Positions 1 through 47,342 of a DNA stretch of 47,342 nt are shown here, piece by piece. The DNA is from an uncultured Schlesneria sp. (GTDB lineage Bacteria; Planctomycetota; Planctomycetia; Planctomycetales; Planctomycetaceae). Below the pieces are notes generated by a model. It made no database searches and had not been told where the DNA came from. It saw only the letters and a program-made list of their open reading frames with translations. Positions within the stretch are counted from its first letter, which is position 1, and each line of letters begins with the position of its first letter. The stretch is from contig CAILLA010000203.1 in assembly GCA_903834925.1 (NCBI GenBank), positions 1-47,342 of the forward strand, written 5' to 3'. Both the position numbers and the translations under genes were made by a program.

Positions 1-22
1 TCGAAAGAAGGCGAACTGACCC

Positions 23-934
23 GTGACCCAAACCTCGCGAAGATTTTTGCCGCCTGAGGCCGTTGCCCGGATCTCACGGCTCGAAATTCTGGCTCGTAAC
101 GTGGTTGAAGGCTTTTTGTCCGGCCTGCACCGAAGTCCGTACTTTGGTCAGTCGGTCGAGTTTGCCCAGCACCGCGAATATGCGCCCGGCGATGACATTC
201 GTCGTATCGACTGGAAGGTCTGGTCCAAAACCGACAAGTACTATATCAAGCAGTACGAAGAAGAAACCAATCTTCGCACGACGCTCTTAGTTGATTTGTC
301 GGAATCGATGCAGTTTGGTTCGGGCAAACTGACAAAGTACGAATATGCCTGCCAGCTTGCCGCAGCGCTTTCCTACATGCTGCTGCGGCAGCAGGACAGC
401 GTGGGGATTACCACGTTTGATTCGGAAATCCGATCGCGGGTTCCGGCGAGCAGCAAACAGAATCATCTGCATGCCATTCTTGCGACGCTTGAACACGATC
501 AACCGGCGAAGAAGACTGATCTGCAGCAGATGCTGGCTCAGGTGGCGGACGAACAGACTCGACGCGGACTGATTGTTGTCATTTCGGATTTATTTGTGGA
601 CCGAGACGGCCTGTTCAAAGGGCTGAAGCTGTTGCGAACGCGCGGTCACGACGTGATGGTGATGCATGTCATGGACGATCAGGAACTCGATTTTAATTAT
701 GCGGGAACGACAAAGTTCGAGGGAATGGAAGAGGCCGGAGATCTGATCTGCGATCCCCGCTCGTTGCGCGACGGATACGTTGAGGCGGTCACGAAGTTTG
801 TCGAAGAACTGAATCGCAACTGTGCCCGACAGATGATCGACTTTCAGACGATCCGAACCAGCCAGCACCTTGACGCGGCCCTTGCATATTATGTGACTCA
901 CCGCGTCGGAATGCGGAAATCGGTCAGGAATTGA
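23..934 (+). CDS. DUF58 domain protein (vWA-like, MoxR-associated family)
   Basis: A 303-residue cytoplasmic protein of the DUF58 family. The family signature (REYAPGDD followed by [11 protein letters not shown]) lies at residues 51-70. It is followed by a vWA-like metal-site motif DLSES at 91-95. Members are usually encoded next to a MoxR AAA+ ATPase and are thought to act with it in assembling or maturing membrane or periplasmic complexes. The start is GTG, preceded by AGAAGG. Two upstream frames close at bases 19 and 26, so an upstream gene, perhaps the MoxR ATPase, may end here, but only a few codons of it are visible. The Bat-type vWA membrane genes that often follow DUF58 are absent; a secreted esterase gene starts 22 bases downstream. 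Family assignment is firm; the function is known only in general terms. Confidence 0.9.
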
Positions 935-956
935 TTGACGTAAACACAGGCGTCTT

Positions 957-3900
957 ATGAACCACAAAAAGCTTGCGGGCCTTCACAGTCAACTGGCCAT
1001 GTTTGGCATTCTGGTGATTCAGTTCGCCGGACTTCAAACGACTCGCGGAGCCGATCCGCCAGCTAAAGCTGCGAAGGTTTATGAGGCTTGGAAGCATTCG
1101 GGCTCGCTCTTCATTCTGACAATGCCTGAGGGTGCAGACTTACCCGCGTCGGCCTCGGTCGAAAATTTCCCGCTGCTCATTCGGCTCAATCAGGATAGTT
1201 TCGATTTTCGCCAGGCTCGACCGAACGGCGAGGATCTTCGGTTTTCGTCGCCCAATGGAGAACCGCTTGCATTTCAAATCGAGGAATGGGATTCGGCCAA
1301 AAGCGTGGCAAGCATCTGGGTTCGAGTTCCGCGAATCCAGGGAAATTCACGGCAAGAGTTAAAAATCTATTGGGGTCAGCCCACAGCCAAAGGCGAATCC
1401 AGCGGAAAAGCCGTGTTCAATGAATCGAATGGATACGTCAGCGTCTGGCACATGAACGATGTCATTCGGGATGAAGTGGGAACGCTTCCCAGTGTCGACA
1501 ATGGTACGACGATGGTTGCTGGGATGGTCGGAAAGGCCAGACACCTGCCCGGTCAAAAAGGGATTTTTGGTGGTGACAAAATCCCGAATTACCCGTCGGG
1601 ATCAAGTTCCCATAGCTCTGAGGCGTGGTTTCGCGCGGCTCGGCCAAACACCACAATTCTCGGCTGGGGGAATGAAGGTGGTGGACGCGGCAGCAAGGTG
1701 CGAATGCAATTGCGTAGCCCTCCGCATGTTCACATTGACAGCGACTTTTCCGACGTGAATGGCGAGGGCGATCTGCCACTTGGAGAATGGATTCACGTCA
1801 TCCATACGTACGACCGAGACGATGGAAAGATCTATATCAATGGCAAGCTGGATGGCGCCGCCAAGCCGCGACTGGATATCAAAAGCCCGTCTCGACTTTG
1901 GATTGGTGGTTGGTACGACAACTATGATTTCGTCGGTGATCTTGATGAGGTCCGAATTTCGCGAGTCGCAAGGTCAGCCGACTGGATCAAGCTCCAATAC
2001 GAAAATCAAAAGCAATATCAGACGGTGGTTGGGACCGTGGTCCAGCCAGGTACCGAATTCTCAGTCAACCCTGCTGAAACCTCCGTCGCTGAGGGGCAGA
2101 GCGTGACTTTTTCCGCCCAAGCGGGTGGTGCGCAAAAGGTTTTCTGGATCATGAATCACGGTGGCCAGGAAACTGTCGTCGCCACAAATCAGTTTTCGTA
2201 CAAGCTGGATGCGGGACGCGTGTCAGGCGACTCGTCATTGGCACTGCAATTCAAGGCGATTTATGCGGATGAAGTGAAATCAAAAGTGATTTCGGTCACG
2301 ATCAAGGAAGCCATCCCCGAGCCACAGTTTGCGTTGAAAGCCCCCGCATCCTGGGACGGACGTCAGACAATTGAAATCGTTCCCGAAATCACAAACCCTG
2401 CTGAAATGAAGGCGAAGCAAGCGGCCGATCTGAAATCGGAATGGTTGGTCGATGGTGTCGCGGTCATTAAACAAGTGGCATCAAACAAACTGATTCTCAA
2501 GCGTGCCCAGAACAGTGGTTCAATGACAGTCTCCGTTGCCATCGACAATGGAGGAAAGAAAGTCAGTGGTTCCACCGTCATCTCAGTGAAAGAGCCACCG
2601 AATGACCTCTGGGTTGAACGAGTGCCCGCAAAAACTGAACAGCCGGAAGACAACCAGTTTTTCGCTCGCAATGACAAGAACGAAGGGACCGTTTACTACT
2701 CGGGAACGCTTGCCTCTGCAGCGGATTCAGTCTTTTTACGAGTTTACGCAGACGGAAAACTTATTCAGACGGTAACGGGTGATGTTTCGTCCGAAAAAGA
2801 GTATTCGATATCGGTAAAGTTGAAGCCGGGTCTGGTCCACTATCAGACGAAATTCGGTTCGAAATCTGGAGATCGCGAGACCGAACTTCACACGGCGAAA
2901 AACCTGATTTGTGGCGACGCTTATCTGATCGATGGTCAATCGAATGCCGAAGCGACGGATGTCGGACCAAAAGATCCTGGGTTCACCAGCGATTGGATTC
3001 GCAGTTACGGCAGCATGGGAGGAGACCCGTCGGGTGGTCGACCGAATCGTTGGGGTAACGCCGTCGTCCGTGATCAGCAAGGCGGGAAAGCTCAGATTGG
3101 TTACTGGGGATTCAAGTTGGCTGAGCAACTTGTCGAAAGCGAAAAAATTCCGATCTGCATCATCAATGGTGCCGTCGGTGGCTCACGCATCGATCAGCAT
3201 CAGCGAAACGACAATGATCCAACAGATGCTTCAACCATCTACGGTCGATCTTTATGGAGAATTCAGCAGGCCAAATTGACCCATGGCATTCGCGCAGTGT
3301 TGTGGCATCAGGGTGAAAATGACCAGGGAGCGGATGGCCCTAGTGGTGGTTTCGGCTGGCAGACGTACAGGCAGCACTTCATCGACATGGCCGCCGACTG
3401 GAAAGAAGATTTTCCCAATATTCAGCATTATTATGTTTTTCAGATCTGGCCGAAGTCCTGTGCGATGGGGATCAAGGGATCTGACAACCAGTTGCGCGAG
3501 ATCCAACGAACGCTTCCAAATTACTTCTCGAATCTGAGTGTCATGTCCACTCTTGGCATCAAGCCTCCCGGCGGTTGCCATTTTCCGGTGGAGGGCTATG
3601 CCGAATTCGCACGGTTGATCGGCCCGCTCGTTGAACGCGATCTTTATGGAAAGAAATATGATCAACCCATTACTGCACCTGATCTGAAGCGAGCATCGTT
3701 CAAGACTTCGAAACATGATGAACTGTTGCTGGAGTTTGATAGCGAAATCGTCTGGTCAGAAAAGTTAACCAGTCAATTCTCGCTCGATGGCGTTGCCGGA
3801 CAGATTCTTACGGGGTCCGTGGAAAACAATCGCCTGACGTTAAAGCTAAATGGGGCCACGAAGGCCAGCAATGTCACCTATCTCGACAGCGCGAATTGGA

Positions 3901-3971
3901 ACCCGGATAATCTGCTTTATGGAAAGAACGGGATCGCGGCGTTGACCTTCTGTGACGTCGCGATCGAGTGA
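957..3971 (+). CDS. Secreted DUF2341/LamG/SGNH sialate O-acetylesterase-like protein
   Basis: A 1004-residue exported protein with a signal peptide ending near residue 31. In order it has a DUF2341-like region (about 50-150), a LamG concanavalin-type lectin fold (about 155-355), Ig/PKD-like beta domains (about 360-640) and a C-terminal SGNH-type acetylesterase domain (about 650-910). The esterase shows the GQSN block at 660-663 with candidate nucleophile Ser662, the WHQGEND block at 783-789, and a late His875 in a CHFP context. The family removes O-acetyl groups from sialic acids or other glycans; the lectin-like front end suggests binding to a polysaccharide. The substrate cannot be read from sequence. 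An AGG lies 6 bases before the ATG. The stop overlaps a possible GTG of the next gene. Confidence 0.86.
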   Translation: MNHKKLAGLHSQLAMFGILVIQFAGLQTTRGADPPAKAAKVYEAWKHSGSLFILTMPEGADLPASASVENFPLLIRLNQDSFDFRQARPNGEDLRFSSPNGEPLAFQIEEWDSAKSVASIWVRVPRIQGNSRQELKIYWGQPTAKGESSGKAVFNESNGYVSVWHMNDVIRDEVGTLPSVDNGTTMVAGMVGKARHLPGQKGIFGGDKIPNYPSGSSSHSSEAWFRAARPNTTILGWGNEGGGRGSKVRMQLRSPPHVHIDSDFSDVNGEGDLPLGEWIHVIHTYDRDDGKIYINGKLDGAAKPRLDIKSPSRLWIGGWYDNYDFVGDLDEVRISRVARSADWIKLQYENQKQYQTVVGTVVQPGTEFSVNPAETSVAEGQSVTFSAQAGGAQKVFWIMNHGGQETVVATNQFSYKLDAGRVSGDSSLALQFKAIYADEVKSKVISVTIKEAIPEPQFALKAPASWDGRQTIEIVPEITNPAEMKAKQAADLKSEWLVDGVAVIKQVASNKLILKRAQNSGSMTVSVAIDNGGKKVSGSTVISVKEPPNDLWVERVPAKTEQPEDNQFFARNDKNEGTVYYSGTLASAADSVFLRVYADGKLIQTVTGDVSSEKEYSISVKLKPGLVHYQTKFGSKSGDRETELHTAKNLICGDAYLIDGQSNAEATDVGPKDPGFTSDWIRSYGSMGGDPSGGRPNRWGNAVVRDQQGGKAQIGYWGFKLAEQLVESEKIPICIINGAVGGSRIDQHQRNDNDPTDASTIYGRSLWRIQQAKLTHGIRAVLWHQGENDQGADGPSGGFGWQTYRQHFIDMAADWKEDFPNIQHYYVFQIWPKSCAMGIKGSDNQLREIQRTLPNYFSNLSVMSTLGIKPPGGCHFPVEGYAEFARLIGPLVERDLYGKKYDQPITAPDLKRASFKTSKHDELLLEFDSEIVWSEKLTSQFSLDGVAGQILTGSVENNRLTLKLNGATKASNVTYLDSANWNPDNLLYGKNGIAALTFCDVAIE

Positions 3972-3985
3972 AGTCGAGACAAGCC

Positions 3986-4651
3986 ATGATTGATCCAAGC
4001 GAAAACCAACATGCTTCAGAAGTCAGAACAACTCGCTCATTAGGTGACCTTGTCGATTCGGGATGGTGGCGAGAATTGCCACGATCGGAATTCGAGGAGA
4101 TTCTTGTTTGTATCAACTCGTGGCGGCAGCGAAAACGTGATGCAGATCGTCTTGATGACCTCAGCAACGCGATGACAAAAATCCAAAGCACCCTAGATCA
4201 ACATCAGCAACCACGAGCGGGACATGAAGCATCTCGCATCAAAAATGTGTCAAACCTTGCTGCGATTGAAACAGAGATCGCGTCGACGGACCCCGAACTT
4301 TTTTTCGATGCGGTTTTTGATCAGCCATCACAGCGACTCGCCGTTTATGGAAGTTTGAAACCCGGTGGTTCGAATGCCGGTCAAATGACGGGCATCGAAG
4401 GTGACTGGCGCGATGGGACGGTTCACGGCGTTATCGAACAGCCTGGGGAATATCTGGAATTCACCTGGGACGTTTCAGCACCGCCGGTTTCAGTCCTGGT
4501 ATTCTCGGCTCCGCGACTGCCCGAGCACTTTGATCGACTCGACGACTTTGAGGGTCCTGATTACGTAAGAACACTGGTTCCCGTCGCCATCGACGGCGTG
4601 ATCCATGTCTGTAACATCTATGAAGGCAAACGACGAAAGAAGACTCATTAG
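3986..4651 (+). CDS. Gamma-glutamylcyclotransferase-like (AIG2/GGCT fold) protein with N-terminal extension
   Basis: About 221 residues. The C-terminal 105 residues resemble the gamma-glutamylcyclotransferase/AIG2 fold: the YGSLKPG phosphate-loop-like motif starts at Tyr121, and the LDDFEGPDYVR segment near the end is typical. Family members cyclise gamma-glutamyl amines or act on related amides. The first 115 residues are charged, have no match I recognise, and include a probable helix. The start is uncertain. A GTG at 3968 overlaps the upstream stop as GTGA and would add six residues; the ATG at 3986 is used here. The overlap suggests translational coupling to the esterase gene, although no shared pathway is obvious. 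The expected catalytic Glu cannot be placed with confidence, so activity is uncertain. Confidence 0.7.
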   Translation: MIDPSENQHASEVRTTRSLGDLVDSGWWRELPRSEFEEILVCINSWRQRKRDADRLDDLSNAMTKIQSTLDQHQQPRAGHEASRIKNVSNLAAIETEIASTDPELFFDAVFDQPSQRLAVYGSLKPGGSNAGQMTGIEGDWRDGTVHGVIEQPGEYLEFTWDVSAPPVSVLVFSAPRLPEHFDRLDDFEGPDYVRTLVPVAIDGVIHVCNIYEGKRRKKTH

Positions 4652-5220
4652 AAGAGTTCCTCAATGACCTGCCCCGTGCTGGCGGGCCTCGTAAATCCGT
4701 CGGGACTGATGCGTGTTTCAGGAGGAATATTCATCGCGTGAAATAACGTGGCGGCAAAGTCTTCGGGCGTCACCTTGTGGTCTTTGACGTAAGCAGCCTG
4801 ACTGTCACTCGATCCATAAATGGTACCCCCACGAACACCTGCACCCGCAAGCATGGCCGAATAACAATGTGGCCAGTGATCTCGCCCAATCGCTGCACTG
4901 CCGCGACTGATGGCGGGCGTTCGACCGAATTCACCGACCAGAACGACCAGAGTGCTTTCTAACAGGCCACTTGACGACAGGTCTTCAAGTAACGCACTGA
5001 CGGCTTCATCACATTTGGGCAATGCCCAACCAAGTCCGTTCCATCCATTCGCGAAAATGTCGATACCCGCATTTCCGTGCATGTCCCAGGTTTCCACGCT
5101 GACAAATTTCTCGCTGGGAGCCAGCCCCGTCCAGGCGACGACATTCACCAATCGCACACCCGCTTCAACCAGCCGTCTGGCAATTGACAAACCGATGCCC
5201 ACGACAAAATTTCGCGGTCC
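4648..5220 (-). pseudogene. DUF1501 protein remnant (C-terminal part only)
   Basis: About 185 codons encode only the C-terminal third of a DUF1501 protein, a family normally of about 420-480 residues. The fragment begins at the conserved ARRLVEAGVR block. It keeps the family's WDMHGN and GEFGRTP segments and the terminal region of the family. Reading back from the first GTG (5202), the frame stays open for only about 14 codons and then meets TAA at 5245-5247. The Tat signal and N-terminal two thirds are missing. No start with a ribosome binding site is visible. It converges with the preceding gene and their ends overlap by four bases. It belongs to a different DUF1501 subgroup from the intact copy at 16.5 kb, so it is probably an old deletion remnant and not a recent duplicate. 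Confidence 0.8.
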
Positions 5221-5331
5221 ATTCTGGATGTTACGGTGTTTGCTTTATAGTGATATCACAAGGTCGAAGGCGGCTTTGATCATCAATTCATTTTCGCCAA
5301 TTATCTCTGTTTTCAACCGGGTAGATTTTCA

Positions 5332-7818
5332 ATGACGCATTTTTCAGAAATCAAGGCGGACGCAATTGCACAACGACGGAACAAGTCCGTTTGCCAGTTG
5401 ATTGCCCCAACTTTGACCATCCTCCTGGTTCTTTCGGAAGTTTTCTCTACACGGTCCAATGCGGCTGACAACGCCCGTGATGATTCGGGCCTCACGGATC
5501 TCACCAAAGCAGTCGTAATTGCTCCCGAGAACCTTTCGAGTCGCGAGAAAAAAGCGGTTTCGATGTTGGTTGACGAAGTCCGTAAACGGACGATGGTGAC
5601 ATGGAGGCAGCGAAGTGATCTCCCGAAACCCCTCGAAACGCCGATGATACTTGTCGGTCCGCGAGCGAAAATTCGACCGTTGTTGGAGTCTATTGAGAAG
5701 TTCGCTGCGCCGACTGTCGAATCTGAACGTTCCGAGGGCTACCAAATTGTTTCGGTCCCGAAGCGACAGTTAATTGCCGTCATTGGGAACGATGAACGAG
5801 GAGTCCTGTTCGGTGTCGGTCGATTGCTGCGTGAGTTGCGAATGAATCGGGGACGGATCGAAATGCCAACCGGCTTCCAGGAAACGTCTGCCCCCGAAAC
5901 CGCGCTGCGCGGTCATCAACTTGGTTATCGACAGAAGACGAATTCCTACGACGCATGGGACATTCACCAATGGGAACAGTATTACCGCGATCTGGCGGTC
6001 TTCGGCACGAACGCCATCGAATTGATCCCACCTCGATCCGATGACGAAGATGACAGCCCGCACTTTCCCGCTCCGCCGATGGAGATGATGGTCGACATGT
6101 CTCGCGTAGCGGATGAGTACGGCCTTGATGTCTGGATCTGGTATCCGGCGATGGATAAGGATTACGCCGACCCGACGACTGTTGAATTTGCTCTTCGCGA
6201 GTGGGAAGAAGTCTACAAGCGGTTACCTCGAATCGACGTGGTTTTTGTGCCGGGCGGTGATCCTGGCCATACGCATCCCCTGCCCCTGATGGCCCTGTTA
6301 GAAAAGCAGGCGGCTCTCCTTCGAAAGTACCACCCCAAGGCGCAGATGTGGATGTCGCCTCAGAGCTTTAACAAAGACTGGGATGACGAGTACTACAAAT
6401 TCATGCAGACTGAACCGAAGTGGCTCGACGGAATTGTGTTCGGCCCGCAAGTTCGCATGGGACTTTACGACGTGCGCAAAGCGATTCCGGCACGGTATCC
6501 GATTCGTGGGTACCCCGATATCACGCACAGTATCAACTGTCAGCATGCGGTCCCCGAATGGGACGTGGCCTATGGAATCACTCAAGCTCGAGAGGTCATT
6601 AATCCTCGTCCCCTGGGGCAGGCCACGATTTTCAAGTACTACCAACCTGCCACGATTGGGTTCATCACTTATTCTGAAGGTTGTAACGACGACGTCAACA
6701 AGTTTGTCTGGAGCGGTTTGGGCTGGAACAGTAAGACCCCTGTCATCGACATTCTGAAGCAATTTAGTCGGTACTTCATCGCTGATCAGTTTACGGACGA
6801 GTTCGCGAAGGGACTGCTTGGGCTCGAACGGAACTGGGTCGGTCCTTTGCTGACAAACGTCGGAGTCGAAACAACTCTTCAACAGTTTCAGACAATGGAA
6901 CGAACTGGCGGGCCGAAGCTGCTGTTGAATTGGCGTTTCCAGCAAGCTCTTTATCGAGCCTATTACGATGCGGATTTGCGAGATCGACTGATTGCGGAAA
7001 CAGCACAGCGGGCTGAAGCGACGGACGTGCTTCGAAGGGCGACTCGAATGGGTTCGCTTGTCGCAATGACGCAGGCAGAATCTGTGCTGGATCAGGCAGA
7101 TTTGCTTCAGGCATCTCCAGAACGACGTAATCGAGTGAACGAACTTGCCGAGGCGCTGTTTCAAAGCATTCGAATGCAATTGAACAGCAAACTGCACGCA
7201 GGGGAATATGGGCGGGGAACATCTCAAGATACGATCGATCGTCCGTTGAACGATCGGCATTGGTTGAAAGGGGAATTTGCCAAAATCAGGCTGCAAGGAA
7301 AAGAAGACGAGCGGCTGAAGTCAATTAACGCTTTGCTCAATCGGACTGACCCAGGTCCTGGTAGCTATTACGACGATCTCGGCGATCCGAACCGGCAACC
7401 GCATCTGGTGCCGAATGTGGTTCCATTCGCTGAGAACCCGGATTTTCGCAAGTCGGTCTTTACGAGTTTCGATTACCGGGCGGATCGCCCTCGCGAATGG
7501 TGGACCAACGTCTTGTGTCTGTATAGCGGGTCACTGAAGATGCATTACGAAGGACTCGATCCAAAGGCTCACTATCGGCTCAAATTTGTCTATTCCTCAG
7601 AACCGTTACGTAAAGTCAAAATCAAGCTGGAGGCAGAAGGGGAGATGATCCACGATTGGATGGTGAAGCCTGATGAGATGACGCCGCTTGAATTTGATAT
7701 TCCGCAAGCAGTCACAGCAGATGGTCTCCTCGACATCCAGTGGACGCGGGAAGTGGGACTCGGTGGAAATGGACGTGGTTGTCAGGTCGCCGAAGTCTGG
7801 TTGCTGAGGCAACCGTAA
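5332..7818 (+). CDS. Secreted glycoside hydrolase-like protein (alpha-glucuronidase/GH20-type N-terminal domain)
   Basis: An 828-residue protein with a late, long signal peptide (hydrophobic core about 23-40, likely cleavage after the Ala-rich SNAA). Residues about 55-175 resemble the alpha/beta domain that precedes the barrel in GH67 and GH20 enzymes. Residues about 180-520 look like a TIM barrel, with a GGDPGHTHP loop and several Trp- and Asp-rich strands. A helical region (about 520-690) and a beta-rich C-terminal domain (about 700-828) follow and may bind carbohydrate. It is probably a periplasmic or surface polysaccharide-degrading enzyme. I cannot assign a CAZy family or name catalytic residues from sequence alone. 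The ATG start fits the signal peptide; the ribosome binding site is weak. It is transcribed divergently from the decayed DUF1501 fragment. Confidence 0.72.
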   Translation: MTHFSEIKADAIAQRRNKSVCQLIAPTLTILLVLSEVFSTRSNAADNARDDSGLTDLTKAVVIAPENLSSREKKAVSMLVDEVRKRTMVTWRQRSDLPKPLETPMILVGPRAKIRPLLESIEKFAAPTVESERSEGYQIVSVPKRQLIAVIGNDERGVLFGVGRLLRELRMNRGRIEMPTGFQETSAPETALRGHQLGYRQKTNSYDAWDIHQWEQYYRDLAVFGTNAIELIPPRSDDEDDSPHFPAPPMEMMVDMSRVADEYGLDVWIWYPAMDKDYADPTTVEFALREWEEVYKRLPRIDVVFVPGGDPGHTHPLPLMALLEKQAALLRKYHPKAQMWMSPQSFNKDWDDEYYKFMQTEPKWLDGIVFGPQVRMGLYDVRKAIPARYPIRGYPDITHSINCQHAVPEWDVAYGITQAREVINPRPLGQATIFKYYQPATIGFITYSEGCNDDVNKFVWSGLGWNSKTPVIDILKQFSRYFIADQFTDEFAKGLLGLERNWVGPLLTNVGVETTLQQFQTMERTGGPKLLLNWRFQQALYRAYYDADLRDRLIAETAQRAEATDVLRRATRMGSLVAMTQAESVLDQADLLQASPERRNRVNELAEALFQSIRMQLNSKLHAGEYGRGTSQDTIDRPLNDRHWLKGEFAKIRLQGKEDERLKSINALLNRTDPGPGSYYDDLGDPNRQPHLVPNVVPFAENPDFRKSVFTSFDYRADRPREWWTNVLCLYSGSLKMHYEGLDPKAHYRLKFVYSSEPLRKVKIKLEAEGEMIHDWMVKPDEMTPLEFDIPQAVTADGLLDIQWTREVGLGGNGRGCQVAEVWLLRQP

Positions 7819-8102
7819 CATTCGCCCGGGGTCGTATCATCGTCCCTTGGCGAGCTTGAATTGGCAAAAACTGAATGTCTAAGAGGAACGCCGCAACACT
7901 TGGTTTCGATGGTCCTGAAGACGTGATATGCTAAACCTCTTATCGTCGTCTTTCTTCAGAACACTCTTAAAATTGATTGAGCTCCTGTTTGCGATAGCTA
8001 ATCTCTGACGGCATCGTTTGATTATTGCGATGATTGGTGCGTTGAGAGAGGTTGGAATGAAAAAGATCCGTATCACTTCGAAGAAGATGGAATGATATAA
8101 CG

Positions 8103-11100
8103 ATGGCTTCTCTCAAACTTCTCCGGTTGGACGGATCAACCGAACTGCGAGAATTGTCTCGGTCGCAGCCTGTGACGATCGGACGCCAGTCATTCAATGA
8201 CATTTGTGTTGCCGAAGCCGAAGTGGCACCAATGCACTGTCGGATCAGTTGGAACAAAACAGGATTCGAGGTCACGGCCGCCACACCCAATGGCGTTGAA
8301 GTCAATGCATCGACCGTGGCTCACATGATGCTGAATTCGGGTGATACGATTCGAATCGGCAGCTTAGATTTGATCTTTCAGGATGAGCCGCCCATCGCGA
8401 AGGAGGATTCTCTCGACTCACAAAGTTCTCGCAAATCGTCGGCCAGGTCGGTTAAACCCGAACCTGCCGACAAGAATGTCGAAGATCTGCCGTTATTCGA
8501 AGGGAAGGTTGTAACCGAGTCGCAGGCCGTGATGGAGGCATTGCAATCGCTGGACGAAGACTTTGAAGACGATTTCACTCCGCTTACACGTAAAACGCCG
8601 AAACAAAAACCGACCGACGGCGGCCTCTTTGGGAGACCGGTCAGACCCGGCGAAGAAGAGGTTATAAAATCTCCGCTCGTTCTCGGTCTGACAGGTGGGG
8701 GACTGGTTCTATTGCTGGTCACCGGAATTTTCTGGCTCCTGATGTCACGCGAGCAATCAAACCGGCTGTATGACCGAGCAGTAGCCGAGTTGAATGACGG
8801 GCAATTCTCGCAGTCGATCACGACATTCGAACAGTTCATTGCGCAATATCCCAAACATGGGTCTCGTCGGCAGGCAGACCGGGGATTGGAAAGGGCTCGA
8901 ATACAGAAAGAGATCTCGGGTACCTCGCCCACGTGGAAACGGGGGTTGGAACGGATGAATGAGCTCATTAAAGCTCATCGAAACGAGTCTGATTTTTCGA
9001 GCCTGCACTCGGCTCTCTTTCAATATGCCGAGCAGATTTCGATGGGTGCCGCAAAGTCGGCAGAAACCAATCGTGACGCAGAACTGCTTGTTGTTTCGAA
9101 GGAAGCTCAAGATTTGCTTGAACGGTATGCCGACCCTTCGGCACCTCCCACCGGGACGATTGGACGAATCAACGAGCAGCGTCGGAAAGCAAACAATGCG
9201 ATCGAGAAACAAACAACTTTCGACGTTGCAATGAAGACCGTTGACTCGGCAATTGCCGAAAAGAAGCCGATGGTGGCTTTGTCTGAGCGTGAACGACTGG
9301 TGAAAAGTTTTCCCGAATTTGTCACGTCGAAACGAGTCAAAGACGCCTTACAGAAATCGCTCGCTCTGGAGCGATCGGTCGTAGCGACCGACGAAACGGA
9401 GTCTCCCGCCGAAGTGAACGACGAACCGCCTCGGTCGAGCGAGCCGATTCTCGGCATCTTGTATTCGCGGTCGCGAACTGAGGATAACTCGCAAGGGCAG
9501 GTGGTATTCGTGACGGCCAAAGATTCGTGTTATGCAATCGACCCGGCCACGGGTGAACTTCTGTGGAAACGCGTGATCGGCGTCCGTCCCCCATTTTTTC
9601 CGATGACAACGACTGGCTCACAACCTTCAGTGCTCATGTTTGACACGCGAGATAATTCACTTCTGGCATGTCAATTGTCGAAAGGGAAACTGATCTGGCG
9701 ACAGCGTCTGAATGCACGAGCCATCGGCAAGCCATTGGTCCACGAAGGGCAAATCTATCTTTCTCTTGAAGGAAACTCGCTGGTCCGTGTCGATTTGGAT
9801 ACGGGCCGAAAGTCTGCCACGGTCAAGTTTTCGCAGAATCTCGCAACAAACCCGGTCCTTTCTCGAGACGGAAACTACATTCTGGTTCCAGGTGAGATGG
9901 CCATGATTTATGCTCTCACGTTGCGAACAACGGCAACTCAGCCTGCTCTATCTGCCGTGGCGACGACTTTTACGGACCATGCAGCAGGCTCGATTACCGC
10001 TTCGCCGTTAATGATGGGCGACTTGTTGCTGCTTTGCGAAAACGACCTTGCCGACAGTGCCCGGTTGCGATTGTGGAATGCAAAAGCCCCGGCCGTGTCA
10101 TTGGTTGAATTGCCTTCGACTCGAATCGTTGGAATCGGGCAGGTTCATGACACGCCGGTACTCCGAGGCAATCAACTGGTGGTCCCATCGTCGGGCGAAC
10201 AATTTGCGGCGTTTGTTGTCACCGACGAGCCAGGACACGAAGGGATTGCTCCCACTGGCCAGTACAAGGCAAACCTGTCCGCGAAACCAAACAAGATTGC
10301 CGGACCGTTATTTGTTGCGATTGGACCTGATAACCAGTTCTGGTCTGCTGGTTCGGCCTTTCGACGGTTCGAGATCAACAGTAACACGATCCGAATGGAC
10401 TCGGTTTCAACCGCACCCGGTATTGCGTCACAACCGTTACAGATTGCGGGAGAACAATTCTGCGTCGGTCGCAAATCGATCTACAGTGACGCAGTCACGT
10501 TTTCAGCGATCGAACGGGAAAAACTGATAAGTCCCTGGCGGTGTATTGTCGGTGACGCACCACTCGAGATGATTTCGTCGCGCGACGGTGGAGTCGTCTG
10601 GATTGGAGAAAGTGGTACCGTTTACACCTTAGGCAAGAATCGATTGGCTCAAGGGGGCTTCGATTCGAAATCTGGAACGGACCTTGAACTCCCTGCAAAT
10701 GTGACAAGTCGGATTCGTGCCAGCACACTCCCTGATCAACGACTCGTCGTGGTCGCTGCCGGTGAGACGATCATGGCTTACCTGATCAATCAAGTGGGCC
10801 AGGTTGTCGACAAATACAAATTGAACGAAATCCCTGAGGCCGATCCGGTCCTGTTGGATGAAGGTCTGGTTTTTCCTTTGCCATCACGCCTCAAGATGGT
10901 GCCGCTTGCTACGGGAAAGAAGGCGGTTCAGGATCTGATGCTTCCCGTTGGAGAAAAGCAAGAACATCGGTGGGCACATTTGATCCGCGTCGACGGACGT
11001 GAATTGATTGCCTGTGATGGTAGTGGCCGACTGACTCGCATCCAGTACCGTTCAGGCGAAGTCCCCCATCTTGCGGAAGTTGCCGAACTGCCGCTCGGCC

Positions 11101-11546
11101 AGCCAGTCGATGTGAAACCGCTTTTACAGGGTGAATCGCTCTATGTTGCCGATGCAAGTGGTGTGATCCGTCAATTGAATATTCGCTCATTTGACACCGA
11201 CGGCCAGACGAACGTGGCGGCGCCGATCAGGAACATCTGGCCGCTTGGTACGAATCTGCTTGTACATGCTGCGGATGGCAAACTACATTGCCTCGCCGAA
11301 GGAAAAATGTTGAAGGAACTTTGGTCATTCGACTTGTTGAAACTGATTCCAATTGGGCCTGCGATTCTTAAGGATGATCAACTCTGGCTGGCCTGTCAAA
11401 ATGGAACCGTCATCATTTTGAATCGTGATTCGGGGACGGAAGTCCGTCGCATCGAACTGCCACAGATGCTGTCGATCGGGCTGAGGCAGATTCAGGAAAC
11501 GTTGTTTGCCGTGGCGTCCGACGGAACGTTGTTTCGGCTTGAGTAA
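8103..11546 (+). CDS. FHA domain - membrane segment - PQQ-type beta-propeller protein
   Basis: A 1147-residue single-pass membrane protein. Residues about 10-92 form an FHA domain (TIGRQSFNDI and MHCRIS blocks), which reads phosphothreonine on partner proteins. A charged linker leads to one membrane segment at about 189-213. A TPR-like helical stretch follows (about 220-420), starting YDRAVAELNDGQFSQS. From about 465 to the end there are repeats of the PQQ/pyrrolo-quinoline beta-propeller type (YAIDPATGELLWKR near 475). Topology suggests FHA in the cytoplasm and propeller outside. Such propellers often serve as binding platforms and not as quinoprotein enzymes, so a signalling or scaffold role is an inference. 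It stands alone, with a 284-base gap before it and a longer gap after it. The ATG is clear; the Shine-Dalgarno is weak. Confidence 0.85.
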   Translation: MASLKLLRLDGSTELRELSRSQPVTIGRQSFNDICVAEAEVAPMHCRISWNKTGFEVTAATPNGVEVNASTVAHMMLNSGDTIRIGSLDLIFQDEPPIAKEDSLDSQSSRKSSARSVKPEPADKNVEDLPLFEGKVVTESQAVMEALQSLDEDFEDDFTPLTRKTPKQKPTDGGLFGRPVRPGEEEVIKSPLVLGLTGGGLVLLLVTGIFWLLMSREQSNRLYDRAVAELNDGQFSQSITTFEQFIAQYPKHGSRRQADRGLERARIQKEISGTSPTWKRGLERMNELIKAHRNESDFSSLHSALFQYAEQISMGAAKSAETNRDAELLVVSKEAQDLLERYADPSAPPTGTIGRINEQRRKANNAIEKQTTFDVAMKTVDSAIAEKKPMVALSERERLVKSFPEFVTSKRVKDALQKSLALERSVVATDETESPAEVNDEPPRSSEPILGILYSRSRTEDNSQGQVVFVTAKDSCYAIDPATGELLWKRVIGVRPPFFPMTTTGSQPSVLMFDTRDNSLLACQLSKGKLIWRQRLNARAIGKPLVHEGQIYLSLEGNSLVRVDLDTGRKSATVKFSQNLATNPVLSRDGNYILVPGEMAMIYALTLRTTATQPALSAVATTFTDHAAGSITASPLMMGDLLLLCENDLADSARLRLWNAKAPAVSLVELPSTRIVGIGQVHDTPVLRGNQLVVPSSGEQFAAFVVTDEPGHEGIAPTGQYKANLSAKPNKIAGPLFVAIGPDNQFWSAGSAFRRFEINSNTIRMDSVSTAPGIASQPLQIAGEQFCVGRKSIYSDAVTFSAIEREKLISPWRCIVGDAPLEMISSRDGGVVWIGESGTVYTLGKNRLAQGGFDSKSGTDLELPANVTSRIRASTLPDQRLVVVAAGETIMAYLINQVGQVVDKYKLNEIPEADPVLLDEGLVFPLPSRLKMVPLATGKKAVQDLMLPVGEKQEHRWAHLIRVDGRELIACDGSGRLTRIQYRSGEVPHLAEVAELPLGQPVDVKPLLQGESLYVADASGVIRQLNIRSFDTDGQTNVAAPIRNIWPLGTNLLVHAADGKLHCLAEGKMLKELWSFDLLKLIPIGPAILKDDQLWLACQNGTVIILNRDSGTEVRRIELPQMLSIGLRQIQETLFAVASDGTLFRLE

Positions 11547-12226
11547 ACCGTTAGAAAAAATTGGCGATTGAGGACGCACTGTTCTGTTAAACTGGGCTTA
11601 TACAAAACGGCCAAACTGGGGTCGGGTAATTAGATAAGTCGGCTCGCGGTGGAAACTCGGGGGTGGCACGGTTTTGGATTTCGTCCAAAGTCGCCATCAG
11701 CGCTCTGCGTGATGAGCATGCATCGGAAACGATTCAAGCGTTGCCTCAGCATCAAGACAAAAATCGCGATTTGAATTCCTTTTTATAAAACATGCGGATT
11801 GAAATTTGGTAGGTTCTCGAACAAGGCTCATCACGCGGAGCGATGATGGCTACTTTGTTTGAGGCAAACCCTCGCTGAAGTCAAGGACAACACCGTATCT
11901 TCATAGTTCTATTACACGTCCGAAGAGAATGGCTTAACCAAAGATATTTAAGCTGTGGCATCCTTTTCATGGGTTTCTGTTCCAAGAACACTTCGTCCCC
12001 AGCATCGCAATCACCCCATCTTAAAGGTGGCGTCATGGGGTCAGTTAAGCAGAGATCTTAGAGCCGAATCCAAGCTCTTTGAAAAAACTTTTTGGCGGGA
12101 TCGGGAACTTTTTCAATTTTGACGCGTCGAATGTTTGTGTGATTCTCTTTGGCAAGGTTTGTTGCTTTTCTCGCAATCCATCATCGTAACGCACATCTAA
12201 CTGACACATTGTTTCAAGGGAATGCC
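11547..12226. other. Gene-free 680-base intergenic region
   Basis: No convincing reading frame is present. The region holds an inverted repeat pair (listed separately) and AT-rich patches, one with a short A-run/T-run inverted repeat near 12080-12115. Bases 12149-12226 are in frame with the following vWA gene, but this stretch reads as non-secretory leader sequence ahead of a perfect signal peptide, so it is taken as untranslated. No tRNA, riboswitch or clear promoter was recognised. Confidence 0.6.
11701..11842. repeat. 17-base inverted repeat pair (arms 11701-11717 and 11826-11842)
   Basis: The arm CGCTCTGCGTGATGAGC is found again in reverse complement at 11826-11842 with one mismatch, separated by 108 bases. 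The right arm also sits in a short imperfect palindrome of its own (CATCACGC ... GCGATGATG). No gene lies between the arms. The pattern fits a dispersed palindromic repeat family and not an attachment site, but only this pair is visible in the window. Confidence 0.6.
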
Positions 12227-14632
12227 ATGAAACGCTCGCTCGCTCTCGTGTTGGGTTTTCTCGTTGGACTGACAAACTCCCTGGGCTTTGCTCAAGGAGT
12301 GCTCGTTTTCACCAGCCATCCTGCTCCATTGCCTCGGCCCACTTGGCATTCGCACGTCGCCCCGACAACCCCATTGCCCAGTTCTTCCTACAAGATCAAA
12401 GAACTGAGTGTTCAGGCGCGGATCGTTGATCAAGTCGCTCGCGTGCAGGTGTCTCAGTCATTCGTCAACACGGGAAGTGCCCCGATCGAAGTTCAATTCC
12501 TGTTCCCTCTTCCCTACGACGGAGCCATCGACAAGCTAACGCTTCTGGTCGACGGAAAAGAGTTTCCCGGTAAATTGATGCCCGCGAAAGAGGCTCGGTC
12601 GGTCTACGAGGCGATTGTCCGATCGAATAAAGATCCGGCGCTGCTGGAATGGATGGGGATGGGCCTGTTTCAAACGAACGTCTTTCCTGTCCCGCCAGGT
12701 GCCGAGCGGAAGGTGACACTGCACTACAATCAACTGCTTCGAAAAGATCGTGGGCTGACGGATTTCCTGTTTCCTCTCAGTACAGCCAAATACACATCTC
12801 ACGCGGTCGAAAAGATCGAATTTCAGATTGCGATCGAATCGGGGATCGATATCAAGAATGTCTACTCACCGACCCACACGGTCGACATCAAACGACCGGA
12901 CGCCAAACACGCTGTTGTCACCTATTCACGCGCAAACGAAGTTCCCACGACCGATTTCCGATTGCTGTTCGACGTCGATAAAGGCCAGGTTGGGGCGAGC
13001 GTCATCAGTTACCGTCCTTCGGCAAGTGAAGATGGCTTCTTTCTCATGCTGGCAAGTCCACAAGTCAAACCAGCAGACGTCGAACGACCGAAGAAGACCG
13101 TGATTTTTGTTGTCGACCGATCAGGAAGCATGAGCGGCAAAAAGTTCGAGCAGGCTCGCGCCGCCCTCAAGTTTGTTCTCAACAATTTACGTGAGGGGGA
13201 TCTATTCAATATTGTCGCTTATGACGGAAACGTCGAGTCGTTTCGGCCAGAGCTTGAAAGGTACAACGACGATACTCGCAAAGCAGCCATCGGGTTTGTC
13301 GAAGGGATCTATCCTGGCGGTGGGACGAATATTCATGGTTCGCTGACTGCGGCGCTGGGACAACTGAAAGACAACAGCCGTCCGAACTTCATCCTGTTTC
13401 TGACGGATGGCCTGCCGACAATCGGCGTGACGAATGAAGGACAAATCTGCCAGGCCGCAAAAGATTCGAACAAGGTTCATGCTCGTATCCTTTCGTTCGG
13501 GGTGGGATACGACGTGAATTCGCGACTTCTCGACCGGATCTCGCGGGATGGAAATGGTTTATCCGAATATGTTCGACCCGATGAAGACATCGAAGCTCAT
13601 GTCAGCGCCGTCTACAACAACATCAGTTCTCCAGTGCTGACCGATGTCGCCGTGAACTTCGAACTCGACGGGATCAAAATCGAGGACGGATCACCGGTGA
13701 ATCGAGTCTATCCCAAGACGAACTTCGACTTGTTTGAAGGGCAACAACTGGTTGTTGTCGGTCGTTACAAGAAACCCGGTGCAGCCAAAGTCGTCATCAA
13801 AGGTCGCGTCGGCGATCAGGAACAGAAATTCGACTTCCCGGCGAACCTCGTCGAAAAGAGCGGCGACGAAAGCTATGCGTTCGTCGAAAAGTTATGGGCC
13901 TTGCGCCGGATCGGGGAAATCATTGATCAGATCGATCTGGTGGGAAAAAACGATGAGCTCGTGAAAGAGTTGGTCGAACTGTCGACAAAACACGGAATCC
14001 TGACCCCCTATACATCGTTCCTGGCGGACGAAACCATGCGACCGCTTTTGTCGAATACCGAAGGAATCCGTCGAGCAAACGTCAGTCTCAAGAAGCTTGA
14101 CGAATCGTCAGGCGTGAGCGGAGTCGCTCAGCGTGCGGCGAAGGGCAACTTCCTGGGTGCTAACAACACTGCGGGACCAGTTGAAAATACTCCTTCAACT
14201 GCTCCCAGCACTGCTGGCGGAGGTCGGCCACAAGTCGCCGGAGGAAGAGTTCCCGGAATGATGGGAGGATCGCGAAGGATATCTGGTCTCGCGGCACCGA
14301 CTTCAACGCCGTCGCCGCTTGGGACCAATGCCTACCACGACGTCGAAACGGATTCCAGTGTCGCAACGGACTCCGTCCGCCAATACGGTAATCAAGCGGT
14401 TTACGCTCGTAGCCAACCGGGAAAGAAGGAGCAAATACTTGTCACGCCGGAGACCGCCGAACTCGATTTGGAAATGGACAAAGCCAAGATTGAAACAGTC
14501 GATCGCTATAGTGACGCCTATTTCGCACTCGTTAAAGCCAATTCAGCCACAGAAAATCAGATCCTCAGCCAGCAGAGGGACGGCGAGCAATTGCTGATCA
14601 AGCTTCGTGGCAAGAATTACCTGGTGAAGTAA
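12227..14632 (+). CDS. Secreted VIT and von Willebrand factor A domain protein
   Basis: An 801-residue exported protein. The signal peptide starts at the ATG at 12227 (MKRSLALVLGFLVGL), with AAGGG six bases upstream; an upstream in-frame start at 12149 would bury it and is rejected. A VIT (vault protein/inter-alpha-trypsin inhibitor) domain spans about 45-175. A vWA domain begins near 290 with an intact metal-site motif D297-x-S299-x-S301 and a later LTDG. Residues about 640-720 are low-complexity Gly/Ser/Pro-rich, followed by a charged C-terminal segment. VIT-vWA proteins are common in planctomycetes and are thought to mediate protein binding at the envelope; no enzymatic role is indicated. 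No C-terminal anchor or sorting signal is evident. A strong terminator follows 48 bases after the stop. Confidence 0.88.
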   Translation: MKRSLALVLGFLVGLTNSLGFAQGVLVFTSHPAPLPRPTWHSHVAPTTPLPSSSYKIKELSVQARIVDQVARVQVSQSFVNTGSAPIEVQFLFPLPYDGAIDKLTLLVDGKEFPGKLMPAKEARSVYEAIVRSNKDPALLEWMGMGLFQTNVFPVPPGAERKVTLHYNQLLRKDRGLTDFLFPLSTAKYTSHAVEKIEFQIAIESGIDIKNVYSPTHTVDIKRPDAKHAVVTYSRANEVPTTDFRLLFDVDKGQVGASVISYRPSASEDGFFLMLASPQVKPADVERPKKTVIFVVDRSGSMSGKKFEQARAALKFVLNNLREGDLFNIVAYDGNVESFRPELERYNDDTRKAAIGFVEGIYPGGGTNIHGSLTAALGQLKDNSRPNFILFLTDGLPTIGVTNEGQICQAAKDSNKVHARILSFGVGYDVNSRLLDRISRDGNGLSEYVRPDEDIEAHVSAVYNNISSPVLTDVAVNFELDGIKIEDGSPVNRVYPKTNFDLFEGQQLVVVGRYKKPGAAKVVIKGRVGDQEQKFDFPANLVEKSGDESYAFVEKLWALRRIGEIIDQIDLVGKNDELVKELVELSTKHGILTPYTSFLADETMRPLLSNTEGIRRANVSLKKLDESSGVSGVAQRAAKGNFLGANNTAGPVENTPSTAPSTAGGGRPQVAGGRVPGMMGGSRRISGLAAPTSTPSPLGTNAYHDVETDSSVATDSVRQYGNQAVYARSQPGKKEQILVTPETAELDLEMDKAKIETVDRYSDAYFALVKANSATENQILSQQRDGEQLLIKLRGKNYLVK

Positions 14633-14679
14633 GTCTTAAGTTGTTCTTTTTTCAACCGATGAAATATCCAAACTTAAGG

Positions 14680-14707
14680 AAAGCCGCTCATGATTGAGTG
14701 GCTTTTT
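14680..14707 (+). terminator. Rho-independent terminator after the VIT-vWA gene
   Basis: An 11-base-pair stem (AAAGCCGCTCA with TGAGTGGCTTT, one G-T wobble) closes a TGAT loop and runs into a tract of six T. It lies 48 bases past the stop codon. This is the best intrinsic terminator in the window. Confidence 0.88.
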
Positions 14708-14780
14708 TCGTTGGCGAACGTGGCGTTGGCTCAATGGGTGGGGATCGATGCCAATGCCTGAGGTGCTCAAGTTGACTGGA

Positions 14781-14810
14781 ACGGGCTGAAGCCCATTCTA
14801 CGGCTTGCCT
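14781..14810. repeat. Dispersed repeat, copy 1 of 2
   Basis: A 30-base element beginning ACGGGCTGAAGCCCATTC, containing the small palindrome GGGCTGAAGCCC and ending CTACGGCTTGCCT. It matches the element at 37732-37760 at about 26 of 30 positions. Both copies lie next to gene ends. It is probably one member of a genome-wide intergenic repeat family. Confidence 0.7.
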
Positions 14811-15022
14811 GGATGAAGGAATGGTCGAAGTTGGTCAACTTTTTTGGATGTTTTGGTGGGACTTCGAAGACTTGTCCGCACCCTAGTTGAAGAGATGAAA
14901 AATGGTTGCGGGATGTCTTTGAATTTGTCGGCATTCCAGGATCATTCCTCTTGTGGCGTTTTGGCGAAACGAACTAAAATCACGTGACCTTGTTCCATCA
15001 GTCCATTCTCGCGGGAAAACGG

Positions 15023-16120
15023 ATGTTCCGGCGGTTAAACGCTTCTGATTTCAGTCAGCTTCAGCCACGGCGAATTTGCCTCATCAAACCGAGTGCCCTC
15101 GGGGATGTGGTCCAGACGTTGCCGCTGTTGAACGTCCTGAAACAGCGATTTCCCGATGCGGAAATCTCGTGGGTCGTTAACCGCGAATTGCGAGATCTGG
15201 TTGATGGGCATCCGGCATTGTTCGAATCGATTCCGTTTGAACGTCGTGGTGGCTGGTCTGCCTGGGTGTCGCTGCTCAATGTTCTTCGGCAACGCCGCTT
15301 TGATCTGGTGATCGATCTGCAGGGGTTGCTCAGGACGGGTGTGATGACCCTGGCAACCGGTGCAACCGTGCGAGTCGGATTACAGACTGCCCGCGAAGGA
15401 TCGCGGTACACACTGAATTGTGTCATCCCGGATACGGTGCGAGACATGCCGGCCCATGCACGGTACTGGCGGCTGGCAGAGTTTCTCGGGTTGGGTGATT
15501 CGCCAAAAGAAACATTTATTTCGACATCGGAAGCGGATCGAAACTGGGCGGCGACTCAGTTGAATCAGCTTCCTCGTCCGATCTTTGCGGTCCATCCCGG
15601 TGCCCGTTGGGAAACCAAGCGCTGGCCAGTTGCCAAGTTTGCGGAACTCATGACGCGAGCTCACCAATCCTTTTCGGGAAGTGTCTTGATCTTGGGCAGC
15701 AAAGCGGAGCGGCCTGATGCCGAACTGCTGGAAGGGGATTTGACAAAGCGCAACGGGTCAGCCGAATTGCCCTGGGTTGTGAACCTGGCCGGGCAATCGA
15801 CCCTCAAGCAACTGACCGCGCTTCTGAGTGGAGTGGATTTCGCGATCAGCAATGATTCTGGCCCGATGCATCTCGCAGCCGGACTTGGTGTACCGACACT
15901 GGGGCTTTTCACTTGTACTTCGGCGTTGCGATCCGGCCCTCCAGGTGATCAGCACGAAATGGTTTCGACCACCGTTTCCTGTGCCGCAAGTTATCACAAG
16001 ACGTGTCCTCATCGAGGAGACGGCCATCTTGCCTGTTTCAATGAACTTGATGTAGAACGAGTCTGGGCGTCATTACGACGGCTTGTTGACAAAAGCGGTC
16101 TCATCCGCCGGGTGGCGTAG
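15023..16120 (+). CDS. Glycosyltransferase family 9 (ADP-heptose:LPS heptosyltransferase-like)
   Basis: A 365-residue cytoplasmic or membrane-associated GT-B enzyme. The N-terminal domain opens with the classic RICLIKPSALGDVVQTLPLL segment (residues about 17-36), whose GD pair helps hold the acceptor and donor. The C-terminal nucleotide-sugar domain has HPGARWETKRW and the family motif ISNDSGPMHLAAGLGVPTLG, which binds the ADP-sugar. GT9 enzymes add heptose, or related sugars, to the inner core of lipopolysaccharide. Planctomycetes have outer membranes, so a role in lipid A/core glycan assembly is likely, though the exact sugar is unknown. The ATG at 15023 follows GCGGGAAAACGG; an upstream GTG at 14984 would add 13 residues and lacks a ribosome binding site. 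It stands alone, and a hairpin follows the stop. Confidence 0.88.
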   Translation: MFRRLNASDFSQLQPRRICLIKPSALGDVVQTLPLLNVLKQRFPDAEISWVVNRELRDLVDGHPALFESIPFERRGGWSAWVSLLNVLRQRRFDLVIDLQGLLRTGVMTLATGATVRVGLQTAREGSRYTLNCVIPDTVRDMPAHARYWRLAEFLGLGDSPKETFISTSEADRNWAATQLNQLPRPIFAVHPGARWETKRWPVAKFAELMTRAHQSFSGSVLILGSKAERPDAELLEGDLTKRNGSAELPWVVNLAGQSTLKQLTALLSGVDFAISNDSGPMHLAAGLGVPTLGLFTCTSALRSGPPGDQHEMVSTTVSCAASYHKTCPHRGDGHLACFNELDVERVWASLRRLVDKSGLIRRVA

Positions 16121-16126
16121 ATGATC

Positions 16127-16150
16127 ACTCGGCCCTCGACTTGGCCGAGT
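16127..16150 (+). terminator. Terminator-like hairpin after the GT9 gene
   Basis: A perfect 8-base-pair stem, ACTCGGCC with GGCCGAGT, around an 8-base loop, starting 6 bases after the stop codon. There is no run of T after it, so it may slow or protect transcript ends without being a full intrinsic terminator. Confidence 0.5.
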
Positions 16151-16178
16151 TCTGAATCACCTCGAAAAATATGGGCGC

Positions 16179-16266
16179 CACTGGCGGTAGGTTTGTGCTA
16201 CCAGTGTCTTTGACTCAAATTGCCTGTAAAATCGAAGAGCACTGGCGAGCGAAGACGCACGCCAGT
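16179..16266. repeat. Two adjacent CACTGG inverted repeats
   Basis: The first unit pairs CACTGGCGGTAG (16179-16190) with CTACCAGTG (16198-16206), one base bulged. The second pairs CACTGGCG (16240-16247) with CGCCAGTG (16259-16266). The same octamer in both units suggests two degenerate copies of one palindromic element. Confidence 0.55.
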
Positions 16267-16390
16267 GGAACACACCCCCACGTGGAAGAGTTGACGTAGC
16301 ACTCGGGCGGGTTGCGCCGTATCTTTGAGGGGCAGGCTTCTTCGTAATTTTGTCAGGGGACCGGTTTCTTCCGTATTCTATGACTCATGC

Positions 16391-16430
16391 GAAGACACTG
16401 CGTCGGAGAAGACTCCGATGCAGCGGCACA
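16391..16430. repeat. Partial, diverged copy of the GTGCCACTGC palindromic element
   Basis: This 40-base stretch (GAAGACACTGCGTCGGAG onward) aligns with the right half of the element at 18060-18145. The differences keep the stem paired (CTGCGTCGGAG with CTCCGATGCAG), as expected if the hairpin structure and not the exact sequence is kept. Confidence 0.55.
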
Positions 16431-16531
16431 CAACCCGAATTTGTTTCAATCCGACATTGAGTCGATAATTGTGGCATTAAACGATCCCGGCAAGTTACCG
16501 CAGGATCTTAGTTCGAATCGAGAATTCCGCG

Positions 16532-17953
16532 ATGAATGAAATCCTTAACCAATTGACTCGCCGAAGTTTTTTCGGACGTTCTGCAACAGGACTCGGCGCT
16601 GCTGCGCTGGCGTCGTTGCTTGGCCGCGATGTGATGGCAAATCCAGCCTCCGCGATCAGTCACTTTGCTCCGAAGGCGAAACGGGTTATCTGGATGTTTC
16701 AGTCGGGTGCCCCGTCGCAGATCGACCTGTTCGACTATAAGCCTCGACTGGCAGAATTCCATAAACAGGAATTACCCGCTTCCATTCGAATGGGACAACG
16801 GTTGACGGGAATGACGTCCGGTCAGGCGAGCTTTCCTGTCGCTGCGTCCAAGTTCAAGTTCGCGCAACATGGGCAATCGGGAATGTGGCTCAGCGAAATG
16901 CTACCACATACCGCCAAAATCGCAGACGACATCTGCATGATTCGATCGATGTATACCGAAGCAATCAATCACGATCCGGCGATCACGTTTATTCAGACCG
17001 GAAGCCAATTGCCGGGACGACCCAGTTTCGGATCGTGGGTCGATTACGGTCTCGGGACAATGAACGAGAATCTTCCCGCGTTCGTTGTCATGATTTCGAA
17101 ATCCAACACGAAAGGACAGGGGTTGTTGGCCCGGCTGTGGGGGAGTGGCTTCCTGCCATCACAGTACCAGGGTGTCAAACTGCGAGGCGTCGGAGATCCC
17201 GTGCTGTATCTCTCGGACCCTCAAGGAATGGATCGGGAAGGTCGGCGGCAGATGCTCGACGGGCTCGCTGAATTGAACGAAATTCAGTACGCCGATGTTG
17301 GCGATCCTGAGATTACGGCTCGTATTGCGCAATACGAACTCGCGTTTCGCATGCAGACGTCGGTCCCGGAATTGATGGATTTATCGAACGAGTCGGCTCA
17401 TACATTTGAGATGTACGGCGAAGAATCGAAAAAACCGGGCACGTATTCGGCAAACTGTCTGCTCGCCCGGCGACTGGTTGAGCGGGGTGTCCGATTCATC
17501 CAGCTTTATCATCGCGACTGGGATCATCACGGCGGCCTGCCAGACCGGATGGTCCAGCAATGTAAGGAAACCGATCAGGCTTCGTCGGCGCTGATTCAAG
17601 ATTTGAAACAGCGCGGGTTGCTGGATGAAACGCTGGTCATCTGGGGCGGGGAGTTTGGACGAACCGTTTACTGCCAGGGCGCCATTACCGAAACGACGTA
17701 TGGTCGTGATCATCATCCGCGATGTTTTTCATTGTGGATGGCAGGTGGTGGAATGAAGCCCGGCATGGTGTTCGGTGAGACCGACGATTACTCGTATAAC
17801 ATTACTCGTGACCCGATGCACGTTCACGATTTGCAAGCGACGATCCTGAATCAGCTGGGATTGGATCACACGCGTCTGACATATCGCTTTCAAGGGCGTG
17901 ATTTCCGCGTCACCGACATCCACGGGAAAGTCGTCCCCGAAATCCTGGCGTAA
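16532..17953 (+). CDS. Tat-exported DUF1501 protein (sulfatase-like)
   Basis: A 473-residue full-length DUF1501 protein. The N-terminus carries a twin-arginine signal (TRRSFFGRS, Arg10-Arg11) followed by an Ala/Leu-rich hydrophobic stretch, so it should be exported folded by the Tat system. Family blocks are present: [15 protein letters not shown] near 51-65, [24 protein letters not shown], and IWGGEFGRT in the C-terminal half, with several His/Asp residues that could bind metal in an alkaline-phosphatase-like fold. In planctomycetes these genes usually sit beside a DUF1549/DUF1553 cytochrome-like gene; none is adjacent here. The substrate is unknown. The ATG lies about 10 bases after a weak GAG. 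Palindromic repeats follow directly after the stop. Confidence 0.88.
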
Positions 17954-17960
17954 GCGCCTT

Positions 17961-18031
17961 GTGCCACTGCTTGACCGCTCTGGGTCAAGCAGTGTTTTTC
18001 AGGCAAAGAAGACACTGCTTCTCCGAAGACT
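17961..18031. repeat. GTGCCACTGC palindromic element, truncated copy
   Basis: 71 bases that match the first 71 bases of the neighbouring element at 18060 with two differences, repeated at a 99-base period. It keeps the internal hairpin (CACTGCTTGACC with GGTCAAGCAGTG) but lacks the right terminal repeat. It lies 7 bases after the DUF1501 stop, where the internal hairpin followed by TTTTT could also act as a terminator. Confidence 0.85.
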
Positions 18032-18059
18032 GAAACCATTTGACAACGGAAATTGACCC

Positions 18060-18145
18060 GTGCCACTGCTTGACCGCTCTGGGTCAAGCAGTGCTCTTCA
18101 GGCAAAGAAGACACTGCTTCTCCGAAGACTCCGAAGCAGTGGCAC
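18060..18145. repeat. GTGCCACTGC palindromic element, complete copy (MITE/REP-like)
   Basis: An 86-base element bounded by perfect 12-base terminal inverted repeats (GTGCCACTGCTT and AAGCAGTGGCAC). It contains two internal hairpins: CACTGCTTGACC with GGTCAAGCAGTG, and CACTGCTTCTCCG with CCGAAGCAGTG. It has no coding capacity. Direct target duplications are not obvious. The structure fits a REP-type or miniature inverted-repeat element lying between convergent genes. Confidence 0.8.
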
Positions 18146-18162
18146 AAAGTCCGATTGAGAAA

Positions 18163-19167
18163 TTAGACCCGGACAGCTTCACCGGTACTCGCCGATCGTT
18201 CGAGGGCTTCAATCACGCATACGACATCTGCGGCATCGGCCAGAGTCGGCAGTGTCATTGGCGATCCGCTCCACGTCGAAATCAAATCACCGATGAATGA
18301 ATCTGTCGAAGAATTCGAATGCATTAACGGCTCATCAACGATCTCACCATCATCGGTTTCGGTGAAGAGTCGATCATTACGAAAACTGCCTGAAGAACCT
18401 TCTATCATCCAGCCGGTTCGAAAACCGAGTCGTGATCGCATGTCGATATCGATTTGAGCCGTACATCCATTGGTGAAATCGATGACGGCGAGAAAACCAT
18501 GTTCTTGTTTCGGCCGGCCGTCGCTCAACAATTTTGCGTAAACACGCTCGGGCTTTGAGTCGACGAGAGTCAGTAGCTGATCAATCCAGCGATATCCGAA
18601 TTCTCTAAGGACACCAGCTGGCGACGTTTCACCCGGGACTCGCTTTTCGCAGCTTGACTGTCGCACGGAATGCAGGCTTCCTAATCGACCGGTTTGAAGC
18701 GCAGACATGGCAGAAAGAAAATTCGCCGACCATCGTCCAGGGCTCGCGATCGTCACGGTGCGATTCGAAGTGACAGCGAATTTACCGAGTGATTGCAACG
18801 CTTCGGATGAGACCGACCAGGGCCGATCGATGACAAGATGCTGGCCACCTCGCAACGCTGATATGGCTATGTCTTCGGAAAAGTCATCAACCAGAAACAA
18901 GACGTCTGCGAATGTTGGCGAAAGCAACGAATCACGTTGACTCAACAAGGGACAACCCGAGCCGGTTGCCAGAGCCAGTCGCTGCGGGTCTGAATCAAAA
19001 GCCCCCACGAGACGGATGTCGGCGGAAAGACTCAGACTTTCGAGATAGAACAAGCCTGATTGACCGACGCCCAGCACGCCCACTCGCCAGGGCGTGGCAA
19101 GCGATGAAGAGGGAGGATCAATGGACGATTCCAACCCAGGTGGAATCGAAGCATTCTGATTATTCAT
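18163..19167 (-). CDS. Gfo/Idh/MocA-family oxidoreductase-like protein, degenerate motifs
   Basis: 334 residues with a Rossmann domain (RVGVLGVGQSG near 28-38) and a Gfo/Idh/MocA-type alpha/beta C-terminal domain. The family oxidises or reduces sugars and related compounds with NAD(P). Here the usual EKP motif is DRP at residues 114-116, with a conservative Lys-to-Arg change at the catalytic position. The later G..LD.G.H..D block reads GVLREFGYRWIDQ, so the usual His is replaced. It may therefore be a diverged or non-catalytic member. It lies 48 bases downstream of a secreted-protein gene on the same strand and may share its transcript. The family call is good; catalysis is doubtful. Confidence 0.78.
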   Translation of the reverse strand: MNNQNASIPPGLESSIDPPSSSLATPWRVGVLGVGQSGLFYLESLSLSADIRLVGAFDSDPQRLALATGSGCPLLSQRDSLLSPTFADVLFLVDDFSEDIAISALRGGQHLVIDRPWSVSSEALQSLGKFAVTSNRTVTIASPGRWSANFLSAMSALQTGRLGSLHSVRQSSCEKRVPGETSPAGVLREFGYRWIDQLLTLVDSKPERVYAKLLSDGRPKQEHGFLAVIDFTNGCTAQIDIDMRSRLGFRTGWMIEGSSGSFRNDRLFTETDDGEIVDEPLMHSNSSTDSFIGDLISTWSGSPMTLPTLADAADVVCVIEALERSASTGEAVRV

Positions 19168-19215
19168 CCCTCATCCTTCCGCCTTCATCCTTTCATCACA
19201 GAGATTGCCCCTGGA

Positions 19216-19971
19216 TTATTGCTCAACCTTCTCGCTCTTTTCACCTTTTGTTGCTCTCGAAATTCCGCTGACCTTGATTCTGAAGTCACCAATACATTTC
19301 GCACCAGGCGGAGCGTTCACCTTTAAGTACAGAATGCCATCCTTTTTGGGAGTGAATTCGTGTTTGGATTTGATTGCGAATGGCTCAGGCGGCTGTTTTC
19401 CTGACTGATTTTCTTCGGACACAATCATCCCCATCAAGGCCCCGGTGGGAACTCGACCGACTAGGTCCCGCATGACGTTTTCGGTCGGGAACCCATCGGC
19501 ATTCAGATTGGATGCGGTGAGGATCAATTTGTAATCGCCGGTCGCTTCGACTCGAGCCAGTTTATCTTTATGAACGTTGCCGACAGGTGTCCATTCACTG
19601 CCTGTCCCAAATTTGAAATCGACTTCGGATGATTTCAGAACATGGTCGTCAAGGTCCGCGATCTTCTTTTTGAGCTCTTCGTTTTTTGGGTCGAGTTTCA
19701 GCAGCACTTCCAGCAGGAATTTTGCCCGGTCATATTGGCCCGATTGTTCGTAACCGTCGATAATCGCTTTGGATTCCGTTTCAAACGTGTCTTGCAACTT
19801 CTGCAGCCGGGCATCGATTTGCTTGACTTCGCTCGATGAAATCGGTTTCGACGTTTTCGATTTGTTCTTACTCGACTGAGCCATTACTGTTGAAACGGAA
19901 ACCATCACGACGCTGGTTAATGTGATTGCCAATGCCGCCGAGATCGTGCCGAAACGCTGGTGACGAGCCAC
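19216..19971 (-). CDS. Small secreted protein with C-terminal lectin-like beta domain
   Basis: 251 residues with an N-terminal signal peptide (hydrophobic 10-30, ending VMAQ). Residues about 45-115 are highly charged and helical, with a TPR-like segment (GQYDRAKFLLEVLLKLDP). Residues about 115-235 are beta-rich: WTPVGNV, a PTGALMGMI turn and a LYLKVNAPP strand resemble the PA-IL/LecA-type galactose-binding fold often found in planctomycete secreted proteins. This resemblance is by eye only. It is probably periplasmic or surface-located. It is the first gene of a possible two-gene minus-strand unit with the Gfo/Idh-like gene. The start ATG directly precedes a clear signal peptide. Confidence 0.68.
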   Translation of the reverse strand: MARHQRFGTISAALAITLTSVVMVSVSTVMAQSSKNKSKTSKPISSSEVKQIDARLQKLQDTFETESKAIIDGYEQSGQYDRAKFLLEVLLKLDPKNEELKKKIADLDDHVLKSSEVDFKFGTGSEWTPVGNVHKDKLARVEATGDYKLILTASNLNADGFPTENVMRDLVGRVPTGALMGMIVSEENQSGKQPPEPFAIKSKHEFTPKKDGILYLKVNAPPGAKCIGDFRIKVSGISRATKGEKSEKVEQ

Positions 19972-20337
19972 GTGACATCCTTTTTGAACGAGCGGAAAAT
20001 GTCGATGTCTGCCGGACGGACTTCGTCACGGACAACCAGATATTAGACGCAATTCATCAAGTCTTCGCAATCGGCCACCTGGCTTCGGTGTTCACATGAT
20101 GGGCTTCATCGGTCATCCAAGAAGAAAAGAAAGGTTGGAACACTAATCAGCACTAATCTTCGCTAATCAGAAAATTTAAAAGTCTTTTGATTCCACCCGA
20201 CTTTGTTCGTCGCATTAACGTTTCGTCAGATTCGTGAATCAATCGCCTTTTTCGACTTCAATGAATCTTTGTGGCGTACGGTGCCCGATTCGTTTATGAA
20301 ATGGGTCTCAATTTGTTTGTTTACAAGGCGAAGGCCC
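19972..20337. other. Divergent intergenic region with ACTAATC repeats
   Basis: There is no gene in this 366-base region between the divergent secreted-protein and RND-pump genes; it should contain both promoters. Bases 20203-20337 are open in frame with the pump gene but precede its normal N-terminus and are treated as leader. The only structure seen is the triple repeat at 20140-20170. Confidence 0.55.
20140..20170. repeat. Three tandem (A/G)CTAATC motifs
   Basis: Three copies, ACTAATCAGC, ACTAATCTTC and GCTAATCAG, repeat with a 10-11-base period, close to one DNA helical turn. They lie about 170 bases upstream of the RND pump start. They could be regulator binding sites or part of a dispersed repeat; no regulator gene is next to them. 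Confidence 0.55.
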
Positions 20338-23300
20338 ATGCTCGAAAAACTGATCGATATCTCGCTTGGCAACCGGATGCTTGTCATCTCGATGGTTTTT
20401 ATCATGGGGGCGTTGGGGGTTTATTCGGCGGTTAACCTCCCGATCGATGCCGTACCGGACATGACGAATGTTCAGGTTCAGATTGTGACCGAAGCGGGAG
20501 CATTATCTCCACTCGAAGTTGAGCAATACGTGACGTCGCCCGTCGAATTGACGATGTGTGGCCTGCCAAACGTAGAAGAAATTCGCAGTATTTCGAAATT
20601 CGGGTTGTCACTGGTCACCGTTGTGTTTCACGAAGGGACGGATGTCTTTCGAGGGCGACAATTGATCGCCGAACGATTGATTGACGCGGCTGAACGAGTT
20701 CCCAAAGGATACGGAACACCGCGACTGAATCCTTTGACGACGGCATTGGGAGAAATCCTTCAGTTCGAAGTCAGGGGTGACGGATATTCGCCGATGGATC
20801 TGCGAACGATTCTCGAATGGCAGATTGCCCCTCGACTGCGACAGGTGCCGGGCGTCACCGAGATCAACTCGCACGGGGGTTATTACCAATCATTTGAAGT
20901 CAGGCCTGATCCCGATCGCCTGGCCAGCTTCGGAGTCTCGTTACCAGATCTCTTTCGAGCGATCTCATCGAACAATGGAACCTCGGGGGGCGGATACGTT
21001 GTACATCATGGCGAGCAACGGTTTATCCGTGGATCGGCTTTACTCACGAACGAAGAAGATATTGAAAACGTTGTCGTTCGTGGTGACCACGATGGAGCGC
21101 CGGTGTTGGTCCGCGATGTGGCTGAGGTTGCGATCGCACCACTCACTCGCCAAGGGGCCGTCACTCGTGACGGTCGAGGCGAAGCGGTGATGGGAATGGT
21201 CATGATGTTGTGGGGTGCGAACTCGCGGACGGTTGTGCTGGCAGCGAAGGAACGACTGGAAGAGATCAATCAGACATTGCCAAAAGGGGTGTATGTCGAG
21301 GTCACGTATGACCGAGCCGACCTCATTAATCGAACGTTGCATACCGTTCAGCGAAACCTGCTGGAAGGTGGTGCCTTGGTCATCATCGTTCTGCTGGTGA
21401 TGCTCGGAAGTTTGCGGGCAGGGATTGTGGTTGCCATGGCGATCCCACTGTCGATGCTGTTCGCTGCAAATATGATGTCTCTTACGGGGATCACAGCCAG
21501 TCTGATGAGTCTTGGGGCAATCGATTTTGGTCTGATCGTCGACAGTTCGGTGATCATGGTCGAGAACTGCATGCGGCGGATCTCACACAATCATGATTCG
21601 CGACCACACATTGAAGTGGTGAGAGATGCCGCGATCGAAGTCCGAAAGCCGACCATGTTCGGTGAATTGATTATCTCGATCGTCTACCTGCCGCTTTTGA
21701 CCCTGCAGGGGACGGAAGGAAAATTGTTTCGCCCGATGGCGCTGACCGTGCTGTTTGCACTCGCGGGTTCGCTGGTTCTTTCGCTGACGCTGATGCCCGT
21801 TCTGGCGTCACTCGCTCTTCCTCGCAAAATGGAAGAGAAAGAAATTTTCATTATTCGGATGTTAAATAAAATCTATCATCCGATCGTTCATCAAACGGTG
21901 CTGCACCCGGTGATGACCGTGGCCGCGGCACTGCTGTTGTTTGCTGTCAGTATTCCCATAGCGATGAATCTGGGCGGCGAGTTCATGCCGAAGCTGGATG
22001 AAGGGGATCTGCTGATCGAAATCAATCGCCTGCCCAGCGCCACACTGGAAGGTTCGATCCCCATGGGCGAGCAGGTTGAATCGTTGCTTTTGAAATTTCC
22101 CGAAGTTCGTACCGTTTTTTGTAAGACCGGTCGACCTGAGATCGCCAACGATGTCATGGGTGTGCAACAGACCGACGTCTGGGTCCTGCTGAAACCCGAA
22201 GAACAATGGCCGAAACACAAGTCGCGAGAAGATCTGTTTAACGAGATGCGTGTCGTGCTGAACGACAACGTTCCCGGTGCGCTGTTCGCCTTCACACAAC
22301 CCATTGAAATGCGAGTTGATGAGCTTGTGGCGGGCGTCAAAGCGAATGTTGCGGTACTGATCTATGCTCCAAGCGGTTCATTGCAGGGGAGCGGCGATGT
22401 ATCGCATTTGAAGGAGTTGGAAACGCTTGCCAAGTTGGGTAAGAAGGTCGAGAAAGTCCTGCATGGGATCAAAGGAGCGGTTGATGTGAAGGCTGAACAT
22501 CAGGCAAATCTGCCAACCGTCCGAATTCAGGTCAAACCCGAAGTCCTTGCCCGTTACGGAATCGATGCCGATGAAGTCATGAAGACCGTCGCGACGATGG
22601 GGGGGCATAAAGTTGGCGAAGTCTTTCGTGGCCGCATGCGGTTCCCAATCATGGTACGGATTCCCATGGAATGGCGAACCAATCTGTATCAACTGGAACA
22701 GATTCCGGTTTTCGCCCCCAATGGACGCCAGATTCCCCTGGGGGAACTGGCCGACCTGGTGATCGAAGAGACCCCACCCGGCATCGACCATGAAAAAACT
22801 CAGCGCCGTACGTTCGTGCAGTGCAACGTTCGTGGGCGAGATGTCGAAAGCTTTGTGCATGAGGCTCAGCGGGAGATCGCTGCACAAGTCAAACGGCCAA
22901 CGGGCTATGAAATCGAATGGGGAGGTGACTTTAAAAACCTGCAATCCGCGAAGCAGCGATTGATGCTCGTCACACCGGTTGTCCTGGTTCTGATCTTCCT
23001 GTTACTGCATACGACGTTTCATTCGGCCAGGCTTGCCGGACTGATTTTTCTCGCAATTCCGATCGCCGCGTCAGGCGGAATTTTTGCATTGGCCCTGCGA
23101 GGAATGCCGTTCAGCATTTCTGCGGGCGTCGGTTTTATTGCACTATTTGGAGTTGCGGTTCTGAACGGCCTGGTCTGGGTCAGTGCAGCGGAACATCTGC
23201 GTCAGGCCGGCCACACGGTAAAGGCAGCTGCGGAAGAAACAGCGTTAAACCGATTACGCCCTGTGCTGATGACGGCTCTTGTCGCGAGCCTGGGTTTTCT

Positions 23301-23463
23301 GCCGATGGCACTCTCGCATACTGCCGGAGCCGAGATTCAACGCCCCCTCGCGACGGTGGTGATTGGCGGGTTGATCACATCGACGCTGCTCACGGCGCTG
23401 GTGGTCCCGGCGATCTATCCCTGGTTCGTTGGAAGTCCGAAGCCCTCAAGCGACATTTCTTAA
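20338..23463 (+). CDS. CzcA/CusA-type heavy-metal RND efflux pump
   Basis: A 1041-residue inner-membrane RND transporter of the heavy-metal (HME) class. The N-terminus MLEKLIDISLGNRMLVI is the standard start of the family; the ATG at 20338 follows AAGGCGAAGG. Two halves each have membrane helices and large periplasmic loops. The fourth membrane helix carries DFGLIVDSSVIMVEN with Asp396, Asp402 and Glu409, the proton-relay acids typical of CzcA. These pumps export divalent (Co, Zn, Cd, Ni) or monovalent (Cu, Ag) metals in a tripartite complex. The membrane fusion protein and outer-membrane channel genes that normally accompany it are not in the window, so it must use partners encoded elsewhere. 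The metal cannot be decided from sequence. Confidence 0.92.
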   Translation: MLEKLIDISLGNRMLVISMVFIMGALGVYSAVNLPIDAVPDMTNVQVQIVTEAGALSPLEVEQYVTSPVELTMCGLPNVEEIRSISKFGLSLVTVVFHEGTDVFRGRQLIAERLIDAAERVPKGYGTPRLNPLTTALGEILQFEVRGDGYSPMDLRTILEWQIAPRLRQVPGVTEINSHGGYYQSFEVRPDPDRLASFGVSLPDLFRAISSNNGTSGGGYVVHHGEQRFIRGSALLTNEEDIENVVVRGDHDGAPVLVRDVAEVAIAPLTRQGAVTRDGRGEAVMGMVMMLWGANSRTVVLAAKERLEEINQTLPKGVYVEVTYDRADLINRTLHTVQRNLLEGGALVIIVLLVMLGSLRAGIVVAMAIPLSMLFAANMMSLTGITASLMSLGAIDFGLIVDSSVIMVENCMRRISHNHDSRPHIEVVRDAAIEVRKPTMFGELIISIVYLPLLTLQGTEGKLFRPMALTVLFALAGSLVLSLTLMPVLASLALPRKMEEKEIFIIRMLNKIYHPIVHQTVLHPVMTVAAALLLFAVSIPIAMNLGGEFMPKLDEGDLLIEINRLPSATLEGSIPMGEQVESLLLKFPEVRTVFCKTGRPEIANDVMGVQQTDVWVLLKPEEQWPKHKSREDLFNEMRVVLNDNVPGALFAFTQPIEMRVDELVAGVKANVAVLIYAPSGSLQGSGDVSHLKELETLAKLGKKVEKVLHGIKGAVDVKAEHQANLPTVRIQVKPEVLARYGIDADEVMKTVATMGGHKVGEVFRGRMRFPIMVRIPMEWRTNLYQLEQIPVFAPNGRQIPLGELADLVIEETPPGIDHEKTQRRTFVQCNVRGRDVESFVHEAQREIAAQVKRPTGYEIEWGGDFKNLQSAKQRLMLVTPVVLVLIFLLLHTTFHSARLAGLIFLAIPIAASGGIFALALRGMPFSISAGVGFIALFGVAVLNGLVWVSAAEHLRQAGHTVKAAAEETALNRLRPVLMTALVASLGFLPMALSHTAGAEIQRPLATVVIGGLITSTLLTALVVPAIYPWFVGSPKPSSDIS

Positions 23464-24106
23464 AAGAATCAATGAGTCTTTGAAGGATTTCCGGTGATTT
23501 TCAAGCCCGATTTTTTTAACGAGATGTCGGTCTTGTCGTCGATTGAGATCGCTTCTATAACCCCGTCGTTCGGCAGACATCATACGATTCCGTCGGAGGT
23601 GCCAAAACTATTGCGAGGGTTTGGATCGATTCAACAGTGAGTGCTAGACACTACTGGATCCCACCCTATTCGCTTGCGACTCCACCGTCGCAATCCCGAT
23701 GTCCCGCCGAACATTTGAAACCGCGATGCCCTATCAAGAGTATCGCGGTTTCTTGCATTATTGGATTGCGTTGCGGAGGTGGGGCAAACAATGGCTGCCG
23801 TGAAGAGATGCGAGTCCGTCTATCAACAAATCTCTTTCGCCGTTGATTCGTGGAAATTAACAAGGTTCTGACCGGAACTCTGCTTGACGTCTCCTGTTCA
23901 AGTGGCTGTTTCAATTTCAACGGCGGGCAATTATCGCGTGTCGAAACGGGACAGAAAATCAAAGGGTGGTTGCAAATCAGTTTTGTTGATCGTTCGACGC
24001 TTGATCTTTTGAAGTAACCGGAGCACAATCCCCCAGCCCTTCGAGTATTGCCGCTCAGTCTCAATTCGCTACACGCCAAACGGTATTCAAAACAAGGCAA
24101 TTGACC
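23464..24106. other. Gene-free 643-base intergenic region
   Basis: No plausible coding frame; a 69-codon frame at 23637-23846 looks random in composition. One strong hairpin lies at 23717-23752. The remaining sequence should hold the promoter of the six-gene operon that begins at 24107, but no clear -35/-10 pair was recognised. Confidence 0.55.
23717..23752 (+). terminator. Hairpin, possible terminator
   Basis: A perfect 11-base-pair stem, GAAACCGCGAT with ATCGCGGTTTC, with a 14-base loop. The arm ends in TTTC and is followed by TTGCATTATT. It lies 250 bases after the RND pump stop and would insulate the downstream operon. Confidence 0.5.
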
Positions 24107-25957
24107 ATGCGCGTTGTTGTCAAAAATAAAGAGATTTCGGTTCGGGCGATCGCTGGAACGCAAGTCGTTCTTCTGGGACTCAACGCCGAAGAAAAAGCCG
24201 CGAAAGGGCTTTTGGGGTTTTCGATTTCACGTCGGAAAGGAAATACCGGTACTTTTCAGGCGATCGGCGGCAATCATGGGTTTGAAGGGGTCGCTAGTGA
24301 AGCACCCGTCATTCAGGCGTTTCAATGGGGCGACTATACCGTCGAACCGAAAACGACCTATACCTATCGAGTGACTCCCCTTTACGGCACTCCAAAAGCT
24401 CCCGTACAGCGCGACACTGTGGAGTTGACGATTACGACGGAAGACCCGGAAGGAGATGTTCACGGGATCTATTTCAATCGAGGAGTTGCAGGTAGCCAGG
24501 CGTATGCCCGGAAGTTTGGCAGCTACCGCCGTTGGTATAAGGATGATGCTCAAGAGCAAGATCCTGAAAAGATGACGTATACCGAATTCCTCAAACCCCA
24601 GGATGTCCCGAACCGTGAGGCCTTCAATTGGCTGTCGCGCGGGTTAGAAAAAGCCCTTCTTGATTATATCGCCCAAGCAGATGGCCCAAGCTACTCGTTA
24701 CGAGCCGCGATCTATGAACTTACCTCAATTCCTGTCATCCAGGCTTTTGTCGATGCATTGGAGCGTGGGGTCGATGTTCAAATTGTGCATCACGCGAAAC
24801 GCGAATCCGTATCCCAACTCAAACAGAATTCGTCAGCTGTCACAACGGTGACCTTTTCGGACTCTGAGGAAGGTCCGGTCGAATATAAGAAACGAGCGAT
24901 TGTTGAAATTGATTCGGGAGACGCCGTTTGTCGAGCCGCCAACGATTCTGTCGCGCGGGTTGGTGTACGGGAAAAAGCGAACCTTCCCGCATTCTCTAGA
25001 ATGTTGATTCCTCGAACAATCACTCAAATCTCGCACAACAAGTTCATCGTCCTTTTAAAGGACGGAGAGCCCGTGCAGGTCTGGACGGGGTCAACGAATT
25101 TGACCGACGGCGGTATCTTCGGTCAATCCAATGTCGGACACATCGTTCGCGATCCCAAGGTCGCCAAAAAGTACTATGAATACTGGCAGAAAGTCTCTAA
25201 AGACCCGAAAAAGAAATCGGCGAAAACCGATCAGCAGGACGAAGGAATGAAGAATTGGACGGTCAGCCAGCAACCGGATCTGGTCGGACCCCCTCCCCGG
25301 GCGTCAATCACCCCCGTCTTCTCGCCGCGACTGACAAAAGGGATGTTGGACTGGTATGCAGAACGATTGGACTCCGCGACAAGTTCCGTCTTTTTCACGG
25401 CCGCGTTTTCTGTTGCAGATGAAATCTACGACAAGGTTGTGAAGTCGAAGAAGGCTAAGCCTGGTAATCCGTATCTGCGTTATTTGTTGTTGGAGGGCAA
25501 AGGGGGACTACTCAAAGACAAATATCCAGAGATGGCGAAGTGTAAGCAAAATCGTATTGCCTGGGGGGAAACGTTGCGAAGGCCGGGAGAAAATGAGGAA
25601 CTCGAAACGCTCTCGGGACTTAACGAGAATGTGAATTACTTACACACGAAATATATGCTCGTCGATCCACTTTCTGACGATCCGATTGTGATCACTGGTT
25701 CCGCCAATTTCAGTACGGCCTCCACCATGGATAATGATGAGAACATGCTGATTATTCGAGGTAACACTCGCGTGGCGGACGTATTTCTCACCGAATTTAT
25801 GCGGCTGTTCAATCATTTCCGTGCACGAAATGAACTGAATAAGCTCAGGGGGGAAGCTGAAACGCAGGCCCGTTTCCTGACATCAGATGATTCCTGGGCC
25901 ACGAAATATTTTACGGCAGGAACGCCGGAAGAATCTGAGAGATTACTTTTTAGCTAG
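24107..25957 (+). CDS. Phospholipase D-like protein with N-terminal fibronectin-like domain
   Basis: 616 residues, no signal peptide. Residues about 1-120 are beta-rich and end in a TYTYRVTPLYG segment like a fibronectin type III strand. Two PLD half-sites follow. The second is canonical, H513-x-K515-x4-D520, followed by GSANFS. The first has H310-x-K312 and a following GSTNLT, but the Asp expected at 317 is Leu, with Asp319 two residues later. The His/Lys pairs needed for a phospho-enzyme intermediate are present in both halves. Family members cleave or transfer phosphodiesters in lipids or nucleic acids. The ATG at 24107 has AAGG nine bases upstream. It heads a six-gene co-directional operon, with 58 bases before the next gene. 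Confidence 0.84.
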   Translation: MRVVVKNKEISVRAIAGTQVVLLGLNAEEKAAKGLLGFSISRRKGNTGTFQAIGGNHGFEGVASEAPVIQAFQWGDYTVEPKTTYTYRVTPLYGTPKAPVQRDTVELTITTEDPEGDVHGIYFNRGVAGSQAYARKFGSYRRWYKDDAQEQDPEKMTYTEFLKPQDVPNREAFNWLSRGLEKALLDYIAQADGPSYSLRAAIYELTSIPVIQAFVDALERGVDVQIVHHAKRESVSQLKQNSSAVTTVTFSDSEEGPVEYKKRAIVEIDSGDAVCRAANDSVARVGVREKANLPAFSRMLIPRTITQISHNKFIVLLKDGEPVQVWTGSTNLTDGGIFGQSNVGHIVRDPKVAKKYYEYWQKVSKDPKKKSAKTDQQDEGMKNWTVSQQPDLVGPPPRASITPVFSPRLTKGMLDWYAERLDSATSSVFFTAAFSVADEIYDKVVKSKKAKPGNPYLRYLLLEGKGGLLKDKYPEMAKCKQNRIAWGETLRRPGENEELETLSGLNENVNYLHTKYMLVDPLSDDPIVITGSANFSTASTMDNDENMLIIRGNTRVADVFLTEFMRLFNHFRARNELNKLRGEAETQARFLTSDDSWATKYFTAGTPEESERLLFS

Positions 25958-26015
25958 TATTGTTTTGTCGCGCAAACAACCGTTTTACAATAGGTTCACT
26001 GAGGGAGCATCTGAA

Positions 26016-26555
26016 ATGGCAGATAGCGATGCTGGAAAGAAGGGGACTGGCGAAGTGATGATTGGCGGACCCTTCTCCCACCAGGAGATCGGCGCGAGCC
26101 TTCTGCCTCGCGAAGGTCAGAACTTAACACAAATCGAGCGTGACAAGCTTTGGCGAATTTTTCAGCAGATCGGATATTTCTGGGACGATTTGCACTCATC
26201 GGCAAAAGATTCGGCCAACCTCAAAAGCACCTGGCTGGAATTTATCGAAGCCAAGACGACGTGCGAACCGACCTACGTTGCAGAATACTCAAATGCAGCG
26301 TCTGTCGTCGACGAATTGATCGAATTGTATGGTGAGAAGAAGGCATTTGCACTGTTGTTTCAGAACAATGGTATTCCCAAAAATCCTCCCCGTCCGCCAC
26401 TCACGCGTCTGGAACATGCCAAGAAGTATGTTGTCGACGAATTCATCCGCGTGAATGTTGTTGCGAGTGGTTTTAAGAGTTTTGGCGGTAAAAACTATTC
26501 AGGATACCTGGGTGGTTCCCGGTACAACCTGAAGCCGCGTGTTCGTGTTGAATAA
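26016..26555 (+). CDS. Small subunit-like partner of the GMC oxidoreductase
   Basis: 179 residues, mostly helical, no Tat or Sec signal visible. The ATG at 26016 has GAGGGAG eight bases upstream; an earlier in-frame start at 25887 would overlap the PLD gene and is rejected. The C-terminus (FKSFGGKNYSGYLGGS) and the gene's position 30 bases before the GMC gene recall the small gamma subunits of membrane or periplasmic FAD dehydrogenases (gluconate 2-dehydrogenase subunit 3, or fructose/sorbitol dehydrogenase small subunit), which help fold and export the large subunit. Sequence similarity is weak by eye, so the assignment rests mainly on context. The lack of a signal suggests a cytoplasmic pair. 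Confidence 0.6.
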   Translation: MADSDAGKKGTGEVMIGGPFSHQEIGASLLPREGQNLTQIERDKLWRIFQQIGYFWDDLHSSAKDSANLKSTWLEFIEAKTTCEPTYVAEYSNAASVVDELIELYGEKKAFALLFQNNGIPKNPPRPPLTRLEHAKKYVVDEFIRVNVVASGFKSFGGKNYSGYLGGSRYNLKPRVRVE

Positions 26556-26585
26556 TAACGGATTAAGCTTCGCAGGAGATCCAAC

Positions 26586-28163
26586 ATGAAGCAGGAATAT
26601 GAATACGTCATCGTCGGCTCTGGCGTGGCAGGTTCTACTGTCGCCAAGCGACTGCTAGAGCATAATCGAAGTGCCTCGATACTGATTCTTGAGGCCGGTC
26701 CCCAGGTGGAAGCAAAGATTCGGCGCTTCTGGTGGGACTACGTTGTTCATGCCAACGGCGTTGAACACAAGGCCTACGATTTTACCTGTGATCAACCGGG
26801 AGAATCGACGTCATCGGGCAATACCAGATTTCTGGTTGAAGGCTCACGAGTGATGATGTACGGAGGTTCGACGGTCCACTGGGGCGGATGGTGTCTGCGA
26901 TTTAAGCCGGAAGATTTCAAACTTCTTTCCAATACGGGTGACGGTGGCGACTGGCCAATCTCGTACGAAGACCTTGACCCCTATTATTACCAGGCCGAAG
27001 ACCATTTATCCGTCTGTGGAGACATTGACGAGTCCTGGAATAAATTGATGCGAAAGCCAAATACTCCGTATCCGCGACCACCCTTCTGGTGGACGGCTCC
27101 TGATGAAGAAATGATCAAGGCTTTCAAAAAGAATAACATCGAGCCTGGTAAGATGCCCGTCGCTCGCTATCGGAAATGCATGACCACAGGGACGTGCAAA
27201 TATTGTCCGTTGGGATCACGTTTTTCAGGGCAATTAGTTCTCGATGAACTTCTGGCTGACCGCCGAAATTTGAACTTCAAGGTGATTGGAAGTGCCCCAG
27301 CCACGCAGGTCCTGGTTGATTCGAAAAAACGAATTACCGGTGTGGAATACCTTGATCTGACGACAGGCGAAACGAAGCAGGTCTTTGGTGGGACTGTCGT
27401 CGTTTGTTCGGGTACGTATGAGTCGCCCAAACTGTTGATGCTCTCCCGAAATCAGTACTGGGACAACGGTATCGGAAACGATCACGATTTGTTGGGTCGA
27501 TATCTCGTTTCCCATTCGATGCTCAAAGTCCGAGGTCAGTTGGACCAGAATAAAGAACGATGGTTTGCTGAGTACGATTTTCCATCTTTGATGTCTCGGA
27601 CATACGACACGGAAGAGTATCAGAAGAAGAACAAGATCTTCCTTTTCAAGAACCGCGCACTACCGGATATCGACCTGGCGGGATTGATGATTGCCGGACT
27701 TTCTCGCAAAGAGATCGACAAGCAACTGACGGCGAGTCGGCAGCAAGAGTTGCAGGCCTTTATGGAAGAAAAGGGAGACAAAGACAATCGGATCACTTTG
27801 GCGAATGGCAAAAACCGATTTGGTCTGCCGAAAATGAAGGCACACTTTGATCGAACTCCCGATGCTCAAAAAAATGGCGACAATTGGCTGAAACTGATGG
27901 AAAAGGTCGTTGCCGATATGGGTTATAAGGTGATTAAGTCCGAAATACAGGACCCGGGAGGCCATCACTCGACGGGAACTTGCCGAATGGGTCGTAACCC
28001 TGAGGAAGGGGTTACCGATGCGGACCTGCGGGTTTTTGGCACTGACAACTTGTATGTTTGTTCGAATGCCGTTTTCCCGTCAGGAGCGGCTGTCAATCCG
28101 ACGTTGACCTTGACGGCACTTGCGTTTCGCCTGGGTGATCATCTGGCAAAAAATCGGCCTTAA
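26586..28163 (+). CDS. GMC-family FAD oxidoreductase with CX5CX2C cluster
   Basis: 525 residues. The FAD-binding Rossmann motif GSGVAG is at 11-16. The GMC C-terminal block shows His460/His461 in GHHSTGTCRMG and Asn504 in AVNPTLTLTALA, the usual catalytic pair. An unusual insert contains Cys198, Cys204 and Cys207 followed by PLGSRFSG. This resembles the iron-sulfur cluster motif of bacterial three-subunit FAD-glucose and fructose dehydrogenases, which passes electrons onward without needing oxygen. The enzyme probably oxidises an alcohol or sugar-like substrate. The start ATG has AGGAG nine bases upstream. It sits between its likely small subunit and a ferritin-like gene. No cytochrome subunit is encoded nearby, so the electron acceptor is unknown. 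Confidence 0.9.
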   Translation: MKQEYEYVIVGSGVAGSTVAKRLLEHNRSASILILEAGPQVEAKIRRFWWDYVVHANGVEHKAYDFTCDQPGESTSSGNTRFLVEGSRVMMYGGSTVHWGGWCLRFKPEDFKLLSNTGDGGDWPISYEDLDPYYYQAEDHLSVCGDIDESWNKLMRKPNTPYPRPPFWWTAPDEEMIKAFKKNNIEPGKMPVARYRKCMTTGTCKYCPLGSRFSGQLVLDELLADRRNLNFKVIGSAPATQVLVDSKKRITGVEYLDLTTGETKQVFGGTVVVCSGTYESPKLLMLSRNQYWDNGIGNDHDLLGRYLVSHSMLKVRGQLDQNKERWFAEYDFPSLMSRTYDTEEYQKKNKIFLFKNRALPDIDLAGLMIAGLSRKEIDKQLTASRQQELQAFMEEKGDKDNRITLANGKNRFGLPKMKAHFDRTPDAQKNGDNWLKLMEKVVADMGYKVIKSEIQDPGGHHSTGTCRMGRNPEEGVTDADLRVFGTDNLYVCSNAVFPSGAAVNPTLTLTALAFRLGDHLAKNRP

Positions 28164-28258
28164 TCGATCATAATTTCCATACGACACCGCAAACGATTAC
28201 TTCCGTCTTGGATTTTCTGGTTAAAGACGCAATCGGTTCAATAGAAGCGAGTATCGGC

Positions 28259-29425
28259 ATGACCTCTCATCCGAATGAAATTGCAGCCATTCTGGGGCTC
28301 GAATCCCCCTCGTTAAAGCAGTTACTTGAGTGTAAGGCTCAAATTTCAGAACAGTCGTTTGGTCGACTGTCGAAAGAAGACGCGGGCAAGGCACGTGAGC
28401 AACAGAACCTTGATTGGTTAAAGAAATCGTTGCAAGCGGCCATTACACTGGAATTCGCCACAATTCCACCGTACCTCTCTGCTTTGTGGTCGATCAAAGA
28501 CGAGCTTCATCCGGTTGCGAAATCGATCCGAGAAGTCGCCCAGGAAGAAATGTTGCATATGGCATTAGCCTGCAACATGCTTGCATCGCTGGGGGTTACT
28601 CCTCAAATCAACACGGCCGTTCCGACATATCCTGGTTCGTTACCTGGTGGCGTACACGAAGGCTTGATCGTGGGACTGCAGGGGCTGACAAAGTCCGTGT
28701 TGAAAACGTTCCTCTGGATCGAACGACCAGTCGAAGGCGTTCCGATCGAGCAGCCGTATGCCGAGCCAGGCAACAACACCAATTTTCGCAGCGGAAAGCT
28801 GAAGGAAGCATTCAAGTATGACGCCACGATTGGCGAATTCTACGATAAGATCAAAGAAGCATTTCACATCTACGACACTGATCCAAAGAATTCCAAGTTG
28901 ATTCCCGATCGCCAGATTGCCGGCCCCTTGGCTTGGGCTGTTATCCGCAATCTTGATAACGTGGAATACGCGATTGAATTAATCAAACATCAGGGTGAAG
29001 GTGCGGACAATAATCCCGAAGAAGCGAAGGGGTTCTTGTCACATTTTTACCGCTTTCTCGAGGTTTATAACGAGCAACAATACCAATGGAACCCGAAAAA
29101 GAAGGTGCTGGAGGTCGTTGGAAAACTTGAATTCCCGGAAGTCTGGCCAATGGCCGAAGTCCCGGCCGGTGGTTACAAGAAAGAAGATGTCTCGGAAGAG
29201 GTGTGGTACTACCTTGATGAGTTTGACAACACCTACACCAGGCTGGTCAATCAGCTTCAAGGAGCCTGGACGCTCGGTGGGCAAGCATCACTTATCCGAG
29301 CTTATGAAACGATGTTCGAACTCGAAAAATACGCAAAACCCCTGATGCGCATTCGTACGCCGTTTGGTGGCGGGGAAACTTACGGGCCGTGCTTCCGCTA
29401 CAAGCCGGATCAATCGACGACGTAA
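28259..29425 (+). CDS. Ferritin-like domain protein (VioB/iminophenyl-pyruvate dimer synthase-type)
   Basis: About 388 residues. It matches the ferritin-like domain found at the C-terminus of VioB/RebD, the enzymes that couple oxidised tryptophan imines in violacein and rebeccamycin synthesis. The helix LQAAITLEFATIPPYLSALW and the helix VAQEEMLHMALACNMLASLG hold the Glu and Glu-x2-His residues expected for a diiron-type site. The N-terminal beta domain and heme region of full VioB are missing, so this is a stand-alone domain protein. It could be an oxidase or oxygenase working with the GMC enzyme. The start is uncertain: ATG 28259 is used, with a GAAGCGAG about nine bases before; a TTG at 28208 would add 17 residues. 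Confidence 0.75.
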   Translation: MTSHPNEIAAILGLESPSLKQLLECKAQISEQSFGRLSKEDAGKAREQQNLDWLKKSLQAAITLEFATIPPYLSALWSIKDELHPVAKSIREVAQEEMLHMALACNMLASLGVTPQINTAVPTYPGSLPGGVHEGLIVGLQGLTKSVLKTFLWIERPVEGVPIEQPYAEPGNNTNFRSGKLKEAFKYDATIGEFYDKIKEAFHIYDTDPKNSKLIPDRQIAGPLAWAVIRNLDNVEYAIELIKHQGEGADNNPEEAKGFLSHFYRFLEVYNEQQYQWNPKKKVLEVVGKLEFPEVWPMAEVPAGGYKKEDVSEEVWYYLDEFDNTYTRLVNQLQGAWTLGGQASLIRAYETMFELEKYAKPLMRIRTPFGGGETYGPCFRYKPDQSTT

Positions 29426-29482
29426 TCGAGACGAGACGCATGCTCTTTTAACAGTGCCTACACAGCCTAAGGAACATTTGTG

Positions 29483-29932
29483 ATGTCCAATAATTCCATG
29501 CAATCGCGGCGAGTTGTGCAAACGGTAGAACTGGGAGCACCTGCAGCACAAGTCTGGGATCTGGTAGGCGGTTTTTTCACTCTTCATCAATGGCACCCGG
29601 ATATCGTAAAAACCGAAGTCCCTGCGAACCAGACCGAAGTCCACGCGATTCGGCGGATCCTTACCTTTCCCGGTCAACCGACGACCACCGAAGAACTTCT
29701 GACGATGGACAACATTGGTTTTCAATACCGATACAAATGGCACGCAGGGGAATGGGGCGAACGGATCAAAGACTATTTTGCAGAGATTCGTGTGTTCGAA
29801 ACGGAAATGGGGCGACATTGTGTCATGCAATGGTCGTCAACGTTTACATATACAGAAGATGCCTTAAGTGAATTCTACTGGAATGGGTTTCGCGCTTTGC
29901 AATCGCGATTTCCACTGACTGATAAAGTCTAA
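29483..29932 (+). CDS. SRPBCC-family (polyketide cyclase/START-like) protein
   Basis: 149 residues forming one helix-grip domain. The opening VVQTVELGAPAAQVWDLVGGF and the WHPDI segment are characteristic of the polyketide cyclase/dehydrase-type SRPBCC family, which binds hydrophobic small molecules in a deep pocket and sometimes catalyses cyclisation. The ending includes a typical long C-terminal helix (EFYWNGFRALQSRF). The ATG at 29483 has AAGGA nine bases upstream. Its place between the ferritin-like and unknown genes suggests it binds, carries or shapes a pathway intermediate. The ligand is unknown. Confidence 0.83.
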   Translation: MSNNSMQSRRVVQTVELGAPAAQVWDLVGGFFTLHQWHPDIVKTEVPANQTEVHAIRRILTFPGQPTTTEELLTMDNIGFQYRYKWHAGEWGERIKDYFAEIRVFETEMGRHCVMQWSSTFTYTEDALSEFYWNGFRALQSRFPLTDKV

Positions 29933-29982
29933 CGCGCTGTCACAAGTCTTTTTTCCGAAACTGTCGCACGTGGAGAGATCTA

Positions 29983-30387
29983 ATGGGAAGCTATGTTGAA
30001 ATCAATGATACGCTTCAACTGACAACGGAACAGGGTTTCCCAGTTGATATTCTCGACCTGGAAAAACACCGCAAATCGGCGGTGAAACTGAGCGATGTTG
30101 CCGATCGTATTTTCGAATTCAATGACAAGCCGAGCGCAAGAATCTTTCAGCTTGATCCCGTACGCGTCTACTACGTCCACAATATCAATGGAAAATGGCT
30201 GTTCTGGGGACGAGTCTTCATTCAATCCCAACACATCCACAAGAAGCTGGGACCCGATGGAAGCTGGAAAGAAGGAGATTGGGTGACCTCGGGAACGTAC
30301 AAAATTATCGATATTTATGACCCGGCTTACCAGGAAGCATTCACACGTCACGAAGCCCCGTTGGATCGGAACTATTTTATTTCATGA
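29983..30387 (+). CDS. Conserved-looking hypothetical protein, last gene of the GMC/ferritin operon
   Basis: 134 residues of no family I recognise. It is rich in aromatic residues and beta strands (VRVYYVHNINGKWLFWGRVF; TSGTYKIIDIYDP), with no signal peptide, membrane segment or cysteine. GGAGAG lies five bases before the ATG, a strong site. It follows the SRPBCC gene by 50 bases and is the last plus-strand gene before a convergent gene. Composition and ribosome binding site match its neighbours, so it is very likely a real member of the operon. Confidence 0.75.
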   Translation: MGSYVEINDTLQLTTEQGFPVDILDLEKHRKSAVKLSDVADRIFEFNDKPSARIFQLDPVRVYYVHNINGKWLFWGRVFIQSQHIHKKLGPDGSWKEGDWVTSGTYKIIDIYDPAYQEAFTRHEAPLDRNYFIS

Positions 30388-30485
30388 GGAGCCGGTCTAT
30401 CAATCGAATGAAATGGACAATTCATTGAATCCCGTTCCGTTCAATCTACGTCTCAACCCATATGATCATCGATCAATGAACTTGA

Positions 30486-32807
30486 TCAACGTTTAGGCCA
30501 TTTAAGGTGCCGATGCAGAAAGTCGTAAGTGGCCTGGCCGTTGATCGTGTGGGGTCCGTTAAAGAATTCGATTTCGGTTTTGTCACCGATACCGAGCTTT
30601 GCATAATGGCGTCGGACCTTGGCGTATTCCCAGGCGACCCATTCGTCGATCCCAACGCCGTCATCGTGGCCTCGTTCGACCATGAACGGTCGTGGCGTCA
30701 TCAGCATCGATAGCTCTGCATAATTGGCCACGTGACCCATGTTCCATTCGAAGATTTCGTATTCGGGCGTAAAAACATAGGTAAATGGGTATTCGGTGCT
30801 GGCGTTTTTCGCGACCCATTCATTGAAGTCGGCGGAGCAGATCGACAGACAGTAACCTGGGTGACCCTCACGCGGAGGCAACATTGGGGGAACTCGAACT
30901 GCTGTCTTGCCACCGTAAGAGAGTCCATAAAAACCAATGCGGTCAGCATCGACGTTCGGCAGCGACGCGAGCCATTTTAGCGTGACTTGATGTTGAGGGA
31001 TGATGTAGCTGAACAATGACCGGCCTAGCGGATTGGATTTGCGTTGCAGCGTGCGGAACCGGTCTTGACCGCGATAGGGGTTTTGGGGCGCGTAGGTGAT
31101 GAAACCTCGTCGGGCCAGTTCTGCAGCAAAGCTTTTGTAATACTTGTAGCCATCGGCCTCAGGTCCGCTGATGGTGTCCATCGGAACTCCTTCGAGGCCA
31201 TGCTGGCAGACGACGACCGGTCGCTTTTCGCCCGGTTTCATTCCGGTGGGAAGCAAGAGGATTCCGGCTGCAATCACGTCCGGGTACGTATCGAGAACGA
31301 CTTCGTAGGCGGTGAAATCTTTATCGTCGATGACCTTTCGCGTGCGCGGATTCAAGGGGATGCTGGGGTCAGGCAGTTTCCCGATCAGTTCCTGATAAAC
31401 GTAATCGCGTAACTTTTCAGCCGACGCGACCCACTTTTCGACGGACGAACGATCGGCTTGGGCAAACAATTTATCGCGAGTCTTATGCGAGTTGCGCAAG
31501 AGCTTTTGAGTGAATTCAACAGCCTCTTCAACCTGCCGCTTCTGTACTTGCTTCTGATCGACTTTGGGAATCGATGACTCTGGCAAATTCAGTCCTTTAT
31601 TCTCCGCCGGAAAATTCTCCCAACCCGATTGCTGAGCGAACAAGGCGATTGCGCGAAAGCCGATGGCATCACCACGTCCCTCGGGACCGCTCACAAATAG
31701 GTTTAAGCGGTTTCCTTCGTTGAGTTTCTGGTAGATGGACTTTGCTCGTTCGAATTCGGATTTGACGGCGGCCAGGTCAGCGGTTTTGATCTGGCCAGGT
31801 GCAGCACCACCGCGTCGACCGGGCTTCACTGGCAACGGACCTTCTGTTTCGGGAACGGCACAGGCTTCGATCACCAGCGGCCGCGGCGCAATCATCCCCG
31901 CGATTTCGGCGTCACCAAATTCCGTCAGCAACCGCCAGATGTTGCGATCGATCGGTTCCTGCCAGACCCCTTCCCGTGGCTGGAAATAGCCACTGACCAT
32001 TACGGAAGTGAGTCGTGTATCCAGTGCCGCGCTGTACAGGGCAATCTGACCACCGTCACCAACTCCGATAATCGAAATGGGTCGGTTGGCCTTGTCAGCA
32101 GAATTGATTTCCGTGAACAAATCGACGGCGGCAAGAACTTTTTGAACTTCATATCCAATGACGTGTCGACCCATTTCGAATGCAGAGCGGTAGACCCATT
32201 CCCGATTCGATTGATTGGTCAGGACGACTTCCGGGTTTCCAGCGAAATCATCATTGCGACTGATTAGTGTGGGAATGAGAACCAGGTTTCCATACTCAAC
32301 CAGCTGCACGATCCCGTTCTTTCCGTCGTCGGCGGCTTGTAACAGATCAAGTGGAGACCAGCGGGAATCAGGGACGACAATGACGATCCCATTGTACTTC
32401 TCCGGTGCAATCACTAACCCTTCGGCAGTGATGCCAGGCAACACCGGCCAACGGTTGAACTGCAATTCAGCTTTCGAATCATTCTTCGACAAGGGAATTT
32501 CAAATTGAATATTTTCAACTCGCTTATCGACCGCCCCGATGATCGTCCGGAATTTCTCTCGATAAGGTGCAAGACTTTTTTGATACGCTTCAGGGCTGCT
32601 GATATCGCGATTCCATTTCGACTCGCGTTGTTCGCGGGCTGAGGCGATCTCTTTCAGGCAGAACCGATCGATCCCCTCGACCATCAAAACGTCGAGCGGT
32701 TTGTCTGCAACCAGCGGCTGCGTCCCCGGCAACGTTTTTGGAGTTTCCTGCGCCAGCGCAGCCAATGCGAAAACGAAAATTGTCACGATCACAGCCAGAA
32801 CGCGCAT
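30486..32807 (-). CDS. Secreted tandem alpha/beta hydrolase (acetylxylan esterase/dienelactone hydrolase-like)
   Basis: 773 residues starting at ATG 32807 (MRVLAVIVTIFVFALAALAQ signal peptide, GGAG eight bases upstream); an upstream in-frame start at 32957 is rejected. Two alpha/beta-hydrolase-like halves follow. The N-terminal half has GVGDGG where a G-x-S-x-G nucleophile elbow belongs, so its Ser is replaced by Gly and it is probably inactive. The C-terminal half has FYGLSYGGKT with an intact Ser and a late GPHTINGQ His, and should be the active esterase. Such secreted planctomycete proteins probably deacylate polysaccharides; the substrate is unknown. It converges with the GMC operon and is divergent from the DUF1559 gene. 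Confidence 0.83.
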   Translation of the reverse strand: MRVLAVIVTIFVFALAALAQETPKTLPGTQPLVADKPLDVLMVEGIDRFCLKEIASAREQRESKWNRDISSPEAYQKSLAPYREKFRTIIGAVDKRVENIQFEIPLSKNDSKAELQFNRWPVLPGITAEGLVIAPEKYNGIVIVVPDSRWSPLDLLQAADDGKNGIVQLVEYGNLVLIPTLISRNDDFAGNPEVVLTNQSNREWVYRSAFEMGRHVIGYEVQKVLAAVDLFTEINSADKANRPISIIGVGDGGQIALYSAALDTRLTSVMVSGYFQPREGVWQEPIDRNIWRLLTEFGDAEIAGMIAPRPLVIEACAVPETEGPLPVKPGRRGGAAPGQIKTADLAAVKSEFERAKSIYQKLNEGNRLNLFVSGPEGRGDAIGFRAIALFAQQSGWENFPAENKGLNLPESSIPKVDQKQVQKRQVEEAVEFTQKLLRNSHKTRDKLFAQADRSSVEKWVASAEKLRDYVYQELIGKLPDPSIPLNPRTRKVIDDKDFTAYEVVLDTYPDVIAAGILLLPTGMKPGEKRPVVVCQHGLEGVPMDTISGPEADGYKYYKSFAAELARRGFITYAPQNPYRGQDRFRTLQRKSNPLGRSLFSYIIPQHQVTLKWLASLPNVDADRIGFYGLSYGGKTAVRVPPMLPPREGHPGYCLSICSADFNEWVAKNASTEYPFTYVFTPEYEIFEWNMGHVANYAELSMLMTPRPFMVERGHDDGVGIDEWVAWEYAKVRRHYAKLGIGDKTEIEFFNGPHTINGQATYDFLHRHLKWPKR

Positions 32808-33040
32808 ATCAGGCTCCAGAGTTTCTTCGGTATCCAAGCAGTATCCGGCATCGAAGTTCGACGCCATGCTTCGCATCAGCCAACTATGATGTTTGATGAG
32901 CCGATTTGGCAAGCGATTGGGTTGAGAGTTGAGAACTTTCCAAATTCGAGGACTCACTTGCGGAAGTCCTCTTTCGACATTCTAATGATATTACGAACGT
33001 CGTATTGATTTCGTTTCGCACCGTCGTCCAGGATTTTCCA

Positions 33041-34063
33041 ATGAAGCGCAGGGCTTTTACTTTGATTGAACTTTTAGTGGTCATTGCCATTATTGCCGTT
33101 TTGATCGCATTGCTTCTGCCCGCCGTGCAGCAAGCCCGAGAAGCCGCAAGAAGAACTCAGTGTCGCAACAATCTCAAGCAGTTGGGCCTGGCGCTGCACA
33201 ATTACGAAAGTTCGCTCCAAACGTTCCCGCCGAACCTTGTTCCCGGTGGCAACTACAACTATAGCGGAGGAAACTGGGGAGTATTGGCCTATCTGAGTCC
33301 GTATCTGGATCAGACGCCGATTTACAATCTGATGAATCTGAATGCTCCTACGTACGCAGCAACGTCACCTTACAATATCGCGGACCCAAATAACGCACTG
33401 GCGGCGAGTTACGTCATCCCAATGTTTCTCTGCCCGAGTGACAAATCGGCCTCGCTTGGCGGCGCTTATGGCGTTGCATCGTTGGGCCCTGCCAACTATT
33501 GCGCCAACCAGGGTTCGGGGACAAACGTCCTGACTGGAGGAACGATCAATGGTTCTCCCTACAACGCAGATGGTGTGATGTTTGCGAACTCGAAAATTCG
33601 AATCGGCGACATCACCGATGGAACCAGTAACACCGCCTGCATGTCCGAAAGCGTACTTGGTGACGGTGCTCGAAATGCCACGGGCATTACACCTCCTGCT
33701 TCACCCCAAAAGGTTTACGCCTACAACACGTCGTATTCGAATGTGGATGACGCTTCGTGTGCGTCACCTACCTCGTGGAATGTTCAAACTCCACGACAAT
33801 TCCTGTGGTATTCCGGAGAGATTCGCAATACTTCTTACAACCATTACTACAACCCCAACGATTCACGATGGGACTGCATCACAAACGCATTCTCATTGGG
33901 ATACACGGCTGTCGGATGGAAGGCCGCCCGCAGTCTGCACGTTGGCGGTGTTCATTTGCTGATGTGCGATGGGTCGGTCCGGTTTGTCAGCAACAACATC
34001 GATAACTCACTTTGGCGGCAATTGGCCACACGAGCGGGCGGCGAAGTGATTAGCAACTTCTGA
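33041..34063 (+). CDS. DUF1559 protein with type IV pilin-like N-terminus
   Basis: 340 residues. The N-terminus MKRRAFTLIELLVVIAIIAV is a prepilin-type signal with the FTLIE processing site, followed by the family's LLPAVQQAREAARRTQCRNNLKQLGLALHNYE segment, here in pieces: LLPAVQQAREAARR then CRNNLKQLG. The C-terminus has the HVGGVHLLMCDGSVRF block that defines DUF1559. The family is hugely expanded in planctomycetes and is thought to make pseudopilin-like surface structures; the roles of individual copies are unknown. The ATG at 33041 follows AGGA; an upstream in-frame start at 33005 is not needed. The gene is 42 bases upstream of the PhyH dioxygenase gene. Confidence 0.94.
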   Translation: MKRRAFTLIELLVVIAIIAVLIALLLPAVQQAREAARRTQCRNNLKQLGLALHNYESSLQTFPPNLVPGGNYNYSGGNWGVLAYLSPYLDQTPIYNLMNLNAPTYAATSPYNIADPNNALAASYVIPMFLCPSDKSASLGGAYGVASLGPANYCANQGSGTNVLTGGTINGSPYNADGVMFANSKIRIGDITDGTSNTACMSESVLGDGARNATGITPPASPQKVYAYNTSYSNVDDASCASPTSWNVQTPRQFLWYSGEIRNTSYNHYYNPNDSRWDCITNAFSLGYTAVGWKAARSLHVGGVHLLMCDGSVRFVSNNIDNSLWRQLATRAGGEVISNF

Positions 34064-34105
34064 TCGGTGGAATTCTTACTTGTTTGAACCGGTGAAGGGT
34101 GCTTG

Positions 34106-34894
34106 ATGACCGCTCTAGTCGACAGTGACGAACAGATGTTGACCGACTTTCGGGATGCGTATCATTCGGACGGCTTCATCATTCTACGGAATGTTTTCGA
34201 CGCCGATGAGATGAAGAGTCTACTGAACGAGTCGGATCGGCTGCTGACGGAATGCCATGATTTAATCAGTCCGGGCAATCTGCGCTGTCGATACATGCCT
34301 CATCATGAAACGGGCGAGCCACTGTTCGAAGTGCTCGATCCGGTTAACGACATTTCACCGGTTTGCCATCGATTCTGTAACGACCCTCGCATCATTTCCG
34401 TGATTGAAACACTGTACGGCGAACCGGCCTGCCTATTCAAAGAGAAGCTGATTTTTAAGCCGCCGGGTGCCCTCGGTTACAAATTACATCAAGATATTCC
34501 GCTCGCCTGGAAAGGGTTTCCAAGAACGTTCCTCACGGTCCTGATTCCGATTGATCCGAGTTCTGAAGAGAACGGCTGCACGGAAGTCTTTTCGGGTTAC
34601 CACGACGACTTCCTTTCGGAAGATGGAGCCGTCTATATGCTACCCGATGACATCGTTGATTCGACACGACGTACTCCGCTGGTGTTGAAACCAGGGGATA
34701 TCGCCGTCTTTCATGGCCTGACGCCGCATCGTTCCGCTCCGAACCGTTCGAACCAGATGCGTCGCGTTTTTTATGTCAGCTACAACGCTCTCTCTGATGG
34801 GGGCGACCAACGCGATGCTCACTATGCCGAGTTTCGCGAACGGATGCGTGAACATCGTAAGACGACAACGTCTGAACCGGTCTTTTTCAAGTAA
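34106..34894 (+). CDS. Phytanoyl-CoA dioxygenase (PhyH)-family Fe(II)/2-oxoglutarate oxygenase
   Basis: 262 residues. The iron-binding facial triad is visible as His128-x-Asp130 (KLHQDIP) and His208 in PHRSAPNRS, with a downstream Arg (MRRVFYVSY) that could bind 2-oxoglutarate. PhyH enzymes hydroxylate a range of lipids and small molecules. The ATG at 34106 has GAAGGG six bases upstream. It precedes an MFS transporter by 38 or 26 bases, depending on which start is used, and then the ArsI and ArsR genes. A role in the same pathway is possible but not shown. The substrate is unknown. Confidence 0.88.
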   Translation: MTALVDSDEQMLTDFRDAYHSDGFIILRNVFDADEMKSLLNESDRLLTECHDLISPGNLRCRYMPHHETGEPLFEVLDPVNDISPVCHRFCNDPRIISVIETLYGEPACLFKEKLIFKPPGALGYKLHQDIPLAWKGFPRTFLTVLIPIDPSSEENGCTEVFSGYHDDFLSEDGAVYMLPDDIVDSTRRTPLVLKPGDIAVFHGLTPHRSAPNRSNQMRRVFYVSYNALSDGGDQRDAHYAEFRERMREHRKTTTSEPVFFK

Positions 34895-34920
34895 TTTTCC
34901 ATCTTCTGATTCTTCTTATT

Positions 34921-36207
34921 TTGAGTTTTGACGTGTCACAAGATTCTTCCGTATTCCGCTCGCCCGCTTACGGATGGGTGATCGTCGTACTCGCCGCATT
35001 GGCGATGGTCGCGACGTTGCCAGGTCGGACACATGGCCTGGGAATGATCACTGAACGATTATTGATAGATTCGAGTCTTCAGATCGACCGGAAGACGTTT
35101 GGGGACATCAATTTCTGGGCCACGCTGTGCGGGGCGATATTCTGTATTCCTGCCGGTTGGTTGTTGGACCGGTGGGGAATTCGTGCCACCGTGTCACTCG
35201 TCGTTGCACTGCTGGGGCTTGTCGTAATTGGCATGACGAGTGCTGTTGGTGCAACCGCGTTTGCGGTCTTGATTACATTGACACGAGGGCTGGGTCAAAG
35301 TGCCCTTTCTGTTGTCAGTATATCGATGACTGGCAAATGGTTTCGAACCCGATTACCGCTCGCCACCGGGCTCTATTCGATTCTGGTCTCCATAGGGTTT
35401 ATGGCGGCTTTTTTCTGGGGAAAAAGCCAGCAGGAACTGCCTTGGCGAACCCAGTGGCGGGGCCTGGGAATGCTTCTGCTTTTCGGGCTGACACCGCTGT
35501 TTTTATTACTGGTTCGATCGGCACCGGATTCACCAAATGAACAGTTCGAAGTAACGTCGGGTGAACTGAATTCAGGCCAATCGGATTTTTCAGTAAACGA
35601 AGCTCTCGCGACACCGGCCTTCTGGCTGTTTGGGATCGCGGCTTCATTGTACGGACTGGTTTCTGCAGGGGTTTCGCTGTTCAATGAATCGCTGTTGATC
35701 GAACGAGGTTTTGAGAAGTCGGCGTTTTATGACTTGGGAATGATGACGACGGCGATTGGACTGGGAAGCAATCTTTTGACTGGTTTTATGGCAACACGGA
35801 TTAGGATCACGGTCCTGGCGTCCCTAGCAATGAGCCTGCTTGCGGCCGCACTATTGGGATTGCAGTTTGTCAGCACATATTCCGCACTGGTAACCTATGC
35901 GATCGCGATGGGTTGTGCCGGGGGAATGGTGACAGTGTTATTTTTTTTGGTCTGGGCTCAACTTTTTGGACGGACTCATCTTGGTCGAATCCAGGGGATC
36001 GCTCAGATGATGACGGTATTTGCTTCTGCTTTGGGACCACGAATTTTAGCCGATGTGAAGACACGGACCGGTTCGTATTTGCCCGCGATTGTTTGCCTGG
36101 GCCTGGTCGCGTTGGTCGTCGCCGTGGCGATTGTATTTGTGCCGATACCGAAAAGAGAGAATACATTGTTGAACAATTCCGCGATGGAACCGGCGGTCAG
36201 TTCCTGA
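34921..36207 (+). CDS. MFS transporter
   Basis: 428 residues with about twelve predicted membrane helices. The loop after helix 2 has GWLLDRWGIRATV, the major facilitator signature between helices 2 and 3. There is a central cytoplasmic charged loop at about 195-225. The overall look is of the oxalate/formate-antiporter-like or monocarboxylate group. The start is uncertain: TTG at 34921 is listed, and GTG at 34933 (four codons later) is equally likely; neither has a strong ribosome binding site. It lies 60 bases before the ArsI-like gene. Exporters of methylated arsenicals are known among MFS proteins, so export of an arsenical is plausible by context only. Confidence 0.84.
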   Translation: MSFDVSQDSSVFRSPAYGWVIVVLAALAMVATLPGRTHGLGMITERLLIDSSLQIDRKTFGDINFWATLCGAIFCIPAGWLLDRWGIRATVSLVVALLGLVVIGMTSAVGATAFAVLITLTRGLGQSALSVVSISMTGKWFRTRLPLATGLYSILVSIGFMAAFFWGKSQQELPWRTQWRGLGMLLLFGLTPLFLLLVRSAPDSPNEQFEVTSGELNSGQSDFSVNEALATPAFWLFGIAASLYGLVSAGVSLFNESLLIERGFEKSAFYDLGMMTTAIGLGSNLLTGFMATRIRITVLASLAMSLLAAALLGLQFVSTYSALVTYAIAMGCAGGMVTVLFFLVWAQLFGRTHLGRIQGIAQMMTVFASALGPRILADVKTRTGSYLPAIVCLGLVALVVAVAIVFVPIPKRENTLLNNSAMEPAVSS

Positions 36208-36267
36208 GATTCCCAATAAAAATGCGAACGTTAATCCATTAGAAAACGTCACCGGAAAGAATCTTCC

Positions 36268-37293
36268 ATGCTTAAGTTTCATCTCTCACTGAACGTCTCA
36301 AACCTACCCAAGGCGGTCGCGTTTTTGGAACAAGTCCTTGGTGTCCCTGCCGCCAAGCAGCGTGCGGATTATGCGAAATTCGAATTGGATTCACCGCCGC
36401 TCGTTCTATCGCTTGAGCCTCGATCACCCTCAACCTACGGATCGCTCAACCACGTCGGTTTTCGCTTTCCCGATTCAGAGGCTCTGGTCGAAGCACAAGG
36501 CCGACTCGAAAAGGCAGGAGTTACGACTCAGCGAGAAGAAGGAGTCGAATGTTGTTACTCCAAACAAACCAAGTTCTGGGTTCACGACCTGGATCAGCGA
36601 TTGTGGGAGTTCTACACGCTGGACGAGGACATTGATCATCGGGGAGATGGACAATCACTGGAAACGATGGTTGGGCTTGATGCTGCGGCGCTGATCACTC
36701 TCCAGCATCAGCCCGTGGTTTGGGAACATCGGATGTACGATGCATTCAGCCCATCCGTCTCTGAGTGCGACGAAGTCCGTTTGCGCGGCTCGTTTAATGT
36801 CCCCGTTTCAAATGAAGAGGTTCGATCTCAACTCACCCAGGCATTCGAAATTCTGCGACCGGGTGGTCAAATCATGGTCCACGTTTTGACGTCAGAAGAA
36901 CCGATCTCGGGGGAGCTGCAACTGACAGGTCCTGCCGCACACGTCAAACATGTTCCAGTACGAACCGAACTACTAGCCGCTCTGGAAGCAGCCGGGTTTG
37001 TGGACCTGCAACTGACAACGTTCCGATCAGGTGCCTGCTTTCAGCATGAAGGGATACCGTTGCGTGAAACTCAAATCATTGGCAAACGTCCGGTCGAAGC
37101 GACTTCAGAAGCCTGTACCGTGGTCTTCAAAGGTCCGTTTCTGACGGTCACCGACGATGAAGGGAACGAATGGCGGCGAGGGGAACCGGTTAGCGTGCCA
37201 CGCAGCAGATGGGACGCTTTGCAACAGACCGCCGCTGCCGATTTGTTTGTGATGTTGCCGGAAACGGCGAGCGTCAGTCATTGCGGAGTTTAA
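36268..37293 (+). CDS. ArsI-like C-As lyase (VOC fold) fused to methyltransferase-like C-terminal region
   Basis: 341 residues. Residues 1-125 match the ArsI/CadI vicinal-oxygen-chelate family: FHLSLNVSNL with His5, NHVGF with His62 and WEFYT with Glu114 are the expected Fe(II) ligands, and Cys95-Cys96 in ECCYSKQTKFWVHD is the arsenic-binding vicinal pair. ArsI breaks the carbon-arsenic bond of trivalent methyl- or aryl-arsenicals. Residues about 150-275 resemble the second half of a SAM methyltransferase (AFEILRPGGQIMVHVL; LLAALEAAGF), and the end (KGPFLTVTDDEGNEWRRG) resembles a domain seen after methyltransferase domains. The methyltransferase lacks a clear SAM-binding GxGxG motif. A dedicated ArsR-type gene follows. 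Typical ArsI is about 140-180 residues, so the fusion is notable. Confidence 0.82.
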   Translation: MLKFHLSLNVSNLPKAVAFLEQVLGVPAAKQRADYAKFELDSPPLVLSLEPRSPSTYGSLNHVGFRFPDSEALVEAQGRLEKAGVTTQREEGVECCYSKQTKFWVHDLDQRLWEFYTLDEDIDHRGDGQSLETMVGLDAAALITLQHQPVVWEHRMYDAFSPSVSECDEVRLRGSFNVPVSNEEVRSQLTQAFEILRPGGQIMVHVLTSEEPISGELQLTGPAAHVKHVPVRTELLAALEAAGFVDLQLTTFRSGACFQHEGIPLRETQIIGKRPVEATSEACTVVFKGPFLTVTDDEGNEWRRGEPVSVPRSRWDALQQTAAADLFVMLPETASVSHCGV

Positions 37294-37387
37294 AGAGTTT
37301 GCTGATCAAAACGTTGGTGTTATCATAGATCCTCGTCGGTTCTGGAAAACCGAATAGCCCGGATTAACCAATGGATCGGTTCGTTCC

Positions 37388-37714
37388 TTGGAAAACGATA
37401 ACTTCCAATCGAAAACCTGTGCAGATCAACTGAAGGCCCTCAGCGAGCCAATTCGACTGAGGATCGTGGATGTGTTGCGCCATGGCGAAATGACGGTCGG
37501 TGACATTTCTGAGTTTTTGGAAACGGAACTGGTCACCGTTTCGCACCACCTGAAGATCCTGCGGCATGCTGGATTGATCGAAGTGGAGCGAGATGGACGG
37601 TTTATGGTCTACCGTTTACGAAAAGATCTGCTGCAAAAAGTGGCTCGGACCAGTCAGGAATTTCTGAATCTTGGCTGCTGCCGGATTGAAGTTCCGAAGA
37701 CTGAGTCCGAGTGA
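37388..37714 (+). CDS. arsR: ArsR/SmtB-family repressor with C-terminal vicinal cysteines
   Basis: 108 residues with the winged helix of the ArsR family (ALSEPIRLRIVDVL; TVSHHLKILRHAGLIEVERDG; VYRL wing). The usual ELCVCDL arsenite site is not present; instead Cys97-Cys98 sit near the C-terminus (NLGCCRI), with another Cys at 11. Paired C-terminal cysteines occur in ArsR proteins that sense trivalent organoarsenicals, which fits the upstream ArsI-like gene. The start is a TTG without a strong ribosome binding site; it is the only start that gives a full-length family member. It probably represses the upstream MFS-arsI-arsR unit, although no operator was recognised. Confidence 0.82.
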   Translation: MENDNFQSKTCADQLKALSEPIRLRIVDVLRHGEMTVGDISEFLETELVTVSHHLKILRHAGLIEVERDGRFMVYRLRKDLLQKVARTSQEFLNLGCCRIEVPKTESE

Positions 37715-37731
37715 TTGCGATACTCAATTGC

Positions 37732-37760
37732 ACGGGCTAAAGCCCATGCTACGGCTTACT
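37732..37760. repeat. Dispersed repeat, copy 2 of 2
   Basis: Begins ACGGGCTAAAGCCCATGC and matches the element at 14781 at about 26 of 30 bases, including the GGGCT-AAGCCC palindrome. It lies between the convergent ArsR and YugP-type genes and its last base is the end of the latter's stop codon. Confidence 0.7.
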
Positions 37761-38452
37761 TAGTCATCTCGCGAACCGTTGAGCAAACCGGCTCGAAACA
37801 GATAGTAGAGCAGTACCGACAACGAACTGATCGCCGCTGCGACATATGTCAGTGCGGCTGCATTGAGAACCCGATCGATCCCAACGCGTTCTTCTTCCTG
37901 AATGATTCCTGCTTCGACGACAAGCCGTTTTGCTCGGGCCGAGGCGTCAAATTCGACGGGCAGGGTCACGATTTGAAAAAGGAGAACCAGCGAGAAGATG
38001 GCCGCGCCCAGCACCACCACCAACGGGTGCAGAAACAGTCCCACCCCCATCACGATGTAACCGATCGAAGACCCAATTCCTGCAGCCGGTACCAACGCCG
38101 AACGAAGCCAAAGTGGTGCATAACCATGTGCATGCTGAAGTGCATGTCCCGCCTCGTGAGTGGCAACACCGACTGACGCCACGGATCGACCAAAAAAGAC
38201 GTCGCGAGAGAGGGCCAAATGTCGAGATACGGGATCATAGTGATCGGACAAGTAACCGTCCGTCTCGACAATCTCCACATCGGTCAAACCCGCATCATCC
38301 AGTAGATGTCGAGCCGCTTCCGCGCCGGACATGCCGCGCATCGTTCCCACCTTAGAATAGTGGTCGAACGCGGTACGAACCCGGTAACTGGCCCACAGCG
38401 AAAGAAGCAGCCCAGGTGCGGCAAACAACAGGTACAGAGGGTCAAACATCAT
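37760..38452 (-). CDS. YugP-type membrane zinc metallopeptidase
   Basis: 230 residues. Starts with a membrane helix, then a domain with the HEAGH zinc motif (residues about 99-103, ATHEAGHALQH), two close membrane helices in the middle and another at the C-terminus (SLSVLLYYLFRAGLL). This is the layout of the YugP/zinc peptidase 2 family, predicted membrane proteases whose substrates are mostly unknown. Two adjacent ATG codons open the frame; neither has a strong ribosome binding site. It stands between convergent ArsR and an upstream esterase gene on the same strand, with about 107 bases between them. Confidence 0.9.
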   Translation of the reverse strand: MMFDPLYLLFAAPGLLLSLWASYRVRTAFDHYSKVGTMRGMSGAEAARHLLDDAGLTDVEIVETDGYLSDHYDPVSRHLALSRDVFFGRSVASVGVATHEAGHALQHAHGYAPLWLRSALVPAAGIGSSIGYIVMGVGLFLHPLVVVLGAAIFSLVLLFQIVTLPVEFDASARAKRLVVEAGIIQEEERVGIDRVLNAAALTYVAAAISSLSVLLYYLFRAGLLNGSRDD

Positions 38453-38559
38453 CGTAGTAAACCTGAAAAATCCTTTGAATTCGTGAAAACGAGCCTCAAG
38501 GAAGGGAAACGAAGTTGCGAGGCTTTCGGATCACTAAGATTCGGAGGAATCGACCTTGT

Positions 38560-39465
38560 TTATTTCAAATGCCGATCGAACCAATCGGCAAAAGCGGTGA
38601 TATCTTCGCTGGATTTCCAGAAATCGCCCCAGCCATGACCCTTTCCTGCACGAACGATCAGATCAACGTTCGCGGCACCCGCAGCACGGGCTTTGGCGAC
38701 AAAACTTTCTGACTGTTGAAGTGGTACGACTTCATCGCGGTCACCATGGATAATCAGGGTTGGAGGTAATTGTCCGGTCACATAGTTGATCGGCGAGATT
38801 TCGCGACCGAGTTGTTCGCGGCCTTCGGGCGTGAGAGCCAGTGGACCGAACGCATGCTGCAGCGGTGCCAGCGGACCGGCACCCGCTCCATTGATTCCCG
38901 GTGCGCCGTAGTTCAGAAAATCGGTGGGAGGAAAGAAACAGACAGCGGCCTGAACGGCACTGCTTTCTTTTTCAACGGGGTCGGGCGAGTCACTGTTTCC
39001 TGGACCGCCACGCGTGGCAATCGACAGAGTCAAGTGGCCACCGGAACTAGCGCCCAACACACCCAGACGATCGGGTTTGACTCCATACTGAGCGGCATTC
39101 CGCCGGACGAAACGAACAGCTCGCAGCACATCTTCGATTTCTTCCGAAACAGTGAACTTGGGCTGTGAGCTCGTCACGATCGCGAACATCGTGTATCCCC
39201 GTTCGAGGAAGACTCGATAGTCTTCCGGTCGAATGGTCACCATCATCGGCGTTGACTTACTCGACAGCCATCCGCCGTTGACGAGAAACAGCAACCCCGA
39301 TCCGTTCGGTTTAGACGGCTGAAACACATCCAGCGTCAGTGCCATGCCGGATTTCCGTCCGTAAATCACGTCTTCCGTCCGCCGCACGGGTTCGTCACAA
39401 CGAGCGGATTTATTGAGACAAATCACGAATACCAGGATCGTTGCGAGACGCAGTAACATTCGCAT
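38560..39465 (-). CDS. Secreted alpha/beta hydrolase (esterase/lipase family)
   Basis: 301 residues beginning at ATG 39465, with a hydrophobic signal segment (LLRLATILVFVICL) and likely cleavage near ARCDEP, the Cys suggesting a possible lipoprotein-like or simple cleaved leader. AAGGG lies about ten bases before the start; the longer frame from 39567 adds non-secretory sequence and is rejected. It has a nucleophile elbow GASSGG, an Asp in IHGDRDEVVP and a His in GKGHGWGD, a complete catalytic triad. The family resembles secreted acetyl- or feruloyl-type esterases of the BD-FAE/lipase group. The substrate is unknown. Confidence 0.86.
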   Translation of the reverse strand: MRMLLRLATILVFVICLNKSARCDEPVRRTEDVIYGRKSGMALTLDVFQPSKPNGSGLLFLVNGGWLSSKSTPMMVTIRPEDYRVFLERGYTMFAIVTSSQPKFTVSEEIEDVLRAVRFVRRNAAQYGVKPDRLGVLGASSGGHLTLSIATRGGPGNSDSPDPVEKESSAVQAAVCFFPPTDFLNYGAPGINGAGAGPLAPLQHAFGPLALTPEGREQLGREISPINYVTGQLPPTLIIHGDRDEVVPLQQSESFVAKARAAGAANVDLIVRAGKGHGWGDFWKSSEDITAFADWFDRHLK

Positions 39466-39606
39466 GAAAATCGGCCCTTTTTCCAAAGGAATGTCGTGAG
39501 CACGAATCTTGATCAAGACGCGAATCGAAGGCAATGCCTGATGCGTCCGGTGCGGATTGTAAGACAAAAAGCGCAGGATATGCGATGACGAGCAGCATGC
39601 GAACCG

Positions 39607-41859
39607 TCATCGTGACAGCGCACGAATCCGATGACGATAGAGGATTAACGCATCGAGAGATTGAAACAACGCTGCACAATCGATTTTATGGTCTCTGTGT
39701 TCGATCAATTCCTTTGACAACATGGAAACCGCGTTCCGCACCCATGCCTCATCGAGTTGTTCATCAGGCAGAGCGATTGCCAGGAATTCCATGGTATGTC
39801 CTGTTGTGTTGAATCGACGGTTCACATCGGTCGTGTGGCCGGGCCCTCGATACCAGTCGCTTGAGAATGATCCGTCAGCATTCTGAAGTGATCGAGCGAC
39901 CTGAATATGTTTTTTGATTTTGCTATCTGCCTGATACCAGACACCGCGTAATGTTCCGCCAATTCGAAGGTATTTATCGCGAGCTCGGGTCAACGCAAAA
40001 AGTCCTTCGCTGCCACCGCAAGGAGCGCCTGATGTCGGGGCATTCGACTCGATTTGCACGAGCCGTTCGATGCTCCACGCTTCATCGAATCGGTTGATCC
40101 ACGTGGCATCCGGCTTAAGGTAATGTTGCAAGGCCCAAAGAACCCAGGTCACTTCTTCTTTCGAATTGACTTCTTTCATCGTGTTATTCACGAGATCATT
40201 GAGCGTTACGATCTTTCCCTGCACATGAAATTCGTGATCCAACGGGAGGTTGGAATGGGTCAACAGCGCCAGGAACTGCGCGGGATGACCTTCGAAAGCA
40301 TAGACCCGTGTGTAGGAATGAAATTTCGCTCCGTCCGGTGTCAGCAACAGCCACGGTTGATGATCAAACTGCGGTTCCGTCGTCGAAAGCCAATGAATGG
40401 CGTTGACCTTCTCGTTGCCAAGCTTCAAAACGGCGTTCTGTCTCATCGCCAGGATGCAATGAAGAATTTGCCAGGGCGAATGTGCGTTTGCGTTCAGCGT
40501 CCGTCTGCTCGTAATGTCGATCGCTCTTTCAAACAGGGCTACGAACGGGTCAGATCTGGTCATCGGAATCTCGTCATTGACAGGACGAGTCTCATCGCTT
40601 GATTTTGCTGTGCCCGCAGGATCGATCACCGTGTTTTTGAAATGGTCTTCTTCAAAAGTAACAGCCTTTTCGATTTGTTCATCACGAACCTGTTCACTCG
40701 CGTCCAGAGTGAATACGTGCTCGATAGTGACGGGTGGCTTGGACTCGCTAATGGATGGCGAGACGACAACGATCGTAAAGACGATCGCTGCCATACCAAT
40801 GACAGCACATGACGCACGCCAACGATTCAACGGATGTCGTGCTATTGTTGGGTTGAGAATCGAACGGACACGTTTTTCCACGGAGCCGTTGCCAACGATG
40901 GCAACCGATTGCAGCAACGACGGCATCGAACGATGTTGGCACCATGTCGCGAGTTCGACGAGATGATTTGCATAGTCCGTCGGTGATTCACCATTTAACA
41001 GAACGGCGTCATCGCAGGCATGTTCACACTCGATTCGAAGTCGCTTGTAAGCCAGCCAGCCCAGGGGATGAAACCACATCGGCACCAGACACATCCGAGC
41101 GACCAACTGCCACAGCAAGTCGGACCGTTTTACGTGCATCAACTCGTGGGCCAGGACAACATCCACTCGTTCTTGAGACCATTGACCGAACCCGGTCGGC
41201 AACAAAATGACCGGTCGCCTCACTCCCGTCACCGACGGGACGATCACTTCGGGTGAGACTACGATTTGAATCGGACGCGTTATCGAGAGCTGCCTGCAGA
41301 TCGTTGCACATCGATCAACGTATGATCGAAATACCATGGGCAACCCGTGCCGTATCAAGATCGAAGAACGGCGAAATGACGTTAAGATTAACAGCCCGCT
41401 CAGTGTCGCGCCTGCAAGCCAGGTCCAAACGACAAAATTCAAAATCGGATTGACGCTCGTGATTGTGAACTTCGATTTTTCCGGCGTCGAGGAAACGCCA
41501 GGATCCGCAAATTTGGCTTCCGTCGGCATTTCCTGAGAGACAACGAACGAATCAGATGCTTCCGACGCATTGATGTTTTCATTCGTCAGCAAATCTTGCG
41601 AACTAGTCGTTGGTATTTGCGATTCGGAAAGGGGTTTCCAATTCATCACTCTTGGAACGGGCAATTCCAGAACCAGGATTGGGCAACAGAGAACCGCCAG
41701 CATTGACAGCCCCCATAATCGATGTCGCATGGCAGCGGACGAACGTGGCCAGACAACCGTCGCGACGGCGGTCGCCAACCAGATACCTGTCGCCGATTGA
41801 ACTAGAATGACAAGGACCATGAGAAACAGATCCCGTGTCGCTTGCGCTTCGATCCACAT
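39607..41859 (-). CDS. BlaR1-type M56 membrane metallopeptidase fused to a planctomycete-type C-terminal domain
   Basis: 750 residues. Three to four membrane helices (about 11-37, 48-67, 139-162, 353-372) surround a gluzincin protease domain with His238-Glu239-x2-His242 (AHELMH) and Glu279 in ECEHACDD. This is the BlaR1/MecR1 signal-transducing protease layout, which senses a ligand outside and leads to cleavage of its BlaI repressor. In place of a penicillin-binding sensor, residues about 440-750 carry a domain I recall from planctomycete proteins misnamed 'ADP-ribosylation factor GTPase-activating', with segments such as LQNADGSFSSDWY and NTTGHTMEFLAIALPD that recall alpha/alpha-barrel folds. 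The start ATG overlaps the BlaI stop as TGATG, so the pair is coupled. Confidence 0.85.
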   Translation of the reverse strand: MWIEAQATRDLFLMVLVILVQSATGIWLATAVATVVWPRSSAAMRHRLWGLSMLAVLCCPILVLELPVPRVMNWKPLSESQIPTTSSQDLLTNENINASEASDSFVVSQEMPTEAKFADPGVSSTPEKSKFTITSVNPILNFVVWTWLAGATLSGLLILTSFRRSSILIRHGLPMVFRSYVDRCATICRQLSITRPIQIVVSPEVIVPSVTGVRRPVILLPTGFGQWSQERVDVVLAHELMHVKRSDLLWQLVARMCLVPMWFHPLGWLAYKRLRIECEHACDDAVLLNGESPTDYANHLVELATWCQHRSMPSLLQSVAIVGNGSVEKRVRSILNPTIARHPLNRWRASCAVIGMAAIVFTIVVVSPSISESKPPVTIEHVFTLDASEQVRDEQIEKAVTFEEDHFKNTVIDPAGTAKSSDETRPVNDEIPMTRSDPFVALFERAIDITSRRTLNANAHSPWQILHCILAMRQNAVLKLGNEKVNAIHWLSTTEPQFDHQPWLLLTPDGAKFHSYTRVYAFEGHPAQFLALLTHSNLPLDHEFHVQGKIVTLNDLVNNTMKEVNSKEEVTWVLWALQHYLKPDATWINRFDEAWSIERLVQIESNAPTSGAPCGGSEGLFALTRARDKYLRIGGTLRGVWYQADSKIKKHIQVARSLQNADGSFSSDWYRGPGHTTDVNRRFNTTGHTMEFLAIALPDEQLDEAWVRNAVSMLSKELIEHRDHKIDCAALFQSLDALILYRHRIRALSR

Positions 41860-42248
41860 CAGCGATTCTCCTGTCGAGACTGTTCGATGAGCTGTTTCAT
41901 GCGTTCAAAATCGTCGTCCGTTAATTGTCCGGCGGAAAGGTCGAGTAGAGTTGCCAGAGCGGCAGTGGGCTCGCCGCTGAAGAAAGTCCTCAGTAATGAA
42001 TGGAAGGCGGATTTGCGGGCTGTTTCCCGGGATGTGGCGGGTCGGTAGAGATATCGTTTCCCCTCCTGCCTTTGCCGCAAAATCTTTTTGTCCACCAATA
42101 GCGATAACATCGCACGGACGGACGAATAACTGGGGGGATCGGGAAGTTCGGCGAGCACCTGTGCGACACTGGCCTCGCCCAATCGGTAGACAGTTTCAAC
42201 AAGTTGTCGCTCGCGCTTTCCCAAGTCGAGCGGTGATGGCGCTGCCAT
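41859..42248 (-). CDS. BlaI/MecI/CopY-family transcriptional repressor
   Basis: About 129 residues. The winged helix (GKRERQLVETVYRLGEASV; SYSSVRAMLSLLVDKKIL; GKRYLYRP) is that of BlaI/MecI repressors, followed by a helical dimer region (LLDLSAGQLTDDDFERMKQLIEQ). It should repress its own operon until cleaved or inactivated by the adjacent M56 protease. ATG 42248 follows AAGGA by 11 bases; ATG 42278 would add ten residues and has no ribosome binding site. The stop overlaps the protease start. Two palindromic operator-like sites lie just upstream. Confidence 0.9.
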   Translation of the reverse strand: MAAPSPLDLGKRERQLVETVYRLGEASVAQVLAELPDPPSYSSVRAMLSLLVDKKILRQRQEGKRYLYRPATSRETARKSAFHSLLRTFFSGEPTAALATLLDLSAGQLTDDDFERMKQLIEQSRQENR

Positions 42249-42299
42249 GAGATATGTGATCCTTTTGGCCAAACTCATTCACGAACGGCAAGAATAACA

Positions 42300-42333
42300 T
42301 GCTAATTCATCAGCACATGCTAATAGATTAGCA
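42300..42333 (-). promoter_or_regulatory. Tandem BlaI-type operator
   Basis: Two 16-base palindromes, TGCTAATTCATCAGCA (42300-42315, one mismatch) and TGCTAATAGATTAGCA (42318-42333, perfect), with centres 18 bases apart, lie 52-85 bases before the BlaI start codon. BlaI dimers bind such short inverted repeats upstream of their own operon, so these are very likely its sites. Confidence 0.8.
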
Positions 42334-42352
42334 GTATTTTGGTTTGTGTCAA
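42325..42352 (-). promoter_or_regulatory. Candidate promoter of the BlaI-M56 operon
   Basis: On the minus strand TTGACA (42352-42347) is followed after 16 bases by TAATCT (42330-42325), a weak -10 that lies inside the perfect operator palindrome. Repressor binding there would block RNA polymerase. The -35 match is perfect; the -10 is poor. Confidence 0.5.
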
Positions 42353-42391
42353 TTACGGAATCAGGCTCATAATTCGTGCGAGTGGCCGGAC

Positions 42392-43294
42392 TCAATTTCC
42401 AAACAATTCGGCTGCGATCGCCACGGTTTGGAAATGGCAATCGACGATCTGATGGATGTCGGGGCAATAGCCTCCTGCCATCGACACCGCCACGGGAACA
42501 GACTTTTCGCGGCAGGTTTGCAGCACCAGTCGGTCACGGTCAGCCAGTCCCTCAAGCGTTAGCGATAGCCGGCCCAGACGATCGCCGTGATACGGATCAG
42601 CTCCCGCCAGAAAGATTGCCAGGTCGGGAGCCGACTCGCGAAACGCAGTTGATAATCCGTGCTTCAGTGCGGCAAGATAATCCGCGTCGCCGGTTTCATC
42701 TGGTAAACCGATATCGAGATCACTGACTTCTTTAGGCTGCGGATAATTTCGTTCGCTGTGGATTGAAAAGGCATAAATCGACGGATCATTTCGAACAATA
42801 GACGCAGTTCCGTTTCCCTGATGGACGTCACAATCGATGATCAAAACGTTTGATGCTAATCCAGCCGACTGGAGATCACGTGCGGCGACAACGCTATCAT
42901 TGAACAGGCAAAATCCTTCCGCTCGATCCCGATAGGCGTGATGCGTGCCGCCTGCCAGGTTGACCGAGCAGCCCTCTTCGCGAGCCGAGCTGCAGGCCGA
43001 GATTGTGGCACCGGCCGATCGACGCGAACGTTCGACCAGTTGTGGCGACCAGGGAAAGCCGAGCCGCCGGATTTCGATGTCGCTCAGTTGACCCGTGACA
43101 ACCCGCTCGATGTATTCGGCGGAATGCGCTCGAAGTAGTTGCTCGTCGGTCGCTGCTGGCGGCCGAAACAGTTCATGTTGCGCGGCCAGCCCACTACTCA
43201 GGATTCGTTCCCGCAGCAGCGCGTATTTCTGCATGGGAAACCGATGAGTCGGTGGCAACGGAAGTACGAATTCGTCGGTGTAATAAAGTCGCAT
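42392..43294 (-). CDS. Histone deacetylase-family hydrolase (acetylpolyamine/acetoin-utilisation type)
   Basis: 300 residues of the arginase/deacetylase fold. Motifs are [19 protein letters not shown] with the catalytic His pair, [13 protein letters not shown] with zinc-binding Asp and His, [13 protein letters not shown] with a further zinc Asp, and the terminal SMAGGY. These are the full active-site set for a zinc amidohydrolase. Bacterial members deacetylate polyamines, acetoin-pathway proteins or unknown substrates. The Tyr in GGY that stabilises the transition state is present. Transcribed divergently from the sterol-desaturase-family gene, sharing a gap of 117 bases. Confidence 0.93.
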
Positions 43295-43411
43295 CTTTTG
43301 AAAATCGCCTGACGAATCACGTCATAAATTGTGACAAACGTGGCGAGAAGATATATTCTTCGATTGTGCCCGCTGCAGAATGTTAGTTGTAGAATTGCCA
43401 GGTCCAAACAG

Positions 43412-44344
43412 ATGGAACAATTGATCGGGTCGCAACTTCATCGATTCCTGTTTGATGTATTCCGTCTCGCAGTCTGGCTGGCAATTCTGGCGTCGATCTT
43501 CGTTCCGCTTGAGCGACTTTTCTCCGCTCATCCGCAAAAGATATTTCGGAAGCAGATTGTCACCGATTTGTGCTATTATTTCCTCAGTAGTCTCTTACCG
43601 GCGGTATTGCTGAGTTATCCCGTAGCCTTGCTGGCCTCGTTGGTGCGTTATGCTGTTCCCTCAGACTTTCTGCAGACGATGTCTGTGCAACCAGATTTGA
43701 CCAAAGCCGTCCTCGGATTCGTCGCAGGAGAAGTGGGCTATTATTGGGGCCATCGCCTCAGTCACGAAATTCCGTTTCTCTGGAAATTCCATTCGATCCA
43801 TCACAGTGCGGAACAGATCGATTTTCTTGTGAATACACGCGCCCATCCGATCGATATGGTCTTCGGTCGTTTTTGTGGTTTGATTCCGATCTATTTATTG
43901 GGATTGGGTGGACCGGGGAGTGCCAAAGAGAGTCTCGTTCCAATCATCGCTACGCTCGTCGGAACAATGTGGGGGTTCTTCATTCACGCCAATCTGAAGT
44001 GGCGATTCGGGCCTTTGGAATGGCTGATTTCCACTCCCGCTTTTCACCACTGGCACCATACGAAGACACCGGTCAACCGAAACTATGCCTCGACACTTCC
44101 GTGGCTGGACCGAATCTTCGGGACGTATTATCTGCCGCTCGGTGAGTTTCCAACGACGTACGGCATCAAGGCAAAGATGCCGGAATTGCTGGTCGATCAA
44201 TTATTTTATCCGCTGGAACGCACGCCGTCAGTTCCCACGTCATCTCAACCTGCGGTACCGGACACACCGAATTTGCCGGATAATAACGAGGAAGCCGTCA
44301 TAGAAATGACCGCCAAGGCACAAACCCCGTCGGTGTCCGAGTGA
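43412..44344 (+). CDS. Sterol desaturase/fatty acid hydroxylase-family membrane diiron enzyme
   Basis: 310 residues from ATG 43412 (AGG nine bases upstream); the open frame extends to 43331 but the added residues are not hydrophobic or conserved. There are several membrane helices and the three His boxes that bind two irons: HRLSH, HSIHHS and FHHWHH. Members hydroxylate or desaturate sterols, carotenoids or fatty acids with oxygen. A Pro/Thr-rich soluble tail (about 275-310) follows the last box. The substrate is not determined; planctomycetes have unusual membrane lipids, and some members make sterols. Converges with asnS, six bases away. Confidence 0.88.
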   Translation: MEQLIGSQLHRFLFDVFRLAVWLAILASIFVPLERLFSAHPQKIFRKQIVTDLCYYFLSSLLPAVLLSYPVALLASLVRYAVPSDFLQTMSVQPDLTKAVLGFVAGEVGYYWGHRLSHEIPFLWKFHSIHHSAEQIDFLVNTRAHPIDMVFGRFCGLIPIYLLGLGGPGSAKESLVPIIATLVGTMWGFFIHANLKWRFGPLEWLISTPAFHHWHHTKTPVNRNYASTLPWLDRIFGTYYLPLGEFPTTYGIKAKMPELLVDQLFYPLERTPSVPTSSQPAVPDTPNLPDNNEEAVIEMTAKAQTPSVSE

Positions 44345-44350
44345 CCTTCA

Positions 44351-45742
<1,392 letters not shown>

Positions 45743-45956
45743 AATTCCAATCCATGGACGTTTGCTGATTGTTCAACGGACGCCGGATGGACAAAGAGAA
45801 AAGACAAAGCAGGCAAATCGAGGGACGTTCACCAACGACTGACCTGAATGTTCCCCCCTTGTTGGCATCCAAGCGTATTGATGTAGATATATCCGAATCG
45901 TCTGCGATCGAAAAGAAACGTTTGAATTCAGGAACACAAAGGGTCGGCCGAATACA

Positions 45957-45996
45957 CAATCCGACACACACCAGCATGCAGGTATGTGTCGGATTG
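45957..45996 (-). terminator. Hairpin, part of a double terminator-like structure
   Basis: A perfect 12-base-pair stem, CAATCCGACACA with TGTGTCGGATTG, around a 16-base loop containing GCATGC. No T-run on either strand, so the role as terminator is by position only, 105 bases after the Cys-rich gene stop. Confidence 0.5.
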
Positions 45997-46010
45997 TCAA
46001 AGAATGAAGA

Positions 46011-46036
46011 CGGCCTCCGAAAGAATTCGGAGGCCG
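46011..46036 (-). terminator. GC-rich terminator hairpin after the Cys-rich gene
   Basis: A perfect 11-base-pair stem, CGGCCTCCGAA with TTCGGAGGCCG, and a 4-base loop, 64 bases after the stop codon at 46101. On the minus strand it is followed by TCTTCATTCTTTG, moderately T-rich. Confidence 0.7.
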
Positions 46037-46100
46037 CCGTTTCGCTGTAGTATCTCATCTCAGGGTGTCTGAAATGTTTCTCTTTCATTCATTCGTCGTA

Positions 46101-47342
46101 TTATCGCATTCCCAACAGGGTGGACAGGTGACCCTTGCGGATCGATCCGGTCTTTTCCATTGGAGGAACTGGAGCTGGTGAAGCTGGTTCGATTACAGGA
46201 GCAACCGAAGGAGCACAGCTAGAGCTGTTGCATCCACCGCTGGTGCAGCCGGTTGCAACGCAAGTGTTGCAGTTACCATCGACGATATCATATCCGCACA
46301 AGCGAAGAGCTTGTTCGGCTTGGCGTCGGACGCCACGATCGCAGTCACCAAGAGCACAGGTCAAGGCAGCTACGACTTCTGGGCAGCAGCAGCAGTTCGC
46401 ACGAATCTGATCACCAATCTTGTCGGCAGCAGTGCTGCGAACTCGTTCATCAGCATCGTTCAATCCGTAGATGAACGCTGACATGATTTCGGGGTTGCAG
46501 ATGCAGTCATATCGGTTACCGAGTTTGCGAAGAGCAGCAGCTCGTTGACGAGCATAGCAAGCGGTTTGCGAGGTATAGATCAACTTGGCAATATCGCAAG
46601 CGTTTGCATTGCAGCACTTGGTTTCAACTGGTGGAACGCAGGTCGTCGCTGCAGGAGCACCGCAGCTTGGATCACTAGGAGCACCACAAGTTGGAGCACA
46701 AGCCGAAGCACAGTTGTGCTTCGCGAACAGTCCCTTCAAAAATCCACCACCCAACAAGCTACCACAGTGCTTTGGAGCACAGGTAGAAGCTGGAGCACAG
46801 CTCGTAGCAGGAGCACAGTTGGCAGCAGGAGCGGCACAGGCTGGACCAGCTGGAGCACAAGCAGCAGCAGGAGCGGCACAGGCAGGACCGGCAGGAGCAC
46901 AACCGTTTCCACCACCGTTACCACAAGCGGCAGCAGGTGCAGCACAAGCTGGACCAGCTGGAGCACAAGCAGCAGCAGGAGCGGCACAAGCAGGAGCACA
47001 GCTACCAGCACCGGCACCAGCACCAACACAGTTGGCAGCAGGAGCAGCACAGCCAGGAGCTACACCGTTACCGGAACCGCAGAGTCCCGCAGGAGCGGCA
47101 CAAGCGGGACCAGCTGGAGCACAAGCAGCAGCAGGAGCGGCACAAGCAGGACCATTGTTCCCGCAAGCACTGCCGGTCTGACCACAGGCACCAGGACCGC
47201 ATGAGTCACAGCATGGTGGCTTGATGTCCGAACATTTTCGTTGATACGTGTGAATCGTTGGACCACAAGGTCGGACGATTACGGGTTTACAACAGGCTGG
47301 CTGCGTCGTCGCTGCACAACCACAACTCTTCGCGGCACCGCA
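46101..47342 (-). CDS. Cys/Ala/Pro-repeat protein with C-terminal HEAT-like repeats (5' end outside the window)
   Basis: Partial: the frame is open from the window edge to TAA at 46101, 413 codons, and has no stop codon. The visible part opens with a Cys-rich stretch containing many CC, CG and CGP pairs (47180-47342), then about 130 residues of low-complexity repeats in which CAAPA occurs seven times, mostly as GPACAAPAAAC, with interspersed Gly/Asn-rich spacers. A short hydrophobic patch (LLGGGFLKGLF) leads to a second Cys-rich region and three HEAT-like helical repeats (about 46260-46530; NPEIMSAFIYGLNDADERVR and PEVVAALTCALGDCDRGVR). Planctomycete cell envelopes are rich in cysteine and proline, so a surface or wall-associated role is a fair inference. 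A start at TTG 46757 would give only the C-terminal half and is not preferred. The N-terminus and any signal peptide are unseen. Confidence 0.8.
   Translation of the reverse strand, partial: CGAAKSCGCAATTQPACCKPVIVRPCGPTIHTYQRKCSDIKPPCCDSCGPGACGQTGSACGNNGPACAAPAAACAPAGPACAAPAGLCGSGNGVAPGCAAPAANCVGAGAGAGSCAPACAAPAAACAPAGPACAAPAAACGNGGGNGCAPAGPACAAPAAACAPAGPACAAPAANCAPATSCAPASTCAPKHCGSLLGGGFLKGLFAKHNCASACAPTCGAPSDPSCGAPAATTCVPPVETKCCNANACDIAKLIYTSQTACYARQRAAALRKLGNRYDCICNPEIMSAFIYGLNDADERVRSTAADKIGDQIRANCCCCPEVVAALTCALGDCDRGVRRQAEQALRLCGYDIVDGNCNTCVATGCTSGGCNSSSCAPSVAPVIEPASPAPVPPMEKTGSIRKGHLSTLLGMR
46758..47160. repeat. In-gene tandem repeats coding for CAAPA units
   Basis: Degenerate tandem DNA repeats within the Cys-rich gene, built from codon blocks read on the minus strand as GCT/GCC-CCA/CCT-GCT-TGT. 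They encode the seven CAAPA copies. Such arrays can change in copy number by slippage and may be misassembled with short reads. Confidence 0.75.

Follow-up and report, generated by a model that had tools for sequence, protein, structure and literature searches.

A conserved six-gene set pairing a GMC flavoenzyme with a PF12902 ferritin-like protein in Planctomycetota and Bacteroidota, with a possible role in an oxidative pathway

Do six closely spaced genes of an uncultured Schlesneria sp. form one functional unit, and what chemistry might they carry out? The genes occupy positions 24107–30387 of the window, the stretch of 47,342 nucleotides analysed here. An earlier note, made from the letters of the window, had read them as an operon for substrate oxidation, oxygen-dependent coupling or oxygenation, and a lipid or phosphodiester step. 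That interpretation is partly supported overall, with its family assignments and the conservation of the gene set borne out.

Locus layout and gene starts

All six open reading frames lie on the forward strand in the order PLD, SML, GMC, FER, SRPBCC and U134 (Table 1), separated by 58, 30, 44, 54 and 50 bases. The single-strand layout proposed for them holds, and the measured gaps (30–58 bases) are a little tighter than the 30–95 bases given. The boundaries were also as described: a 643-base gap with a hairpin upstream and a convergent gene downstream, the latter after 98 bases. The hairpin is a possible terminator of the upstream gene; it was missing from the terminator-like list of the terminator scan, and the frequency of promoter-like and terminator-like sites did not exceed that in shuffled sequence. 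Judged by eye, GMC, SRPBCC and U134 have good ribosome-binding sites; that of SML is plausible and that of PLD weak, and none is evident for FER at TTG 28208. The FER start is uncertain and could be that TTG or the in-frame ATG 28259. For SML, the start at 25887 gives a longer frame that runs into PLD; the ATG in Table 1 fits the relatives.

Pfam searches of all six proteins confirmed the PLD-like, GMC, PF12902 and SRPBCC families and left SML and U134 without a match. None of the six carries a CxxCH motif, a Tat-type start or a strong membrane segment; nor is any export signal evident, and the enzymes look cytosolic. The cluster has 49.5% GC compared with 52.5% for the remaining window, a weak sign of transfer, and no tRNA was found in the window.

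Table 1. Positions and main characteristics of the features at the locus
Feature	Position	Strand	Characteristics
Hairpin	23717..23752	.	16-nt arms, 88% complementary, 4-nt loop; inside the 643-base upstream gap
PLD	24107..25957	+	two PLDc_2 domains; PF13091 4.2e-22
SML	26016..26555	+	179-residue helical protein; no Pfam match
GMC	26586..28163	+	Pfam GMC; C198-x5-C204-x2-C207, H98, H461, N504
FER	28208..29425	+	stand-alone PF12902 ferritin-like, VioB/RebD family; PF12902 2.6e-49
SRPBCC	29480..29932	+	polyketide cyclase/lipid transport; PF10604 2.2e-17
U134	29983..30387	+	family-less, mostly beta, 134 residues; purifying selection

Conservation and distribution of the gene set

Conservation was followed in 17 genomes, two from Planctomycetota and 15 from Bacteroidota. 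All six genes lie within one stretch in 14 of them, one further genome has the complete set split over two contigs, and SRPBCC sits at a separate locus in two; five of the six share one stretch in 16 genomes, the seventeenth being the one split across contigs. The earlier note had staked its six-gene unit on such neighbourhoods being kept in related genomes, and they are. Marine flavobacteria carry the same set, and the six genes are a real conserved set; recurrence in a second phylum takes their arrangement beyond chance. In one relative (L055) the genes stand in a rearranged order, and SRPBCC forms a fusion with a U134. Across five close pairs, dN/dS ranged from 0.015 to 0.14 over 28 gene comparisons. 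The combination had no description in the open-access papers searched, in agreement with the statement that the set is known from no named pathway.

Distribution is narrow. U134 and this type of SML co-occur in the same four of 299 Flavobacteriaceae genomes (chance 3e-9 assuming independent genomes, which genomes are not), and both are absent from 13 of the 14 other genomes of the genus that were searched. Because the cluster is rare and patchy, it was probably acquired by horizontal transfer. In SZAS-6 the flanking genes differ by eye from those of the window, and the locus includes a P450 together with a TIM barrel resembling xylose isomerase; four flavobacterial loci include a Dyp peroxidase and a cupin. 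Five flavobacterial loci occupy one common chromosomal site and three another.

A GMC flavoenzyme with a probable small subunit

The best solved relatives of GMC are FAD-glucose and fructose dehydrogenases (Burkholderia cepacia GDH alpha-gamma, PDB 6a2u; FDH, 7w2j), which share its family and three 3Fe-4S cysteines. The corresponding C198, C204 and C207 are kept in 22 of 22 sequences and, by this likeness, form a probable 3Fe-4S site; the spacing is C-x5-C-x2-C in GMC and C-x5-C-x3-C in the dehydrogenases, where an excerpt of PMC6719666 gives Cys212, Cys218 and Cys222 as cluster ligands. His98 of GMC aligns with chain position 105 of PDB 6a2u, a His contacting FAD. The cysteines, the solved relatives and the published ligands together uphold the probable Fe-S cluster that had been proposed.

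SML adjoins GMC in all 17 genomes, which supports its description as a small dehydrogenase-like subunit, and the two genes overlap by four bases in nine of 15 loci (the window has a 30-base gap). The small subunit of the solved dehydrogenases is likewise encoded separately and next door, and SML probably fills this gamma-like place in the GMC enzyme. Neither sequence nor structure comparison matched SML to the solved small subunits; its predicted structure has a pLDDT of 69 with a low-confidence C-terminus, and with such a model the missing fold match speaks neither for nor against that role. Whereas the small hitchhiker subunit of the dehydrogenases has a Tat signal, SML of the window has no twin-arginine or hydrophobic start, and unlike those enzymes the cluster has no gene for a multi-heme cytochrome subunit, its six proteins having no CxxCH. 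A distant SML (L053) does have a twin-arginine signal, with a sub-threshold TAT_signal match (16.2 bits vs 22.7). SML–GMC pairs without FER, PLD, SRPBCC or U134 were found in two Bacteroidota genomes (L053 and L056).

The PF12902 protein and its relatives

The match of FER to PF12902 spans profile positions 1–220 of 221 and, at 168.5 bits against a cut-off of 22.3, places it in the VioB/RebD family of oxidative coupling, as had been claimed. E82, E114, H117, E172, E264 and H279 are invariant in all 26 aligned FER proteins, an alignment that left out the paralogue C83, missed by the cluster's own profile; these residues are candidate metal ligands. FER matches were also seen in two other relatives (G012 and G058).

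In violacein and indolocarbazole synthesis, too, an oxidative cluster brings together a PF12902 domain, a flavoenzyme and small partners of a binding type; the order VioA-VioB-VioE and the catalase activity of VioB are covered in an excerpt of the review PMC9705886. FER differs in being a stand-alone protein of 405 residues, and whereas the flavoenzyme of those systems is an amino-acid oxidase (VioA/RebO), the only one here is the GMC alcohol-type enzyme, with no amino-acid oxidase partner among the six genes. A ferritin-like gene next to an oxidase is also found in lodA/lodB clusters, noted for fungi in an excerpt of PMC4417212, and a LodA-like group with a PF12902 gene is present in this genome (L021). 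The oxidase of such clusters is a quinoprotein, and no PLD, SRPBCC or U134 was seen there.

Besides FER and its paralogue at C115, four other PF12902 genes of the same genome stand in quite different contexts. For the paralogue C115 no GMC was found within its 18 kb, and in a tree with long branches flagged it is sister to the cluster FERs, apart from FERs of alphaproteobacterial trios; FER has therefore not simply descended as part of one trio. The SML–GMC–FER trio lies on at least three alphaproteobacterial plasmids (Rhizobium johnstonii, Rhizobium sp. NZLR1 and Methylorubrum extorquens), with the same three genes in the same order at identities of 31–35%, 41–42% and 27–30%. SRPBCC and U134 were not found in these stretches; PLD adjoins FER in M. 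extorquens, and the Rhizobium trio has instead an upstream protein of 437–439 residues with a CxxCH motif. A remoter GMC–FER pair followed by another small protein occurs in Rhizobium, Gloeothece and Persicobacter.

SRPBCC, U134 and PLD

SRPBCC matches PF10604 at 64.1 bits against a cut-off of 27.4, confirming the family that had been proposed. The description of U134 as family-less also stands, with no match in Pfam or NCBIfam and no fold match to its predicted structure (pLDDT 81). Its dN/dS is 0.015–0.060 in five Flavobacteriaceae pairs and the lowest of the set in four of five close flavobacterial pairs. Of the six proteins, U134 differs most between the window and SZAS-6 (about 52–53% identity), and the window protein is closer to flavobacterial U134 (64–74%) than to that of SZAS-6. 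Separate acquisition could account for this; but the SZAS-6 protein has just 51–55% identity to the flavobacterial ones, so faster change of U134 in SZAS-6 explains the identities equally well.

Pfam bears out PLD as a PLD-like protein, and its N-terminal region of about 115 residues reads Fn3-like by eye. The second HKD motif is canonical (H513) and the first (H310) lacks the Asp, a pattern found in all 15 aligned PLDs with the Asp position judged by eye. A phage part was set aside, PLD (the only protein searched) having no phage relative, and DISARM was rejected because PLD scores below the cut-off for its DrmC component.

Proposed pathway

The chances are about even that the set works as a single operon, spread by horizontal transfer and serving an oxidative pathway in the cytosol. 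We infer the catalytic steps and their sequence, as well as what kind of substrate and product they involve, as follows. SML and GMC would together make up a flavin/Fe-S dehydrogenase akin to the FAD-glucose and fructose dehydrogenases, which would oxidise a small molecule at an alcohol or sugar-like group. FER, as a metalloenzyme, would next act on the carbonyl product by oxidative coupling or oxygenation, or would use or remove the peroxide, in the way that VioB follows the flavoenzyme VioA. Together, SRPBCC and U134 may bind a ligand or serve as a catalytic chaperone, a role like that of VioE, and PLD may form or cleave a phosphodiester or a lipid ester, either on the substrate or on the product. 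Tailoring would be lineage-specific, by the P450 and TIM barrel or by the Dyp peroxidase and cupin.

Conservation in 17 genomes of two phyla, the fusion, the gene overlaps, dN/dS, the conserved residues, the trios and the redox accessories all speak for this relay. Against it count the solitary SML–GMC pairs, the diverse PF12902 contexts and the placement of the C115 FER, the SIR2, TIR and peptidase genes around the alphaproteobacterial trios, the lack of an amino-acid oxidase, the low U134 likeness between window and SZAS-6, the incomplete first HKD motif of PLD, and SML and U134 being without a fold match.

What had been a guess from one sequence is now a defined, testable unit, a gene set common to two phyla. 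It brings in U134 as a constrained protein of no matched family whose partner, SRPBCC, is named by gene fusion; the conserved active sites name cofactors to look for, and the cluster is a small system for asking what a PF12902 ferritin-like protein does beside an oxidase. Only tentatively do we extend this to an oxidative pathway of a new class. In it, a GMC–small-subunit flavo/Fe-S enzyme would feed a PF12902 metalloenzyme, and Planctomycetota and marine Bacteroidota would thereby make a metabolite not seen so far; U134 would act with SRPBCC as an enzyme or catalytic chaperone of a new type, and PF12902 proteins at large would generally serve diverse oxidases (GMC, LodA, VioA) as oxidative partners rather than being storage ferritins.

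Alternative explanations

A catabolic or detoxifying sugar/polyol dehydrogenase operon is a rather unlikely alternative. SML–GMC would then oxidise a glycoside or polyol, FER would deal only with peroxide or iron, and SRPBCC, U134 and PLD would handle the aglycone or phosphodiester so released, in support of growth. The kinship of GMC to glucose and fructose dehydrogenases fits this, as do the TIM barrel inserted in SZAS-6, the GH15, iolE and TIM-barrel genes of the remoter GMC–FER clusters on two Rhizobium plasmids, and the SML–GMC pair of L053, which has the Tat-type start and by eye adjoins TRAP transporter, enolase-type and SDR genes. However, the cluster of the window includes no transporter or regulator, the chemistry suggested by P450, Dyp and SRPBCC is hydrophobic or aromatic, and the enzymes look cytosolic.

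It is improbable that the genes serve biological conflict (defence or antagonism), with the redox trio making a reactive product or peroxide and PLD as a nuclease or phospholipase effector. The trios on conjugative or mobilizable alphaproteobacterial plasmids do lie near SIR2, TIR, S8-peptidase and toxin-antitoxin genes, and one paralogous FER adjoins a trypsin-endonuclease protein. PLD is weakly similar to the DrmC and ZacB profiles of PADLOC, but its DrmC equivalog score is 26.5 bits against a cut-off of 133, and the other five genes have no PADLOC match up to E 0.01. Among the matches listed, five plasmid regions with PLD relatives were examined: the first of three with conflict-type genes has a VgrG nearby, the second AbiH with a restriction enzyme, and the third a toxin-antitoxin pair. 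The shared chromosomal sites of the flavobacterial loci and the steady purifying selection are unlike a typical defence island.

It is very improbable that a mobile segment simply carries the genes along and that they share no function: the patchy distribution, the differing SZAS-6 flanks and the SML–GMC pairs found alone would fit it, but the set is conserved in two phyla and kept despite reshuffling, with a gene fusion, tight spacing and purifying selection.

Conservation of the six-gene cluster

All six genes that an earlier note had placed at 24107–30387 were found there, every one on the plus strand. They encode a PLD-like protein, a small protein of 179 residues (SML), a GMC flavoenzyme, a ferritin-like protein (FER), an SRPBCC protein and a 134-residue protein (U134). 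The intergenic gaps are 58, 30, 44, 54 and 50 bases in order, so that the claimed range of 30–95 bases narrows to 30–58, while the upstream gap of 643 bases was reproduced; a 98-base gap lies downstream. Pfam assigns four of the six (PLD-like, PF13091; GMC; PF12902; SRPBCC, PF10604) and no family to SML or U134, the latter having been described as family-less. Searches of the six with NCBIfam profiles gave nothing above cut-off, and PADLOC profiles weakly matched PLD only. No CxxCH motif or strong membrane segment was found in any of the six proteins, and SRPBCC has a single early RR but not the hydrophobic stretch typical of Tat signals.

Scanning genome contigs with a GMC alignment yielded 15 loci. 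One belongs to the planctomycete relative SZAS-6; the records of the other 14 carry the names Tenacibaculum, Flavivirga, Bizionia, Kordia, Crocinitomix or Flavobacteriaceae. Adding the window and an additional genome, G699 (L054), makes a set of 17, in which the co-occurrence proposed earlier was borne out: all six genes lie within one stretch in 14 genomes, and the order PLD-SML-GMC-FER is retained in 16. In the exception, G449, all six are present but split between contigs L034 and L055, both of which break off within a GMC gene, and PLD stands at the far end. SRPBCC is absent from the cluster at L024 and L036, where the genome has an SRPBCC elsewhere, next to genes for a Dyp peroxidase and a cupin; at L026, L027 and L035 the SRPBCC is this Dyp-adjacent one, placed after U134.

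Dyp peroxidase-SRPBCC-cupin is a separate flavobacterial module. In two of the three loci compared (L067–L069) it stands next to a further PLD from the same family, and in four other flavobacterial loci it adjoins the main cluster. Of the 14 flavobacterial-type loci, 13 (L024–L033, L035–L037) have a TMEM175-like channel gene near or after U134, L034 being incomplete, and Lcl_C and DUF6265 proteins are other frequent neighbours.

Coordinates of the cluster genes and of features in other loci
Stretch	Positions	Strand	Feature
Window	23717–23752		Hairpin in the upstream gap
Window	24107–25957	+	PLD
Window	26016–26555	+	SML
Window	26586–28163	+	GMC
Window	28208–29425	+	FER
Window	29480–29932	+	SRPBCC
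Window	29983–30387	+	U134
L067	5020–9642		Dyp-SRPBCC-cupin module
L068	4072–8732		Dyp-SRPBCC-cupin module
L069	2814–5280		Dyp-SRPBCC-cupin module
L056 (Bacteroidota)	8268–12045		SML-GMC flanked by weak ADP-ribosyltransferase match (0.015) and PA-IIL-like lectin domain
L019 (own genome, G000:C115)	5634–9013	−	Second PF12902 protein adjoining 738-residue trypsin-like + DNA/RNA non-specific endonuclease protein
L021 (own genome, G000:C83)	4594–11240	−	Row of LodA-like (match just under cut-off), radical SAM, Trp-halogenase-like flavoenzyme, PF12902 protein
L018	5413–7287		624-residue protein
L043	3867–5876		669-residue protein
L038	7150–8463		437–439-residue protein upstream of SML-GMC-FER, Rhizobium plasmid
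L040	7153–8472		437–439-residue protein upstream of SML-GMC-FER, Rhizobium plasmid
L041	6257–6911		GMC gene next to FER in broken pieces, Bradyrhizobium elkanii plasmid

Distribution and origin

Among 58 relatives (own genome excluded), U134 and SML each occur in one, the same genome of the same genus (G010, taken to be SZAS-6), besides which 14 other genomes of that genus were searched. SZAS-6 carries the same set in the same order, except that genes for a P450 and a xylose-isomerase-like TIM barrel interrupt the row ahead of U134; flanking genes compared by eye are unlike those of the window. No SML outside the own genome was found in a sample of 392 Planctomycetota genomes, and a broader model found none in another sample of 294 that shares part of its genomes with the first; both scans scored a limited set of candidates in each genome. 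This patchy occurrence suggests that the cluster was acquired by horizontal transfer. In both the FER and GMC trees, the window and SZAS-6 pair and then join flavobacterial sequences.

An SML-GMC-FER trio is also found on alphaproteobacterial plasmids (Rhizobium johnstonii, Rhizobium sp. NZLR1, Methylorubrum extorquens). Together with another R. johnstonii plasmid, in which FER is broken, they account for all GMC plasmid matches above 40% among the best 20 of 700 records. In Methylorubrum, a same-family PLD follows immediately 3' of FER (profile 4.4e-29). The 437–439-residue protein of the Rhizobium plasmids has an apparent export signal and CxxCH motif by eye, and a sub-threshold P460 match only. 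On two Rhizobium plasmids and in Gloeothece and Persicobacter, more remote GMC-FER pairs precede a different small protein (compared by eye only in Persicobacter). The Gloeothece pair is accompanied by VOC and a Dyp peroxidase, the latter being the best plasmid match of a flavobacterial Dyp (39%). No GMC was seen in the 13 kb around a Streptomyces FER.

Proposed function of the cluster

For the gene set, conservation and conserved residues observed here, the best reading of the whole cluster is a cytosolic oxidative relay, each chemical step of which we infer. SML-GMC would carry out an oxidation; FER would couple, oxygenate or handle peroxide; SRPBCC and U134 would hold or rearrange the intermediate; the target of PLD would be a phosphodiester or lipid; and oxidases particular to each lineage would complete the pathway. 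The cluster may instead have a catabolic role; the two Rhizobium plasmids with distant GMC-FER pairs also carry GH15, iolE and TIM-barrel genes. Likewise, it may serve in conflict; neighbours of the plasmid trios include SIR2, TIR, S8 peptidase and toxin-antitoxin genes. In the parts of the open-access literature covered, no description of the gene combination was found, in agreement with the earlier statement that no named pathway has this set, and those co-mentions that were checked put the terms in unrelated contexts.

Of solved structures, FAD-glucose dehydrogenase comes nearest to GMC (1.5e-55), followed by fructose dehydrogenase (6.9e-49). An excerpt of PMC6719666 gives Cys212, Cys218 and Cys222 as 3Fe-4S ligands of its dehydrogenase, with a small hitchhiker subunit bound beside the cluster. 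The window GMC has the motif C198-x5-C204-x2-C207, invariant in all 22 GMC proteins compared, which supports the probable Fe-S cluster noted earlier. SML probably stands in for the small subunit of FAD-glucose dehydrogenase-type enzymes: it adjoins GMC in 17/17 genomes, and the distant SML of G668 begins with a twin-arginine and hydrophobic stretch (Pfam match below cut-off). No sequence or fold relation of SML to solved small subunits was found. SML-GMC pairs without the other four genes nearby occur in G668 and G810.

The PF12902 match spans FER, as expected of the VioB/RebD-type protein proposed earlier, and six of its Glu/His residues are invariant in 26/26 sequences. Four further PF12902 genes of the own genome all lie in other settings: with a trypsin-endonuclease protein, a family-less 624-residue protein, a 301-residue protein, and a LodA-like/radical SAM/halogenase-like group. 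The C115 paralogue is sister to the cluster FER group, and alphaproteobacterial FERs fall elsewhere (long branches flagged). An excerpt of PMC4417212 describes PF12902 genes adjoining lodA/lodB in fungi.

Several signs point to joint function. In G449, a U134 and SRPBCC are fused in a single ORF of 283 residues, with another U134 after it. The SML and GMC genes share a 4-base overlap in 9/15 loci (starts chosen by rule), with no overlap in the window. In one sample of 299 Flavobacteriaceae genomes, four carry cluster-type SML, and these same four carry U134; the fifth match is the distant SML of G668 in one list and, in the other, a U134 match in G458 with stops inside (6.8e-4). Across five close pairs (28 gene comparisons, several dS near saturation), dN/dS is 0.015–0.14, and U134 has the lowest value in four of the five. 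Counting against these signs, U134 is the least similar of the six genes between the window and SZAS-6 (53%). The U134 model, of fair confidence (pLDDT 81, pTM 0.70), is mostly beta with a C-terminal helix, and no solved structure stands out in fold comparison. Given the fusion, U134 most likely works with SRPBCC as a binding or catalytic partner.

The large proteins of L018 and L043, each near a PF12902 gene and without a Pfam family, are related (21% identity, 3e-11).
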